NCBI GenBank assembly: GCA_016931225.1
Contig: JAFGFE010000031.1
Span: 1-64,000, forward strand
From: Candidatus Zymogenaceae bacterium
Lineage (GTDB): Bacteria; Desulfobacterota; Zymogenia; Zymogenales; Zymogenaceae
Length of the DNA: 64,000 nt
Direction: 5' to 3'
Part shown: piece after piece, positions 1 through 64,000 of the stretch
Position numbering within the stretch: position 1 is the stretch's first letter
Layout: every line of letters starts with the position of its first letter
The notes under the pieces: generated by a model
What the model was told of the DNA's origin: nothing
Seen by the model: the letters and a program-made list of their open reading frames with translations, nothing else
Databases searched by the model: none
Position numbers and translations under genes: made by a program

Positions 1-35
1 CCCACACCGTCAGGTGGAGTCGCATCGGCGTTTGC

Positions 36-224
36 TTACACCTTAACCGCTTTTCCTGATCGTATACAGCGGGTACATACCTTGACCCGCTTCACCTTGC
101 CGCCGACTTTGATTTTCATGGGCTGCAGGTTTGGATACCATTTCCTTTTAGATTTATTGTGGGCGTGGCTGACATGAAACCCGGTCATGGCGCCCTTGCC
201 GCATATGTCGCATATTCTGCTCAT
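36..224 (-). CDS. rpmB: 50S ribosomal protein L28
   Basis: A 62-residue basic protein that is a component of the large ribosomal subunit. It begins [11 protein letters not shown] and carries two Cys pairs, CDIC near the N terminus and CTRC near residue 51, as in the zinc-binding form of L28. The length matches the family. A GGAGG ribosome binding site lies 9 nt upstream of the ATG at 224. It is divergent from rsmI across only 46 bp, so its promoter probably overlaps the start of rsmI. Confidence 0.96.
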
Positions 225-270
225 TTATGCCAACCTCCAATTTTCAAAATCAACATGGTAATATACAAAA

Positions 271-1167
271 TTGAAAGCGAAAAATCAAGAAAAAAATACA
301 CGTTCGGATACACAAAACGGCATTCTATATGTCATATCGACGCCCATCGGCAATCTCGGGGACATAACCGTACGTGCCGTGGAGATTCTACACAAGACGA
401 CGTATGTCGCTGCGGAGAAGATATCGCATACGAAGAAACTCCTTTCGCACTACCGTATCTCTGCAACATATATCAGCTACCGGGAGGAAAACCGGGTTCA
501 CGCAGCGGACGAGATAATCCGTCTTATTTGCGCCGGGCATGATGTGGCGCTGGTGAGCGACGCCGGCACTCCCGGCATTTCCGACCCGGGGCACTACCTC
601 ATAGAGCGGTGCATTTCGCTCGATATTTCAGTCGTGCCGATTCCCGGCGCATCGTCCGCCCTTGCCGCGTTGACGAAATCGGGATTTTCATCAGACCAAT
701 TTATATTCATCGGATTTTTGCCGAGAAAAGGGAAGAAACGAACCGAGATTCTTGAGGAGCTCTCACGAGAAAGAAGAACGGCGATCATATTCGAATCACC
801 CAAAAGGACGATCAATACGTTGCGGGATATGGCCGAACATATTCAGGACAGACCCGTCGCTCTATGTAGAGAACTCACAAAACTCCATGAAACCTGCCTC
901 AGGGGGACAGCCTGGGAGCTGATCGACATCTCTCAGGAGCACGATCCGCTCAAAGGAGAGGTTGTGTTGGTGGTATCGGGATTCCAAGACGATCCAAAAA
1001 TGTCCATGTTGTCCGACGAAGATATCAAAAGGAGGGCAGAGGATTTTGTGAGAAAATACCCCGAGGCGAAAACCGGCACCATTGCAGCGATGTTGTCAAA
1101 AGAAACCGGCGTACGAAAATCCCGCGCCTATAGAATGATTGTTGATGTGAGAGAGAGAAAAGATTAA
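271..1167 (+). CDS. rsmI: 16S rRNA (cytidine(1402)-2'-O)-methyltransferase RsmI
   Basis: A SAM-dependent tetrapyrrole-methylase-fold enzyme that 2'-O-methylates C1402 in the decoding centre of 16S rRNA. At 298 aa it is normal length. Family signatures are STPIGNLGDIT near residue 24, VSDAGTPGISDPG near residue 94 and PGASSALAAL near residue 124, followed by the C-terminal domain. The only usable in-frame start before the first motif is the TTG at 271. No clear ribosome binding site precedes it and no in-frame ATG exists nearby, so the exact start is uncertain. A strong hairpin terminator follows at 1300. Confidence 0.95.
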   Translation: MKAKNQEKNTRSDTQNGILYVISTPIGNLGDITVRAVEILHKTTYVAAEKISHTKKLLSHYRISATYISYREENRVHAADEIIRLICAGHDVALVSDAGTPGISDPGHYLIERCISLDISVVPIPGASSALAALTKSGFSSDQFIFIGFLPRKGKKRTEILEELSRERRTAIIFESPKRTINTLRDMAEHIQDRPVALCRELTKLHETCLRGTAWELIDISQEHDPLKGEVVLVVSGFQDDPKMSMLSDEDIKRRAEDFVRKYPEAKTGTIAAMLSKETGVRKSRAYRMIVDVRERKD

Positions 1168-1223
1168 ATAGGGGTTCAGCCTTCGTTTTGGAGAAAAGGA
1201 AGGGATACACCCACAAAACATAC

Positions 1224-1258
1224 CCCGCATGGAACTCGAAAATCGAGGCCGCATGCGG
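1224..1258. repeat. nested inverted repeat downstream of rsmI
   Basis: An outer perfect 8-bp inverted repeat (CCCGCATG with CATGCGGG) encloses an inner 5-bp stem (CTCGA with TCGAG). No T-run follows, so it is not a standard terminator. It would fold as a stable stem-loop in RNA from either strand. Function unknown. Confidence 0.45.
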
Positions 1259-1299
1259 GTAATCGGATATCTCTCTCGATGGTATATATAGATACAAAT

Positions 1300-1323
1300 G
1301 AAAACGGGCTTTCGCCCGTTTTC
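1300..1323 (+). terminator. hairpin terminator after rsmI, probably bidirectional
   Basis: A perfect 10-bp stem, GAAAACGGGC with GCCCGTTTTC, closes a 4-nt loop. The TTTTC at the end of the 3' arm supplies the U-rich tail. The mirror A/T tract on the 5' side allows it to serve the convergent minus-strand gene ending at 1363 as well. Confidence 0.75.
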
Positions 1324-1362
1324 TATCTCACGACCTGTGTTTTAAAGGAAAAGCGCAAATAA

Positions 1363-1641
1363 TCAGTGCTTTCCCGAAATCGTCGGATCGGGGGCGCCGG
1401 GGGTCTGATCTTCACGATTCTGGACATGCCTTTTTCCCTCGAATATCGCCTGTCTGCTCATTTCAATGAGAAAAACCGCCATAGGGAGGCTGATCGTTTC
1501 GGCCACCGTTTCGACACGACCGCGCCCGTTACTGTCCGTGAAGGAAATGGCGATAACAGACTCCACCCCATCATTCTCCTTGAGATCATGCATCAGCCTC
1601 TTGATCTCTTTAATTTTATCAGCTGGCTTATCAACGGGCAT
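1363..1641 (-). CDS. conserved hypothetical protein, 92 aa
   Basis: A small soluble protein that I do not recognise. The N-terminal third is charged and probably helical, the middle holds a predicted beta segment (VIAISFTDSNGRGRVETVAETI), and the tail is Pro-rich. There is no signal peptide or membrane segment. A GAGGGG ribosome binding site precedes the ATG at 1641. It lies 77 bp downstream of the RsbRD_N-like gene on the same strand and may be cotranscribed with it. The frame is open and has proper signals, but homology was not tested. Confidence 0.6.
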   Translation of the reverse strand: MPVDKPADKIKEIKRLMHDLKENDGVESVIAISFTDSNGRGRVETVAETISLPMAVFLIEMSRQAIFEGKRHVQNREDQTPGAPDPTISGKH

Positions 1642-1718
1642 ATATCACCCCTCTGTGAGGCGGAAATGTTAAAAGCCTTCGATGTTTTCAAACGTCCCGG
1701 ATTGTATCTCGGGGTTTG

Positions 1719-2234
1719 TTATTTCGATTCCTGTTTCTTGAGGGTATCCAAGAACTTGCCGAAAATGGTCTTGTACAGCTTTTTGTCGTTCTTGACCTTT
1801 TGACGAACCGCCTCTTCGTATCCGATGATGGTGTAATAGATGGCCCGGTCAAAAAACAAAACCACCCGATTGTTCAGCTCCAGTGACTGATACAGCTCGA
1901 AAGCCGTTGAGAGCTGACCGTCGGAGAGGATATAGAGCCACAGGTGTCGTTTAAGGAGCACCAGGGCGCTCACCACTTCGTGAAGGGCGAATCCCTCCTC
2001 AAATCGCTCCTGGCCAAGGCGGGTGTAGTATTCTTTCACTTCGTCCTTGCTGGTGGAACGAGATATCCAGTGACTTAACTGGCTGTACACGAGATGGGCG
2101 CGTTCGTAGAGTTTCTCTTCATCGAATTCCTGATAGGTGGGTGTGGAGGGATTTTCCCTCACGTCTCCCATCCAGTGTTTTGTGAGAATATCGGCGTTGC
2201 TCTCTATCAAATTGACCAGTTTTTCAGAAATCAT
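1719..2234 (-). CDS. RsbRD_N-like sensor-domain protein
   Basis: A 171-residue, all-helical, soluble protein. Features such as the N-terminal ESNADILTKHWMGDVRENPSTPTY region and the EEGFALHEVVSALVLLKRHLW helix resemble the RsbRD_N domain (non-heme globin-like sensory module) of RsbR and some histidine kinases. Here it stands alone, with no STAS or kinase domain attached. That suggests a free-standing sensor or partner protein. A GGGGGA ribosome binding site precedes the ATG at 2234, and a good promoter lies at 2284-2313. The family call rests on motif resemblance only. Confidence 0.65.
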   Translation of the reverse strand: MISEKLVNLIESNADILTKHWMGDVRENPSTPTYQEFDEEKLYERAHLVYSQLSHWISRSTSKDEVKEYYTRLGQERFEEGFALHEVVSALVLLKRHLWLYILSDGQLSTAFELYQSLELNNRVVLFFDRAIYYTIIGYEEAVRQKVKNDKKLYKTIFGKFLDTLKKQESK

Positions 2235-2283
2235 AGTAAATCCCCCATATAAAATGTATTATTATTGCTCTTTTCTTATCCTT

Positions 2284-2313
2284 ATAATAACCACCGGGAT
2301 AGTTCATTGTCAA
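2284..2313 (-). promoter_or_regulatory. sigma70-type promoter for the RsbRD_N-like gene
   Basis: On the minus strand a consensus TTGACA (2313-2308) is followed after 18 bp by TATTAT (2289-2284), which differs from consensus at one base. It lies about 50 bp upstream of the ATG at 2234, just beyond the stop of the preceding lipoprotein gene. Confidence 0.6.
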
Positions 2314-2322
2314 CATCATACT

Positions 2323-2949
2323 TTATTTACCGACAAATTCAAACGGGATCGAATATGACGTCCCTGAGAAGATGATGCCTTTGACCATGACAACGATATG
2401 CTTTGTTTTTCTTGGCATGCTCGGAAATACGAGGAGTCCTTCGATACTGGTGCCTGGTTCTATATCCAGGGCCGCGCTGAACATGCTCTTTTTGAATGAT
2501 GTTGCATCAGCCTCCGGGGCGAGTCGACGAAATCCGACAACGACTTCTGCGTAATCAAGTGCGCCGCGGAAGTAGCTTCCATCCACGTATATGGCGCAGC
2601 TTACGGGGTTGAACGTGATTTCTTCATTGGAACGATTCACGAAAGTCACAAGAAACAGATTGAAGGCGTCCCTCATCTCCGGGGCGGAAAGAAACGGGTT
2701 AGAGAGATCGTGTTTCATAAAAAACAGATCGATATCGGTATCATCGAGATATCGTATTTTGACATCATTCCCCAGCATGTCATAGACGACGGTATGACCC
2801 TCAAAATCAAAATTCATGGGCGTTTCGACTTCGGTGAAACGAGGCATGAAGTCTATTTTTCCGGTTTGCTCCATGTATGGCGCACAGCCAAAATAAAAAA
2901 AAGCGGCGCAAGAAAACATGAGACATGAAACCAGGAAGAGTTTTTTCAT
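2323..2949 (-). CDS. putative lipoprotein, function unknown
   Basis: A 208-residue exported protein. From the ATG at 2949 it begins MKKLFLVSCLMFSC and reaches a lipobox-like FYFGC with Cys22 as probable lipidation site. The remainder is a beta-rich domain I do not recognise. It includes a stretch about extracytoplasmic-type beta strands (VGFRRLAPEADATSFKKS). The frame extends 13 codons further upstream, but the ATG at 2949 gives a proper signal peptide and lies 2 nt after the AmrS stop. It is the last gene of the ligA-acylphosphatase-AmrS operon. Confidence 0.7.
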   Translation of the reverse strand: MKKLFLVSCLMFSCAAFFYFGCAPYMEQTGKIDFMPRFTEVETPMNFDFEGHTVVYDMLGNDVKIRYLDDTDIDLFFMKHDLSNPFLSAPEMRDAFNLFLVTFVNRSNEEITFNPVSCAIYVDGSYFRGALDYAEVVVGFRRLAPEADATSFKKSMFSAALDIEPGTSIEGLLVFPSMPRKTKHIVVMVKGIIFSGTSYSIPFEFVGK

Positions 2950-2951
2950 AA

Positions 2952-3941
2952 TCAACCTTCCGTTATAAAGTGAACATCGGCTCCGCACGAGGAGCAGCGG
3001 CTCCCGTCGATACCCGTGATGTGTGTGGAGTATCCGCTCCGTTTCACCAGTATCGATTTGCAGTGCGGGCAGATTGAATCTTGTCCCTCAACGGCACGCA
3101 TATTACCGACGTACACGTAGTTGAGCTTCTCTCGGGCGATGGAATAGGCGCGCATCATCGTCTCTTCCGGGGTAGGGGGTGCTGCAAAGGAGCGATGGGG
3201 AAAATACCGGGAGAGGTGCAGGGGAATGTCAGGGTCCGTATCGGCGATAAAATCGGTCAGTTTAATAAAGTGTTCGTCGGTGTCATTATGACCGGGTATG
3301 ATGAGGTTCGTCACCTCCACAAGGCACGCTTTCGACGCCGTACGGATGGTATCGAGTACCGGCTCAAGCCGTCCCCTACAGTGTGTCTTGTAGAACTCAT
3401 CATCCATCGACTTGAGGTCGATATTCATGGCGTCGATGATCGGAAGAATCTCAGAGAGCGGTTCGGGATTGATAAAACCGTTTGTCACCAGGACGTTGGA
3501 GAACCCCGCCTCCTTCACCGCAATTCCCGCATCCATCAGGAACTCATGCCAGATAAACGGCTCGTTATAGGTATACGCCACACCGATGGACGCATGTTTT
3601 CGGGCAAGCTCCACAACATCGGTCGCCGTGCATGTCGTGCGGGGTACGGGGGATGTGACCAGAGACCAGTTCTGACAGAAGCCGCAGGCGAAATTGCACC
3701 CGACGCTCCCCAAAGAGAGGATCGACGAGCCGGGAAAATAATGATAGAGCGGCTTCTTTTCTATCGGGTCCATCTGGGCCGACGCAACGCGCCCGTAGGT
3801 GAGGGCGAAAAGGGCGCCGTTTCTATTCTCCCGAACCCCGCATACGCCCCGTTTGCCATCTGCGATGGTGCATTCATGGGGACACAGGCCGCAGTCGACC
3901 CGGTTCTTGTCCCGCTTCACGTAATAGCGTGCTTCTTTCAT
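2952..3941 (-). CDS. amrS: AmmeMemoRadiSam system radical SAM enzyme (AmrS family)
   Basis: A radical SAM enzyme of about 329 residues. An N-terminal Cys-rich segment (CGLCPHEC, then CGVREN) precedes the cluster motif CNFACGFC (CxxxCxxC) that binds the SAM-cleaving 4Fe-4S. The C terminus has paired CPHC and CSSC motifs that look like a small metal-binding knuckle. The family is usually linked to AMMECR1 and Memo proteins, whose reaction is unsettled; neither partner is in this window. The start is either ATG 3941 or ATG 3956, which overlaps the acylphosphatase stop. It is translationally coupled to the upstream gene. Confidence 0.85.
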   Translation of the reverse strand: MKEARYYVKRDKNRVDCGLCPHECTIADGKRGVCGVRENRNGALFALTYGRVASAQMDPIEKKPLYHYFPGSSILSLGSVGCNFACGFCQNWSLVTSPVPRTTCTATDVVELARKHASIGVAYTYNEPFIWHEFLMDAGIAVKEAGFSNVLVTNGFINPEPLSEILPIIDAMNIDLKSMDDEFYKTHCRGRLEPVLDTIRTASKACLVEVTNLIIPGHNDTDEHFIKLTDFIADTDPDIPLHLSRYFPHRSFAAPPTPEETMMRAYSIAREKLNYVYVGNMRAVEGQDSICPHCKSILVKRSGYSTHITGIDGSRCSSCGADVHFITEG

Positions 3942-3942
3942 G

Positions 3943-7147
<3,205 letters not shown>

Positions 7148-7158
<11 letters not shown>

Positions 7159-7831
7159 ATCTCTGCACTCTTGGGACGTCGATTATCAGACCGCGAGAAG
7201 TATACAGGAGCATCTTCGCGGCAGGCTGATATTGACGGGCGGAAATTCTTCTTTCACGCTTGTCGCCGGGGCCGATGTGTCGTACAATAGGGGGGATGAC
7301 GTTTTCTTCGCCTCCGTCGTGGTGATGGATCTCCACACGGGCGCGATCGTCGAGAAGGTGCACCATCACGGATGTGTCACGTTCCCCTACATTCCGGGCC
7401 TTCTCACGTTTCGGGAGGGGCCGGTGGTGCTCGGTGCCTTCGAAAAGCTCACGGTCACGCCCGATGTCGTGATTTTTGACGGACAAGGCATCGCGCACCC
7501 CAGAGGACTGGGACTCGCGGCCCACCTGGGACTCATACTCGATCTTCCCAGCGCCGGATGCGCCAAATCACGGCTCGTGGGGGAGCACGGGCCCGTGGGA
7601 TGGGAGAAGGGGAGCATCACTCCCCTCATGTATGAAGAGAAAAAAGTCGGTGCGGTTCTCAGGACGAGAACGGGGGTAAAGCCGGTGTTCGTCTCCCCCG
7701 GGCACCGGCTCGACTGCATGGGCGCAGTGGACCTGGTCTTGTCCGCCGTCGGGAAATATCGACTTCCGGAACCGATCAGGCACGCGCATACGTCCGTCAA
7801 TACGTTTCGCCGGGAACTTTCAGGCATATGA
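7148..7831 (+). CDS. nfi: endonuclease V
   Basis: Endonuclease V cleaves DNA one nucleotide 3' of deoxyinosine and starts repair of deaminated adenine. The metal-binding residues are visible: Asp43 in GADVSY, Glu90 in the YIPGLLTFREGP segment and Asp111 in FDGQGIAHPRGLGLAAHLG. Length 227 aa is typical. The TTG at 7148 gives the expected N terminus; a GAGG sequence lies 12 nt before it. Its TGA overlaps the next ATG (ATGA at 7828), so translation is coupled. Confidence 0.94.
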
Positions 7832-10059
7832 AAACAAAAAAACTTCGCTATATCGTCGTCATCCTGGTTTTGATGTGGGTGCTGTTTGTCTTCCAGTTTT
7901 CCTGCGTCACGGAGATCTCGCGCTTCAGTCCCGGCGATGCAATCATTTCGATCCTCTCCCTGTCGGACAGCTCCCGACATCTCGAGGTCATCTCCCGGGT
8001 CGATGATATCAATCTCGATGAAATCGATCCCTCCCAGGCGAACAAGCTCGCCTATCTCGCGGCGCTCTCTGCGATGCAGGTTGATGAGTGGGATACCGCC
8101 GAACGATATCTTGAATACTGTCTTTCTCGATACGGCATCCTTGAAGACTACGTGCTCTTTTACCTTTCCGACGTCTACTCCAAACAGGGAAACTTTGAGG
8201 GCGCACTGGCCTCGGGAAGACGCCTCCTGGAAGAACATCCGGACAGCATCTGGTTCGATGAGATGACCCTGACACTGGCCGATTACCATGCGGGGATGGG
8301 GGAATACGACACCGCCCGGGAGATTTACGATGATTTCCTTGATCACAACACATCGTCGGATCTGTATCCCGATGTGTTGTTCAAAAAGGGACTGCTTCTG
8401 GAGATGTCCGGAGAGAGGAACGAGGCGATAGAGATTTACCGAACCATCTTCATCGACTACGCCGGAGACGATACGGCCGCCGATGCGTTTGCAGGTCTGG
8501 TGAGGCTGGGTGGGGTAGGAGACCTGAGCGCGAAGGATTTAAGAAACCGCATCGACACCCTTTATAACGCAGATTACTACACCTCATGCATCGGTGCGAT
8601 CAAGGAGATGGCGGCGCTCCTTGACACCACGGAGGCGGACCTTCCGGGTGCGGGGGAGATATCCTTCATCAAGGCGAAATGTTACTACGGTGCACACAAA
8701 TACGAGAGCGCGGCGGCCCTCTTCGAGCGGCTTGCCAAAGACAATCCCGGCATTCCGGAGGACACGCTCCTGTACTGGCGGGCGAAGGCACAGGACAAGA
8801 TGGAAAATGACGATGCCGCCATATCGCTTTTCATCGAGTTGTTCGAGAAAAATCCGAAGGGTCCTCTTGCGGACGACTCCCTCTACCTCGCCGCTCGAAC
8901 GTGCGAGGAAATCGGTGATTTCGACCGCGCCCTGAAGTATTACAAGAAATATCTCACCACGTATTCCCACAGTAAACGAATAGAGGATGTGACCTGGTAC
9001 ATCGCCTGGATATACTACCAGGAAGCGCAGTATGAGCTGGCTCTGGAATATTTCGAAAACCTCGCCGCTCGATATCGAAAAAAAGACGGCTACCCCCAGT
9101 ACATCTACTGGCGGGCGAGATCCATGGAGGAACTCTTCCGGTATGAGGAGGCGTATGCCGTATACCGCACGCTGGTGGAGGATTACCCGTATACCTACTA
9201 CAGCTATCAAGCAAAAGAGCGTCTCGAGAAGATGGGATACACCGTTACGATCACTCCCCGGGAAGAGGAATTCGATCCGAACTTCTGGACCGCGGGATTC
9301 GACCGATCGGTTGAGTTCACCTCGGACGAGCGTATCACATCGCACCTCGCCAAGGCGCTGGATCTGATCGCGATGAACCGGGACGAGGAGGCGGCCGGCG
9401 AGCTTTCCCTGGTTATGGAGCGGTCCACGGGAGATCCTGAGCTGCTCATCGAGGTGGCCCGTCTTCTCAGGTTTTCCGGTGATTACTACACGCCGGTGCT
9501 CATCGTCAACAGAAGCTTCCCCCACCACCTGGATGAATACATTCCCGGTGAAAACGACCTCTACTGGCAGATGAAGTATCCGAAGGCGTATGAGGATGAG
9601 GTGCTTTTGCTTTCGGCGGAATTCGACATGGAGCCGGCGCTCATATACTCGGTCATGCGGGCCGAGAGCCTCTTTCAGCCCAGGGTCTATTCCTGGGCCG
9701 GGGCGGTGGGACTGATGCAGATCATGCCCGCCACAGGTGAAGAGATCGCCGCGAACATGGGACTGGAGGACTTTGAGAAGGAGGACCTCCTGGACCATCG
9801 GACGAACCTCAGGTTCGGCGTCTTTTATCTGTCCGGTTTGATGGATGATTTCGACGGTGAGGTGGTCTACGCTCTGTGCGGATACAACGGCGGTCCCGGT
9901 AACGCCCGAAAGTGGAAGCGAACGGCGGACCCTGAGATGGAGATGGACGAGATTATCGAGAATATACCCTTTTCGGAGACCCGTGCGTATGTCAAGCGAA
10001 TCCTCGGCTATTACCGAATCTATAAGACCCTGTATGAAGGCGAAAGTCGTATCCAATAA
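7828..10059 (+). CDS. lytic transglycosylase with N-terminal TPR repeats
   Basis: A 743-residue envelope protein that probably cleaves peptidoglycan glycan strands. An N-terminal hydrophobic segment (residues 9-26) ending at QFSC may be a signal peptide or a poor lipobox. Residues about 50-560 are tetratricopeptide-like helical repeats. The C-terminal SLT domain (about 590-735) has the catalytic Glu613 in MRAESLF, then GLMQIMPATG and ALCGYNGGPGNARKW, as in Slt70 enzymes. The 3' end overlaps the start of pyrK by 26 nt. Confidence 0.92.
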   Translation: MKTKKLRYIVVILVLMWVLFVFQFSCVTEISRFSPGDAIISILSLSDSSRHLEVISRVDDINLDEIDPSQANKLAYLAALSAMQVDEWDTAERYLEYCLSRYGILEDYVLFYLSDVYSKQGNFEGALASGRRLLEEHPDSIWFDEMTLTLADYHAGMGEYDTAREIYDDFLDHNTSSDLYPDVLFKKGLLLEMSGERNEAIEIYRTIFIDYAGDDTAADAFAGLVRLGGVGDLSAKDLRNRIDTLYNADYYTSCIGAIKEMAALLDTTEADLPGAGEISFIKAKCYYGAHKYESAAALFERLAKDNPGIPEDTLLYWRAKAQDKMENDDAAISLFIELFEKNPKGPLADDSLYLAARTCEEIGDFDRALKYYKKYLTTYSHSKRIEDVTWYIAWIYYQEAQYELALEYFENLAARYRKKDGYPQYIYWRARSMEELFRYEEAYAVYRTLVEDYPYTYYSYQAKERLEKMGYTVTITPREEEFDPNFWTAGFDRSVEFTSDERITSHLAKALDLIAMNRDEEAAGELSLVMERSTGDPELLIEVARLLRFSGDYYTPVLIVNRSFPHHLDEYIPGENDLYWQMKYPKAYEDEVLLLSAEFDMEPALIYSVMRAESLFQPRVYSWAGAVGLMQIMPATGEEIAANMGLEDFEKEDLLDHRTNLRFGVFYLSGLMDDFDGEVVYALCGYNGGPGNARKWKRTADPEMEMDEIIENIPFSETRAYVKRILGYYRIYKTLYEGESRIQ

Positions 10060-10816
10060 AGAGGTTTCGCCGGGGCTGTTTCGCCTGTCGCTTGCGGGGG
10101 GCGAAAGACTCACCACGGGTCGCCCCGGCCAATTCGTGATGGTGCGCGGCGTATGGGGAGCCGATCCACTCCTCTCCCGACCGTTCAGCGTGTATCGCTA
10201 TCGATCGTCGATAGATGTCGACGGGACGATTCAGCTTCTGATCAAACGGGTGGGGCGGGGGACGGAGCTTTTCTCCCGGGTCGTTCCGGGAGAGGAGCTG
10301 ACCGTCCAGGGACCGTTGGGAAACGGCTTTCCCAAGATCGATGTATCGGGCAGACTCTTTCTTGCCGGCGGCGGCATCGGTGTAGCACCCATGATGTCGG
10401 TGGCGGAGTCTCTGGCAGGCGAGGAACTGAAGAGAACCCGTCTGATATTCGGCGGAAAGGCGGTTAATGATGTCTCCGGGATCGATGAGGACATTAGTGA
10501 TGTGGGGGTGGAGACGATCTTTGTCACCGAGGACGGGGGGAGGGGACGGGCCGGAACGGTGGTTGATGTGCTGAAGGATGAGCTGACCCCCTCTGATGTG
10601 GTCTTTGCATGCGGCCCCCGAGAGATGCTCAGGGCCGTGGCGACCCTGGCGGGAGAGAAAGACTGCCGTGCGTTTATTTCCCACGAAGAGCGAATGGCCT
10701 GCGGCGTCGGGCTGTGTCTCGGCTGCGCCGTTCCAAAGGCTTCTGGTGAATACGCCCTGACATGCACGGACGGGCCGGTCTTCGTCGCGCAATCAATCCT
10801 GTGGGAGGAGTTGTGA
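10034..10816 (+). CDS. pyrK: dihydroorotate dehydrogenase electron-transfer subunit PyrK
   Basis: A 260-residue flavin and iron-sulfur subunit that passes electrons from dihydroorotate dehydrogenase B to NAD+. It has the ferredoxin-reductase-like FAD domain (SRPFSVYR, then GTELFSRVVPGEELTVQGPLGNGF), an NAD domain starting LAGGGIGVAPM, and a C-terminal 2Fe-2S motif with Cys in CGVGLCLGC and TCTDG. The ATG at 10034 gives the family N terminus and overlaps the preceding gene. pyrD follows 1 nt after its stop. Confidence 0.94.
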   Translation: MKAKVVSNKEVSPGLFRLSLAGGERLTTGRPGQFVMVRGVWGADPLLSRPFSVYRYRSSIDVDGTIQLLIKRVGRGTELFSRVVPGEELTVQGPLGNGFPKIDVSGRLFLAGGGIGVAPMMSVAESLAGEELKRTRLIFGGKAVNDVSGIDEDISDVGVETIFVTEDGGRGRAGTVVDVLKDELTPSDVVFACGPREMLRAVATLAGEKDCRAFISHEERMACGVGLCLGCAVPKASGEYALTCTDGPVFVAQSILWEEL

Positions 10817-10817
10817 G

Positions 10818-11753
10818 ATGACGAACCCCGCCCGACCTGATATGTCTGTGGAGCTGTTCGGTGTTCGGTTCAAGAACCGGGTCATGGGGGCGTCGGGGAC
10901 GGTGGGGTACGGGCTTGAGCTTCTTGACAGTCTCGATATCTCCCGCATCGGAGCGGTGGTGACGAAGGGTATCTCGGCCCTCCCGAAACGGGGGAATCCG
11001 CCACCGAGGATCTGCGAAACCCCGGCAGGCGTCCTCAATTCCATCGGGCTTGAGAATATCGGGGCGGAAAGGTTCATCATCGATGTCCTCCCCGAACTCT
11101 CACGGCACGACACGAATATCATCGCCAACATCTTCGGTGAAACGATGAGCGATTACCAACGTGTCGCCTCGATGTTCCGAGGAGTAAAGGAGGTGTGCGC
11201 GCTGGAGGTGAATCTCTCGTGTCCCAATGTGAAGAAGGGGAGCATCGCCTTCGGGAGGGACCCGGACACGGCGGCGCGCCTTATCAAAAAGGTCAAGAAG
11301 TCCACGGATAAGCCGATTATCGCAAAGCTCACGCCGAACATCACGGACATCGTACCCCTGGCACGAAGCGTCCAGCGCGCCGGCGCCGACGGTGTGTCCT
11401 TGATCAACACCCTCATCGGCATGGCGGTGGACGTCGAAAAACGGCGGGCGGTGTTCAAAAACATCACCGCCGGTCTTTCAGGCCCGGCCGTGCGGCCCGT
11501 AGCCCTCAGGATGGTGTGGGAAGCGGCGTCGAACCTTTCGATCCCCGTCATCGGCATCGGCGGCATAGGATCTGCGAGAGACGCCCTTGAGTTCATCATG
11601 GCAGGCGCCTCAGCGATCCAGGTGGGGACCGCAAACTTCACACATCCCGGAATCATGGGTGATATCGTCGAAGACATGGAAACGTACATAAAAGATCGGA
11701 ACATCAATACACTGGACACGATACAGGGGATCATAACGAGGAAACACTCATGA
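10818..11753 (+). CDS. pyrD: dihydroorotate dehydrogenase B, catalytic subunit
   Basis: A 311-residue FMN enzyme that oxidises dihydroorotate to orotate in pyrimidine biosynthesis. It is of class 1B: the active-site base is a Cys in LEVNLSCPNVKKG near residue 133, and it pairs with the adjacent PyrK. FMN-phosphate contacts are seen in GIGGIGSARDALEFIMAGASAIQVGTA. A GGGAGGAG ribosome binding site lies 7 nt before the ATG. Its stop overlaps the next start in an ATGA. Confidence 0.96.
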   Translation: MTNPARPDMSVELFGVRFKNRVMGASGTVGYGLELLDSLDISRIGAVVTKGISALPKRGNPPPRICETPAGVLNSIGLENIGAERFIIDVLPELSRHDTNIIANIFGETMSDYQRVASMFRGVKEVCALEVNLSCPNVKKGSIAFGRDPDTAARLIKKVKKSTDKPIIAKLTPNITDIVPLARSVQRAGADGVSLINTLIGMAVDVEKRRAVFKNITAGLSGPAVRPVALRMVWEAASNLSIPVIGIGGIGSARDALEFIMAGASAIQVGTANFTHPGIMGDIVEDMETYIKDRNINTLDTIQGIITRKHS

Positions 11754-12277
11754 GCGACGAAACCTTCATCCATCCGACGGCGGTGATTCTGGGCGACGCC
11801 GTGATCGGAAAGAACTCGAGCATATGGCCCCACGCCGTGATACGTGCGGATTTCAACACCATCACCATCGGAGAATACACCAGCATACAGGATTGCTGCG
11901 TCATACACTGTACCCCGTTCAATCCCACCTCGGTGGGGGACTACGTGACCCTGGGGCACGGCGCCGTGCTTCACGCGTGCACAATTTCCAATTATGTCCT
12001 GGTGGGGATGAACGCCACCGTGCTCGACGGGGCACATGTGGAGAAGAATTGCGTTATCGCCGCCGGCTCCGTGATTCTGCCGGGGACGAGGGTTCCCGAG
12101 GGGTCCCTGGTAACCGGCGTGCCGGGGAAAATCCACGAGGGGAAGGCCAATAAAGACGCCATACGAAACGGCGCGCTCACCTATTATGAACTCTCCCGGA
12201 GATACCTGGAGGGACAGGAGAGCTTTCCCCTCGATGAGGTCATGGAGGCGATGAAGAAATATATGGAACAGACCTGA
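11750..12277 (+). CDS. gamma-carbonic anhydrase family hexapeptide-repeat protein
   Basis: A 175-residue left-handed beta-helix protein built from hexapeptide repeats (IHPTAVILGDAVIGKNSSIWPHAVIRAD and so on). Histidines that would bind metal are present in CTPF and in the LGHGAVLHACTI segment, as in the YrdA/PaaY/CamH group. Catalytic activity as carbonic anhydrase is variable in this family and cannot be judged here. It ends the plus-strand series started at 6340 and faces the minus-strand gene ending at 12280 with only 2 nt between. Confidence 0.88.
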   Translation: MSDETFIHPTAVILGDAVIGKNSSIWPHAVIRADFNTITIGEYTSIQDCCVIHCTPFNPTSVGDYVTLGHGAVLHACTISNYVLVGMNATVLDGAHVEKNCVIAAGSVILPGTRVPEGSLVTGVPGKIHEGKANKDAIRNGALTYYELSRRYLEGQESFPLDEVMEAMKKYMEQT

Positions 12278-12279
12278 TA

Positions 12280-12744
12280 CTACCGCTCCTCCAGGAGATA
12301 CTGGAGGGTGATCGTTGTACCGGCGGGTCCCTGTACCCAGACGTAATAAGTCCCCGGCGGCAGTGACAAACGGGTCAGTTCGGAGTCGGAGTCATATCCA
12401 TATCCCTCGGTGCCTCCCCCGGTGTCCACGGATTCAGAGGATTCACTGTCGATATATTCGTCTTGGCCTTCGAGTCCGGGACGGTATACAAAGAGGGACT
12501 CACCGGAAGCGACTGCGTTTTCGCTGGTAATGCCCCAGGGGTGATCGGCGCCCCAAACCGTGAAATTCACGGCAGAGGAACCCTCGGGCACAATCAATTC
12601 CGTCTGATACGTCCCCGATGTATGATCATCGGGGATTGTTATCGTCAGAACCATCTGACGAAAGGATGATCCCGCTGCACTGAAACAGACACATACCATG
12701 AAAACGAGAAAACAGACGACGGGTACCGATTTAAAATATTTCAT
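12280..12744 (-). CDS. exported hypothetical protein
   Basis: A 154-residue secreted protein of unknown function. From the ATG at 12744 it has a Sec signal peptide (hydrophobic residues about 7-22, cleavage near SAAGSS). The mature part is beta-rich: a strand-rich N-terminal half, an acidic Ser/Glu/Gly/Asp linker, then LPPGTYYVWVQGPAGTTITLQYLLEE. The last part resembles a pre-peptidase C-terminal (PPC-like) beta sandwich. An AAAGGAA ribosome binding site supports this start. The open frame continues 14 codons upstream without merit. Confidence 0.62.
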   Translation of the reverse strand: MKYFKSVPVVCFLVFMVCVCFSAAGSSFRQMVLTITIPDDHTSGTYQTELIVPEGSSAVNFTVWGADHPWGITSENAVASGESLFVYRPGLEGQDEYIDSESSESVDTGGGTEGYGYDSDSELTRLSLPPGTYYVWVQGPAGTTITLQYLLEER

Positions 12745-12772
12745 GCATCGTTCCTTTGAAAGTAACGCATAA

Positions 12773-12801
12773 ATTATAATAGACACCGTTCAATTAGTCA
12801 A
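12773..12801 (-). promoter_or_regulatory. strong promoter for the exported protein
   Basis: TTGACT (12801-12796) and a perfect TATAAT (12778-12773) with 17-bp spacing on the minus strand, about 30 bp upstream of the ATG at 12744. Confidence 0.65.
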
Positions 12802-12832
12802 AGTGAAAACAGTATCGGTGCGAGAAAGGAAC

Positions 12833-12861
12833 TTGACAATATAGGTTAAGTATATTAGGAT
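12833..12861 (+). promoter_or_regulatory. promoter of the sulfur/tRNA operon
   Basis: A perfect TTGACA (12833-12838) and TAGGAT (12856-12861) with 17-bp spacing, 26 bp before the ATG at 12888. The -10 matches four of six consensus positions. Because an Rrf2 repressor is the second gene, autoregulation at this site is plausible, but I see no defined operator. Confidence 0.55.
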
Positions 12862-12887
12862 TGAACCGGAATTCAAAAGAGGTGGAT

Positions 12888-13295
12888 ATGAAACACAAGG
12901 TGGTCCTTCATTTCTCCAAGGAGATATGGGACAAGCCCATCATCTATAAGCTGATCAGGGAATATGACCTGGTTGTCAATATCCTTAAGGCAAGCGTATT
13001 GCCGAGGCGGGAGAGCTACCTCATCCTTGAGCTTGAGGGCGATTCAGACATCTACCGCCGGGGCATCGACTACCTGAGGGAATGCGGTGTGGTGATCGAT
13101 TCCATTGATCAGGACATCAAGCGGGATGAAGATCTCTGTACCCACTGCGGCGCCTGCACGGCGATATGCCCAACCAACGCCCTTTCGATAAACCGCGACA
13201 CCATGGAGGTCTTGTTCGATTCTGAACTCTGCAGCGGCTGCGAGTTGTGTGTCCCGGTTTGTCCACCTCGGGCGATGCAGGTATTCATTGCATAG
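12888..13295 (+). CDS. NIL-domain 4Fe-4S ferredoxin-like protein
   Basis: A 135-residue protein with an N-terminal NIL domain (residues about 1-70, LHFSKEIWDKPIIYKLIREYDLVVNILKA) and two C-terminal 4Fe-4S motifs, CTHCGACTAICP and CSGCELCVPVCP. NIL-ferredoxins are associated with methionine and sulfur metabolism, including homocysteine formation with COG1900 proteins in some anaerobes. An AGAGGTGG ribosome binding site precedes the ATG at 12888, which I prefer over a TTG at 12861. It sits directly before an Rrf2 regulator and IscS/IscU, so a role in sulfur handling is inferred. Confidence 0.88.
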   Translation: MKHKVVLHFSKEIWDKPIIYKLIREYDLVVNILKASVLPRRESYLILELEGDSDIYRRGIDYLRECGVVIDSIDQDIKRDEDLCTHCGACTAICPTNALSINRDTMEVLFDSELCSGCELCVPVCPPRAMQVFIA

Positions 13296-13310
13296 CGGTT
13301 CAAAAGTTTC

Positions 13311-13754
13311 ATGAGACTGACGACAAGAGGACAGTATGCGGTCAGGGCGCTGGTGATGCTGGTTCTCACGGAGAAAGACGGGCCGGTCAACCTCAAGCGC
13401 ATTTCGGAAAAGGAGGGGATATCCCTGCACTATCTGGAACAGCTCTTTTCAAAGCTCAGAAAGGGTGAGATTGTAAAGAGCGTCAAGGGACCGGGCGGTG
13501 GATATGTCCTGGCACGGGATCCTGAGAACATCAGCGTCGGCGAGGTGATCGAGATGGTGGATGAACCAATCAGCCCTGTTTTCTGCGTCGATCACAGCAA
13601 AGATGCATCCGCCTGTCATCGTTCGGGAGAATGCACCACCCAGTGGCTGTGGGCCGAGCTGGGCGATTGTATCAGAGACTATTTGAACTCTGTAAGCATA
13701 CATGAAGTGTGCGAGAAGGCCCGATCCCGGGGTCTCTCGACAAAACAAAAATGA
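13311..13754 (+). CDS. Rrf2-family transcriptional regulator (IscR-like)
   Basis: A 147-residue winged-helix regulator. MRLTTRGQYAVRALVMLVL and the recognition segment LHYLEQLFSKLRKGEIVKSVKGPGGGYVLAR are typical of Rrf2/IscR. Three Cys residues (in PVFCVDH, ASACHRS and GECTTQW) can hold an Fe-S cluster that senses iron-sulfur status. Its TGA overlaps the IscS ATG (ATGA at 13751). Control of this operon is the likely job, inferred from position. Confidence 0.92.
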   Translation: MRLTTRGQYAVRALVMLVLTEKDGPVNLKRISEKEGISLHYLEQLFSKLRKGEIVKSVKGPGGGYVLARDPENISVGEVIEMVDEPISPVFCVDHSKDASACHRSGECTTQWLWAELGDCIRDYLNSVSIHEVCEKARSRGLSTKQK

Positions 13755-14923
13755 AAAAAAAACGCGTCTACATGGATTATAACGCCACAAGTCCGGTGCT
13801 CCCGGAAGTGCTTGACGCCATGATCCCCTTTTTCACCGACGTATGCGGCAATCCTTCCAGCGCCCACAGATACGGACGCGAGGCCAGGGAGGCGGTCGAT
13901 CAGGCCAGGGAGCGCGTCGGGTTGCTCCTGAACGCGAACATGGATGAGATCGTCTTTACGGGGGGCGGGTCGGAGTCGGACAATCTGGCGCTGAAAGGCC
14001 ATCTCTTCTCGACCAAAGAAACGTCCCATCACATCATCACATCCGCCGTTGAGCACCACGCCGTCATCAACACGGTAGACTGGCTCGAAGAGGTGGGACA
14101 TGATGTTGATTACATCGGCGTGGGCGAAAACGGCGCCCTAGATATCGATGAGCTGGAGGAGGCGATCTGTGAAAATACGAAGATTGCAAGCTTTATGTAC
14201 GCCAATAACGAAACGGGCGTCATTTTTGATATCCCCCGCATTTCGTCGATATTGAAGAAAAACAATATTGTCTTTCACACCGACGCCGTCCAGGCGACGG
14301 GCAAGATTCCGATAGATGTGCAAAAAGACGGGATCGATCTCCTTTCTGTCTCCGGTCACAAAATGGGTGCGCCAAAGGGTATCGGTGCCCTTTATATCAG
14401 AAAGGGTATCAGGCTTATGCCTTTGATTCACGGTGGAAGCCATGAATTCGGCATGCGTGCGGGGACGGAGAACGTCCCGTCCATCGTCGGCATGGGCATG
14501 GCCGCCGAGCTCTCAAGAAAACGGCTCGCGGAAGAGACCGATCGCCTGACCCGTCTCCGGGACAGGCTGGAATCCGGCATTCTGAATGCCGTTCCGGACG
14601 TATCGGTGAACGGAAAAGGCGCACCCCGTCTTCCGAACACAACAAACATCAGCTTTCACTACATAGAAGGGGAGGGGATGCTTTTGGGCCTCGACCTTGA
14701 GGGCGTCGCCGTATCGTCCGGTTCGGCATGCACAACGGGCACACTCAAGACATCTCACGTATTAAGCGCAATGAATATCGACGCCGTCATTGCACAGGGA
14801 TCAATCAGATTCAGCCTGGGTCCGGATTCAACCGATGACGACGTCGATTATGTCATCTCGAAGATCCCGGAAATAGTCGAGCGGCTGCGCGCCATGTCTC
14901 CCCTCGCTCCAAGAAAGGGATAA
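13751..14923 (+). CDS. iscS: cysteine desulfurase (IscS/NifS family)
   Basis: A 390-residue PLP enzyme that removes sulfur from cysteine as an enzyme-bound persulfide. The N terminus KRVYMDYNATSPVLPEV, the PLP Lys in SVSGHKMGAPKG near residue 203, and the persulfide Cys in SSGSACTTGT near residue 325 are all present. The short active-site loop fits the group I IscS/NifS class. The ATG at 13751 overlaps the Rrf2 stop. Downstream IscU and MnmA are natural sulfur acceptors. Confidence 0.95.
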   Translation: MKKKRVYMDYNATSPVLPEVLDAMIPFFTDVCGNPSSAHRYGREAREAVDQARERVGLLLNANMDEIVFTGGGSESDNLALKGHLFSTKETSHHIITSAVEHHAVINTVDWLEEVGHDVDYIGVGENGALDIDELEEAICENTKIASFMYANNETGVIFDIPRISSILKKNNIVFHTDAVQATGKIPIDVQKDGIDLLSVSGHKMGAPKGIGALYIRKGIRLMPLIHGGSHEFGMRAGTENVPSIVGMGMAAELSRKRLAEETDRLTRLRDRLESGILNAVPDVSVNGKGAPRLPNTTNISFHYIEGEGMLLGLDLEGVAVSSGSACTTGTLKTSHVLSAMNIDAVIAQGSIRFSLGPDSTDDDVDYVISKIPEIVERLRAMSPLAPRKG

Positions 14924-14934
14924 GAAGACGCTTC

Positions 14935-15321
14935 ATGTATACTGAAAAAGTTATTGAGCATTTTCACAACCCGAAGAATGTCGGCGAGCTTGACAATCCG
15001 GACGGCACGGGTGAAATCGGGAACGCCGCATGCGGTGACATCATGCGGATAACCATACACGTCATCGACGGCGTGATATCGGACATCAAGTTCAAAACCT
15101 TCGGATGCGCCGCCGCCATCGCCACATCCTCCATGATTACCGAGATGGTCAAAGGAAAATCCCTCGATGAGGCCCTGAAGATTACAAACAGAGATGTCGC
15201 CGAAGAGCTGGGCGGCCTGCCGAAACAGAAGATGCACTGTTCCAACCTCGCCGCCGACACACTGAAGGCGGCTATAGAAAACTATCACGAGAGAACGAAC
15301 GGAAAAGGACCGGGGTCCTGA
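14935..15321 (+). CDS. iscU: Fe-S cluster assembly scaffold IscU
   Basis: A 128-residue scaffold protein on which Fe-S clusters are assembled. The three cluster Cys are in GNAACGDIM, FGCAAAIATSS and MHCSNLAADTL, and the start MYTEKVIEHFHNPKNVGEL is characteristic. It lacks the C-terminal Nfu domain of NifU. It lies 11 nt behind IscS, with which it forms a functional pair. Confidence 0.95.
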   Translation: MYTEKVIEHFHNPKNVGELDNPDGTGEIGNAACGDIMRITIHVIDGVISDIKFKTFGCAAAIATSSMITEMVKGKSLDEALKITNRDVAEELGGLPKQKMHCSNLAADTLKAAIENYHERTNGKGPGS

Positions 15322-15340
15322 ATCCTCAGTGTAAATAATC

Positions 15341-16399
15341 ATGGGAAACAACGAACGGGTCCTGGTGGCCCTGAGCGGCGGCGTCGATTCGGCGATATCT
15401 GCGGCGCTACTTCTTGACGACGGAATGGAGGTGGAAGCCGTCACCTTTGTCCTGTGGGATGAATCTCTTACGGGACATGCAGGAAATCCCGATGCCGCGG
15501 CCGAGAGCGCATCCCGCGTCGCCCGGACACTCGGCATTCCCCACCGCGTCCTGGACGCGAGCCGCGGATTCAAAAAGGATGTGATCGATTATTTGTCCTG
15601 TGCGTATCTTACGGGAACGACGCCGAACCCCTGTGCAGTGTGCAATCGCCGGGTCAAATTCAAATATCTTCTCGATGAGGCGGAGTCGGGTGATTTCCGC
15701 TTTATCTCCACCGGTCACTATGCCCGCACGGTGGACGACGGCTCGGGAATACGACTTTTGCGGGGAATCGATGGAAAGAGGGACCAGTCCTATTTTTTGT
15801 CGCTCGTTCGTCCCGATCAGCTTTCACACACACTCTTTCCTCTGGGGACGCGCCGTAAGGAAGAGATACTCCGTATGGCCGAAAGTCGCTCAATCCCGCT
15901 TCCGGAGTCGGAAAGCAGAGAGATCTGTTTTCTCGGAAAAGACGACTACAGGGCGTACCTCAGGCGGCTTGTGGGAGATCGCATGGAACAGGGCGAGATC
16001 GTCGACATTTCGGGCAACGCGATCGGAACCCATACCGGCTTCTGGAATTATACCGTGGGTCAGAGGAGCGGTATCGGCATCCCCGCCTCCCGGCCCTATT
16101 ATGTGGTGAGTACGGAAGCGAAACAGAACCGGGTTATCGTTGGGTATAGGGAAGACATCATGAGGCGGGAGGTTGTCGCCGGCTCGTTTAACTGGATATC
16201 CGGAATACCGGACATGACCGAGTTTCGATGCGACGGCATGGTCCGCTACAATGAGAAACCATCCCCGGGAACGGTATATATCGAATCTCCCGATACCGTT
16301 CGGATGGTTTTCGAAGAGCCGCACTTCGCACCGGCTCCCGGTCAGATACTGGCGCTCTATGAGGGCGAGCGTGTCATCGGAGGGGGGATGTTGGAGTGA
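15341..16399 (+). CDS. mnmA: tRNA-uridine 2-sulfurtransferase MnmA
   Basis: A 352-residue enzyme that 2-thiolates the wobble uridine U34 of Lys, Glu and Gln tRNAs using persulfide sulfur. The ATP-pyrophosphatase loop ALSGGVDSAISAALL, the catalytic Cys in NPCAVCNRRVKF, and the second Cys in SREICFLGKDDY are present, as are the central STGHYAR and the GQRSGIGIP segment. The sulfur donor is probably the IscS two genes upstream. Its stop overlaps the next GTG start (GTGA at 16396). Confidence 0.96.
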   Translation: MGNNERVLVALSGGVDSAISAALLLDDGMEVEAVTFVLWDESLTGHAGNPDAAAESASRVARTLGIPHRVLDASRGFKKDVIDYLSCAYLTGTTPNPCAVCNRRVKFKYLLDEAESGDFRFISTGHYARTVDDGSGIRLLRGIDGKRDQSYFLSLVRPDQLSHTLFPLGTRRKEEILRMAESRSIPLPESESREICFLGKDDYRAYLRRLVGDRMEQGEIVDISGNAIGTHTGFWNYTVGQRSGIGIPASRPYYVVSTEAKQNRVIVGYREDIMRREVVAGSFNWISGIPDMTEFRCDGMVRYNEKPSPGTVYIESPDTVRMVFEEPHFAPAPGQILALYEGERVIGGGMLE

Positions 16400-17691
16400 C
16401 TCAGACCGTCGCCGTTATAACACTCGGGTGCAAGGTCAATTTCACCGACAGCGAATCAATCGCCTACGATCTGAAATCCCTGGGATATCGAGTGGTTATG
16501 GGACATGAACGGGCCGCCGCCGCCGTCGTCAATACCTGCACGGTCACCGGTAAGGCGGATTATCAATCCCGCCAGGCCGTCCGCAGAATGAAGCGGGAAA
16601 TCGGTGACGGCCCGGTCATCGTTACCGGGTGTTCCGTCGCGGTCTATCCCGAGAGCATTGCGAACAGCGGCGTCGATACGGTCATCGTTCACCCTCAAGA
16701 CAGAGCCGACATTGCGGACATAGTCCGTAACCTCATCGGCCCATCGGACACATCGGACGGGAACGATGAGGATGTTTGTGTGTCGGACTCATCCCGGGAT
16801 ATTCATGAAGACACTCGAACCCGGGCGTTCGTGAAAGTCCAGGAGGGGTGCAACGCCCGATGCAGTTACTGCGTGGTGCCCCTTGCCAGGGGGAGGGAGA
16901 GGAGCGTTCCCGCTGATACCGTCGTCTCCCGTATTTCCGAGCTTTCATCGAGGGGATACAGGGAGGTTGTCCTGACGGGCATTCACCTGGGACGTTACGG
17001 AGATACGGATTCGTTGTCTCTTGTCGGGCTGCTCGGGCGCCTCATTGAGGCGGGATTCCCCCTCCGGTATCGTCTCAGCTCGCTGGAGCCGCTGGAGATA
17101 TCGGACGACCTGCTTCATCTTATGACCGATACACCTGAGATCACGCCGCATCTGCACATCCCGCTCCAGAGTGGGGACGATTCCATCCTGAAGGCAATGA
17201 AGAGGCCGTATCAGGTTGATTACTTTGAAAAACTCGTCGAGAGGGCGAATACGCTGCTGGACGCACCCGGCATCGGTATCGACGTGATGGTGGGCTTTCC
17301 GGGCGAGGATGACAATGCGTTTGAGAATACCGTATCGCTGCTCAAAAGACTTCCCGTAACGTACCTTCACGTGTTTCCTTTTTCACCACGGCCCGGCACG
17401 CCAGCGTTTCAGATGTCGGAACAGGTCCCGGGGAGGATAAAGAAGGAGCGGGCGAAAATCATCAGGGACATCGGCGAAGAGAAAAACAGATTGTATCGAC
17501 AGGGCCGGGTGGGACATACCCTTGAGGTACTGACGGAGAGAAAAGACGGGATACACCTTACCGGAAAGAGCGAAAACTACCTCACCGTGTACATGGATGA
17601 ACATGCCGATGAGGTCAACTGCATCGTTCCCGTTACCGTTGTCGACCTGACGGAAGACGGAGTATATGGAAGAAAAACTGTGTGCATGTGA
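16396..17691 (+). CDS. mtaB: tRNA t6A37 methylthiotransferase MtaB
   Basis: A 431-residue radical SAM methylthiotransferase that converts t6A37 to ms2t6A37 in tRNAs. The UPF0004 domain starts VAVITLGCKVNFTDSE, with further Cys in NTCTVTG and TGCSV. The radical SAM motif is CNARCSYC near residue 155, and a C-terminal TRAM-like region follows. TLGCKVN is characteristic of MtaB rather than MiaB. The start is GTG. Together with MnmA it makes this a tRNA-thiolation block. The 3' end overlaps rnc by 26 nt. Confidence 0.93.
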   Translation: MTQTVAVITLGCKVNFTDSESIAYDLKSLGYRVVMGHERAAAAVVNTCTVTGKADYQSRQAVRRMKREIGDGPVIVTGCSVAVYPESIANSGVDTVIVHPQDRADIADIVRNLIGPSDTSDGNDEDVCVSDSSRDIHEDTRTRAFVKVQEGCNARCSYCVVPLARGRERSVPADTVVSRISELSSRGYREVVLTGIHLGRYGDTDSLSLVGLLGRLIEAGFPLRYRLSSLEPLEISDDLLHLMTDTPEITPHLHIPLQSGDDSILKAMKRPYQVDYFEKLVERANTLLDAPGIGIDVMVGFPGEDDNAFENTVSLLKRLPVTYLHVFPFSPRPGTPAFQMSEQVPGRIKKERAKIIRDIGEEKNRLYRQGRVGHTLEVLTERKDGIHLTGKSENYLTVYMDEHADEVNCIVPVTVVDLTEDGVYGRKTVCM

Positions 17692-18337
17692 AAAGATACT
17701 GGAGTACCGATTTGAAGACCGTCTGTGGCTCGTTCGCGCTTTGACCCACGCCTCGGCCCAGAGTGATGAAGCTCCGTTCGGCTATGAACGGCTCGAATTC
17801 CTGGGAGACGGTGCTATCGACCTGATCATCGGGCTGATGCTGTTCGAGCGATATCCCGATTGGGACGAGGGGTGGCTCACCCGGGCAAGGGCGATGCTTG
17901 TCAATGCGGACAGTCTGGCCCGACGGGCGCGGGATGCGGGGCTCGATCATCTCCTCATTCTCGGGAAGGGCGAGGAGAAGGCGGGGGGGCGGAAAAAAAT
18001 ATCAATCCTTGCAGGTGTGTATGAAGCCGTGGTGGGGGCCGTGCTGGTCGACGGGGGATATGGATCGATAGAGCCGATCGTCAAGAGGCATTTTCGCGAT
18101 GTCGTTGAAAACATCCATACCCTGAACACGAAGAATTACAAATCCCTCCTCCAGGAGAAGATACAGGTGGAGCTCCAGACCCTTCCAGACTATGAAGTGG
18201 TGGAATGTTTCGGTCCCGAACACGAAAAAAGGTTCATCGTTCGCGTCTCAGTGGACGGCGAGGAATGGGGGAGGGGCGAAGGAAAAAGTAAAAAGGATGC
18301 GGAAATGGCCGCCGCCCGAAATGCGCTTGAAAAATGA
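17666..18337 (+). CDS. rnc: ribonuclease III
   Basis: A 223-residue double-stranded RNA endonuclease for rRNA and mRNA processing. The signature ERLEFLGDGAIDL carries the metal ligands Glu44 and Asp48. A second acidic set lies near YEAVVGAVLVDGG, and a C-terminal double-stranded RNA-binding domain (LLQEKIQVELQTLPDYEVV to KKDAEMAAARNAL) is complete. The ATG at 17666 lies inside the end of mtaB. Confidence 0.96.
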   Translation: MEEKLCACEKILEYRFEDRLWLVRALTHASAQSDEAPFGYERLEFLGDGAIDLIIGLMLFERYPDWDEGWLTRARAMLVNADSLARRARDAGLDHLLILGKGEEKAGGRKKISILAGVYEAVVGAVLVDGGYGSIEPIVKRHFRDVVENIHTLNTKNYKSLLQEKIQVELQTLPDYEVVECFGPEHEKRFIVRVSVDGEEWGRGEGKSKKDAEMAAARNALEK

Positions 18338-19356
18338 AAAATATCAAACGATTTATCATACCGATATTTATCCCCCATGCAGGGTGTCCCCATCGTTGCC
18401 TGTTCTGTGACCAGCAGGCGATCACATCCGCGGGAGCCGTGAAACTCACCCGCGGACATATCGTGGAGACGGTCAACAGTTATACGGAGACACGCCCGGA
18501 CTGGGAACGGGATATAGAGCTCGCCTTTTTCGGGGGTAGCTTCACATTGCTCCCGATGAAGCGACAGCTTGATCTGCTCAAGATCGGCAAGGAACTGATC
18601 GACATGGGCCGAATCGATGCGCTGAGGGTGTCCACCCGGCCCGATGCGATCAGTGAAAAGGTCCTCGGCTTCCTTGAGGAGTACGGTGTTCGAACGATAG
18701 AGCTGGGGATTCAGTCGATGTCCGATCACATCCTCGAACTGTCACAACGGGGTCATACGGCCGACGATACACGGCGGGCGGCCTTGCTTATAAAGCGCCG
18801 AGGGTTCGACCTGATCGCCCAGATCATGCCGGGTCTCCCCGGAGATACCGAGTCTACGATCATGGGGACCGCCGAGGATGTGATAAACCTCGTCCCGAGC
18901 GGTGTCCGGATATATCCGACGGTGGTCATCAAGGATACGGAGATGGAGCGGCTCTATCGTGAGGGGAGATACGTGCCGTTGTCACTGGACGAGACGGTAC
19001 GGATTACGGGATTGATCGTCCGGATGTTCCAGGAACACGATATTCCCATCATCCGAATCGGGCTCTCCCACTCAAAGGATCTCGAGAAACGTGTCGTTTC
19101 GGGACCCTATCATGAATCACTGGGCGCGCTGGTGATGGAAGGAATGATGGCCGAAAGGATCGAACGAGTTGTTGGAGAACTTTCGCACATTCCCGACCCC
19201 CTTGTCATCAGAGTGCACCCGAGGCTGGTGGGCGCCGCCGTGGGCGGAAACAAACGAACCATCAGAAAGCTCGAAAAGGTCCACAACCTTAACAAAGTAA
19301 AGATCACCGGGGATCGGTTTCTCACCGAGGAGGAGATCGTCATTGAAAACCTTTAA
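18334..19356 (+). CDS. radical SAM protein, Elp3-like, uncharacterised
   Basis: A 340-residue radical SAM protein. The cluster motif is CPHRCLFC (CxxxCxxC) near residue 18, followed by FFGGSFTLLP, VSTRPDAIS and ELGIQSMSD. That pattern belongs to the Elp3/HemN-like branch. There is no acetyltransferase domain as in true Elp3. Genes of this group often sit beside rnc, and the substrate is unknown to me. ATGA overlap with rnc; its 3' end overlaps era by 14 nt. Confidence 0.85.
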   Translation: MKNIKRFIIPIFIPHAGCPHRCLFCDQQAITSAGAVKLTRGHIVETVNSYTETRPDWERDIELAFFGGSFTLLPMKRQLDLLKIGKELIDMGRIDALRVSTRPDAISEKVLGFLEEYGVRTIELGIQSMSDHILELSQRGHTADDTRRAALLIKRRGFDLIAQIMPGLPGDTESTIMGTAEDVINLVPSGVRIYPTVVIKDTEMERLYREGRYVPLSLDETVRITGLIVRMFQEHDIPIIRIGLSHSKDLEKRVVSGPYHESLGALVMEGMMAERIERVVGELSHIPDPLVIRVHPRLVGAAVGGNKRTIRKLEKVHNLNKVKITGDRFLTEEEIVIENL

Positions 19357-20236
19357 ATCGGGTTTTGTGGTGCTCGTCGGGAAGACGAATGTGGGTAAAT
19401 CCACTCTGATGAACACCATCCTGGGGGAGAAGGTCTCGATCGTCACCCCAAAGCCCCAGACCACCAGAAACCGCATCATGGGCATCCTGACGGACCAATC
19501 ATCTCAGATCGTCTTCGTGGATACACCCGGTTTTCACAGGGCGGCCAAAAAGGAGCTGAATCTCTACATGATCAGGACCGCACGGGCGGCCCGTGACGAC
19601 GCCGATATCGTCACGATCATGGTGGAGGCGGGCGACCGCCTCGACGATGTCGACATGGAGGTGCTCCGTGGTCTGAAGAACGTGAAGACGCCCGTCATCC
19701 TCCTCATCAACAAGGTGGATCGGGCGAAAAAGGAGACGATCCTTCCGCTGATTGAATCCATCGAAATGATGCACAACTTCGAAGAAATCATCCCGGTTTC
19801 GGCGCTGACGGGCGACGGCATAGAGATATATCTCGATGCCGTACAGAGACTTCTCTCCGAAGGCCCTCCTTTTTTTCCCGAGGACGCCCTGACTGACCAG
19901 AGCGAGAAGTTCATCACGGCGGAAATCATACGGGAAAAGGTGTTTCGCCTCACACGTAAGGAGATACCATACGCCGTTGCGGTGGCTATCGATCGCTTCC
20001 AGGAGGACGCCCAGAAGGGTCTTCTTCTCGTGGATGCGGTGATCTTTGTTGAGCGGGAATCGCAGAAGGGGATCGTCATCGGGAAGGGAGGCTCGGTCGT
20101 CAAGGAAATCGGAACACAGGCCAGGATGGACCTGGAGGCGTTTTTTAACATCAAGGTATACGTTGAACTCCGAGTGAAGGTGCTCAAGGATTGGGCGAAG
20201 CGGTCGGAGATGCTCAAACGTCTGGGATATCAATAG
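19343..20236 (+). CDS. era: GTPase Era
   Basis: A 297-residue Ras-like GTPase that binds 16S rRNA during 30S assembly. G1 is GKTNVGKST, G3 DTPGFHRAAK, G4 NKVD, and the C-terminal KH domain contains GIVIGKGGSVVKEIGTQAR. The TTG start at 19343 is preceded by GAGGAGGAG. Its location behind rnc is a common arrangement linked to ribosome maturation. Confidence 0.96.
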   Translation: MKTFKSGFVVLVGKTNVGKSTLMNTILGEKVSIVTPKPQTTRNRIMGILTDQSSQIVFVDTPGFHRAAKKELNLYMIRTARAARDDADIVTIMVEAGDRLDDVDMEVLRGLKNVKTPVILLINKVDRAKKETILPLIESIEMMHNFEEIIPVSALTGDGIEIYLDAVQRLLSEGPPFFPEDALTDQSEKFITAEIIREKVFRLTRKEIPYAVAVAIDRFQEDAQKGLLLVDAVIFVERESQKGIVIGKGGSVVKEIGTQARMDLEAFFNIKVYVELRVKVLKDWAKRSEMLKRLGYQ

Positions 20237-20239
20237 AAC

Positions 20240-21586
20240 ATGACAAACGGCAAAAAAATCGTGGCCATCGTGGGACGCCCGAATGTGGGAAAGTCCACGT
20301 TCTTCAACAGGATCGTCGGGACCCGCCGCGCCATCGTGGAGGATGAGCCGGGGGTGACGAGAGACCGCATCTACGCCGACGCACGGTGGGGTGATACGGA
20401 ATTCACCCTGATAGACACCGGTGGATTCATGCCTGATGCGGACACCGAGATACTCCGCGGCGTTCACGAAATGGCGGAGCTTGCGGTAGAGGAATCGGAC
20501 ATCATCCTTTTTCTCATGGACGCCCGGGATGGGGTTCGTCCGGACGATTCGGAGATGTTCAACTATCTCAGAAAGACAAAAAAGCCGGTCTTCGCACTGG
20601 TGAACAAGGTGGACGGCCCCAAGCAGGAATCGGAGATATATGAATTCTATCAACTGGGGATGGACACCCTGTATGCGATATCCGCTCAGCACAACATCGG
20701 GATCAACGATGTTATGGATGATGTGGTGTTTTCCCTCACGGGCATGATGGAAGAGCATCCTTCTGAAACGCCGGACGCCCCTCATATCGCAATCGTCGGA
20801 CGTCCCAACGTGGGGAAATCATCGCTTCTGAATCGCCTGACCGGATACGGACGGTCACTGGTCGACGACACCCCCGGGACGACCAGGGACTCAATTGATA
20901 CGCTGGTATATACGGAAAATAGACCCTATGTGCTCATAGACACGGCGGGCATCAGGAGAAAGAGCAGAATAAGCATGGCCGTGGAGAAATTCAGCGTGTT
21001 TGCATCCCTCAGAAGCATCGACCGTGCGGATGCGGCGCTTTTGCTCCTTGACGCGGAGGAAGGGCCCACGGACCAGGATATTCGCATAGCCCGACTGATA
21101 AAGGATAAGGGTGTCGCCTCGGTCATCCTTGTAAACAAGTGGGACCTTGTCGAAAAGGATGAGCGCACCGCGGGGACGTTCGCACTCCGTATTCAGGACG
21201 AGATGAAAAATATCTCCTACTCACCGATCATTTTTATTTCAGCAAAAAGTGGTAAGAACGTCCATCGCATATACCCCGCCGTCGATACCGTCATTGAAAA
21301 TAGAAACCGCCGTATTCCGACGGGAGAGCTGAATTCTTTTTTCGATATTATCAGCACAGAACACAGCCCCGGTCTGTACCACGGAAAGCCCGTAAAAATA
21401 TTTTACATCACCCAGACGTCTATAGCACCGCCCACGTTTGTACTTTTCAGCAACAACCCCAAAGGAATCAAGCCCGCCTACCATCGATTCATCATCAACA
21501 GGCTGCGAGACGCATATGATTTTTCCGGTACGCCGATTCGGCTGTATCATAGAAAACGAGAGCGTGAAAGAGTAAAAAAAGCTTGA
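20240..21586 (+). CDS. der: GTPase Der (EngA)
   Basis: A 448-residue protein with two tandem GTPase domains that functions in 50S subunit assembly. Domain 1 starts with GRPNVGKSTFFNR and DTGGF; domain 2 with GRPNVGKSSLLNR and DTAGIRRKSRI. The C-terminal KH-like domain ends in SGTPIRLYHRKRER. Length is typical. It ends the long operon; the liv1 promoter begins 4 nt inside the end of its reading frame. Confidence 0.96.
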   Translation: MTNGKKIVAIVGRPNVGKSTFFNRIVGTRRAIVEDEPGVTRDRIYADARWGDTEFTLIDTGGFMPDADTEILRGVHEMAELAVEESDIILFLMDARDGVRPDDSEMFNYLRKTKKPVFALVNKVDGPKQESEIYEFYQLGMDTLYAISAQHNIGINDVMDDVVFSLTGMMEEHPSETPDAPHIAIVGRPNVGKSSLLNRLTGYGRSLVDDTPGTTRDSIDTLVYTENRPYVLIDTAGIRRKSRISMAVEKFSVFASLRSIDRADAALLLLDAEEGPTDQDIRIARLIKDKGVASVILVNKWDLVEKDERTAGTFALRIQDEMKNISYSPIIFISAKSGKNVHRIYPAVDTVIENRNRRIPTGELNSFFDIISTEHSPGLYHGKPVKIFYITQTSIAPPTFVLFSNNPKGIKPAYHRFIINRLRDAYDFSGTPIRLYHRKRERERVKKA

Positions 21587-21611
21587 CAAAAATTTTCCTG
21601 AGATTTAAAGT
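21583..21611 (+). promoter_or_regulatory. promoter of liv operon 1
   Basis: A perfect TTGACA (21583-21588), 17-bp spacer and TAAAGT (21606-21611), overlapping the last codons of der. The expected start site is near 21618, giving a leader of about 55 nt that ends in a strong AAAGGAGG ribosome binding site. Confidence 0.65.
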
Positions 21612-21623
21612 GAATCTTTAAAT
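21603..21623. promoter_or_regulatory. operator-like palindrome over the liv1 promoter
   Basis: A perfect inverted repeat, ATTTAAAG and CTTTAAAT, separated by 5 bp. It covers the -10 box and the expected transcription start, the usual place for a repressor site. The cognate regulator is not identified in this window. Confidence 0.45.
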
Positions 21624-21672
21624 ATGGTGAATGATTCCACTTTTTATTACGGGATCAAAGGAGGTTTAACGT

Positions 21673-22890
21673 ATGGGCAAACTGAGAAATCTGAAGTGGT
21701 TCGTTCTTTTTTCCGCCTTGGCACTGGTATTCGCATTCGCCATCGCCGGGTGTCAGGAAAAACCGGCAGAACCGACCACACCGGAAGAGGCGGCAACCGA
21801 TGAGCCTGTCGCCGATGAAGCTGCGGGTCCCATAAAGATCGGTCTTGCCGCTCCCATGTCCGGTGACGCCGCTGCATATGGAGAAATCATCAGAAACGGC
21901 GCAATGATGAAAATCGACGAAATCAACGAAGCCGGCGGCATTAACGGAAGGATGCTTGAACTTGTAGTGGGCGACGAGCGCTGTGATCCGAAGGAAGCCG
22001 CTGCTGTTGCACAGAACTTTGCCAGTAATGAGGATATCATTGCGGTTCTGGGACACGTATGCAGTTCCGCCACCCTTGCCGCTATTCCGTATTATGATGA
22101 GGCGGGTCTCCCGGCGATATCTCCCACAGCAACCAATGTGGAAGTCGGCCGGAGCAGCGAATATATGTTCCGCAACGTCTTCACGGATGACTTCCAGGGA
22201 CGATTCATGGCGAAATACGCCAAGGAAGTCCTCGGAGTCGAAAAGGTCGGCGTGTTCCATGAAAACAACGACTACGCAATCGGCCTGAAGGAAGCATTTG
22301 TAGCGGCGGCTGAAGAGATCGGTCTTGAGGTCGTGGGTGTCGAGGCGTATGTCGCCGATACCGTCGATTTTGCTCCTCAGCTTTCCAAGTTCAAGGAACT
22401 CGCCCCCGACGCGATATTTATCGCCGGTTACTATCAGCAGGGCGGGCTGATCCTCGCACAGGCGGAAACGCTCGGTCTTGACGTACAGTTCATGGGAGCG
22501 GACGGCCTGAACAACCCGGAGCTGATCAACATCGCCAAGGACGCCGCCGAAGGATTCATGGCAAGCTCTCCTTTGGTGTATGAAGCCGCCGGTAAGGAAG
22601 CCTTGGAATTCAAGAAGGCCTTCGAGGAAAAATACGGTCTGACTCCCGACTGGATGGCGGCAAACGCCTATGACGCCATCGGCATGATGGTCGTCGCCAT
22701 CGAGAAGTGCGGCGCCGACAGAGCGGCCATTACGGAATGTCTGGCCGGTATGACAACCCCGGAAACCGGATACGTCGGTATCGCCGGTATCACCATCTTC
22801 GATGAAAACGGAGACTGCAGCAAGCCTGTGTTTGTTTCCGAAGTGAAAGACGGAGAATTCATCGCTGCTGAAAAGCAGATCTTGGATTAG
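21673..22890 (+). CDS. livK: HAAT-family ABC transporter substrate-binding lipoprotein (liv1)
   Basis: A 405-residue periplasmic-binding protein of the branched-chain amino-acid type. A lipoprotein signal ends in AIAGC with Cys27 as lipid site, then an acidic linker, then the mature start IKIGLAAPMSGDAAAYGEIIRNGAMMKIDEINEAGGING. That is the standard Peripla_BP_6 opening. The true ligand cannot be read from sequence: Leu/Ile/Val, other amino acids and aromatic acids all occur in this family. It has its own promoter and is followed by a terminator before the permease gene. Confidence 0.93.
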   Translation: MGKLRNLKWFVLFSALALVFAFAIAGCQEKPAEPTTPEEAATDEPVADEAAGPIKIGLAAPMSGDAAAYGEIIRNGAMMKIDEINEAGGINGRMLELVVGDERCDPKEAAAVAQNFASNEDIIAVLGHVCSSATLAAIPYYDEAGLPAISPTATNVEVGRSSEYMFRNVFTDDFQGRFMAKYAKEVLGVEKVGVFHENNDYAIGLKEAFVAAAEEIGLEVVGVEAYVADTVDFAPQLSKFKELAPDAIFIAGYYQQGGLILAQAETLGLDVQFMGADGLNNPELINIAKDAAEGFMASSPLVYEAAGKEALEFKKAFEEKYGLTPDWMAANAYDAIGMMVVAIEKCGADRAAITECLAGMTTPETGYVGIAGITIFDENGDCSKPVFVSEVKDGEFIAAEKQILD

Positions 22891-22910
22891 GGGTTATTCG
22901 TGTGTAATCA

Positions 22911-22941
22911 AGGGGGAGGGTCTTCACCCTCCCCCTTTTTT
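22911..22941 (+). terminator. intra-operon Rho-independent terminator between livK1 and livH1
   Basis: A perfect 10-bp stem, AGGGGGAGGG with CCCTCCCCCT, closes a 6-nt loop and is followed by five T. No promoter is evident between it and livH at 22961. It probably lets most transcripts end after the binding-protein gene while some read through into the membrane genes. Confidence 0.85.
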
Positions 22942-22960
22942 GACAGGGGTAGGGCAGGGG

Positions 22961-23848
22961 ATGTTCATTCAGCAGCTTGTTAACGGACTTACTCTCGGTG
23001 GCGTATATGCACTTATCGCCGTCGGTTATACGATGGTGTATGGAATCATCGAGTTGATTAACTTCGCCCACGGCGAAATATACATGCTCGGTGCGTTTCT
23101 CGCCTTCACCTTCGTCACCATGCTCAACCTTCCGTTTCCCCTGGCAGTCCTGCTTTCCATATCATGTTGCGCGCTATTCGGCGTTATCCTGGAATTCATC
23201 GCCTATCGTCCTCTCAGGAAAGCGCCGCGTCTGGCCGCACTCATCACGGCCATCGGTGCGTCACTCTTTCTCCAGAACGTCGCACTGATGATCTGGGGCG
23301 GTCGTATGAAAACATATCCGAAGGGAACCATCCCTGAAATATTTAAATCCGCTCTTTTTTATATGGGTGATGTCAAGGTATCTCTGCTGCAATATGACAT
23401 CATCTCCATCACAATATTCTTGATGTTCTGTCTTCATATCCTTATTACACAGACAAAAATAGGCACCGCCATGCGGGCCTGCGCCCAGGACAAGACTACC
23501 GCATCCCTCATGGGCATAAATGTCAACCGGGTGATATCGTTCACCTTCGCCGTTGGATCCGGTCTGGGTGCGGTTGCGGGGATCATCGTCGGTGTTTATT
23601 ATAACGCAATTTTCCCCATGATGGGATATACCGCCGGTGTCAAGGCGTTTGCGGCGGCGGTGTTGGGCGGTATCGGCAACATCCCCGGAGCGATGTTCGG
23701 TGGATTCGTGCTGGGGATCGCCGAATCATACGGGGCGGGGTACCTTTCTTCCGGGTATCGGGACGGTATCGCATATGCCATTATGATCCTCGTGATCATC
23801 TTCCGTCCGTCCGGAATACTTGGAAGAAAAACAGTGGTGAAGGTATAA
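22961..23848 (+). CDS. livH: HAAT ABC transporter permease LivH (liv1)
   Basis: A 295-residue inner-membrane permease with about eight hydrophobic segments. It begins MFIQQLVNGLTLGGVYALIAVGYTMVYG, and the INFAHGEIYMLGAF motif is diagnostic for LivH. The EAA-like coupling region is GGIGNIPGAMFGG. The ATG at 22961 is preceded by AGGGCAGGGG; an upstream TTG at 22940 lies in the terminator tail and is unlikely. Confidence 0.93.
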   Translation: MFIQQLVNGLTLGGVYALIAVGYTMVYGIIELINFAHGEIYMLGAFLAFTFVTMLNLPFPLAVLLSISCCALFGVILEFIAYRPLRKAPRLAALITAIGASLFLQNVALMIWGGRMKTYPKGTIPEIFKSALFYMGDVKVSLLQYDIISITIFLMFCLHILITQTKIGTAMRACAQDKTTASLMGINVNRVISFTFAVGSGLGAVAGIIVGVYYNAIFPMMGYTAGVKAFAAAVLGGIGNIPGAMFGGFVLGIAESYGAGYLSSGYRDGIAYAIMILVIIFRPSGILGRKTVVKV

Positions 23849-23854
23849 TCGATC

Positions 23855-25015
23855 ATGCCCAAACGAATTCCCCGATATACATCAGCCTTTTTTTCAAAGA
23901 ACCAACCGGTTGTATACGGGTTGTTGTTCCTGGCGGTTTTTTTCATACCATTTTATTCCTTCCTGGGCGATTTTCACGAGACATTCATGTATATCTGCAT
24001 CCTCTCGATGCTGTATATCGTGCTTGCCCTCGGCCTGAATATTATCCCCGGTTTCACCGGTCTCCTTGATCTTGGATTTGTCGGCTTCTACGCCATCGGC
24101 GCCTACACGGCGGGATTATTGACGCTCAAATGCGGGGCCATGGGACCTCCCTGGGATATCCTCTCCAATTACTGGGTTATCATACCATTGGCGGCCCTGA
24201 ACGGCGCGTTGTGGGGCATACTCCTTGGGGCGCCGACCCTCAGGTTGACGGGGGATTATTTCGCAATCGTCACCTTCGGCTTTTCAGAGCTTGTGGTGCT
24301 TGTTATCGTCAACGAGATGTGGCTGACCCGGGGGCCGATGGGACTACCCGGGATATCTTCGCCGGGCATCGACCTCACGTTCTTATACCCGATCACCCGT
24401 TTTTTCTTCGAAAACCCGATCGTCTATTCTTTCAAGGGGAAAGTCCCGTTTTTCTACCTGATCCTCTTCATGATGATTGCAACGATCTTCATCATGAATC
24501 GACTGGAGGATTCCCGGCTCGGTCGTGCGTGGTTCGCCATCCGGGACGATGAAATCGCCGCCGAATGCAGCGGTATAAACATCATGAGATACAAGGTCAT
24601 CGCATTTGCCATCAGCGCATCTTTTGGGGCCATCGGCGGTTCTTTCTTCGCACGGTGGTTCGGTTTCATCAGCCCCGTCAGCTTCAAGTTCTGGGAATCG
24701 ATCCTGATACTCTGCATGGTGGTTCTCGGCGGTATGGGAAGTATTCCCGGTGTGATTCTCGGTGCAACGGTGCTGGTGAGCCTTTCCGAGCTGTTGCGCC
24801 AAGTTCTGGAGCCCTGGCCGGATCTGGTACAGGCGCGATACGCGCTCTTCGGCATCATTCTGATATTGATGATGCGTTTTCTGCCTGCGGGATTAATTCC
24901 CCTCTCCAGGGTGAAGCGGGTTATGTCTACAAAGGATGAGTCGATTTTGCAAACCATGAATGAGAGCTTTTTCAGCGTCTCCACCGACAGCAAAAAGCTG
25001 AGCAAAGATAGATGA
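23855..25015 (+). CDS. livM: HAAT ABC transporter permease LivM (liv1)
   Basis: A 386-residue permease, the partner of LivH, with about ten hydrophobic segments and the NIIPGFTGLLDLGFVGFYAIGAY signature. The coupling motif is VVLGGMGSIPGVILGA. Compared with the other two LivM proteins in this window it has longer N- and C-terminal tails, the latter hydrophilic and Ser/Lys-rich. Its TGA overlaps the livG ATG. Confidence 0.92.
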   Translation: MPKRIPRYTSAFFSKNQPVVYGLLFLAVFFIPFYSFLGDFHETFMYICILSMLYIVLALGLNIIPGFTGLLDLGFVGFYAIGAYTAGLLTLKCGAMGPPWDILSNYWVIIPLAALNGALWGILLGAPTLRLTGDYFAIVTFGFSELVVLVIVNEMWLTRGPMGLPGISSPGIDLTFLYPITRFFFENPIVYSFKGKVPFFYLILFMMIATIFIMNRLEDSRLGRAWFAIRDDEIAAECSGINIMRYKVIAFAISASFGAIGGSFFARWFGFISPVSFKFWESILILCMVVLGGMGSIPGVILGATVLVSLSELLRQVLEPWPDLVQARYALFGIILILMMRFLPAGLIPLSRVKRVMSTKDESILQTMNESFFSVSTDSKKLSKDR

Positions 25016-25812
25016 GCTATACCATCCTGACAATTGATGGGCTGAGTAAGTTTTACGGCGGTGTTCGTGCGGTCGACAACGTCTCCTTCGACATCGAAAG
25101 AGGGGAGATACTCTCGTTGATCGGACCGAACGGAGCGGGGAAAACAACGCTTTTTAACTGCGTTACCGGCCTGACGAATCCGACCGGTGGGAGAGTCATA
25201 CTCGAAAAAAACGGACGGGGGCGGATAATCTCTTCTAAAAGTAAGGCCTTTAAACCATCTTTAAAGCCTGATAGGATTAATGCCCACGGCATCGCCCGTA
25301 CATTCCAGAACATCAGGCTGTTTAACACGCTCACCGTCCTGAATAACGTGAAGGTTGGCCGACATGCTCTGACGAAAAGCAATTTTTTCGGGGCCGTTCT
25401 GAGGTCGAGAAGTCAGCAGCATGAGGAGAAGGAAACCCTTCGAAAGTCAATCAAACACATCGTCTTCGTCGGACTGGAAGAAAAGATACTGGATATCGCT
25501 TCGAATCTTTCATATGGGGATCAGCGTCGTGTTGAAATAGCCAGGGCGCTTGCATCTGAGCCGGCCCTGCTTTTACTTGACGAGCCCGCCGCCGGGATGA
25601 ATCCGAAGGAAACATCGGATTTGATGAACCTGATTCGACGTATCAGGGATACCGGGGTGACGATTCTGCTGATCGAACACGATATGAAGGTGGTAATGGA
25701 GATATCGGATCGTATCGTGGTGCTTGATTACGGCAAGAAGATTGCGGAAGGCAAACCACAGGATATAAAACAAGACAAGAAGGTCATCGAGGCGTATCTC
25801 GGAACGGACTGA
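25012..25812 (+). CDS. livG: HAAT ABC transporter ATPase LivG (liv1)
   Basis: A 266-residue ABC ATPase. Walker A is GPNGAGKTT, the ABC signature is the divergent LSYGDQRRVEIARAL typical of LivG, and Walker B is LLLLDEPAAGMNP followed by the H-loop His in IEHDMK. It carries a somewhat enlarged basic segment between Walker A and the IARTFQNIRLF Q-loop (residues about 70-95) compared with the other two LivG copies here. Confidence 0.94.
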   Translation: MSYTILTIDGLSKFYGGVRAVDNVSFDIERGEILSLIGPNGAGKTTLFNCVTGLTNPTGGRVILEKNGRGRIISSKSKAFKPSLKPDRINAHGIARTFQNIRLFNTLTVLNNVKVGRHALTKSNFFGAVLRSRSQQHEEKETLRKSIKHIVFVGLEEKILDIASNLSYGDQRRVEIARALASEPALLLLDEPAAGMNPKETSDLMNLIRRIRDTGVTILLIEHDMKVVMEISDRIVVLDYGKKIAEGKPQDIKQDKKVIEAYLGTD

Positions 25813-25819
25813 CATTGAC

Positions 25820-26530
25820 ATGCTTGAACTGATAGACATATATACAAATTACGGGAGCATTGAGGCCCTCAAGGGAGTTTCCCTGAAGATCAACGAGGGT
25901 GAAATCGTCACGCTCATAGGCGCAAACGGCGCCGGGAAATCGACGACACTCATGACCATCAGCGGCATCAACACCGCAAGAAAGGGACGTGTGCTGCTCA
26001 AAGGGAAAGACATTACACGGGTGCAGCCCGATAAAATAGTCCAGATGGGTGTTTCTCAGGTGCCTGAGGGCAGGCGTATATTTCCGCTTTTAACGGTGCG
26101 TGAAAACCTCATGATGGGCTCCTACATCAGGAAGAGAGACGCGCAGTTTAAAAAAGACCTGAAACAAATATTCAGCTTTTTCCCGATCCTTGAACAGAGA
26201 AGGAAACAGGACGGGGGAACACTTTCCGGAGGTGAGCAGCAGATGCTCGCCATCGCCCGGGCGCTGATGAGCAATCCAAAGATACTTTTACTCGATGAGC
26301 CGTCACTTGGTCTGGCTCCTTTAGTGGTAAAAAGCATATTCTCCATAATCAGAGACATTAATGAAAAAAACGGCACCACGATACTGCTTGTCGAGCAAAA
26401 CGCTAAAATGGCACTTGAAACGTCTCATCGTGGATATGTACTTGAGACGGGAAAGGTTGTCCTTGAAGATACGTCAAAGAATCTTTTACATAATGAGTCT
26501 GTGAAAAAAGCCTACTTGGGAGAAACTTAG
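25820..26530 (+). CDS. livF: HAAT ABC transporter ATPase LivF (liv1)
   Basis: A 236-residue ABC ATPase. Walker A GANGAGKST, Q-loop SQVPEGRRIFPLLTV, signature LSGGEQQMLAIARAL and Walker B LLLDEPSLGLAP are complete. It heterodimerises with LivG to energise LivH/LivM. It lies 7 nt behind livG and completes the K-H-M-G-F set. Confidence 0.94.
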   Translation: MLELIDIYTNYGSIEALKGVSLKINEGEIVTLIGANGAGKSTTLMTISGINTARKGRVLLKGKDITRVQPDKIVQMGVSQVPEGRRIFPLLTVRENLMMGSYIRKRDAQFKKDLKQIFSFFPILEQRRKQDGGTLSGGEQQMLAIARALMSNPKILLLDEPSLGLAPLVVKSIFSIIRDINEKNGTTILLVEQNAKMALETSHRGYVLETGKVVLEDTSKNLLHNESVKKAYLGET

Positions 26531-26547
26531 GGGAGAGGAGCGCGAAA

Positions 26548-26823
26548 TTGGAAGACAGGAGAAAAGAAGAAATTTTTACGAAGAAAGTCAAGGCGGGAAG
26601 AAGAACCTATTATTTTGATGTCAAGGAGAACGTCAACAACGACAAGTACTTGATCATCTCAGAGACAAAGGCTGTTGATTTCGGAAAACAGGACAGGTTC
26701 AGAATCATGGTATTCCCTGAGGATCTGGACAACTTCCAGGAAGCGTTTGATGAGGTGGTAAATTTCATCAGGGAAAACGACCATTCACGTTCTGAAGAGT
26801 ATGATTCCTCAATGGGAGATTAG
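26548..26823 (+). CDS. DUF3276 / PUR-alpha-like nucleic-acid-binding protein
   Basis: A 91-residue protein with the compact beta-beta-beta-alpha pattern of bacterial PUR-like proteins: KKVKAGRRTYYFDVKENVNNDKYLIISETK, then RIMVFPEDLDNFQEAFDEVVNFI. Proteins of this type bind single-stranded DNA or RNA. The start is a TTG at 26548 with GGGAGAGGAG upstream. It is 17 nt behind livF, so it is cotranscribed with liv1, and a terminator follows. Any regulatory role on the transporter mRNA is only inference. Confidence 0.8.
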   Translation: MEDRRKEEIFTKKVKAGRRTYYFDVKENVNNDKYLIISETKAVDFGKQDRFRIMVFPEDLDNFQEAFDEVVNFIRENDHSRSEEYDSSMGD

Positions 26824-26924
26824 AAGAAACAGGGAAAAGAAGAATGATAAAGATAGAATCGATATGAAATATTGAGTAAAACAAAAGTTGGTTTACATAA
26901 TATATCTTATCGGACATTGTGTAT

Positions 26925-26988
26925 GGGCGTTGTTTTTAACGATTGGGTCATATAAATCGATTAAACACAGCGCCCTTTTTGTTTTTTT
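26925..26988 (+). terminator. terminator at the end of liv operon 1
   Basis: A long imperfect hairpin: outer GGGCGTTGT pairs with the AACACAGCGCCC arm through one G-T pair, and an inner TTAACGATT/AATCGATTAA stem with one bulge extends it. A T-rich tail (TTTTTGTTTTTTT) follows. It lies in the convergent gap before the 3' end of the minus-strand PaaK-like gene at 26987. Confidence 0.7.
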
Positions 26989-28276
26989 ATCTTTTATCCT
27001 CTATAAGCTCACCGTCTGGCAAGCTGTCATTTTCTATCAACCTGATCGATACTTCAAAGCCCAGCTCGTGAAGTATCCGATGCTCGACATCCCTGATAAA
27101 ACGCCTTTCAACCTTCATCTCATCATGGAAAATATTCTCTGTTATTTCTAATTGAATATCCATGAGATCATCGCCGTTTTCCCTATATAACACTATTCGA
27201 AATCGAGGTTCATCCTGTATTATCTCTTTGAGGATGTTTTGTATCTGATATGGATACAGGTTGATACCACGAAAGACGATAAGATCGTCATACCGTCTTT
27301 TTACCGGATCCATTTTTATATGTGTTCTTCCACAGGGACACACATCATCCGACAGATAGAGCCGTGTCACATCTCCCGTTCGGTATCGTATGAGCGGAAA
27401 CGCTTCCATCGTCAATGTCGTCAGGACAAGCTCGCCCTCTTCTCCATACGGAAGGGACTTCCCTGTTTTCGTATCGATGATCTCCGGTATAAAATGATCT
27501 TCAAATATATGCAGCCCGTTTTTTTCCCGGCATTCCGAGGCAATCCCCGGCCCAAATACGGATTCAACGCCATAATGGAAATATGCGGACACATACAGAT
27601 TCTCCTCAATTTCCCGACGCATGTCATCCGTCCACGGCTCCGCCCCCAGTATGGCGTATTTCAATGAGAGGTGCTTCGGATTGATACCATTGTCTTTCAT
27701 CTCGCGTATCAGCCGTAGTATATATGACGGTGTGGAAACGATTGCGGTGGATTTATAATCCTGAAGAATCCTCAGCTGCCTCTTGATGTGAGTGGTCGAC
27801 GTGGGAATGACCGACGCCCCAATATTTTCAGCGGCGTAATGGTATCCGAAGGCGCCCGGGAATAAGCCGTATGAAAGCGCAATCTGCAGTACATCGTCTT
27901 CGTCAAGACCCGCGGAGCACAGGGTGCGAGCAACACGGCGTGACCAGCTCTTGAGATCCTCCATCGTGAATCCCGTGATCCCCACATCCCCTGACGCGGC
28001 GTGAATCCGCACTACATCTCTCAAGTGAACCGCAAACAAGTCATAGGGGTAACTCTCCTTCAGATCTTCCCTCGTAATGAACGGGAGTTTGGAAAGATCT
28101 TCTATCGATTCGATCGCGTCTTTTTCAATATTGAACCCGACCTGATCGAATCGATGACGATAAAAGGTCACGTTATGCCGAATAATACGGTTTATGGTCT
28201 TCTGCAGCCCCTCAAGCTGGAACTGCTTCAGCTCCTCCCGAGACATTGTCTCGTTTTTTTCATCCCAAATCCGCAT
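26987..28276 (-). CDS. PaaK-like adenylate-forming protein with degenerate active site (paaK-C)
   Basis: A 429-residue homologue of phenylacetate-CoA ligase. The overall PaaK fold is kept: the SREELKQFQLEGLQKTINR start, ESYPYDLFAV, GAEPWTDDMRREIE, YRTGDVTRL and FRGINLYPYQIQNIL. The phosphate-binding loop, [13 protein letters not shown] in paaK-A, is here SGDVGITGFT (27995-27972), three residues shorter and without the Lys. The C-terminal catalytic Lys of the family (EGKAVRV in paaK-A) is also missing (PDGELIEDKR). It probably does not catalyse a normal ligase reaction. The ATG at 28276 has a GAGAGGA site and overlaps the LivG-B stop. Confidence 0.85.
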   Translation of the reverse strand: MRIWDEKNETMSREELKQFQLEGLQKTINRIIRHNVTFYRHRFDQVGFNIEKDAIESIEDLSKLPFITREDLKESYPYDLFAVHLRDVVRIHAASGDVGITGFTMEDLKSWSRRVARTLCSAGLDEDDVLQIALSYGLFPGAFGYHYAAENIGASVIPTSTTHIKRQLRILQDYKSTAIVSTPSYILRLIREMKDNGINPKHLSLKYAILGAEPWTDDMRREIEENLYVSAYFHYGVESVFGPGIASECREKNGLHIFEDHFIPEIIDTKTGKSLPYGEEGELVLTTLTMEAFPLIRYRTGDVTRLYLSDDVCPCGRTHIKMDPVKRRYDDLIVFRGINLYPYQIQNILKEIIQDEPRFRIVLYRENGDDLMDIQLEITENIFHDEMKVERRFIRDVEHRILHELGFEVSIRLIENDSLPDGELIEDKR

Positions 28277-29039
28277 AGTCTTCCTCTCGGCCGAGATATG
28301 CCTCAATGACTTTCTCGTCGTTGCGTATTTCTTCAGGTGTTCCCTCGGAAATCTTCTTTCCGTAATCGAGCACCGCTATCCTGTCACATATGCCCATGAT
28401 GAGATTCATATCATGTTCTATCAGAAGCACGGTGATCCCCCTCTTCCTGATGGCCATGATGAGCTTCATCAGGTCTTCGGTTTCTCTCGGATTCATCCCC
28501 GCGGACGGCTCATCGAGGAGCAACAGCTCCGGCTCCACCGCAAGCGCCCGGGCTATCTCTACGTGCCGCTGTTTTCCGTATGGGAGGCTGTCGGCGGGGA
28601 GACCCTTTTCTGATTCTATGTGCACGAAATTGAGAATTTCATTGACCCTTTCGATATTCTCACGCTCCTCGCGTCGAACCAACCTCCCCCCGACGATACC
28701 GCGAATAAGCCCCGCCTTCGTCCTGATGTGACGACCCGCAACAACATTCTCAAAAACCGTCATACCGTTAAAGAGCTGTATATTTTGAAATGTTCTCGCA
28801 ATGCCTGATCGGGTGATATAAAAGGGTTTTTTGCCCGTCAGTTTCCTCCCCTTGAAGAAGAAATCTCCCGTCGTCACCGGAAGAATACCGCTGATCACAT
28901 TGAAAAATGTCGTTTTCCCTGCACCGTTGGGACCTATCAGCCCCATTATGACATTTTTCGGTACCGAAAGGTGAACGTCCGACAGCGCCTTCACGCCGCC
29001 GAAATCCTTGTAAATGCCTTTCGATTCAAGCATCATCAT
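28260..29039 (-). CDS. livG: HAAT ABC transporter ATPase LivG (transporter B)
   Basis: A 259-residue ABC ATPase with Walker A GPNGAGKTT, the LPYGKQRHVEIARAL signature and Walker B LLLLDEPSAGMNP. It is the LivG type, with the extended H-loop region IEHDMNLIMGICDRIAVLDYG. In this transporter livG follows livF, the reverse of the order in the other two sets. The ATG at 29039 overlaps the livF TGA. Immediately downstream is paaK-C, sharing 17 nt. Confidence 0.94.
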   Translation of the reverse strand: MMMLESKGIYKDFGGVKALSDVHLSVPKNVIMGLIGPNGAGKTTFFNVISGILPVTTGDFFFKGRKLTGKKPFYITRSGIARTFQNIQLFNGMTVFENVVAGRHIRTKAGLIRGIVGGRLVRREERENIERVNEILNFVHIESEKGLPADSLPYGKQRHVEIARALAVEPELLLLDEPSAGMNPRETEDLMKLIMAIRKRGITVLLIEHDMNLIMGICDRIAVLDYGKKISEGTPEEIRNDEKVIEAYLGREEDYADLG

Positions 29040-29764
29040 TCATAGACCTCACGGTATCCCTTCCCGAGATACGCCCTTTTTACCTCTTCATTATCGAGAA
29101 GCACTTCCTTATCTCCGTGGGATGTGAACATTCCCATTTCCATGACGTATCCCCGATCCGCCAAAGCCAGGGCGGCACGGGCGTTCTGTTCGATCAAAAG
29201 GATGGTTGTTTCCATTTCCTTCAATTCTTTTATCGTCTTAAATACTTCCAACACCACCTTGGGTGCAAGTCCCATAGACGGCTCATCAAGCATGATGAGC
29301 TTCGGTCTGCTCATGAGTGATCGGGCGATGGCCAGCATCTGCTGCTCCCCGCCCGAGAGGGTCCCGGCGGACTGTTTTCTTCTCTCGCCGAGTATTGGAA
29401 ACAGGGTATACACCTTTTCAAAATCATAGGCGATTTCATTTCTGTCCTTTTGCGTGAAAGCTCCTAATTCAAGGTTGTCTCTCACGCTGAGCTTTGCGAA
29501 AATTTTTCGCCCTTCGGGAACGTGTGATATACCCCTTCTGAGAATACGTTCCGCGGTGAGTGAATTGATCTTTTGCTTTTCAAAGAGTATCTCACCCCGT
29601 TCTGTGGGAATAAGCCCTGAAATCGTTTTAAGCAGCGTCGATTTGCCGGCGCCGTTACCGCCGATGATTGTAACAATCTCCCCTTTATTGATATGAAAGG
29701 TTATTCTCTTGAGTACATGCACATTTCCATAGTACGCATGCAAATTTTTCACGATAAGAAGCAT
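29036..29764 (-). CDS. livF: HAAT ABC transporter ATPase LivF (transporter B)
   Basis: A 242-residue ABC ATPase with Walker A GGNGAGKST, SHVPEGRKIFAKLSV, signature LSGGEQQMLAIARSL and Walker B IMLDEPSMGLAP. An AAGAAGGA site lies 6 nt before the ATG at 29764; a TTG at 29770 would leave no spacing and is rejected. Placed 12 nt behind livM. Confidence 0.94.
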   Translation of the reverse strand: MLLIVKNLHAYYGNVHVLKRITFHINKGEIVTIIGGNGAGKSTLLKTISGLIPTERGEILFEKQKINSLTAERILRRGISHVPEGRKIFAKLSVRDNLELGAFTQKDRNEIAYDFEKVYTLFPILGERRKQSAGTLSGGEQQMLAIARSLMSRPKLIMLDEPSMGLAPKVVLEVFKTIKELKEMETTILLIEQNARAALALADRGYVMEMGMFTSHGDKEVLLDNEEVKRAYLGKGYREVYE

Positions 29765-29776
29765 CGGCAATCCTTC

Positions 29777-30700
29777 TTATTTAACCCGGTACTTTCCCAT
29801 AAGTCCCTGGGGGCGGACAATCAAAAGGAGCACCAGAGCCGCACCGTATATGAGATTTTGATAATCGGCAATGGCACTGATTTTCTGGTAGTCGGCGACA
29901 GAGCCGGGATTCAGGTGCTCGGCGACGAATTTGATTATGCCTGGGAGATATCGAATAATTTCGGGCAGCAAAAAAAGAATCAGCGCCCCAATGATCGATC
30001 CAGGTATGCTTCCCATTCCCCCGATGACCACCATACACAGGACCAGTATTGATGCGGACAGGCCGAAATTCTGGGGCTGGATATAATGGATGTATGAACC
30101 ATAGAGAGATCCCGCCGCTCCGGCAAACGCGGCGCCCAGACCGAAAGCAAGTATTTTGTATTTCGTTGTATTGATTCCCATCACCTGGGCGGTCAACTCG
30201 TCATCCCGTATGGCCGCCAGGGCCCGCCCGACCCGTGATCTTGTCAGACGATACATGAACAGTATCGTCAATCCCATGATTGTCCAGTTGAAGATGAGAA
30301 AATCAAGCTTGGATGTCAGCTTTTTTCCCGCAATGACCGGGCTTGGAATACCGAAGATGCCGTCCGGGCCGCCGAGATAGTCTATATTCAGTATGACGAT
30401 CTCTATGATGATTCCGAATCCGAGCGTGACGATGGCGAGATAGTCGTCCCTGAGGCGAAGTGTCGGGAGGCCCAAAAGTACCCCAACAACCCCCGCAGCA
30501 CAAAACGCAAAAAAGAACGAAAGGATATACGGCAGGTCCATATAGGTGACCATGACCGATCCCATGTAGGCGCCGATGCCGAAAAAGGCGGCGTGCCCAA
30601 GAGAAACCTGCCCGGTAAAACCAATAATCAGGTTTAAAGAAAGTGTCAGCACCACATATATGGATGCAAACAGAAGTAAGTGGAGTATCAGGTCGATCAT
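29777..30700 (-). CDS. livM: HAAT ABC transporter permease LivM (transporter B)
   Basis: A 307-residue inner-membrane permease with about nine hydrophobic segments. The LNLIIGFTGQVSLGHAAFFGIGAYMGS motif is diagnostic, and the ATPase-coupling region is VVIGGMGSIPGSIIGAL. Normal length for LivM. It follows livH with 16 nt between. Confidence 0.93.
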   Translation of the reverse strand: MIDLILHLLLFASIYVVLTLSLNLIIGFTGQVSLGHAAFFGIGAYMGSVMVTYMDLPYILSFFFAFCAAGVVGVLLGLPTLRLRDDYLAIVTLGFGIIIEIVILNIDYLGGPDGIFGIPSPVIAGKKLTSKLDFLIFNWTIMGLTILFMYRLTRSRVGRALAAIRDDELTAQVMGINTTKYKILAFGLGAAFAGAAGSLYGSYIHYIQPQNFGLSASILVLCMVVIGGMGSIPGSIIGALILFLLPEIIRYLPGIIKFVAEHLNPGSVADYQKISAIADYQNLIYGAALVLLLIVRPQGLMGKYRVK

Positions 30701-30716
30701 AAGCTTAAAAGGACCT

Positions 30717-31574
30717 TTAGCTTCTTTTTCCCATGATACCGGATGGTTTCACTATGAGCATAATAATCAATATTGCAAACGCCACGGCGTCCTTAAGTCC
30801 GGACATGATATATGCAGCACCCAGGTTTTCCGCCACTCCGATAATCAGTCCGCCGATGATCGCCCCCGGTATGCTCCCAACGCCTCCCAGGATCGCGGCG
30901 GAAAACGCCTTCAGACCCGGCAGAACGCCCATTGACGGATATGTGTTGTATTCGATGGCCATCAGCACGCCCGCGGCGCCGCTCATGATCGATCCGATGA
31001 TGAAGGTCAGGGTTATCATCGTATCGACATTGATCCCCATCAATCGCGCCGTTTCGCCGTCAGAGGCCGAAGCAACGATGGCCTTCCCGTATTTCGTCTT
31101 ATTGATAAAAAGGTATAATGCCGTCATGAGAATCGAGGCGGTGATGAGGACATAGATTTCAAGCGCTGGTATCTGGTTACCGAAGAGGATAAACGGTTCG
31201 AGTTCGATTTTTATGGGAAACGGCCTCTTGTCGGGGCCGAACAGGAGCCGCGCCACATCCTGCAGGCAGATCGATACACCGATTGCGGCGATCAGCGGTA
31301 TGAGCGGGTTGAGGTTTCTCAAGGGCCGAAACGCCAGCCGCTCCATCAGCACGCCCACGGCCGCCGCAACCACAAGGGCCAGCGCGAAGGCGGGGAAAAA
31401 ACCGATGTGGAGGGCGCCGATGAGCATCACAGCGGCATATGCGCCCGCCATGTAGATTTCACCCTGGGCGAAGTTAATGATCCCCAGGATACCGTATATC
31501 ATGGTATATCCCAGGGCCACCATGGCGTATATGCTTCCGGCCGCTAGGCCGTTTATGAGTTGTTGAAAAAACAT
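30717..31574 (-). CDS. livH: HAAT ABC transporter permease LivH (transporter B)
   Basis: A 285-residue permease. MFFQQLINGLAAGSIYAMVALGYTMIYGILGIINFAQGEIYM is the standard LivH opening in three hydrophobic blocks, and AAILGGVGSIPGAIIGG is the coupling region. The ATG at 31574 gives this N terminus; the frame is open nine codons further. A GC-rich stem-loop sits in its leader. Confidence 0.93.
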   Translation of the reverse strand: MFFQQLINGLAAGSIYAMVALGYTMIYGILGIINFAQGEIYMAGAYAAVMLIGALHIGFFPAFALALVVAAAVGVLMERLAFRPLRNLNPLIPLIAAIGVSICLQDVARLLFGPDKRPFPIKIELEPFILFGNQIPALEIYVLITASILMTALYLFINKTKYGKAIVASASDGETARLMGINVDTMITLTFIIGSIMSGAAGVLMAIEYNTYPSMGVLPGLKAFSAAILGGVGSIPGAIIGGLIIGVAENLGAAYIMSGLKDAVAFAILIIMLIVKPSGIMGKRS

Positions 31575-31590
31575 GATGTGCGCTGATAAC

Positions 31591-31612
31591 GGGAGGGCCA
31601 TAAGGCCCCCCC
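31591..31612 (-). terminator. GC-rich stem-loop between livK and livH of transporter B
   Basis: A 9-bp stem, GGGGGGGCC with GGCCCTCCC on the minus strand, containing one G-T pair and a TTAT loop. No T-run follows, so it may stabilise the upstream livK mRNA end or attenuate weakly rather than terminate fully. Confidence 0.45.
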
Positions 31613-31646
31613 GTATAAAATAGTATTGTGTCGTCCGTTAGTTTCG

Positions 31647-32828
31647 TTAATCCATCTTGACGTATTTTCCGTCAACCACCTCGAAGATGTAGATGCCGCC
31701 CTTGACCACGTCACCGTTTTCATCAAAGCTGAGCTTCCCTGTTACGCCGTCGAAATCGCTCACGGTATCGAGGTAATCCTTGATCGCCGTGGGGTCTGTG
31801 CCTACTTCCTTCATGGCCTCCGCCACCAAATAGACCATATCGTAGGTAATGGCCGCAAACATGATGTTGTTGGGATCTTTCGGATTTTCTTTGATGTATT
31901 GATAGTATTTCTTCACGAAAGCCTTGTTCTTCGGCGTGTCGTAATCCTCGTCGTATTCACCGGTGATGATGTGCCCCTCACCGGCATATCCGGCAAGCTC
32001 GATATACAGAGGCGCCATATCGCCGAAACCACCCAGGGAGGGTGCAGTAATGCCGATTGTGCGCGCCTGGCTGATCGCCGGGGCGGTTTCCTGGAGGTAT
32101 CCAGGGACGCACAGGAGATCAAATTCATAGCCTGAGATTTTTGTCAGCTGGGCCTTGAAGTCTGTATCGCCCCGCATGAAGGATTCCTCCACAACAACTT
32201 CGACACCGTATTCTTCGAAGTAGAGCTTCAGAAGCTTCGCGAAACCCTCGCCGTACGGCTCGTTGCTGTACAGGATGGCGGCCTTTTTAACGCCGTATTT
32301 CTCCACGGCATACTTCACCAGGGCTTCTGACTGCATGTCGATCCGTGAGCAGCCGCGGAAGATGAATTCCCCGGCTTCCGATACCTTTGGTGATGTGGCA
32401 TTGGGGGAGATCAACACAACACCGTTATCCTCGGCGATTGGGGCCGCCGCCAGTGTGTTGCCGCTCATCATGGGACCGATGATGACCGGTACCTTGTCCA
32501 GGGAGATGAGCTTGTTGGCGGCGTTGACCGCGTCTGTGGCGTTATCCTTCGAGTCCTCATAGATCACTTCCAGCGGACGACCGTTGATGCCGCCTGCCTC
32601 GTTGATCTCCTCGACCGCAAACTCAACACCCTTCTTTGCCGGAGTGCCGTCGGATGCGCCGAGGGTCAGACGCAGTATGGCCCCGATAACGATCGGCTCG
32701 CCTGCGGCTTCATCGACCGCCGGCGCTTCAACATCACCCTCGGGCATCGGCTCTTCCGGCTGACAGCCGATCACGCACAGGGACAATCCCAACATGATCG
32801 ACAAGAGTACAATACTCAGTCTTTTCAT
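31647..32828 (-). CDS. livK: HAAT ABC transporter substrate-binding lipoprotein (transporter B)
   Basis: A 393-residue binding protein with a lipoprotein signal (CVIGC, Cys22) and an acidic linker. The Peripla_BP_6 fold opens with IVIGAILRLTLGASDGTPAKKGVEFAVEEINEAGGINGRPLEVI and ends EVVDGKYVKMD. Ligand unknown. It lies 3 nt downstream of paaK-B, so the ligase-type gene and transporter B are probably read on one mRNA. Confidence 0.93.
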   Translation of the reverse strand: MKRLSIVLLSIMLGLSLCVIGCQPEEPMPEGDVEAPAVDEAAGEPIVIGAILRLTLGASDGTPAKKGVEFAVEEINEAGGINGRPLEVIYEDSKDNATDAVNAANKLISLDKVPVIIGPMMSGNTLAAAPIAEDNGVVLISPNATSPKVSEAGEFIFRGCSRIDMQSEALVKYAVEKYGVKKAAILYSNEPYGEGFAKLLKLYFEEYGVEVVVEESFMRGDTDFKAQLTKISGYEFDLLCVPGYLQETAPAISQARTIGITAPSLGGFGDMAPLYIELAGYAGEGHIITGEYDEDYDTPKNKAFVKKYYQYIKENPKDPNNIMFAAITYDMVYLVAEAMKEVGTDPTAIKDYLDTVSDFDGVTGKLSFDENGDVVKGGIYIFEVVDGKYVKMD

Positions 32829-32831
32829 TGG

Positions 32832-34142
32832 TTACTCCTTTGAAATAGTATCTCGATATATGACCTGTTTTCCCCTCTCCAATAATTCCTGCATGGTGGA
32901 ACTCTCAACCAGTTTTATGTTCGCCCTGATTCCGAGCAACTCCAGCAGATCCCCACGTATCCCGGAAATAATATTTTCAAGTTGTTTTATCGTGTCGCTG
33001 AAGAGCGCCTCTCCTTCCTCAATGTATATATCCATATGATCCAGTTCTTTTACCTTGAAAAGTTCTATCACAAACGGCGGCGATTCTCCCAGGACGCCGG
33101 ATATGACGGACTTGATCTGGTTCGGATATACCTTGATGCCTCGAAACGAGAGCATATCATCCGATCGCTTCATGGGCGCCTCCATCACCGAGAGCGTTCT
33201 TCCGCACGGACATTCGCCGTCGGGCACAATGCGGGAGATATCCCCTGTTCGAAAGCGAATCAGAGGAAACGCCTTCGTCGTGATGGTGGTAATAACAAGC
33301 TCCCCCTCTTCTCCTGCGGGCACGGGCTCTGACGTCTCGGGATGAATCGTCTCCACAATGAAATGGTCTTCGGAGATATGAAGCCGTCCCTCGGCGCACT
33401 CATATGCGACGCCAGGTCCCATTCCTTCGGGTATGCCGTAGGCCGTACTGACATGGACGCCCAGACCAGATTCAATACGCTCTCGATCGACATCGGACAA
33501 GGGCTCCGAAACGAGTATGGCTCGGGATATATTAAGTTTCGCAACATCCATACCCTGCTCTTTTGCAAGCCACGCCAGGTGCAGTGCGTGTGACGGCGTG
33601 GAAACGAGGCATGACGTGCGATAATCCGACATGATCATGAGTTCTTTCGAGGCGTTGAGATAACTCATGGGGATGACCGACGCCTCGATATGTTCCGCGG
33701 CCGCACGCATGCTTCGTCCCCAGTTGGCCATGCCGAAATCGAAGGACATCTGCACGATGTCGTCCGCGGTGACACCCGCGCCGGTAAAAAGACGGGATAT
33801 CAGCTCCGTCCACACTCCCAGATCGTTCTTCGTATACCCGATGACCGTCGGTTTGCCGGTAATCCCCGAGGTGCTGTTGATGCGTACGATATCACGAAGC
33901 GGCACGGCGAACAATCCATACGGGTAATTGTAGCTCAAATCGTCACGGGTGGTAAAACCGATCTTCGTAAGATCCGCCACCTGTGTGATATCCCTGGGCG
34001 ATATATCCCGATCCTTCATTTCGCTCTGGTAAAACACGACGTTTTTATACGCCCTGTTGATGGTGCTCTGAAGCCGTTCGAGCTGCAGTTGGGCCATATC
34101 GTCCCGTGAAAGGGTTTCATACCGACGGTTAAATAGTCTCAT
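32832..34142 (-). CDS. phenylacetate-CoA ligase family protein (paaK-B)
   Basis: A 436-residue adenylate-forming ligase of the PaaK family, which activates aryl acids to aryl-CoA with ATP. The phosphate loop is STSGITGKPTVIGYT (one Thr replaced by Ile compared with paaK-A). YRTGD is represented by FRTGDISRI, the hinge by KRSDDMLSFRGIKVYPNQI, and the C-terminal Lys is probably that in ERGKQVIYRD. Substrate unknown. It sits between transporter A (3 nt behind livF) and transporter B (3 nt before livK). Confidence 0.87.
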   Translation of the reverse strand: MRLFNRRYETLSRDDMAQLQLERLQSTINRAYKNVVFYQSEMKDRDISPRDITQVADLTKIGFTTRDDLSYNYPYGLFAVPLRDIVRINSTSGITGKPTVIGYTKNDLGVWTELISRLFTGAGVTADDIVQMSFDFGMANWGRSMRAAAEHIEASVIPMSYLNASKELMIMSDYRTSCLVSTPSHALHLAWLAKEQGMDVAKLNISRAILVSEPLSDVDRERIESGLGVHVSTAYGIPEGMGPGVAYECAEGRLHISEDHFIVETIHPETSEPVPAGEEGELVITTITTKAFPLIRFRTGDISRIVPDGECPCGRTLSVMEAPMKRSDDMLSFRGIKVYPNQIKSVISGVLGESPPFVIELFKVKELDHMDIYIEEGEALFSDTIKQLENIISGIRGDLLELLGIRANIKLVESSTMQELLERGKQVIYRDTISKE

Positions 34143-34145
34143 GGA

Positions 34146-34880
34146 TCACTCCCAGAATTCCCGGTAATCCCGACCGAGATATGCCCGTTTTATGTCTCCG
34201 TCCCGCAAGAGTTCACCCCCCTCCCCCTGGATGACGACGCTCCCGGTTTCTATGACGTATCCCCTGTCCGAAATCTTCAGGGCGGCCCTGGCGTTTTGCT
34301 CCACCAGAAGAATGGTGAGGCCCTGTTCCTTCAACGAGACGATCACCTCAAGTATTTCCATGGTGATTTTCGGCGCCAATCCCAGTGACGGCTCATCGAG
34401 CATCAACAGCTTCGGCTTCGCCATCAGCCCCCGGGCGATGGCGAGCATCTGTTGTTCGCCTCCGGAAAGGGTCCCCGCCCGCTGTTTGAGGCGTTCCTTG
34501 AGTATCGGGAATACGGAAAAAACGGCCTCCATATCATCGGAGATGGCCTTTCTCTGCCATTTCCTGTATCTCAGGTATGCGCCCAGCCTCAGGTTGTCCA
34601 GGACCGTCAGGGTGGCGAAAATCTGCCGCCCCTCGGGGACCTGGGAGACACCGAGCCCCACGATGTCTTCCGGTTTCTTTCCGTATATGTCGACGCCGTC
34701 GATCGATATCTCGCCCCTGCGGAACGGGACGACGCCGGAAATATTGTTCAAAAGCGTCGTCTTGCCGGAACCGTTCGCACCGATGAGAGAGACAATCTCT
34801 CCGGACCAGACATGGAGCGAGACGTTGTCCAGCGCCCTGATCTTCCGGTAATATGTGGAAAGATTCCTGACTTTAATCAC
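34146..34880 (-). CDS. livF: HAAT ABC transporter ATPase LivF (transporter A)
   Basis: A 244-residue ABC ATPase with Walker A GANGSGKTT, SQVPEGRQIFATLTV, signature LSGGEQQMLAIARGL and Walker B LMLDEPSLGLAP. The GTG at 34880 is the likely start: GGGAGAGGA lies 5 nt upstream and it overlaps the livG stop, which is normal coupling. The open frame upstream overlaps livG and is not LivF-like. Confidence 0.92.
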   Translation of the reverse strand: MIKVRNLSTYYRKIRALDNVSLHVWSGEIVSLIGANGSGKTTLLNNISGVVPFRRGEISIDGVDIYGKKPEDIVGLGVSQVPEGRQIFATLTVLDNLRLGAYLRYRKWQRKAISDDMEAVFSVFPILKERLKQRAGTLSGGEQQMLAIARGLMAKPKLLMLDEPSLGLAPKITMEILEVIVSLKEQGLTILLVEQNARAALKISDRGYVIETGSVVIQGEGGELLRDGDIKRAYLGRDYREFWE

Positions 34881-35649
34881 CGATATCCTCTCCCAGGTAT
34901 GCCTCGATGACCTTCTTGTTGTTCTGTATCTCCCGGGGTGTTCCCTCGGCAATCAGTTCCCCATGATCGAGCACGACGATCTCCTCGGAAATGTCCATCG
35001 TCAGGTTCATGTCATGCTCCACCAGCATGATCGTAATATCGAACTTCCTGATATTGTCGATAAGACGGGCCAGGTCCTCGGTCTCCCGCTCGTCCAGTCC
35101 CGCGGCCGGCTCGTCGAGTAGCAAAAGCTTCGGTTCCGCCGCAAGCGCCCGTGCTATCTCCAGATACCTCTGATGCCCCAGGGGAAGGGACAGGGCATTG
35201 TCCTGGGCCCTGGGTGCGAGACCGACGAAATCAAGATACTTCATCGCCTGGTCTCTGATATCCCTCTCTTCCCTCCTGACGAATGGAGACCTGAAGGCAC
35301 CGCCAATCAATCCCCGCACAAGGCCGGCGCTTGATCGCGCGTGTCGTCCCAGCATGACGTTTTCCACCACCGTCATGTTATCAAACAGCTCGACATTCTG
35401 AAAGGTCCTGCTGATACCCAGAGCGGCCACCTGATGTGGTTTGAGTCCGTGAATCGCCTTGTCGCGAAAAAAGAGCTTTCCGGACACGGGAGGGTAAAAT
35501 CCTGATATCAGGTTGAAGAGCGTCGTTTTCCCGGCGCCGTTCGGGCCGATGATCGCTTTTATGGATCCTTCCTTCACCTGAAAGGTGACATGTTTGAGTG
35601 CGTGAACACCACCGAAATTTATGGAGGCGCCTTCGATCGAGAGCATCAT
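34873..35649 (-). CDS. livG: HAAT ABC transporter ATPase LivG (transporter A)
   Basis: A 258-residue ABC ATPase with Walker A GPNGAGKTT, SRTFQNVELFDNMTV, the LPLGHQRYLEIARAL signature, Walker B LLLLDEPAAGLDE and VEHDMNLTMDI. The ATG at 35649 overlaps the livM TGA. Downstream livF overlaps its 3' end. Confidence 0.94.
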   Translation of the reverse strand: MMLSIEGASINFGGVHALKHVTFQVKEGSIKAIIGPNGAGKTTLFNLISGFYPPVSGKLFFRDKAIHGLKPHQVAALGISRTFQNVELFDNMTVVENVMLGRHARSSAGLVRGLIGGAFRSPFVRREERDIRDQAMKYLDFVGLAPRAQDNALSLPLGHQRYLEIARALAAEPKLLLLDEPAAGLDERETEDLARLIDNIRKFDITIMLVEHDMNLTMDISEEIVVLDHGELIAEGTPREIQNNKKVIEAYLGEDIGD

Positions 35650-36590
35650 CCGACACGCCTCCCCTTTATTCTCTCGATGACGCCCCTTGTCAGTCCTTCG
35701 GGCAAAAATATCATGATGAGCATCAGAATGAGACCGTATACGACTATTTCATAATCCTCCAACGCCATCAGGAATTCTGGCAGCAGCGTCAATACCGAAG
35801 CGCCGAAGATGGCGCCCCAGATGCTCGCCATACCGCCGACCACCACCATCGTGACCAGCACGATGGAAAAATGAAAACCGAAGGAGCTGGGACTGATGAA
35901 TCCGATAAAATGTGCGTAGAGGCTCCCGGCAAGCGATGCGTACAGGGCGCTCAGGATGAAGATGGCGAGTTTGTAGCTCTGGATGTTCACCCCCAGACTC
36001 CCCGCCGCTGCCTCAGAGGTGTGAATCGCCCTCAAGGCTCTCCCGATGCGGGAGTTTATGATATTCGCGCTGAGCATTAGTATGACGATGGTCGACGCCC
36101 ATACGAGATAATAGTATTTCAGGTCGGTATCGAATACAAATCCGAATGCGGAAAGCTCCGGTATTCCGCGAAAGCCGGACGGCCCCTGGGTGATGAACGA
36201 CATCTCCTTGAAAAGAATGTTGACGATGATGCCGAACCCGAGGGTGGCCATTGCGAGGAAATATCCCTTGAGACGAAGGGACGGAACGCCCACAACGAGC
36301 GCCACAATTCCCACCACACCCAGGGCGATGACCAGAGCGGCAATGGGATGAACGCCGTATGACGTGGTCAATATGCCCGATGTATACGCCCCAAGCCCGA
36401 AGAATGCGGCGTGTCCCAGGGATATCTGGCCCGCGTACCCCATCAGAAGATTCAGGCCCAGGGCCAATATCGTATTCAGTCCGATAATGATCAACACGCT
36501 CAAATAGTAGTCGTTGTTCAGAAGCAGCGGGAGACAGAGCATCACGCCGGAGAGCACAAGGACCGCTGTGATATGTATCCGTGATGACAT
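35646..36590 (-). CDS. livM: HAAT ABC transporter permease LivM (transporter A)
   Basis: A 314-residue permease with about nine hydrophobic segments and the LNLLMGYAGQISLGHAAFFGLGAYTSG signature. The coupling region is VVVGGMASIWGAIFGAS, in which Trp replaces the usual Pro. It follows livH with 1 nt between. Confidence 0.93.
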   Translation of the reverse strand: MSSRIHITAVLVLSGVMLCLPLLLNNDYYLSVLIIIGLNTILALGLNLLMGYAGQISLGHAAFFGLGAYTSGILTTSYGVHPIAALVIALGVVGIVALVVGVPSLRLKGYFLAMATLGFGIIVNILFKEMSFITQGPSGFRGIPELSAFGFVFDTDLKYYYLVWASTIVILMLSANIINSRIGRALRAIHTSEAAAGSLGVNIQSYKLAIFILSALYASLAGSLYAHFIGFISPSSFGFHFSIVLVTMVVVGGMASIWGAIFGASVLTLLPEFLMALEDYEIVVYGLILMLIMIFLPEGLTRGVIERIKGRRVG

Positions 36591-36591
36591 G

Positions 36592-37482
36592 CTATACCCG
36601 CTTGATATCCCCGATTCCCAGTATACCGCTGGGCCTCACAAACAAAACTACTAACAATGCAACGAAGGCGATGGCGTCTTTATATGCCGATGATATCAGG
36701 CCCGCACCCATCGATTCGAGCACTCCCAGAACAAATCCGCCAATGATCGCTCCGGGAATGCTCCCCAGACCACCGATTATCGCGGCGCAGAATCCCTTGA
36801 GACCCAGCATTACGCCCATCTTGTACGACGCCGTCGTCGTCGGGGTGATGATGATCCCGGCGACCGCGCCCAGCATCCCCGACAACGCGAATGTAATCAC
36901 CACCATCCTGCTGACCTTGATGCCCATAAGGCTTGCGGCCCTGGGATTGACGGCGCAGGCCCTCATGCCCTTGCCGGTTATGGTATTTTCAAAGAAGAAA
37001 TGAAGCAACATCAATATCGTCAGGGTTATCCCGATAATCCAGATGGCCTGGGGGGTCATGGCGGCGTTACCGATGAGAATCGGCGTCTCCCCGGAAAACG
37101 GCGTTGACGCATATTCCCCCTTCCCCCAGGCCCACGACTGCATGGCGATCCCTCGAATAAAAATGGACGCGCCGATGGTGATGATAATGAGGGATATGTG
37201 ATTCGGATTGCGTACCGGACGTATCACCAGAAGATTTACCAGGATTCCCACGACGGTCACACCAAGAACAGCCAACACGAACGCACACGCGAGCGGCATT
37301 CCGGGGATGAGTGAAAACGAAACCATTAACAGCGCCCCCAGCATCACAAACTCACCCTGGGCGAAGTTGATAATCTCCGTCGTATGATAGACGATCGTAA
37401 ACCCCAGGGCGACCATCGCGTAGATGGATCCGTTGGTGATACCGCCGATAAAAAACTGGAGGAGCTTGTCGAAAATCGTCAT
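36592..37482 (-). CDS. livH: HAAT ABC transporter permease LivH (transporter A)
   Basis: A 296-residue permease beginning MTIFDKLLQFFIGGITNGSIYAMVALGFTIVYHTTEIINFAQGEFVML in hydrophobic blocks, with AAIIGGLGSIPGAIIGG as coupling region. The ATG at 37482 lies just after a terminator-type hairpin whose T-run ends 10 nt upstream; a GTG at 37491 abuts that run. No clear ribosome binding site is visible, which is odd for this cluster. Confidence 0.92.
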   Translation of the reverse strand: MTIFDKLLQFFIGGITNGSIYAMVALGFTIVYHTTEIINFAQGEFVMLGALLMVSFSLIPGMPLACAFVLAVLGVTVVGILVNLLVIRPVRNPNHISLIIITIGASIFIRGIAMQSWAWGKGEYASTPFSGETPILIGNAAMTPQAIWIIGITLTILMLLHFFFENTITGKGMRACAVNPRAASLMGIKVSRMVVITFALSGMLGAVAGIIITPTTTASYKMGVMLGLKGFCAAIIGGLGSIPGAIIGGFVLGVLESMGAGLISSAYKDAIAFVALLVVLFVRPSGILGIGDIKRV

Positions 37483-37491
37483 GGAATACAC

Positions 37492-37522
37492 AAAAAGAGG
37501 CTAAACGAAACTGCTTAGCCTC
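37492..37522 (-). terminator. Rho-independent terminator between livK and livH of transporter A
   Basis: On the minus strand a perfect 8-bp stem, GAGGCTAA with TTAGCCTC, closes a 10-nt loop and is followed by five T. It stands between the binding-protein stop (37568) and livH (37482), the same position as in liv operon 1. Confidence 0.8.
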
Positions 37523-37567
37523 ATTTGACTTGTAAACAAAACGGCTTTTTTGAAAAAACGGGAATCA

Positions 37568-38773
37568 CTATTCCACGATTTTCCATCCACCGTCTTCAAT
37601 TACCACGATAACGAAGGCGTCTTTTGTCAGTCCCGTATGGTCTTCGGGGGACATATTGAACACACCGCTGACACCCACAAAGTCCGTCGTGCCCTCTATG
37701 GCATCTCTCAGGGCGGCTCTGTCGGCACCGGACGTTTCAAGGGCCAGCGCGATGATTCCCATGGCATCCCACGCGTATCCGCCGAATCCCGACACCTCGC
37801 TCTCGTATGCGGCCTCGTACAGTTCCCGGTATTCCTTCAGGGCGTCATACTGAACATCACTTTTTGGAAGCTGATCTATGATGAGGATCTTCCCGGTGGG
37901 AAGGATGTTCCCGTTGGAGGCGTCGCCTGCATACTCGATGTAGCTGGGTGATGCAACGCCGTGGCTCTGAATCAGGGGCAGTTCAATGCCAAGCTGTACG
38001 ATGTTCTTTGCGATAATAGCGGGCCCCGGATTTGTTCCCCAGCACACGATCGCTTCTGCGTCGGTGCCCTTGATGTTTGTCAACTGCGCGGTCATGTCGC
38101 TGTCTTCTTCGCCGTAGGACTCCTCGGCCACGATCGTCACTCCCGCCTCTTCCGCCTGGGACTTGAGCTGTTCTTTTCCGCTGTCGCCATAACCGTTGGA
38201 GACGGTGATAATGGCGATTTTTTTGATACCCTCGTTGGCAAGGTACTCATAAATCTTCTCGACGGCGTGCTCGTCCGTCTGGGGGGTCTTGAATACCCAG
38301 GGCTTTACCGGTGATGTAATCTTGATGCTCGCAGCGCAGGAGATGAGGGGTACCTCCTTCTCCTCGACGGTGTCGATGACCCCAAGGGTGTTCCCCGAAA
38401 GGCTGGGGCCGACGATTGCAAGGACGTTGTCCTTCTCAATGAGCTTCTTGACATTGATCACGGTATTTGTCGGGTCTCCCTCGTCGTCATAAATAATGAC
38501 TTCAAGCTTGTGCCCGTTGATCCCGCCGTTCTCGTTGACGATGTCTGAGAACAGCTCCATTGAGTTTCTCTCCGGCTCGCCGAGAAACGAGGCGCGGCCG
38601 GTAATTGAGAACACTCCGCCGATGACATATGGATCGAGGCTTTCATCGATCATCGTGCCTGTCGGCGCCGTTTCATCGGGAGCCTCTGTTCCCTTATCAC
38701 ACGCACCCAGTATCAGGGCGCATGAGAGGACCATCGCCATAATAATGTATAACACTGCATTCTTTCTACACAT
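37568..38773 (-). CDS. livK: HAAT ABC transporter substrate-binding lipoprotein (transporter A)
   Basis: A 401-residue binding protein. The lipoprotein signal ends at LILGAC with Cys25, then an acidic/Thr-rich linker. The mature part begins YVIGGVFSITGRASFLGEPERNSMELFSDIVNENGGINGHKLEVI, a Peripla_BP_6 opening. Ligand unknown. The gene lies 49 bp behind the ACT-domain gene; that AT-rich gap contains two direct copies of CTATAAA (plus strand) and may hold a weak internal promoter. Confidence 0.93.
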   Translation of the reverse strand: MCRKNAVLYIIMAMVLSCALILGACDKGTEAPDETAPTGTMIDESLDPYVIGGVFSITGRASFLGEPERNSMELFSDIVNENGGINGHKLEVIIYDDEGDPTNTVINVKKLIEKDNVLAIVGPSLSGNTLGVIDTVEEKEVPLISCAASIKITSPVKPWVFKTPQTDEHAVEKIYEYLANEGIKKIAIITVSNGYGDSGKEQLKSQAEEAGVTIVAEESYGEEDSDMTAQLTNIKGTDAEAIVCWGTNPGPAIIAKNIVQLGIELPLIQSHGVASPSYIEYAGDASNGNILPTGKILIIDQLPKSDVQYDALKEYRELYEAAYESEVSGFGGYAWDAMGIIALALETSGADRAALRDAIEGTTDFVGVSGVFNMSPEDHTGLTKDAFVIVVIEDGGWKIVE

Positions 38774-38822
38774 ACGTTTCGCCTTTCACCTATAAATTAA
38801 ATAAAACTATAAACAATTCATC

Positions 38823-39254
38823 TTATAACGCGTACACTTTTTCACCCGGGAGTACCGTCACGCCCTTATCTCCGAGCACCTTGATGGCGCGGTCGATCTC
38901 GTCAAAACGAAAGATGATGACCGCACACTGGCCGCTTCGCTCTACAAACGCGTACATATACTCCACGTTGAGTTTTTCTGATTTGAGAATATCGAGAATA
39001 CCGGCGAGTCCCCCGGGATGATCGGGAACCTCCACCGCGATAACCTCTGTTTTCCCCACGGTAAAACCGCCCTTCTTGAGAACATCTTTGGCCTTTTCGG
39101 TATTATTCACAATGATTCTCAGAATACCGAAATCGGTCGTATCGGCAAGAGAGAGCGCCCGTATATTCACGCCGGACTCACCGAGTATCCTGGTTACCTC
39201 TGCGAGACGTCCCGATTTGTTTTCAAGAAATATGGATATTTGTTCAACCTTCAT
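38823..39254 (-). CDS. tandem ACT-domain protein
   Basis: A 143-residue protein made of two ACT domains (about residues 1-68, [37 protein letters not shown], and 70-143, [32 protein letters not shown]). ACT domains bind amino acids as allosteric sensors. Stand-alone tandem ACT proteins are repeatedly found beside paaK and iorAB, so an aromatic-amino-acid sensing role is inferred. An AGGAGG site precedes the ATG; paaK-A lies 11 nt upstream. Confidence 0.9.
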
Positions 39255-39265
39255 GGCGCCCCCTC

Positions 39266-40567
39266 CTATATCTTTCTCTTGTCAATGACTCTCACGGCTT
39301 TCCCCTCGCTTCTTTTAATGGTCTTCGGCTCAACCAGCTTGACCGTTGCGCTGACGCCGAGGATATCCTTGATGTCGTGCTCGATTCTCTTTTCGAGATT
39401 TTGAAGGTTTTTGATCTCGTCGGAGAAAACCGTCTCGTTGACCTCCACGTCTATCCCCAGGATGTCCAGCGCACCGTCGCGATCGACCATGATCTGATAG
39501 TGCGGTTCGACCCCCTCGATTTCCAGCAATACGCTTTCTATCTGAGACGGGAATACGTTCACCCCCCTGATGATAAGCATGTCATCGGTGCGTCCGCTGA
39601 CTCGGGCCATCCTGGCAAAGTTCCTGCCGCAGACGCACGGATCATAGTTGAGGGTGGAGATGTCGCGCGTGCGATACCTGATAACCGGAAACGCCTCTTT
39701 CGTGATCGTGGTAAATACAAGCTCTCCCTGTGATCCCGGCGGAAGCACCTCCTCGGTGACCGGGTCGATGATTTCCGGAATGAAGTGATCCTCGAACACG
39801 TGCAGGCCGTCCTTCGCCTCCATGCACTCGGTGGAGACGCCGGGACCGATGATTTCCGAGAGACCGTAAAGATCGATGGCGCTGATATTCAGCTTCTTTT
39901 CGATCTCTTTTCTCATGACAGTGGACCAGGGTTCTGCGCCGAAGAACCCTGACTTGAGCTTCATTTTTTTGAAATCCGATCCCACCTCCTCGGCGACTTC
40001 CGCAAGGTGGAGGGCATATGACGGTGTACATGTCAGGACGGTCGGCCCAAAATCCTGCATGATCATGATCTGACGCTTGGTATTGCCGCCGGATATTGGA
40101 ATCACCGATGCGCCGAGCGTCTCCGCCCCGTAATGAAATCCCAGGCCGCCGGTGAAGAGACCATATCCGTAGGCGTTATGGATGATGTCGTGCTTTGTGG
40201 CGCCTCCCGCGACAAGGACCCTGGCCATAAGCTCCGACCAGGTTTCGATGTCTTTCTTCGTATATCCAACAACCGTGGGCTTGCCGGTGGTACCGGAAGA
40301 GGCATGGATTCTGACTACGTCCTCCATCGGTACGGTAAAGAGTCCAAAGGGGTAATTGTCTCTGAGATCCTGTTTATAGGTAAAGGGAAGACGCTTCAGG
40401 TCATCGAGGGATGTGACATCCTCCGGCTTGATGCCCGCATCGTCGAAACGCTTCTTGTAAAAAGGAACCTTCTCATATACCCGCTTCACCACGTTTTGCA
40501 GGCGCTTGAGCTGCAGCGCCTCCAATGCCTCTCTCGGCATCGTTTCATATTCTTCGTTATATATCAT
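39266..40567 (-). CDS. paaK: phenylacetate-CoA ligase (paaK-A)
   Basis: A 433-residue AMP-forming ligase converting phenylacetate or related aryl acids to CoA thioesters. All signatures are intact: [16 protein letters not shown] (phosphate loop), [40 protein letters not shown] and the C-terminal EGKAVRVID with the catalytic Lys. Genomic pairing with iorAB and an ACT protein suggests it handles arylacetates formed from aromatic amino acids. TGGAGGA precedes the ATG at 40567. Confidence 0.94.
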
Positions 40568-40581
40568 ACAATTCCTCCAGT

Positions 40582-41172
40582 CTACGCCACCTGCTTTATC
40601 TCTCGTCCCGCATGAAACGCCTTCAGGTTCACATCGAGGATTTTCGACGGAAGACGATCACTCATAATGTCCGCCCACGTATTTTCCGGCATGTCGATAT
40701 ACAGGGAAAGATGCCCCAGTATGACCGTGCTGACGGTTTTTGGATTGCCGACTTCCCTCGCAATACCCACACCGTCTATAAGCGTTGTGCGGGGAAAATT
40801 CGCCCTCACAAGCTCCGGTATTCCCTCCGGATAGGTTTTTGCCCCCAGGGAAACGGACGGCGGATTGAGGCGGTAATCATTGAGGATAATGACGGTCTCT
40901 TTCTTCAAGTAATCGGTATAACGAAGGGTCTCCAGAAGCTCCAGACTGTAGAGAATATCAACCTCACCCTTCCTGATGAGGGGAGAGAAAACCTTGCGAC
41001 CGAAACGCACATGGCTTGTAACGCTGCCGCCCCTCTGGGCCATGCCGTGCACCTCACTCTTTTTTACATCACGTCCCGCCGCCAGGAGGGCCTCGGACAG
41101 CATGTTCGATGCCATGATAATCCCCTGCCCGCCGACGCCCGCCATCAATATGTTCGTTATTTTATCTTTCAC
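40582..41172 (-). CDS. iorB: indolepyruvate:ferredoxin oxidoreductase beta subunit
   Basis: A 196-residue subunit, with IorA, of the enzyme that converts arylpyruvates plus CoA to arylacetyl-CoA, CO2 and reduced ferredoxin. The N terminus [45 protein letters not shown] shows the gamma-type POR fold. The start is GTG at 41172, 3 nt after the iorA stop, with no separate ribosome binding site, suggesting coupling. Confidence 0.95.
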
Positions 41173-41175
41173 GAT

Positions 41176-42969
41176 TCATGGTACCTTTACGATTGCGTCG
41201 AATTTGCATAACTGCTGGCACATCGTACATCCGATGCAGAGCATCTCGTCGATGACGGACCGTCCCTTTTTACCCTTGCCGTTTATCCCCTCCGGATCCC
41301 AGCCGATAGCGGGACATCCCAGCATGATACACGCCTTGCATCCGGTGCATTTATCATGATCGACCGAGAGGACCTCCCACTCTTTCCGACGTGCACCCTT
41401 GAGAAGCACGCAGGGTGATTCGGATATGATCACCGAGATCTCGTCCACGTCAAGCTCTTCCGTAACGATCTCTCTCGTCTTTTGTATATCATACGGATCG
41501 ACCTTTCTGACCCGATTGATTCCGATTGATTTCGCCAGTGCCGGTATATCAACCCTGTGGGTATCCTCGCCCATGAGGGTTTTTCCCGTTCCGGGATTCT
41601 GCTGTGCCCCGGTCATGGCGGTGGTGCGATTGTCCAGTATACATATTGTCGCCGACGACTTATTGTACGCGGCGTCGATGAGTGGTGTTATCCCGGAATG
41701 GAAAAACGTCGAATCTCCTATGACCGCCGCGACTTTCCCCTGCCCCTCTTTTCCCATTACCTTGTCGATACCCACTGCGTGCCCGATGCTGGCCCCCATG
41801 CAGAGGCAGGTATCGATTGCCTGAAGCGGCGGCAGAAACGCCAGTGTATAGCAGCCGATATCGCCAGCGACGAACACCTTACTTTTGGATAACGCGTAAA
41901 ATATCCCCCGGTGGGGACAACCGGGACACATATTCGGCGGCCTGGGAGGAAGCTCCGGCTTTTCCATCGGCACGGATTCCTTGAACACGTACCCGGAAAG
42001 CGAAGATGCGACGATATCGGGATTCAGCTCACCCAGTATCGGAACGTTCTCCTTCCCGGATGTCTCAAGGCCCATTGCGCGAACCTGCTCCTCGATAAAC
42101 GGGTCGAGTTCTTCGATCACTAGGAGTCGCTTCACCTTCCCGGAAAACTCTCTGATGAGTTTTTCGGGAAGGGGATACACCATGCCCAGCTTTAAGTATG
42201 ACGCGTTCGGGAAAATCTCCTTCGCATACTGGTAGGAGATTCCCGCCGTGATGATGCCGATATCGGTGTCATTGATTTCCATGACATTTTCGCGGAAAGT
42301 ATCGGCGAACTCACGGAGCCTCTTCATCCGTTCTTCAACGACGACGTGACGCTTCCGGGCGTTGGCGGGAAGCATCACCAGCTTCGGGGGATCCTTCACG
42401 ATGGAAACCTTCCCGGCATGCGTTGTTCTATCGGGCTCGGAAAGAGAAACCGAAGACTGGGAGTGGGATACACGTGTGGTGCTCCTGAGGAGCACCGGGG
42501 TGTCGAACTGTTCTGAGATATCCAACGCCAGGGCGACGTAGTCCTTGGCCTCCTGGCTGTCCGCGGGATCCAGCATTGGAACCTTGGCGAACTTTGCGTA
42601 ATTGCGATTGTCCTGCTCATTCTGGGAGCTGTGCAGCTCCGGATCGTCGGCGGTGACGAGCACCATCCCCCCCCGGATTCCGGTGTAGGAAAGGGTAAAG
42701 AGCGGGTCCGCCGCCACGTTCACCCCCACGTGCTTCATCGCCACAAGGGTTCTTGCCCCCGCATAGCACGCGCCGACGCCCACCTCCAGGGCCACCTTTT
42801 CGTTCGGCGACCACTCACAGTAAATGCCATCGTAGGAAATGAGATTTTCCAGGATTTCGGTGGATGGTGTGCCCGGATATGCCGACGCGAACAGCACACC
42901 CGCCTCATACGCGCCCCGGGCGATTGCCTCGTTGCCGCTGAGAAGCTGCTTCCGATGTGTTACGGACAT
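41176..42969 (-). CDS. iorA: indolepyruvate:ferredoxin oxidoreductase alpha subunit
   Basis: A 597-residue thiamine-diphosphate and Fe-S subunit. An N-terminal POR-like domain (LLSGNEAIARGAYEAGVLFASAYPGTPSTEI), a TPP-binding domain (CPGCPHRGIFYAL, then GDIGCYTLAFLPPL and GDSTFFHSG), and two C-terminal 4Fe-4S motifs (CTGCKACIMLGCP and CIGCTMCQQLC) are present. Indole-, phenyl- or hydroxyphenylpyruvate are the usual substrates. AGGAATAG precedes the ATG. Confidence 0.96.
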   Translation of the reverse strand: MSVTHRKQLLSGNEAIARGAYEAGVLFASAYPGTPSTEILENLISYDGIYCEWSPNEKVALEVGVGACYAGARTLVAMKHVGVNVAADPLFTLSYTGIRGGMVLVTADDPELHSSQNEQDNRNYAKFAKVPMLDPADSQEAKDYVALALDISEQFDTPVLLRSTTRVSHSQSSVSLSEPDRTTHAGKVSIVKDPPKLVMLPANARKRHVVVEERMKRLREFADTFRENVMEINDTDIGIITAGISYQYAKEIFPNASYLKLGMVYPLPEKLIREFSGKVKRLLVIEELDPFIEEQVRAMGLETSGKENVPILGELNPDIVASSLSGYVFKESVPMEKPELPPRPPNMCPGCPHRGIFYALSKSKVFVAGDIGCYTLAFLPPLQAIDTCLCMGASIGHAVGIDKVMGKEGQGKVAAVIGDSTFFHSGITPLIDAAYNKSSATICILDNRTTAMTGAQQNPGTGKTLMGEDTHRVDIPALAKSIGINRVRKVDPYDIQKTREIVTEELDVDEISVIISESPCVLLKGARRKEWEVLSVDHDKCTGCKACIMLGCPAIGWDPEGINGKGKKGRSVIDEMLCIGCTMCQQLCKFDAIVKVP

Positions 42970-42978
42970 TGACTATTC

Positions 42979-43719
42979 CTATTGTTCGGTGTCGTCCGCC
43001 ATTGTACCATCGGAGGAATCATCGGACGACTCATCTAATCCCTCTTCAATATCCAACTCGAAATCGCCCGTATCATCAAGCAGCAGGTCCTCAGGTGAAA
43101 GCGTGAGTGTATTGTATCGCTCTGAATAGCGCTCGGCCTCTTCCGTGTCGCCTCCCTTTTCCAGAACGCGTATCAGGTATGTCATTGCCTCCAGGTCGTC
43201 GGCGTCGGCCAGCGTCTTGTAGACTTCCGCCGCCTCATCATATGACCCATCGGCCTCCAGAGCGTATCCTCTGTTGAGAACGGCAATGCGGGAGAGCGGT
43301 TCATCAAGCCTCTCGGACGCCTTCCGATACATCTCGGCGGCTTCCGAATATTCTTCAAGATCATACAGCACATGACCGCGGTAGAGAAATGCCAGGGGGC
43401 GTACCTTTGACATGCGGTATGAATCGGTAATGGTGGAAAATGATAACAGCGCTTTTTCCAACTCGTCACTGTTATACCCGCCGGCATCATGATAGGTGGT
43501 GACGCCTCGATTGAATATCTCTTTTGCAGCTGTTTGTCTTTTGAAAAAGACAATTGAAAAGACAATCGCTGCGATCGCAAGGGTAATGACCGCGACGGTG
43601 GCTATGAAAATGATTCTTTCGTTTATCTCAATGAATCCCAGAATCTTTTCCCAGGTGGTTAAAAGTTCATCTCGATCTTTTTGGTTTTTTTTTCGTGAGA
43701 CTTTAATTTTTTTTGCCAA
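42979..43719 (-). CDS. membrane-anchored TPR protein (YfgM-like)
   Basis: A 246-residue protein with a very basic cytoplasmic N terminus (KKIKVSRKKNQKDRD), one transmembrane helix (about residues 38-60) and an outer helical TPR-like domain (about 70-210). The tail is highly acidic (Asp/Glu/Ser, last 40 residues). The layout resembles YfgM/TPR_21 proteins that assist envelope protein folding. The start is a TTG at 43719 with GGGAG upstream. It is only 9 nt before iorA. Confidence 0.75.
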   Translation of the reverse strand: MAKKIKVSRKKNQKDRDELLTTWEKILGFIEINERIIFIATVAVITLAIAAIVFSIVFFKRQTAAKEIFNRGVTTYHDAGGYNSDELEKALLSFSTITDSYRMSKVRPLAFLYRGHVLYDLEEYSEAAEMYRKASERLDEPLSRIAVLNRGYALEADGSYDEAAEVYKTLADADDLEAMTYLIRVLEKGGDTEEAERYSERYNTLTLSPEDLLLDDTGDFELDIEEGLDESSDDSSDGTMADDTEQ

Positions 43720-43773
43720 CGATATACACTCCCGGCTCTATGCCGCATCTCGGATGGGAAAAAATAGCGTGTT

Positions 43774-44124
43774 TTAGGCGCTTTCCATGTTGACTTTCCC
43801 TTCAAAAAAGGCGCCATCGGCAACTTCGAGGTTTCTGCATTCCATATCGGCTGCGATATTCGCGGTGGCGGCAAGTTGGATTTTATTCGTCGCTTTCAAA
43901 AATCCCTCAACCTTCCCCTCTACCATGACATCTGTGGCGGTAATCTTTCCCGTCACCTTTCCTTTTTCACCAACGTATACACTTGCCTGAATATCAATAT
44001 CTCCGTCGACTTCTCCGTTGATCAGGATGTCTTCGGAACCGGTCAGGTTGCCGGTGAATTTTGTATCGATACCGACAACGCACTCGCAATGACTTCCCGA
44101 GCCGTCAGAGCTTTTTCTATTCAT
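43774..44124 (-). CDS. bactofilin family protein
   Basis: A 116-residue polymer-forming cytoskeletal protein. The core is a right-handed beta-helix of short repeats: GIDTKFTGNLTGSEDILINGEVDGDIDIQASVYVGEKGKVTGKITA. Bactofilins form filaments that localise wall enzymes or stalk/shape factors. The N-terminal tail is short and hydrophilic. AGATAGGGG precedes the ATG. It is the first gene behind the 44171-44199 promoter. Confidence 0.93.
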   Translation of the reverse strand: MNRKSSDGSGSHCECVVGIDTKFTGNLTGSEDILINGEVDGDIDIQASVYVGEKGKVTGKITATDVMVEGKVEGFLKATNKIQLAATANIAADMECRNLEVADGAFFEGKVNMESA

Positions 44125-44170
44125 ACAATACCCCTATCTTATTTTTCCAGTAAAAATAAACAGTTAAAGC

Positions 44171-44199
44171 TATATAGCAAAATATGAAATCTTTGTCAA
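44171..44199 (-). promoter_or_regulatory. promoter of bactofilin and perhaps the 17-kb minus-strand run
   Basis: A perfect TTGACA (44199-44194), 17-bp spacer and TATATA (44176-44171) on the minus strand, about 45 bp upstream of the bactofilin ATG. Confidence 0.6.
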
Positions 44200-44277
44200 G
44201 AGCTAAAAGGCGTGATGCACAAAGAATGAGCGTATGTTTCGATGCTTCCTGAAATCTTCCGTGTATCTCCTGTTTTT

Positions 44278-44306
44278 TTGTCACAATACGGTACTTCTGG
44301 TATAAT
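44278..44306 (+). promoter_or_regulatory. extended -10 promoter for the ornithine cyclodeaminase-family gene
   Basis: TTGTCA (44278-44283), 17-bp spacer and perfect TATAAT (44301-44306), preceded by TG one base upstream (extended -10). The start site would be near 44313, leaving a leader of about 120 nt. Confidence 0.7.
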
Positions 44307-44312
44307 GATTTG

Positions 44313-44354
44313 CGGTTTTCATTGATCACTCGTTCATCATTATATCGAAAACCG
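44313..44354 (+). promoter_or_regulatory. leader stem-loop upstream of the ornithine cyclodeaminase-family gene
   Basis: An 8-bp perfect stem, CGGTTTTC with GAAAACCG, starts essentially at the predicted +1 and encloses 26 nt. A smaller TGAT/ATCA pairing lies inside. A 5'-end stem-loop of this kind may stabilise the mRNA or act as a sensor; no known riboswitch was recognised. Confidence 0.4.
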
Positions 44355-44431
44355 TGAATAATCCTGTTTCATCACCAACGGCATCACGTATATATGACAT
44401 TTATATATAAAAAAATAAGGATATTTTCGTC

Positions 44432-45442
44432 ATGCTATCACAAATTCATCCCAACGGGACAATTATCCTGACGAGAAGCCAGATCGTCGACCTCGTCGAT
44501 CTGGACGAATATATCGACACCATTGAAGACGCATTTCGCATGTATGCAGAGGGTAAGGGTGTCGGCATTGGAATGCTTCATGCGGATATCACCGAGGGTA
44601 TCGAGTTCCATATAAAATCCGGAGGCATCACCCTTACAAAGCCCTACTTCGCCCTCAAGGTGAACGGAAGCTCCTTCCAAAATAGAAGGAAATATAATCT
44701 CCCGAACATTATGGGAGCGATCATCCTCTTTGACGGTGACATGATATTCCCCCTGGCCGTTCTTGATTCCATCGAGATCACCATCCGCCGCACAGGGGCG
44801 GCAACGGCCGTTGCGGCGAAATACCTTGCCAAAACGGATTCCCAAACCGTCTGTATCGTGGGATACGGCACCCAGGGAAAAATTCAACTGACGTGCCTTT
44901 CCCGGGTGCTTTCCATTAAAAACGCGTTTGTAACCGGGAGAAACAAAGAGTCAGGAAACGCATTCGCCGACACGATGTCCAGAGAACTCGGCATCCCGGT
45001 TGCCTTTGTCTCCGATATTGATGATGCCGTCTCCCGAAGCGACGTCGTCGTCACGGCGACTCCATCGCGATCACCGCTCTTTGATGCGTCCGCTCCCCGC
45101 CCCGGCACTTTTATCGCCGCCGTGGGGGCGGACAGCCCCGAAAAGAATGAGCTGGATCCCACCCTTCTCGGTCGGGGCGTCGTTATCTGTGATATCACCG
45201 ATCAATGCGCCCGGGTTGGAGAGCTTCACCATGCCATTGGCGCAGGCGTCATAACAACTGACCGGGTACGGGGTGAACTGGGCGACATCATCACCGCCAA
45301 AAAGCCGGGACGGACCAACGATGCCGAAATCATCATCTTCGATTCCACCGGCACCGCCATCCAGGATGCTTCCGCCGCCGCTATCGTCTACGAAAAGGCC
45401 CTGGCATCCGGAAGGGGCTTTCTTGTCAATCTGATGTCATAG
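44432..45442 (+). CDS. ornithine cyclodeaminase / mu-crystallin family protein
   Basis: A 336-residue NAD(P)-dependent protein of the OCD/mu-crystallin family. Landmarks are LTRSQIVDLVDLDEYIDTIEDAFRMYAEG, the substrate-binding ALKVNGSSFQNRRKYNLP, the helix ITIRRTGAATAVAAKYLA and the Rossmann loop CIVGYGTQGKIQL. Members include ornithine cyclodeaminase, alanine dehydrogenase and ketimine reductase, so the substrate is open. Its 3' end overlaps trpA tail to tail by 17 nt. Confidence 0.88.
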   Translation: MLSQIHPNGTIILTRSQIVDLVDLDEYIDTIEDAFRMYAEGKGVGIGMLHADITEGIEFHIKSGGITLTKPYFALKVNGSSFQNRRKYNLPNIMGAIILFDGDMIFPLAVLDSIEITIRRTGAATAVAAKYLAKTDSQTVCIVGYGTQGKIQLTCLSRVLSIKNAFVTGRNKESGNAFADTMSRELGIPVAFVSDIDDAVSRSDVVVTATPSRSPLFDASAPRPGTFIAAVGADSPEKNELDPTLLGRGVVICDITDQCARVGELHHAIGAGVITTDRVRGELGDIITAKKPGRTNDAEIIIFDSTGTAIQDASAAAIVYEKALASGRGFLVNLMS

Positions 45443-46253
45443 CCTGTGGGGCATCATAGATCAACGATGTTTTGAGGGACGAGACAAATCCGCCGACCTC
45501 CTCGAGAAGTCGTTTTTTGTCATCACCTTGTTTTTCAATAATATCAACCAGGGCGCTTCCCACCACCACACCGTCAGCAATGCTCCCCAGTTGCGACGCC
45601 ATTTCCGGACTCGATACGCCGAAGCCGACGGCAACCGGAATCTTCGCCATTTCTCTTACCCGTTCGATGCCGCCTGCGAGGTCTTCCGGCAGTTTGTCCC
45701 TGGCGCCGGTGACCCCGGTCACCGACACATAATATAAAAACCCATTCGCCTCTTCAATGATGCCGGAAATCCGCTCACCATCGCTGACCGGGGAAACCAG
45801 CGTGATGAAATGAATCCCCTCTTTTTCTGTAAATCGGGTGAGCTCGTTCTTCTCCTCAGGCGGCAGGTCCACCACCAACACGCCGTCTACACCCGCCTTC
45901 GCCGCGGCCTTCGCAAATCGCTTCGGCCCATAGGAAAGTATCGGATTGTAATACCCGAACAGCACGATCGGGACGGTGAGCTCGTCCCTGAGTGATGAAA
46001 CCATATCTAGAATCCGTGTAAGAGTGACCCCGTTGTCCAGCGCCCTCTTTGCGGCGCGCTGTATAGTGGGTCCGTCCGCCATCGGATCGGAAAAGGGAAT
46101 CCCCACCTCGATGATGTCGGCGCCCGCGTTCTGAATCGTCTTCAACAGCTCTTCCGTCGTTTCGATATCCGGGTCGCCCGCCGTCAAGTATATCACCAAC
46201 GCCGCTTCGTTCTTTTCCTCAAGGCGTGAAAACACTGCATCAATTCTATTCAT
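45426..46253 (-). CDS. trpA: tryptophan synthase alpha subunit
   Basis: A 275-residue TIM barrel that cleaves indole-3-glycerol phosphate to indole. The catalytic Glu is in [21 protein letters not shown] (near residue 47), the catalytic Asp in [14 protein letters not shown], and the phosphate-binding [11 protein letters not shown] is present. Last gene of the trp operon; overlaps the trpB stop by 8 nt. Confidence 0.96.
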
Positions 46254-47442
46254 AGAGATTCACCTCCATATGTTCCGCAACGGTGTGGATGTCCTTATCG
46301 CCCCTGCCGGATAAGCACACGACAATCTTCTTATCCTTGGACATCGAAGGTGCGATGCGGATAGCCTCCGCCACGGCATGGGCGCTTTCCAGCGCCGGCA
46401 TGATGCCCTCGGTCGTGGTCAGTTGTGTAAAGGCATCGAGGGCGGCCTGATCGTCCACTGCGGTGTACCGAACGCGTTTCGTGTCCTTGAAGAGGCTGTG
46501 CTCCGGACCCACACCCGGGTAGTCGAGGCCTGCGGATATGGAGTGTGTCTCGGTGATTTGCCCGTGATCATCTTGGAGCACATACGACTTTGATCCGTGG
46601 AGAACGCCGACCCTCCCGCGGCACAATGACGCCGCGTGTCTTCCGGTATCCAGGCCGTCACCCGCCGCCTCAACGCCGATCATGTCTACCTCACGGTCGT
46701 CAACGAAGGGATAAAACATCCCCATGGCGTTGGATCCGCCGCCGACACAGGCCACGAGGCAGTCCGGCAGGCGGCCGTTGGTCTTTCTCGTCTGCTCTTT
46801 GGTCTCTTTTCCGATCACCGATTGAAAATCCCGCACCATCATCGGATAGGGGTGGGGGCCAGCAACGGAGCCGATGATGTAAAAGGTATCCCTGACGTTC
46901 GTCACCCAGTCCCGGAGCGCCTCGTTCATGGCGTCTTTCAGGGTCCTCGATCCCGACGAGACCGGGATCACCCGCGCCCCCAAGAGCCGCATGCGAAAAA
47001 CGTTGATGGATTGACGTCGAATGTCCTCGGTGCCCATGTAGACATCACACGTCATGCCGAAGAGCGCCGCCACCGTTGCAGCGGCGACGCCGTGCTGCCC
47101 CGCTCCGGTCTCCGCGATCAGGCGGCCCTTGCCCATGCGCCGGGCCAGTATCGCCTGACCGAGTGTGTTGTTGATCTTGTGGGCTCCGGTATGACACAGG
47201 TCCTCTCGCTTCAGCCAGATTTCCGCCCCCCCCAGTTTTGCCGAGAGTCCCTTCGCCTGATAGAGCGGCGTGGGCCGTCCCACATATTCCTTCAGATAGA
47301 AATCCAGCTCGTGAAACAGCGCCATCTGGTCCCTGTGGTGGATATACGCCTCCTCCAGTTCCACAACCGCGGGCATCAGCGTTTCAGAGACGTATCGTCC
47401 CCCGTACATGCCGTAATGCCCCGCCTTGTCCGGGTATTGCAT
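46246..47442 (-). CDS. trpB: tryptophan synthase beta subunit
   Basis: A 398-residue PLP enzyme condensing indole with serine. The PLP Lys lies in [14 protein letters not shown] near residue 87; [20 protein letters not shown] and [16 protein letters not shown] (phosphate cradle) are typical of TrpB1, the form that pairs with TrpA. The N terminus starts with the [18 protein letters not shown] pattern. Confidence 0.97.
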
Positions 47443-47447
47443 GAGTT

Positions 47448-48098
47448 TTATGCTCCTTGTATCTGTCCGTCAATGATGCGTACGCTTTCTAAAAAGCGTG
47501 CGATTTTTTCATGATCCTTTCTCTCCGGAGAGTCTTCCACTCCCGAGGAGACATCCACCCCGTATGGTCTGACGCGATCGATGAGATCGGCGACGTTTTC
47601 CGGCCTCAATCCTCCCGCCACGATGATCCTCCTCCCCCTCGCATACCTTTTCGCGATATCCCAGTCGAACGCGACGCCGGTCCCCCCCTTTTCACCGGGT
47701 ATGAAAGTATCGAGCAGCACCGTTTGTTCTTCCGGTATCGATTCCAGCTCCCGCTCTCCGGTACCGTCCCCCATCCGTACCACTGGAATAATCGACGAGG
47801 GAGATATTCCAAGTGAGGCACGCTCGGCGTTCATGACCTGAACTGCATTAACCCCGCTCTCTCTATAGACCCGCAGCACATAATCATTTCGCTCGTCGGC
47901 AAACACGCCGATCGTCTGGATGAACGGCGGAAGCACATCGATGATGTCGCGCGCCTGTTTCGGCTCGATGTATCTTCGGCTGGGTCGATGAAACACGAAA
48001 CCGACGGCGTCCGCCCCGTGATCTGCGGAAACCAGCGCGTCGTCTACCCGGGTAATCCCGCATATTTTCACCCGTGTTCGTCCGAAATTGAATGTCAC
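47448..48098 (-). CDS. trpF: phosphoribosylanthranilate isomerase
   Basis: A 216-residue TIM-barrel isomerase. The catalytic Cys is in [14 protein letters not shown] near residue 13 and the catalytic Asp in [33 protein letters not shown] and [20 protein letters not shown] close the barrel. The start is GTG at 48098 in a GTGA overlap with trpC. Confidence 0.95.
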
Positions 48099-48919
48099 TC
48101 TGCACCTCCACGTATGAGTTCAGACAACGCTTTCTCGACATTCCCTGCACGCATGAGGCTCTCACCCACCAGCACCCCCTTCACTCCGGTCCGAACAAGG
48201 CGCCTGACATCGTCGCCCGATGATACGCCGCTGGCGCTCACCACCGTGACGTCCTTCGGCATTTCCGTCATGATGCGTTCTGTTGTGGCAAGATCGGTGA
48301 CGAACGTTTTCAAATCCCTGTTGTTTATGCCGACAAGTGTTGCCCCCGCACCAATCGCACAGTCCCGTTCGGACGCTGTGTGCACCTCGACGAGGCAATC
48401 AAGCCCGATCTCTTCTGCCTGAGACATGAGACTTGTGAGCAGATCGTCATCCAAAATTGCACAGATGAGCAGTACCGCATCGGCTCCCGCCGCCCTCGCC
48501 TCGTAGAGCTGATAGGGATCGAATATAAAATCCTTCCTGAGGACGGGGATCGCAACCCGCCTTCGAGCGCGGATCAGGTGATCAAGACATCCCCCGAAAT
48601 GATCCTCCTCGGTCAATACAGAGAGTGCACTCGCCCCCCCCTCCTGATACGAGACGGCGATCGCCTCCGGGTCGACTGATCCCGCGATGACACCCACAGA
48701 CGGGCTCTTCGCCTTTATCTCCGCGATGACGGCGACGCCGTCCCGATCTCGAATCGCTCGGTGAAATCCCCGTGTGTCCCCTTTATCGTCGATTCTCCCC
48801 ATCAGCTCGTCGATGCCGATCAGGTTCTTCCGTGCCGTTACAGATTCCCGCTTTTTGTCGACGATGGCGTCCAGTATCGTTCCGGACTTCACCGGAATCC
48901 TGCGAGTGGAGGCCTTCAT
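48095..48919 (-). CDS. trpC: indole-3-glycerol phosphate synthase
   Basis: A 274-residue TIM-barrel enzyme forming indole-3-glycerol phosphate. VIAEIKAKSPSVGVI supplies the first catalytic Lys, FGGCLDHL and VLRKDFIFDPYQLYEARAAGADAVLLI the middle, GINNRDLKTF and SASGVSSGDDVRRL the rest. The ATG at 48919 overlaps the trpD TGA; a TTG one codon earlier is also possible given the GGAGG position. Confidence 0.96.
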   Translation of the reverse strand: MKASTRRIPVKSGTILDAIVDKKRESVTARKNLIGIDELMGRIDDKGDTRGFHRAIRDRDGVAVIAEIKAKSPSVGVIAGSVDPEAIAVSYQEGGASALSVLTEEDHFGGCLDHLIRARRRVAIPVLRKDFIFDPYQLYEARAAGADAVLLICAILDDDLLTSLMSQAEEIGLDCLVEVHTASERDCAIGAGATLVGINNRDLKTFVTDLATTERIMTEMPKDVTVVSASGVSSGDDVRRLVRTGVKGVLVGESLMRAGNVEKALSELIRGGAE

Positions 48920-49941
48920 CAATTCGTTCCTCCGGTGTAGGAAATGAGCGATTCGAGCTTCTTGTATGCCCTCCCTGAATCGATGGAGTCGGACGCCTTT
49001 TTAATGCCGTCTTGAAAATCACTCGCGATGCCCGCCACCATGAGGCTTGCGGCGCTGTTGACGACCACCACGTCCCGCTTCGGACCAACCGCGCCATTTA
49101 GGATATCTCGAATGATCGACGCGTTTTCCCGGGCGTCCCCTCCCATCAGGTCTTCTCTCTTCGCCCGTTTTACACCCAGGTCCTCGGTCGTTATCTTCCT
49201 CGTCGATACGACTCCGTCCTCCAGAACGGCGATCTCCGTGGGGCCGAATATGGAGATTTCGTCGAGGCCGCTTCCGTGCACCACCATCGCCCGGACGCTC
49301 CCCAGGGAGTTGAGCACTTCTGCCATCACCGTGCACAGCTTCGGATCATACACCCCCAGAAGCTGCGCCCTCGCCCCCGCCGGATTTGTCAGGGGACCGA
49401 GGATGTTGAATATGGTCCTGATCCCCAGCTCCCTTCTGGGACCGATGGCATGTTTCATGGCGCCGTGAAGAGACGGAGCGAACAGAAAACCGATCCCCAC
49501 CGTCTCGATACACCGGGCCACCCGCTCGGGTACGATATCGACGGCCACGCCGAGGGCCTCCAGTACATCGGCGCTTCCGCACCTGCTCGATATGGATCGA
49601 TTGCCGTGCTTGGCGACGATCGCCCCCGCCCCCGCCGCCACCAGTGCGGTTGCGGTCGAGATATTAAACGTCCCGGACGAATCGCCGCCGGTTCCGCAGG
49701 TGTCCAGTAACAGGTCCCCGTTGCCAAGCTGCAATTCGATGGGCGTCGCCTTTTTCCGCATTACTGAAGCGGCCCCCGCTATCTCGTCTACGGTTTCCCC
49801 CTTCATTCTCAGCCCGGTGATGAAACCACCGATCTGAGACGGCGTCGCCTCACCGCTCATGATGACGTCCATTGCCCCTTCCATTTCCTGACGGGTCAGG
49901 TGACGTCCCTCGACCACCTTTGCCAATGCCGTCTGTAACAT
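48919..49941 (-). CDS. trpD: anthranilate phosphoribosyltransferase
   Basis: A 340-residue enzyme transferring phosphoribose from PRPP to anthranilate. The PRPP motif DTCGTGGDSSGTFNISTATALVAAGAG, then KHGNRSISSRCGSADVLEALG, and HGAMKHAIGPRRELGIRTIFNILGPLTNPA are complete. The ATG at 49941 has a GGAGG 5 nt upstream. The start lies 92 nt inside the trpG reading frame, a longer overlap than elsewhere in the operon. Confidence 0.95.
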   Translation of the reverse strand: MLQTALAKVVEGRHLTRQEMEGAMDVIMSGEATPSQIGGFITGLRMKGETVDEIAGAASVMRKKATPIELQLGNGDLLLDTCGTGGDSSGTFNISTATALVAAGAGAIVAKHGNRSISSRCGSADVLEALGVAVDIVPERVARCIETVGIGFLFAPSLHGAMKHAIGPRRELGIRTIFNILGPLTNPAGARAQLLGVYDPKLCTVMAEVLNSLGSVRAMVVHGSGLDEISIFGPTEIAVLEDGVVSTRKITTEDLGVKRAKREDLMGGDARENASIIRDILNGAVGPKRDVVVVNSAASLMVAGIASDFQDGIKKASDSIDSGRAYKKLESLISYTGGTN

Positions 49942-50512
49942 GATTCCCTCCAATTTCTATAAAATTCTCCAGCATTTTTTTACCGCAGTCGGTCAGTATC
50001 GATTCGGGATGAAACTGTATGCCGTAAATCGCGTGCTCGCGATGCCGCACACCCATGATCTCACCCCGATCCGTCCAGGCGATTTTCACAAGCTCTTCAG
50101 GAAAGGTATCCGGATCGATGACCAGCGAATGATACCGGATCGCCCGAAACGGATTTGAAATCTCCATGAACAGGTCGTCGCTGTCATGAAATACCATCGA
50201 TTCTTTCCCGTGCATAACCCGGGGAGCGTGGACGATGTCTCCTCCGAACGCCTCGCCGACTGCCTGGTGGCCCAGGCAGACACCCAGGACCGGGACGACG
50301 CCAGCGGACCTTTTTATCAGCTCGACTGATATCCCGGCGGATGACGGGGAGCCGGGTCCCGGTGAAATGACGATATAGTCGGGATTCTTATCCAGGCACT
50401 CCTCGATGGTGATCCGATCGTTTCTGTGAACGACCAGCTCGTGCCCCATCTCTCCCAGGTACTGCACCAGGTTGTAGGTAAACGAATCGTAGTTGTCTAT
50501 CACGAGTATCAT
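49850..50512 (-). CDS. trpG: anthranilate synthase glutamine amidotransferase subunit
   Basis: A 220-residue class I glutamine amidotransferase that feeds ammonia to TrpE. The start MILVIDNYDSFTYNLVQYL, oxyanion loop SPGPGSP, nucleophile Cys in GVCLGHQAVGEAFGG and the His-Glu pair in IQFHPESILT are all present. The usual family end is near ENFIEI; here about 30 Gly/Arg/His-rich residues follow, read across the trpD start. Confidence 0.95.
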   Translation of the reverse strand: MILVIDNYDSFTYNLVQYLGEMGHELVVHRNDRITIEECLDKNPDYIVISPGPGSPSSAGISVELIKRSAGVVPVLGVCLGHQAVGEAFGGDIVHAPRVMHGKESMVFHDSDDLFMEISNPFRAIRYHSLVIDPDTFPEELVKIAWTDRGEIMGVRHREHAIYGIQFHPESILTDCGKKMLENFIEIGGNHVTDGIGKGGRGTSPDPSGNGRGNGRHHER

Positions 50513-50522
50513 TGCGCACCTC

Positions 50523-52010
50523 CTATACCGGCCGCATATTTTTTCTGACCATTTCCACCGCCCGGAGCATGCCGCCCGCCTTGTGACGTGTCTCGTAGTA
50601 TTCCTTTTCCGGAACCGAATCGGAGACGATGCCCGCGCCCGCCTGTATGAATACCCTATTCTTTGTAATCAGCATCGTCCTGATGGTGATGCACATGTCC
50701 ATGTTCCCCGAAAAGCTGAAATATCCCACGCATCCGCCGTATGTCCCCCTGCGGCACGGCTCCAGATCGTCGATGATCTCCATCGCCCTGATCTTCGGTG
50801 CCCCGGTGAGGGTCCCGGCGGGAAACGCCGCCCTGATGACGTCGAAAGACGTCTTTCCTGGAAGGAGCCTTCCCTCGATGTCCGATACGATGTGGATCAC
50901 ATGGGAGTATTTCTCGATACGCATGAGGTTCGTGACGTCAATACTGCCGTATTCCGAGACCCGGCCGAGATCGTTCCGTCCCAGGTCAACCAGCATGATG
51001 TGCTCCGCCCGCTCCTTCTCGTCAGAAAGCAAATCCCTGGAAAGCTCGTCGTCCTCTTCATCGCTGTTTCCCCTGGGCCGAGTGCCGGCGATGGGCCTGA
51101 GCTCCACCGTATCGTCCTCCTTCCTTACCAGCACTTCCGGGGACGAACCCGCCAGGATGACGTCGTCGAATTTGAGGTAGAACATGTACGGAGAGGGATT
51201 GATTGATCTCAGGGCGCGATACAGATTGAAGGGATCGCTTTTCAGCTCCATCTCAAACCGCTGGGAGAGAACGACCTGGATGACATCGCCGTCGATGATA
51301 TGTTTTTTCGCCCGATCTACAGCATTCATGTAATCGGCCCTGCTCATATTCGATTCGACGAACAGGTGCTCCCCCTCCTCCGTCTCGAGGTGATCGATCG
51401 ACAAAGGTTCTCGCAGTTTGTGAATCGTCCTCGTGATGCGATTGGCGGCGTCCATATATGCCGCTTCCATATCGACGCCGTCATCTAAAAAAACGTTCGC
51501 CACCACCTTCAGGGTATGCTTGACGTTATCGAAGATCACAATGGTATCGGTGATGATGAAGTAGGCGTCGTATACATTCAGGTCGTCCTGAGCGTTGTCC
51601 GGGATGTCCTCGATGAACCTGACCGTATCGTAGCCGAAATACCCGACGGCACCTCCCCAGAATCGGGGAAGCCCGTTGACCGCGACCGGTTTGTACCGAT
51701 CCATGAGATTCTTGAGCTGCCCGAAGGGATCAGTGTGCTTTTCCGCATAGAGGAGCTCGCCGTCTTTCACCACATCCACCCTCGTCCCCCTCACGCGGAA
51801 AATGATCGACGGATCAGCGCCCAAAAAACTGTATCGCCCCCACTTTTCGCCCCCCTCGACGCTCTCCAGCAGAAAGGCGTGGGACGAACCGTTCAATTTT
51901 TTCAAGGCCGAAACCGGTGTCTCGAGATCGGCCAGTATCTCCTGGTAGATCGGTATGAGATTTCCCTCTGTGGTGAGCTTTTTGAACTCTTCGAAGTTGG
52001 GTGTTATCAT
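50523..52010 (-). CDS. trpE: anthranilate synthase component I
   Basis: A 495-residue chorismate-utilising enzyme. N-terminal domain contains the LLESVEGGEKWGRYSFLGADPS segment associated with Trp feedback binding; the catalytic part has RPIAGTRPRGNSDEEDDELSRDLLSDEKERAEHIMLVDLGRNDLGRV and GTLTGAPKIRAMEII. A GGGGGAG site precedes the ATG. Expression is expected to be governed by the attenuator immediately upstream. Confidence 0.97.
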   Translation of the reverse strand: MITPNFEEFKKLTTEGNLIPIYQEILADLETPVSALKKLNGSSHAFLLESVEGGEKWGRYSFLGADPSIIFRVRGTRVDVVKDGELLYAEKHTDPFGQLKNLMDRYKPVAVNGLPRFWGGAVGYFGYDTVRFIEDIPDNAQDDLNVYDAYFIITDTIVIFDNVKHTLKVVANVFLDDGVDMEAAYMDAANRITRTIHKLREPLSIDHLETEEGEHLFVESNMSRADYMNAVDRAKKHIIDGDVIQVVLSQRFEMELKSDPFNLYRALRSINPSPYMFYLKFDDVILAGSSPEVLVRKEDDTVELRPIAGTRPRGNSDEEDDELSRDLLSDEKERAEHIMLVDLGRNDLGRVSEYGSIDVTNLMRIEKYSHVIHIVSDIEGRLLPGKTSFDVIRAAFPAGTLTGAPKIRAMEIIDDLEPCRRGTYGGCVGYFSFSGNMDMCITIRTMLITKNRVFIQAGAGIVSDSVPEKEYYETRHKAGGMLRAVEMVRKNMRPV

Positions 52011-52026
52011 CTACTTCTCCCCCAAT

Positions 52027-52054
52027 AAAAAAGGCCGTGGATAGTCTCCACGGC
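52027..52054 (-). terminator. trp attenuator terminator 2
   Basis: On the minus strand GCCGTGGA (52054-52047), loop GACTA, TCCACGGC (52041-52034), then C and six T (52032-52027). Ends only 16 nt before the trpE ATG, a typical attenuator position. Confidence 0.85.
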
Positions 52055-52070
52055 ATGTACGACTCGGTCG

Positions 52071-52106
52071 AAAAAAAAGCCGTGGACACTGAGCTTCGTC
52101 CACGGC
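52071..52106 (-). terminator. trp attenuator terminator 1
   Basis: On the minus strand GCCGTGGAC (52106-52098), a 10-nt loop, GTCCACGGC (52087-52079), then eight T (52078-52071). A textbook Rho-independent terminator inside the trp leader. Confidence 0.88.
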
Positions 52107-52149
52107 CTTTTCGGCTGAATATGTTTTAATGGATCACCGGACGGACGAA
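52079..52149 (-). promoter_or_regulatory. trp leader antiterminator segment
   Basis: TTCGTCC (52149-52143), inside the end of the leader peptide frame, is fully complementary to GGACGAA (52101-52095), which spans the 3' half of the first arm and the loop of terminator 1. Two G-T pairs can extend it. This pairing excludes terminator 1. The released GTCCACGGC (52087-52079) can then pair with GCCGTGGA of terminator 2 and disarm it. Confidence 0.6.
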
Positions 52150-52214
52150 TCTCCTATGTAGATACGCCACGCCCAATTGAAATAATTGCTTTTTCGGTTA
52201 TACATCATCATCAT
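52134..52214 (-). CDS. trpL: trp operon leader peptide
   Basis: A 26-codon open frame between the trp promoter and the terminators. It starts with four consecutive ATG codons (52214-52203), any of which could initiate, and contains Trp-Ala-Trp (codons at 52175 and 52169) followed by RIYIGDSSVR and TGA. Two Trp codons one residue apart are the hallmark of trpL peptides. The ribosome binding site is weak (GAGTGA). When the ribosome stalls at the Trp codons the segment at 52149-52143 stays free; at the stop codon the ribosome covers it. Confidence 0.82.
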   Translation of the reverse strand: MMMMYNRKSNYFNWAWRIYIGDSSVR

Positions 52215-52241
52215 TACCGTTCACTCACGTTGGTGCAGGTT

Positions 52242-52269
52242 ATTATACGTTTTCACACATTCGTGTCAA
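52242..52269 (-). promoter_or_regulatory. trp operon promoter, full consensus
   Basis: On the minus strand TTGACA (52269-52264) and TATAAT (52247-52242), both perfect, with 16-bp spacing. The start site should be near 52235, about 20 nt before the leader peptide and 225 nt before trpE. No obvious TrpR-type palindrome was recognised. Confidence 0.8.
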
Positions 52270-52354
52270 GTTTTTTTTCATCCTGTATGAAAAAAACATA
52301 CGATACGGCTCTGAATAAAAACGATCGACATATTTACGTCATACCGTCCTCATG

Positions 52355-54304
52355 CTACCTTTTTCTCTTCATCAGACGCACCGGTATCAGTATCACCAGC
52401 ACCAGCAGTATCAGGACGATCAGTGCGACACCGATCCCGATCCACGTCAGGTAATTGCCACCGGCGACGAGCTTTACCGGATTCAGGCTCGGCTCCGGCA
52501 CAATCCTCCCCTCGGTCTCCCGATAACGGTCAGGGATTTCTACAAGTCCGTCATCGTCCGTGTCGGGAAAGCTCATGACATATTCTATCGGCGCGTACCA
52601 GTCTTTCAATTCCTGCACGCCGGATGTGTCCGGATCGGCATCCACCACGTATTCGCCGAGATCGTCGATGGGGGTGCCGTACCGATCCTTGGGAATCATC
52701 GTTAATATCCCAGAGGTATAATTCTTCACCACCTTGATGAATGAGGCGTTGTAGTAGTTCGTCGCCACCTTGTAGAGCTCCGTGTTGTCGTCGGAGTAAT
52801 CCAGCGGTACAAACTCACCGTTATCATCCTCGATATATATCTCCGTCACGCGATCGAAGATCATCCGCTTCGGGTTGTACTTCACCTTCACACCCGATAC
52901 CTGCAGGAAGTAATCGCTCCCCTTTATGGGATAGATGGAGGTAAAGACCTCCATCACCTTCTTTATCTCCGATGCGTTCAAGTAGAACGATACGATCGGA
53001 TACCCCATCGTATCGTCAACGCCGATTCCCAACGGTACAACCCGAAAGAGATCCGCAATCTCGATCACGCCGGTTTTCCCCTTGAGAACGTCCGACCTGA
53101 TGACACCAAATGACTGTATGGTAAAATCGACCCGGGTGTCGGGGTCGGCGGGGTCGTATTCCCTTCTATCCACGGACCAGCGGATGGCGTCGGTGACGAG
53201 ATTTCCCAGTCCGCATTCCTCCTCCAAAATATGGAGGTCATAATCGGTCTCCGCAATCCCCTGTGAGTATGTCAACCCGTAGTTTTTGAGGACATCGGCA
53301 TTGATTATCCCGATGTACGATGATATTTCATTCGAGATCGCTTCATCTCCGACTATCTTATCGTCCACCGACACGTATTCGTAGTCGGAAAGGCCGACGC
53401 CGTCTTCTCCCACGAGGAGATCCAGCACCCCCACCCATGCGCTGTAGCTTCCCGCCTGAACGATGATACAGTCATCCACAACGATCGGCTCCGGCAGGAC
53501 GGTGTGGGTATGTCCGCTGACGATAACGTCAATGCCGTCCACCGCCGCCGCCAGCAGCTCGTCCTCTGATTTTTTCGGATCATCCCTCAGGCCGCTGTGG
53601 GAAACACAGATAACGACATCCACCTGTTCTGTGTCTCGGAGGTATGCAACCTCCCGGACTGCCGCTTCCGTCGGATCTGAAAAGGTTACCGGCCACGAGA
53701 ACGGGGCCACCTCCGCGGCGTCCTTACCCAACAGGCCGAAACATCCGATGCGGAGGCCGTCTTTTTCTATCACCATATGCGGAACGATCAGTCCCTCGTC
53801 GAACAAAGCCTGTAATGAATCATCCGCTGCCTCCGTCTCGTCAAAAACCACATTCGACGCCACGATTGGAGGGAGCTTCCCCTTCTTCATCGCACTGGTG
53901 AGAATGCGGGCGAGCCCGTTCGGTTTTAGATCAAACTCGTGGTTTCCTAACGTCAAAACATCATACCCCATGTCGTAGAGCAGCGTCAGCTCCACAGCCT
54001 CCTCCCGGGCGATCATGTGAAAGAGAGAGCCCATCATGAAGTCTCCCGCGTCGATAACCAGAACCGGGTTGTTCCGACGTTCTCTCTCCTCGTTGATGAC
54101 CGTCGCGACTCGGGAAAAACCGCCCACCGTATCGTCATCCAAAAGACCGTTGGGGGAATAGTCGCAGTTTGGACTTAAACCCATGAGCTGTGAATGGATA
54201 TCGTTCGTGTGTATGATCGTCAATGATTTTTCCGCCCCAAGGGCGAAGGCCGTCATACTCACGATCATCATCATGCCAATGATACTTTTAAAGACACATT
54301 TCAT
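52355..54304 (-). CDS. UshA-type 5'-nucleotidase / metallophosphoesterase, membrane-anchored
   Basis: A 649-residue exported enzyme. A signal peptide (residues about 8-24, ending ALGA) is followed by the calcineurin-like domain with HTNDIHSQ, DAGDFMMGS, GNHEFD and VSGHTHTVLPEP, the di-metal ligands. The C-terminal 5'-nucleotidase domain spans about 330-590. A last hydrophobic segment (LTWIGIGVALIVLILLVLVIL) with a basic tail anchors it in the membrane. It probably dephosphorylates nucleotides or sugar nucleotides outside the cytoplasm. The ATG at 54304 has GAGAGGAG upstream. Confidence 0.9.
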   Translation of the reverse strand: MKCVFKSIIGMMMIVSMTAFALGAEKSLTIIHTNDIHSQLMGLSPNCDYSPNGLLDDDTVGGFSRVATVINEERERRNNPVLVIDAGDFMMGSLFHMIAREEAVELTLLYDMGYDVLTLGNHEFDLKPNGLARILTSAMKKGKLPPIVASNVVFDETEAADDSLQALFDEGLIVPHMVIEKDGLRIGCFGLLGKDAAEVAPFSWPVTFSDPTEAAVREVAYLRDTEQVDVVICVSHSGLRDDPKKSEDELLAAAVDGIDVIVSGHTHTVLPEPIVVDDCIIVQAGSYSAWVGVLDLLVGEDGVGLSDYEYVSVDDKIVGDEAISNEISSYIGIINADVLKNYGLTYSQGIAETDYDLHILEEECGLGNLVTDAIRWSVDRREYDPADPDTRVDFTIQSFGVIRSDVLKGKTGVIEIADLFRVVPLGIGVDDTMGYPIVSFYLNASEIKKVMEVFTSIYPIKGSDYFLQVSGVKVKYNPKRMIFDRVTEIYIEDDNGEFVPLDYSDDNTELYKVATNYYNASFIKVVKNYTSGILTMIPKDRYGTPIDDLGEYVVDADPDTSGVQELKDWYAPIEYVMSFPDTDDDGLVEIPDRYRETEGRIVPEPSLNPVKLVAGGNYLTWIGIGVALIVLILLVLVILIPVRLMKRKR

Positions 54305-54398
54305 ATCAAATACTCCTCTCACCATGCGGCATAGAGCCGATCGATTGAACCCGACGATACAAAGATTTCCGGACCGCTTTCGCCGAAAACATCACACA

Positions 54399-54421
54399 AA
54401 CACGGCGTACGTTTCCGTGTT
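54399..54421 (-). terminator. weak stem-loop at the 3' end of the VanZ-like gene
   Basis: AACACGG and CCGTGTT form a 7-bp stem with a 9-nt loop over the stop codon; only a mixed T/G tract follows, so termination would be inefficient. Confidence 0.3.
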
Positions 54422-54836
54422 ATTCATTTCCAGATTTGTCCCCACGACAAGACCGTACCAGGGCCCAATACGCTCCCAGGGCCGACCCGAGGCCGTCCAT
54501 GACAACATCAAGGGGATCGCATTCACGGAGGGGAACATAATACTGGTGTATTTCGTCACTTATACCATACACCGTCGAAAAAACGAATGCAAAAAGGAAA
54601 ACCCGGCCTGAGGCAGTCCCGGGAAATTGCACTCGCACGGCGAAAAAAGAGAGATAGGAAAGAATCAGGTATTCGATAAGGTGCAGCAGTTTATCGACAC
54701 CGGGAGGACCGGTATCTACATCATTGCCCGGTATTGAGGAGGCGAAAAAGATGAGGACACAGTATACACACACTCCGATCCATAAAAACATGCGTTTGTT
54801 CAATATTGGATCCGTTGCCCATGATAGATAAGACAA
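54420..54836 (-). CDS. VanZ-like membrane protein
   Basis: A protein of about 138 residues with four hydrophobic segments and the VanZ pattern: FFASSIPGNDVDTGPPGVDKLLHLIEYLILSYLSFF and FSTVYGISDEIHQYYVPLRECDPLDVVMDGLGSALG. VanZ is linked to teicoplanin resistance in enterococci, but most homologues have unknown roles. The start is a TTG at 54836 or an ATG at 54791; neither has a good ribosome binding site. It lies 9 nt behind the bifunctional-nuclease gene. Confidence 0.83.
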   Translation of the reverse strand: MSYLSWATDPILNKRMFLWIGVCVYCVLIFFASSIPGNDVDTGPPGVDKLLHLIEYLILSYLSFFAVRVQFPGTASGRVFLFAFVFSTVYGISDEIHQYYVPLRECDPLDVVMDGLGSALGAYWALVRSCRGDKSGNE

Positions 54837-54845
54837 GAAACCTGT

Positions 54846-55346
54846 TTACATCTTATACTTGCCGAAATCATCCGGGTCAAGCTTTTCCAATACCTCCGCC
54901 CATTTTTTCTTCGCTTCTTCACTGTGCAGGTCTTCCGGCTTTGTTAGGTCGATTTTTCTCGACCGCTCGATAACCGACTCCTCCATGTAGATTTTCGCCT
55001 GAGTCCTCAGCGCTATGGCAATGGCGTCACTGGGGCGAGAATCAATTTCGTAGTTGCGTCCGTCGGCGACCATGTAGATCGTGGCATAATAGGTGTTGTC
55101 CTTGAGGTCATCCACCACGATTCTCTCTATGACGATATTCATGGTTTCCATGATATTTTTCAAGAGATCGTGGGTCATGGGGCGGGAAAATTCGATTTCC
55201 TCGAGCACCGTAGCGATGGCGCTGGCCTCCAGAAGACCTATCCAGATTGGAACGGAGTTTTTGCCCTCAACTTCCTTGAGGATGACAATCGGTACACTGG
55301 ACAACGGATCGATGGCCAGACCGCTAATCTCCATTTCCTTGGCCAT
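54846..55346 (-). CDS. bifunctional nuclease (BFN/DUF151) domain protein
   Basis: A 166-residue soluble protein with the BFN domain: LAIDPLSSVPIVILKEVEGKNSVPIWIGLLEASAIATVLEEIEFSRPMTHDLL, and IDSRPSDAIAIALRTQAKIYM. Plant members have RNase and DNase activity; the bacterial role is uncertain. The ATG shares one base with the miaB stop (TAATG), an arrangement that suggests coupled translation. Confidence 0.88.
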   Translation of the reverse strand: MAKEMEISGLAIDPLSSVPIVILKEVEGKNSVPIWIGLLEASAIATVLEEIEFSRPMTHDLLKNIMETMNIVIERIVVDDLKDNTYYATIYMVADGRNYEIDSRPSDAIAIALRTQAKIYMEESVIERSRKIDLTKPEDLHSEEAKKKWAEVLEKLDPDDFGKYKM

Positions 55347-56707
55347 TACATGCTCCTTATCGAGTAATTGTGTATCGCTTCTCCCAAAAGGGAATTGTTG
55401 CGCGCTTCGATGATTTTAACCGGTATGAGAGAGCCGATATCTTCATACCGTCCGGTGAAGTTGACCACCTTGTTATGGACGGACCTCCCGGTGATGACAT
55501 CCGGATCCCTACGGCTCGTTCCCGTGGCAAGCACCTCTTTTATCGTATTTACGTGGAGCCTGTTGGTACAAAGCGTGTGTTCTTTTTGAAGTTCCTGGAG
55601 AATGGTGAGTCTCCGTGATTTTTCTTCATCATCGACGGTGTCTTTCAGGGTTGATGCCTTTGTGAGCGGCCTGGAGGAGTATTTGAACGAATAGGCGCCG
55701 TCGAACCTCACCCGCTCCATGACATAGAGCGTTTCTTCAAAATCTGTGCTCGTTTCTCCGGGAAAACCAACGATAATATCCGTAGTTACGGCAAGATCGC
55801 TCCGCACACTTCTGAGGGCATCAATTTTCTCAAGATACTCCTCTTTTGAATACTTTCTGTTCATTGCCGCAAGCACCCGGGAAGAACCGGATTGGAGCGG
55901 AAGATGGATATGAGAACAGAGCGCCGGTATCGTTCGATATGCATCCACCAGACGGTCGGACAGGTCCTTTGGATGTGACGTTGTAAAACGAAGGCGCCTG
56001 ACGCCCGGTACATCGGCTACATGCTCGAGTAGCTCGGGGAAATCCATCCCCCGCTTTGGATCCCGATAGGAATTGACATTCTGTCCCAGCAGCGTGATCT
56101 CGACGGTACCACCCGCTCCCAGTTCCTCGACATCCCTGATGATCTCGCCCGCGTTTCTGGACGATTCCCTCCCCCGCACAAACGGCACAATACAATAGGA
56201 GCAAAAATTATTGCATCCCTGGGTGATGGTCACAAACGCGCTGATCAACCCCCTCCTTCTTGGAAAGGGATCGATACGGCATTCATCCGAAAAATCGTCG
56301 GCGATAATAGGTCCGTGCCCCTTTCGGATTTGCGCGACGATGTTCGATATCTCCCCCACGTGATGGGTTCCGACAACCGCATCGACGATCGGAAACCGCT
56401 CGATTATCACGGCCGCATTTTGCTGTGCCACACATCCGGCCACAATAATAATCAGATCGGGGTGCTTCTCCTTGAGATCACGATATCTTCCGATTTCGCT
56501 GTATGTTTTCTCCTCGGGCTTTTCCCGAACGCTGCAAGTATTGATGATGATAATCTTGGCATCCTCGGCGCTCTCTACGGATTCGTACCCGTCGGTTAAG
56601 AGAATTCCCTCCATGCGCTCGGAATCGTATTCATTCATCTGACACCCGAAAGTTCTGATGAACAGTCCCGAGGGAGTGTCAGGGTGTGGTGAAGAAAACC
56701 GCGTCAT
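55346..56707 (-). CDS. miaB: tRNA-2-methylthio-N6-dimethylallyladenosine synthase MiaB
   Basis: A 453-residue radical SAM methylthiotransferase acting on i6A37 in tRNA. FIRTFGCQMNEYDSERM starts the UPF0004 domain, with further Cys in NTCSVREKPEEK and AGCVAQQ; the radical SAM motif is CNNFCSYC near residue 170; a TRAM domain ends the protein. TFGCQMN and NTCSVRE distinguish it from the MtaB at 16396, so both tRNA methylthiolases occur in this window. Confidence 0.95.
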   Translation of the reverse strand: MTRFSSPHPDTPSGLFIRTFGCQMNEYDSERMEGILLTDGYESVESAEDAKIIIINTCSVREKPEEKTYSEIGRYRDLKEKHPDLIIIVAGCVAQQNAAVIIERFPIVDAVVGTHHVGEISNIVAQIRKGHGPIIADDFSDECRIDPFPRRRGLISAFVTITQGCNNFCSYCIVPFVRGRESSRNAGEIIRDVEELGAGGTVEITLLGQNVNSYRDPKRGMDFPELLEHVADVPGVRRLRFTTSHPKDLSDRLVDAYRTIPALCSHIHLPLQSGSSRVLAAMNRKYSKEEYLEKIDALRSVRSDLAVTTDIIVGFPGETSTDFEETLYVMERVRFDGAYSFKYSSRPLTKASTLKDTVDDEEKSRRLTILQELQKEHTLCTNRLHVNTIKEVLATGTSRRDPDVITGRSVHNKVVNFTGRYEDIGSLIPVKIIEARNNSLLGEAIHNYSIRSM

Positions 56708-56716
56708 ACAATGAAC

Positions 56717-57100
56717 CTACAAATTCTCGAGAATATACTTCGACAAAAGCGTTATATCATCGTCTTCATTTGTGTCTTCAAGGTTCCCGATATACCCGGT
56801 CTCCACTTCGTACGCCAGTTCTCCGATAATAATTGAATCCAAAAAAATATCCGGATTGAAATCACACAGCTCGTCTTTTGTCTTCACCAAACCCAAGAGT
56901 TCAGGAATGTCTTCGCCGCCGGACGTCAGCTTGATAAACTTATATGCAGGGATAAGCTTGTAACTAGCCTTTCCCCCCGACAGGGTGGTGACGACATTAT
57001 CTGAGAAGGACATCTTGCCCTCATTCACCCATGCTTCCAGTTTTTCCTGAGGTATAAAGATTTTCTTTTTGAACGTCATAGCCGTATTATGTAACATCAT
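56717..57100 (-). CDS. conserved hypothetical protein, about 120-127 aa
   Basis: A small acidic soluble protein that I do not recognise. A short basic stretch (FKKKIFIPQEKLEAWVNEGK) is followed by a beta-rich middle (YKLIPAYKFIKLTSGGED) and an acidic tail with DTNEDDD. There is no signal peptide. ATG at 57100 and ATG at 57079 are both possible starts; neither has an obvious ribosome binding site. It lies 9 nt upstream of miaB on the same strand. A role as a FrzS/PilZ-like accessory was considered but cannot be supported. Confidence 0.6.
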   Translation of the reverse strand: MMLHNTAMTFKKKIFIPQEKLEAWVNEGKMSFSDNVVTTLSGGKASYKLIPAYKFIKLTSGGEDIPELLGLVKTKDELCDFNPDIFLDSIIIGELAYEVETGYIGNLEDTNEDDDITLLSKYILENL

Positions 57101-57158
57101 AACATATTGAAATGCATGGATATCCCTATACTACTCCGTCAATTATAACATATAGCGA

Positions 57159-59462
57159 TTACTTATCAAGAGCAAAACCTTTCCATCCCCGAAAGGATGG
57201 ACGAGCCGCCATCAGCACCACGGGCAAAACAAACAAATCCGCCACCAGCGCGCTGAACATGGTAAACGCCGTGAGGATTCCAAAGGAGCGAGTGGGGACG
57301 AAGCTTGCCGCCAGAAGCACGATGAATCCGCTTCCGATAACGATTGAGGTGAACATGATGGGGCGGCCCGTATTTTGTATCGTTTTGTCTATCGCGTGTT
57401 CAACATTTCGACCGTCGGCGATTTCCCGAAAATATCTGGTAATAAAATGCACTGTATCATCTATGGCGATCCCTATGGCCACGCTGGATATCATGGTGGT
57501 GGACGTATCAAGGTCGATCATGAGCCAGCCCATCAGTCCCAGTGTCAGGAATACGGGGATGACGTTCGGGATCATGCTGAGTCCGCCGATATAGACGGAT
57601 CGAAAGACGAAAGACATCACAATGAAGATCATAAAAAGCGCCAGCATGATGCTCCGTATCTGGCTCTTCACCAATTGTGACGACATATTGTCATACAACA
57701 CGCTGGTTCCGGTAACCCGGATATCCAGATCCTTCGAGAAATTATCCTCGCAGAACAGGATGACGTCATCCACGAATGCGAGCAGGACCTTTGAGCTCAT
57801 GGGCGTGGTTCTGGCCAGCACGGTCCCATTTTCGTAATAGAAATCGACGAATCGTTCGAAATCATCGGGATCGCCGCTCATGGAATAGAGCAGCAGATAT
57901 TGAGCCACCAGCTCTCTCGATTCCGGGATTACATAATAGTCACGGTTCTCATCGTGCATGGCCAGATTCATGTCTTTGAGAAAATCCACCAGCGATATGG
58001 TTTTCGTGACGTGCTCCTGTGATTCAAGATATCGCTGCAGCCGCTCCATTTCCCGCAAGGTCGCGGGGTTTTTTATGGCGTCTTCCTCGCCGCCGCCGAT
58101 ATAGACATTTAAGGATCCGGTCCCGGTGAGATTATGAGAGATGAAGAACGTCGATCGGTAAATGTCGCTTTTCTTCCTGAAATAGTTGATCACGTCGGTC
58201 TCCACGGTGATCCGGGTGATGCCGATGATTGAAATAACCGAGAGGATGACGGAGACAATCACCACACGCCGTTTTTTGTGTCGGACAAATTTTGAGAGCC
58301 AATGGAGGAAGCGCTCAAACACACCGGGATCCTTCTTCTCCCGCATTCGCATCTTCGAGCGGGGTATGTAATACAGGATATTCGGCACCACCGAGAGAAC
58401 TACAATAAACGAGAAAATCACACCGATCGCCGTAAAAATCCCAAAATCCCTCACCGCGGATATATTGCTGACCGACAATGATGAGAACCCGATCGCTGTT
58501 GTAATGGTTGTCAAAAAACAGGGAAGCAACATGTGACTCGTCGTTGTCTTCAGCGATGCTATTTTGTCCGGTATCGTCCGGTTGTTTTCCTGATAGTGGG
58601 AGAATATATGGATGGTATGCGCCGTCGTCATGACGATGATCAGTGGTGTCAGCATGGCAAGCACCACCGTCACGGGCCGACCCATCAGTGATACGAATCC
58701 CATCGTCCAGGTAACGCTGATACACACCATCACCAGCGGGATAATCGTACAGTGGATGGACCTGAAAATTCCATAGAGGATCATGGCCATCAAAAGAAAT
58801 GTGACCGGAATGAATATCATCTGATCCCGCTTCAGAAACCTCCCCATATCGTTCTTGATTACCGGAACACCGGCGATATACACGGGGATATCCTTGGGCA
58901 CCAGCTCATCCACCGCTGCCCTCACCTGTGCGGTCATCTCGTCCGTAATCGTCTGGGGCAGGTCTTCGGACGACAGCATGCCGTAGAGAGCCGTAAGGTG
59001 CTCATCTTCGGTTATCAGATAATTAATATGAAGAGGATTGTCAAATACCGCCTGTCTGAACGCCTCAATTTCCGCATCCGTGCGCGGCAGCGTCTCCATC
59101 AACGGCTTGACCTCGAGAAGGCCCTCGGAACCACGGATTTCATCAACATCGGTCAGGCTGATGACCTCATCCATGTTCTTTATTTTTTCGAGTCGCCTGG
59201 TGAGCGCATCAACAACTTCGAGAAAATCGGGGGCGAATACCGTATCCGTCTCAAGGGCGATGATGAACACTTCATCGCTCCCGAATATTTCCTGAAACTC
59301 CTCGAAGAATTGCTTGTCCGGGTCTTTATCGGGAAGCATCCCCTCCACGGAGTTGTCCATACTCAGGTCTTTCAATTGAAAGCCGAAAAATGCCGTGATG
59401 ATCACGACAATGACGAGTATCGGTATTCTGAATCGAAAGATGAAATCGGTGATATGTTTCAA
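57159..59462 (-). CDS. MMPL/RND-superfamily exporter
   Basis: A 767-residue polytopic protein with the RND architecture in duplicate: TM1 (PILVIVVIITAFFGF), a large periplasmic loop, five clustered TM helices ending near residue 370, a second TM-loop-TM unit from about residue 400. The SVAIGIAIDDTVHFITRYFRE motif in TM helix 10 is typical of the MmpL/HpnN/Patched-like group. Likely cargo is a lipid or hydrophobic compound. No periplasmic adaptor or outer-membrane partner is adjacent. Confidence 0.88.
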   Translation of the reverse strand: MKHITDFIFRFRIPILVIVVIITAFFGFQLKDLSMDNSVEGMLPDKDPDKQFFEEFQEIFGSDEVFIIALETDTVFAPDFLEVVDALTRRLEKIKNMDEVISLTDVDEIRGSEGLLEVKPLMETLPRTDAEIEAFRQAVFDNPLHINYLITEDEHLTALYGMLSSEDLPQTITDEMTAQVRAAVDELVPKDIPVYIAGVPVIKNDMGRFLKRDQMIFIPVTFLLMAMILYGIFRSIHCTIIPLVMVCISVTWTMGFVSLMGRPVTVVLAMLTPLIIVMTTAHTIHIFSHYQENNRTIPDKIASLKTTTSHMLLPCFLTTITTAIGFSSLSVSNISAVRDFGIFTAIGVIFSFIVVLSVVPNILYYIPRSKMRMREKKDPGVFERFLHWLSKFVRHKKRRVVIVSVILSVISIIGITRITVETDVINYFRKKSDIYRSTFFISHNLTGTGSLNVYIGGGEEDAIKNPATLREMERLQRYLESQEHVTKTISLVDFLKDMNLAMHDENRDYYVIPESRELVAQYLLLYSMSGDPDDFERFVDFYYENGTVLARTTPMSSKVLLAFVDDVILFCEDNFSKDLDIRVTGTSVLYDNMSSQLVKSQIRSIMLALFMIFIVMSFVFRSVYIGGLSMIPNVIPVFLTLGLMGWLMIDLDTSTTMISSVAIGIAIDDTVHFITRYFREIADGRNVEHAIDKTIQNTGRPIMFTSIVIGSGFIVLLAASFVPTRSFGILTAFTMFSALVADLFVLPVVLMAARPSFRGWKGFALDK

Positions 59463-59517
59463 AGCAGTCGAGCCGCACCGTGAGAAATGGGGAGAGAAAT
59501 CATCGTTGGACGAAACA

Positions 59518-59546
59518 GTTGTAACAGATTACATCCGTTCGGTCAA
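59518..59546 (-). promoter_or_regulatory. promoter of the MMPL exporter
   Basis: TTGACC (59546-59541), 17-bp spacer and TACAAC (59523-59518) on the minus strand, with TG one base before the -10 (extended -10). The start codon is 56 bp downstream. Confidence 0.55.
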
Positions 59547-59663
59547 TAAAATTGATTGAACGGCGGCAAAACAATAAATATTTTAGCAAAAAAGTAATAA
59601 ATACTGGAGCAAAAATGGCCCGATATGCTCATCGCCCCCCCACGCACCACCGGGGTGTGCGGA

Positions 59664-60203
59664 CTATTCGATCATCAAAAAGGCGTATCGGTTCATCGGC
59701 TCGTCATAGTTCCGCAGTACCTCGATCGGCAACCCGTATTTCCGTACCGTGGAGAATACATCCATGGCCATTCCTTCGGGCGATGGGCGGGCGCTTCTCG
59801 GATTCTTGCAGTTGAGCTTGGTGCCCGCGCATTCTGCACAGAGGCTGCATTCATCCATGAACAGAAGAAACGCCTTGCGGTATCCCGAGATAAACACGTC
59901 CCGCTCCATCTTCAACAGCTTCATGTTCACCTCACGCGACCACTCATGCCGTTTTTTCGGATCGGGGATCTGCTTTTGGAAGTGGAAGACCACACAATCG
60001 GTATATTCGCTGAAAAATCGACGGCATTCATCCACAGAGGGTGTATTGGGAGGACAGCATCCGACGGAGCCGTATGAGCCGCAGCCGAACATGCATTTCA
60101 TCCGCACCCACTGAGACACCACGATGTCCCGGGACCGTATCCACGTGTAATCGTCATACCCGTGATCGGCAAACAGTGCATTAAGGCGTTTTTTGTCAAC
60201 CAT
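59664..60203 (-). CDS. DUF2284 metal-binding protein
   Basis: A 179-residue Cys-rich protein. Clusters CMFGCGSYGSVGCCPPNTPS near residue 37 and CSLCAECAGTKLNCKNPRSARPS near residue 135 match the DUF2284 predicted metal-binding family of anaerobes. These Cys could hold an Fe-S cluster or zinc. The reaction is unknown. A GAGGACGG site precedes the ATG. It lies 26 nt behind pgi and is probably cotranscribed. Confidence 0.85.
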   Translation of the reverse strand: MVDKKRLNALFADHGYDDYTWIRSRDIVVSQWVRMKCMFGCGSYGSVGCCPPNTPSVDECRRFFSEYTDCVVFHFQKQIPDPKKRHEWSREVNMKLLKMERDVFISGYRKAFLLFMDECSLCAECAGTKLNCKNPRSARPSPEGMAMDVFSTVRKYGLPIEVLRNYDEPMNRYAFLMIE

Positions 60204-60229
60204 GTTTCCGTCCTCTTTCGATGGGATAA

Positions 60230-61618
60230 TCAGGATTCAAGGGTAAACGCATCTTCCTTTTTCGGTCTTTTGTCGAATCTCTCCTTCATCTTTTCGTATC
60301 CGGGCCTTCCCAAAAGTCCCCCGGTGTACTGCTTTCCCTCCTCGACTCCGGGCTGATTGAAGGGATCGATGCCGTAGAGATGCCCTGCGAAGGCCGTCGC
60401 CGCCTCGAAGAAGTAGAACAGCGCACCGATGCTCTCCGCCGTGATGGACGGTATCGTCAACGTCATGGAAAGCCGCCCCGAAAAGGCAAGGGCCGCCTCT
60501 GTCGCCCTGCGCTCCGTATCGAGAAGCGTCCCCATAGTCTTCCCACCTAAGTATCCGATCGGCTCCAGATCCGAATAGATATTTGGAATCGTTATATCCA
60601 CCCCGAAATCTTTCACAGCGATGAATGTGATGACTTTGTCAAGAGGTCCTTCGGAAAAAAGCTGAAGGAGTGAGTGCTGATCGGTGGCCCCCACCGCAGC
60701 AACCGGCGTCTGCCCCACACCCGCCGTATGTCCTTTTTTCGTCTCTTTTTTCTTCCCCAAGCTCTCCGCCCAAAGCTGCATGTACCACAGCGACAGGTTA
60801 TAAAGGTTCGATGCATACGGCATGAGGACGGCGACATTTCTCCTGTATAGGACGTCGGCTATATACATCAAAAATCCGTACATATATGCCGGGTTTTCCC
60901 TCCATGAAACGCCGCGAAAGGATTCCTCCAGACGCTCAGCGCCCGCGAGCATTTCCTGTATGTCAACCCCCATGACCGCCGACGGAAACAAGCCGACGGG
61001 TGTCAGGATAGAGTATCGCCCGCCGATCGCCGGTGGAACATCGAGTGTCGGGAATCCCTCCTGATTCGCAATGCGTCGGAGCAATCCCGCTTCCGGATCC
61101 GTCGTGCAGATAATGTGGGTTTTCAGCACCTCTTTCCCGAGCTTCTCTCTCAGGAGGTTCATGAATATCATGAACTGGCTCATGGTCTCAACGGTTCCGC
61201 CCGATTTGCTGATGATGTTGAAGGCCGTCCGATCGAAATCAAGGGTTTGTATGAGTGAGTTGAGAATCACCGGATCTACATTATCGACGATAATGGTCCG
61301 ACGACCCGGCGTATCCAGAGAACCGACAAGGGCCTGCTGCACCGCTCTCGCCCCCAGGGCTGATCCGCCGATACCCAGAACGACGAGCGTATCGATACGA
61401 TCGTCAAGCGACAGAAGAGCGCCCTGAACCTGATTCATGTATCCCTTGAGAAACTGCGTGTCGAGAAACCGCAACCCGCCGTCGGCCCGTTTTTTGGATA
61501 TTTCCTCTTCGGCCATTCGGGCGAGATCTGAAAACTTCAAAAAGTCCTTTTCCGAAACGGCGTCTTCCGTTCCGAGGACCCGATCCATCATATAATTATA
61601 ATCGAGATGTAGCGACAT
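60230..61618 (-). CDS. pgi: glucose-6-phosphate isomerase
   Basis: A 462-residue isomerase interconverting glucose-6-phosphate and fructose-6-phosphate, of the shorter bacterial class. VVLGIGGSALGARAVQQAL, the phosphate-binding ISKSGGTVETMSQF, the central IGGRYSILTPVGLFPSAVMG and the C-terminal GIDPFNQPGVEEGKQYTGGLLG are intact. It is preceded by a good promoter at 61651-61679. Confidence 0.95.
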   Translation of the reverse strand: MSLHLDYNYMMDRVLGTEDAVSEKDFLKFSDLARMAEEEISKKRADGGLRFLDTQFLKGYMNQVQGALLSLDDRIDTLVVLGIGGSALGARAVQQALVGSLDTPGRRTIIVDNVDPVILNSLIQTLDFDRTAFNIISKSGGTVETMSQFMIFMNLLREKLGKEVLKTHIICTTDPEAGLLRRIANQEGFPTLDVPPAIGGRYSILTPVGLFPSAVMGVDIQEMLAGAERLEESFRGVSWRENPAYMYGFLMYIADVLYRRNVAVLMPYASNLYNLSLWYMQLWAESLGKKKETKKGHTAGVGQTPVAAVGATDQHSLLQLFSEGPLDKVITFIAVKDFGVDITIPNIYSDLEPIGYLGGKTMGTLLDTERRATEAALAFSGRLSMTLTIPSITAESIGALFYFFEAATAFAGHLYGIDPFNQPGVEEGKQYTGGLLGRPGYEKMKERFDKRPKKEDAFTLES

Positions 61619-61650
61619 AGGTCATATACTCCCAATAAGCGATATCTGAT

Positions 61651-61679
61651 ACTCTAAATCATTCATGCCGTATTGTCAA
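61651..61679 (-). promoter_or_regulatory. promoter of pgi
   Basis: Perfect TTGACA (61679-61674), 17-bp spacer, TAGAGT (61656-61651) on the minus strand, 33 bp before the pgi ATG. Confidence 0.6.
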
Positions 61680-61696
61680 TTGAGAGGTTAATACCG

Positions 61697-61725
61697 TTGC
61701 GTACAGAATCAGAATGTGGTAAAAT
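61697..61725 (+). promoter_or_regulatory. possible promoter for the DUF4388-REC gene
   Basis: TTGCGT (61697-61702), 17-bp spacer, TAAAAT (61720-61725) with a TG extension before the -10. The -35 is poor; the -10 matches five of six. Confidence 0.4.
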
Positions 61726-61787
61726 TTTTTCTAATCTTATATGTATCCCCACTATTCACAAAACGTACATTCGAGTGAGAGAACATC

Positions 61788-62711
61788 ATGATCCCCGACA
61801 ATCGACTTGTAATGAAAGGCATGCTTACTGTCCTCTCGCTTCCCGGCCTCATTCAAACCATTGATACGTCGAAAAATATCCAGATTCTCCTGAAACCCGA
61901 GAGCAGAAAAATCGGAAGGCTTTACTTCTCGAAGGGCAAAATCATCCACAGTTCGGTGGGAGACAATGTGAGCGGTCGAAAGGCGTTTTTCAGGATGATG
62001 GGATGGCGGGATATCCCCTTTGAGATGTTCGAGATGAAATACGACGCGGAGGAGCTCGATCAGAACATCTCGATGGACACCACGACCTTGATACTTGAAG
62101 GGATGCGCCAGGTTGACGAAATTCAGCGCCTTGAGGAAGTGCTTCCGCTCTATTATAAGATTAAACCGAATGATGAAGTGAAGGGAGAACTCGATCCTCA
62201 TGAAGAAGAGATACTCTCTCTGATTTCTCCCGGGGACTTTGTCAAGAATATTCTCGACAAGTCCCCCGACTACGATCTGGATATCTACAAGACCATGAAA
62301 CGGCTGATGGAAAAGAAGGCCATCACGTTTCTCCGTATCAAGATGCTTGTCATCGACGACAATAGGTTTTTTGCTGATCTGATCCAAGATGTCATTGAAA
62401 AGATATTCAGCAATCTTTTCACCACATTGATTCTTGACGGAGGCGAAAAGGGAATCAATGTGATCTTGAGCCAGCAGAAACCGGATCTGGTGATATCGGA
62501 CCTGTTGATGGACGGAAAAGACGGGTTTGACGTTATCGATGCGGCGAATCAAAACAATATCCCGGTGATCATCATGACCTCCGAGCGCAGGAACAAGGAT
62601 ATGATCATCGAGATGGGTGCGAAATACATGCATAAGTCGGTTCTGGGATCCGACGATTTCACCGAAGTGTTCAGAAAAACAGTCCTGGACACGCTCACCG
62701 CGGACCATTAA
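61788..62711 (+). CDS. DUF4388-domain response regulator
   Basis: A 307-residue two-part regulator. Residues 9-110 resemble DUF4388/PatA N-terminal domains (GMLTVLSLPGLIQTIDTSKN, then KIGRLYFSKGKIIHSSVGD), and residues about 140-178 look like the helical follow-on segment. A C-terminal receiver domain begins MLVIDDNRFF with acidic pair Asp190/Asp191, phospho-acceptor Asp238 in LVISDLLMDG, Thr in IIMTSER and Lys in MHKSV. Placement of REC at the C terminus is less common than at the N terminus. No kinase is adjacent. A long open frame on the other strand here is a shadow. Confidence 0.88.
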   Translation: MIPDNRLVMKGMLTVLSLPGLIQTIDTSKNIQILLKPESRKIGRLYFSKGKIIHSSVGDNVSGRKAFFRMMGWRDIPFEMFEMKYDAEELDQNISMDTTTLILEGMRQVDEIQRLEEVLPLYYKIKPNDEVKGELDPHEEEILSLISPGDFVKNILDKSPDYDLDIYKTMKRLMEKKAITFLRIKMLVIDDNRFFADLIQDVIEKIFSNLFTTLILDGGEKGINVILSQQKPDLVISDLLMDGKDGFDVIDAANQNNIPVIIMTSERRNKDMIIEMGAKYMHKSVLGSDDFTEVFRKTVLDTLTADH

Positions 62712-62758
62712 CCTGATCTATCTATTCCATGCCGGACAGAATGAAAAATGAGGGAAGG

Positions 62759-63558
62759 ATGAAGTACGTGCATGGATATGACTCAAGAGAAAACAGGCGC
62801 CTTCAGGATCAGGCAAATACTTTGGTCGAACTCTTACATTCCGACACCTCTTATAATGCTGGAAGCCTGGTTTTAAAAGCCGGTTGCGGAGTCGGCGCTT
62901 AAACTGTCACTCTCGCCCGCAACAACCCACATGCGTCGTTCATTTCGATCGATATATCCAAGGATTCTATTTCCGAAGCAAAAAAAAGTGTGGCGTCTGC
63001 AGGCCTGAAGAATGTCCAATTCCAACAGGCCGATATATTCAATATGAACTTTGAATCGGAGTCGTTCGACCACGTCTTTGTATGTCATGTTTTGGAGCAT
63101 CTTTCTCGACCGGATGATGCCCTGGCCATATTAAAAAGCTTCATAAAGACCGGCGGTACAATCACTGTCATTGAAGGCGATCACTGCTCGGCATATTTTT
63201 ACCCTGATAGTCAAGCCGCTCACAAAGAAATAGAATGTCAGGTGGAAATGCAGAGGCGTGCCGGAGGCAATGCGATGATCGGAAGAGAGCTGTACCCACT
63301 CTTAAGGAAAGCGGGCTTTCACTCCATTCATGTTTCTCCACGAATGATCTACGTTGATTCCAGCAAACCCGACCTTGTTGAAGGTTTCACAAAAACACAT
63401 TTACCGCGATGATCGAAGGTATACGTAACGTCGCCCTCAAGTCTCACATAGTCGATGAAACCACTTTTGATCAAGGTATCAGAGATTTATACAGAACAGC
63501 GGATGCCGACGGCGTTTTTTGTTATACGTTTTTTAAAGCAGTCGGAATAAAACAATAA
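62759..63558 (+). pseudogene. class I SAM-dependent methyltransferase, broken by a stop and a frameshift
   Basis: Read through its lesions this is a methyltransferase of about 266 codons. A GAGGGAAGG site precedes the ATG. Motif I is VLKAGCGVGA, then TAA at 62900-62902 where the family usually has Gln, and the same frame continues TVTLARNNPHASFISIDIS, then FDHVFVCHVLEHLSRPDDAL. A second lesion lies at the A-run at 63391: adding one A restores GFTKNTFTAMIEGIR and joins the C terminus DGVFCYTFFKAVGIKQ, which otherwise lies in another frame. Both lesions are simple, so recent decay or sequencing error are both possible. Confidence 0.82.
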
Positions 63559-63774
63559 ATCGCCGAACCGGCGGCAGAAGTTGGGCCAGCAAATGATCGC
63601 AGCTTCTTTATGGGCCGCTTCACTTCGCCGTAAAACATCGTACAACGAATCCGCTGTCCCGACGACGTAATACTTGATACTCGCCTGTTGAAACGGTTTT
63701 ATGATATGTGGTGCACTTTTCAGTTGTGAATTGAATTTTTGTGAGGTGAAAGTGGGACGATAAAAGATAAGGTG
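63559..63774. other. 216-bp gap without a recognised gene
   Basis: On the minus strand the frame is open for about 95 codons, running from a stop near 63776 into the methyltransferase remnant. It has no ATG or GTG and only late TTG codons, and the product resembles nothing I know. It may be a decayed gene or chance. Confidence 0.35.
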
Positions 63775-64000
63775 TTAAAAATCGACTCTCTTTTTAAGTT
63801 CTCTGCCGACTTTAAAGAACGGCAGTCTTTTTGATTTCACTTCGATAGTTTCGCCGGTTTTCGGATTCCTGCCCGTATATGACCTGTATTCCTTGACGGT
63901 GAAACTTCCAAAACCCCGAATTTCGATCTTGTCATTGTCCTTGAGGGCCTTGGTCATCTCATTAAAAACCAGATTGATAACCTTTTCAGACTTCTTTTGT
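63775..64000 (-). CDS. HU/IHF-family DNA-binding protein, 5' end beyond the window
   Basis: The C-terminal 74 or so residues of a bacterial histone-like protein; the N terminus lies outside the right edge. KVINLVFNEMTKALKDNDKIEIRGFGSFTVKEY is followed by the DNA-binding arm RSYTGRNPKTGETIEVKSKRLPFFKVGRELKKRV. The GRNPKTGE arm and conserved Pro fit HU or IHF alike; without the N terminus the subtype cannot be set. Confidence 0.92.
   Translation of the reverse strand, partial: QKKSEKVINLVFNEMTKALKDNDKIEIRGFGSFTVKEYRSYTGRNPKTGETIEVKSKRLPFFKVGRELKKRVDF

Follow-up and report, generated by a model that had tools for sequence, protein, structure and literature searches.

The trp operon of the window (the whole 64,000-nucleotide stretch of DNA that was analysed) lies on its minus strand, where trpE heads a complete trpEGDCFBA gene set. 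The region upstream of trpE holds a sigma-70-type promoter, a short leader reading frame with Trp codons and two successive intrinsic terminators, T1 and T2 (Table 1). A sequence-only reading had described these elements as a consensus promoter, a 26-codon Trp-Ala-Trp leader and two terminators (T8 and T6) made of the same words, and all of them are present on the minus strand where it had placed them. The two promoter hexamers together match the consensus at 12/12 positions and are separated by a spacer of 16 nt. The leader ORF opens with four consecutive ATGs, so that its exact start codon is ambiguous, and no strong or clear Shine-Dalgarno sequence was seen before the start. The leader RNA folds more stably than its dinucleotide shuffles (z = -3.0).

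Table 1. Features of the trp leader and operon in the window (segments 1 to 6 are the pairing arms of the leader RNA).
Feature	Position	Strand	Details
-35 hexamer	52264..52269	(-)	TTGACA, consensus
-10 hexamer	52242..52247	(-)	TATAAT, consensus
Leader peptide ORF	52134..52214	(-)	26 codons + stop, with Trp-Ala-Trp, MMMMYNRKSNYFNWAWRIYIGDSSVR; W-rich leader at the same position in both same-family relatives
Segment 1	52167..52175	(-)	control codons TGG GCG TGG
Predicted 1:2 pause hairpin	52139..52174	(-)	Trp codons with the end of the leader frame; RNA fold without ribosome
Segment 2	52137..52154	(-)	core TTCGTCC (52149-52143), within the end of the leader frame
Segment 3	52095..52107	(-)	T1 5' arm with the antiterminator partner GGACGAA (52101-52095)
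Terminator 1 (3:4)	52071..52106	(-)	GCCGTGGAC (52106-52098) / GTCCACGGC (52087-52079), T8 tail 52078-52071
Segment 4	52079..52087	(-)	GTCCACGGC, T1 3' arm, proposed partner of segment 5
Segment 5	52047..52054	(-)	GCCGTGGA, T2 5' arm
Terminator 2 (5:6)	52027..52054	(-)	8-bp stem GCCGTGGA (52054-52047) / TCCACGGC (52041-52034), 5-nt loop, C, T6
trpE	50523..52010	(-)	anthranilate synthase component I, first gene of the operon; NCBIfam TIGR00564, 575 bits, above cut-off
trpG, trpD, trpC, trpF, trpB, trpA	45426..50512	(-)	order as listed

Judged by sequence and predicted structure, the locus is a real, conserved attenuator upstream of trpE: an ORF with Trp codons lies 5' of the first gene, intrinsic terminators stand between this ORF and trpE, and there is a mutually exclusive antiterminator whose 5' strand is gated by the ribosome, as seen in mask folding and in the covariation of the 2:3 pairing. 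Stalling of a ribosome on either Trp codon would expose segment 2, whereas a ribosome that has reached the stop codon would cover it. The core of segment 2 pairs fully with its partner in segment 3, as had been pointed out from the sequence, and the full antiterminator proves even longer than these 7 pairs, comprising about 15 pairs with gaps (duplex -20.8 kcal/mol). Furthermore, 2:3 covaries strongly between families, the duplex scoring -22.0 within the own family versus -14.7 between families, and none of the 100,000 permutations was as good.

Folding of the RNA under ribosome masks agreed with the earlier reading at T1 and for RNA extending through segment 5. In the stalled model (Trp16 in the A site, 12 nt downstream covered, free RNA from 52154), RNA that ends with segment 3 adopts 2:3 (-13.5), and once segment 5 is complete the minimum becomes 2:3 + 4:5; a ribosome placed on the stop codon gives T1 instead. 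Across 70 genomes (described below), the stalled model leads to 2:3 + 4:5 in 53 and the stop-codon model to T1 in 62, in two of which the modelled ribosome already reaches T1, while shuffling of segment 5 removes T1 in only about 17% on average.

The full-length RNA behaves differently, since the repetition of the words enables arm 3 to pair with arm 6 around 4:5, and this nested structure (3:6 around 4:5, 52107-52027 on the minus strand) is the lowest-energy fold in both ribosome states. As the minimum is the same regardless of the ribosome, the switch must be kinetic, and this predicted equilibrium fold does not decide what happens while the polymerase passes T2. The competing structures are close in energy: in this genome 4:5 (-18.0) and 5:6 (-16.9 to -17.7) are about equal, across genomes the median difference is 1.8 kcal/mol in favour of 4:5, and 2:3 and 3:4 are likewise close. 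As in classical attenuation, the outcome would thus be set by whichever structure is the first to form. The change from 4:5 to 5:6 has to overcome a modest barrier (9.3 kcal/mol here, median 10.2), and under common rate assumptions 4:5 would, by our own estimate, hold for about 1 second.

A lack of conservation of the leader frame or its pairings in relatives had been named as a refutation, and this refutation fails. The collection includes three more members of the window's family; the two of them with trpE both carry a Trp-rich leader and two serial terminators, and these two and 12 further families keep the leader, the antiterminator, both terminators and the reuse of arms. The sample of relatives consisted of six further families that were searched and single members of others. 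In total, a Trp leader followed by two consecutive hairpins was parsed in 70 distinct genomes from 13 families of the phylum, this being the number after re-parsing (the first parse gave 83 tandem rows, which included mis-parsed pause hairpins). In the parsed layout, the first hairpin has a long loop that holds segment 3, and the second, with a short loop, follows 12-33 bases on, often about 25 bases 5' of trpE. The words of the two hairpins change together: one relative (G001) has GCCGCGGG in both and another (G103) has CCGCAGGC in both, while in a third (G002) the T2 arm is GTTGTGGA and its two changes become G-U pairs with the T1 3' arm.

The number of terminators varies within the phylum. 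Automated parsing of 90 trpE upstream regions yielded 45 trpE genes preceded by a Trp-leader ORF and one or more terminators; 26 of these genes have two terminators and 19 have one (for example L018, L022 and L031, which carry T1 only); a few parse errors are likely in both groups. In addition, five genomes from four families show no run of four T behind the first hairpin, while the tract of the second is good, namely L200 (G135) in f38, L156 (G143) in f13, L243 (G246) and L237 (G261) in f7 and L250 (G263) in f51. Judged by sequence, the second hairpin must be the only good terminator in these five, so that control has to pass to T2 and the leader would reach it only via a relay, in a his-like manner. 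Leaders with T1 only, leaders with T1 and T2, and leaders with a U-tract-less first hairpin followed by T2 thus appear to link trp-type with his-type attenuators in a series.

T1 and T2 have GCCGTGGA and its complement in common. A pattern search for GCCGTGG N3-16 CCACGGC found 4 occurrences in the 3.73 Mb assembly, two of which are T1 and T2 themselves, with the two hairpin copies 24 bases apart. Pairing of the T1 3' arm with the T2 5' arm reaches -20.5 kcal/mol, versus a mean of -7.6 kcal/mol for the 235 terminator-like hairpins compared from about 0.38 Mb of the same genome, some of which are repeat copies of the same loci. As the word is rare genome-wide and the arm pairing lies far above this background, it is not the usual terminator stem of the genome, and a chance or genome-wide terminator word was rejected as an explanation.

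The T1 stem word GCCGTGG or a near variant of it is also kept across the trpE leaders of different families, and occurs in L103 and L098 as well. Such sequence conservation is unusual for a terminator stem and is probably forced by Trp-codon pairing through segment 2. The conserved GUGG/CCAC words are likely explained by the double task of segment 2, which must pair both with the Trp codons (UGGUGG) and with segment 3: every odd segment would then look like the Trp codons and every even one like the complement of these, all along the chain to T2.

The pairing that would carry the signal from the first hairpin to the second is 4:5. As far as sequences can tell, the 4:5 complementarity is real and conserved, and it is higher within than between lineages: duplexes of the own lineage score -17.6 versus -14.7 between families, a difference reached in 5 of 100,000 permutations over 13 families, and this stronger p-value is qualified by a parsing rule that was changed after a weaker one was known. 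The weaker value (p = 0.10) came from arms cut to the stem only, several of which were misparsed, those of f7 being without their last pairs; for the later tests the hairpins were re-parsed by one rule, and 3 flanking bases per side were included, so that the flanks contain A/T tracts, equally in the between-family control. Within the diverse family f49 the match is also significant (p = 0.005), while within f30 and within f7 it was no better than permuted. In f51 and f7, pairing between segments 4 and 5 continues outside the common word. A wobble test, in which differences between arms 3 and 5 were scored for continued pairing with segment 4, was neutral (12 of 41 kept, 10.2 expected). Since the 3' arm of T1 is complementary to its own 5' arm, any copied hairpin would cross-pair likewise, and the lineage-specific match could reflect a copying event between the two hairpins instead of selection.

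Taken together with the folds, these features make a ribosome-mediated attenuator probable in which a six-segment RNA chain puts two intrinsic terminators under one Trp-sensing leader peptide. The order of events that we infer for the cell is as follows. When Trp is plentiful, a ribosome at the leader stop would cover segment 2, allowing 3:4 (T1) to form and transcription to end; behind polymerases that slip past T1, 5:6 (T2) would also form, segment 4 being held in T1. When Trp is scarce, a ribosome would stall on Trp-Ala-Trp and leave segment 2 free, 2:3 would form before segment 4 is made and T1 would fail; the unpaired segment 4 may then capture segment 5 before segment 6 is made, whereupon T2 would fail as well and trpEGDCFBA would be transcribed. 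It had been suggested from the sequence that a stalled ribosome could disarm both terminators. This interpretation is largely supported: it stands for T1 in the folds, while the disarming of T2 by 4:5 in the cell goes beyond them, given the near-equal energies of 4:5 and 5:6, the barrier of 9.3 kcal/mol and the neutral wobble test; the relay to T2 is nevertheless likely.

A different account would have T1 alone regulated by the leader, with T2 as a passive terminator (weak, constitutive or back-up) whose arms are left over from a duplication of T1 and which is leaky to polymerases that have escaped T1. The likeness of arms 3 and 5 is what a copy would give, and the neutral wobble test, the missing 4:5 covariation within f30 and f7 and the sufficiency of one terminator in 19 of the 45 Trp-leader trpE genes all agree with it. 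Nevertheless, the loops and spacers of the two hairpins differ, segments 4 and 5 match within lineages across 13 families, and the pairing in f51 and f7 exceeds what a common word provides. Furthermore, T2 is well formed in most genomes, in its stem as in its U-tract, and an unregulated T2 would there reduce induced expression, and the genomes with a U-tract-less first hairpin must regulate through T2. A passive T2 is regarded as fairly unlikely.

Conversely, the first hairpin might be mainly a relay, as in a his-type attenuator, with T2 as the sole terminator that matters in vivo. The six-segment chain is like that of the his leader, and the degraded first-hairpin tails of G135, G143, G246, G261 and G263 point the same way; T1 of the window, however, has a longer stem and a T8 tail and is at least as good a terminator as T2, which makes this version very improbable here. 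It is hardly conceivable that the inverted repeats act as a riboswitch, bind a protein or terminate the upstream gene and are no attenuator at all. A SAM-alpha riboswitch match that overlaps the leader frame was rejected, as it scored 19.8 bits against a cut-off of 36, and neither Rfam Trp_leader nor any other Rfam leader matched at gathering score in the window region or in 14 relatives, whereas upstream of both hairpins there is a Trp-rich ORF, conserved along with the antiterminator, and a consensus promoter.

The serial attenuator with one sensor, as preferred here, can be compared with several known systems. The E. coli trp leader (trpL) is alike in its Trp-codon leader peptide before trpE, 1:2 pause hairpin, 2:3 antiterminator and 3:4 terminator, but it has one terminator and TrpR, whereas a second terminator from the same words and no TrpR are found here. 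Its attenuator has a modelled basal read-through of 10-15%, TrpR doing the rest, while for his, attenuation is the sole control and the extra hairpin has been proposed to lower basal read-through (PMC1183508). The his leader of Salmonella and E. coli likewise has an extended chain of alternative pairings, its additional hairpin lying between the pause hairpin and the terminator; there, however, the last hairpin is the only terminator, whereas in the window the middle hairpin, T1 with its T8, is one too, and the his-like arrangement is seen in the sequences of few relatives, the five listed above.

The serial layout had been thought unusual, a view that does not hold: it is common in the phylum, as the 26 of 45 leaders indicate, and in erm(K) of Bacillus one leader peptide is likewise followed by two adjacent Rho-independent terminators (PMC4335068). 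The likeness to erm(K) is one of layout, and that system differs in that a macrolide-stalled ribosome is sensed, a resistance gene is controlled and the organism belongs to another phylum. The rimP-leader of Gammaproteobacteria has tandem terminators with a potential antiterminator (PMC2965389), but no amino-acid leader peptide, and inverse motifs on its two terminators. Two attenuators in series are also known from mgtCBR (PMC3641672) and from mef/msrD, where a double lock that would prevent basal msrD expression has been proposed (PMC10314930); in both, two separate leader ORFs do the sensing, whereas here one sensor serves both terminators. For the trp or amino-acid leaders of this phylum, no tandem terminators were found in the open literature, subscription papers being outside the scope of the search.

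The likely benefit of T2 is a lower off-state leak in organisms that have no Trp repressor. In the phylum, 4 of 148 genomes have TrpR (PF01371) above the cut-off; the window's family had none in the same search. A terminator in series would cut the intrinsic read-through of T1; wrong 2:3 decisions would stay uncorrected, because they disarm both terminators. A second terminator on the same sensor would in this way multiply repression without a second sensor and without loss of induction, and the layout, which recurs in at least 13 families of the phylum, would seem to be a widespread variant of the classical trp attenuator with tighter control. Whether it amounts to a phylum-wide class of serial attenuators (one leader peptide, two terminators and a relay), with a natural series from trp-type to his-type that shows how an attenuation-only operon evolves a tighter off state, is to our mind an evenly balanced proposition. 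The occurrence of one-terminator, two-terminator and relay forms side by side would make the evolution between trp-type and his-type experimentally testable, and the two-terminator relay would offer a simple design for low-leak synthetic RNA switches.

Two further observations concern the regulatory surroundings of trp genes. Among the few genomes of the phylum that encode a TrpR-family protein, L149 (G088) has one terminator upstream of trpE, and no Trp-rich leader was parsed there. In the window, the trp operon is preceded at a distance of a few genes by miaB, encoding the tRNA ms2i6A37 methylthiotransferase (55346-56707, minus strand). The same A37 modification pathway (miaA, formerly trpX) influences trp attenuation in E. 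coli, and the proximity of miaB to the trp operon may or may not be a coincidence.
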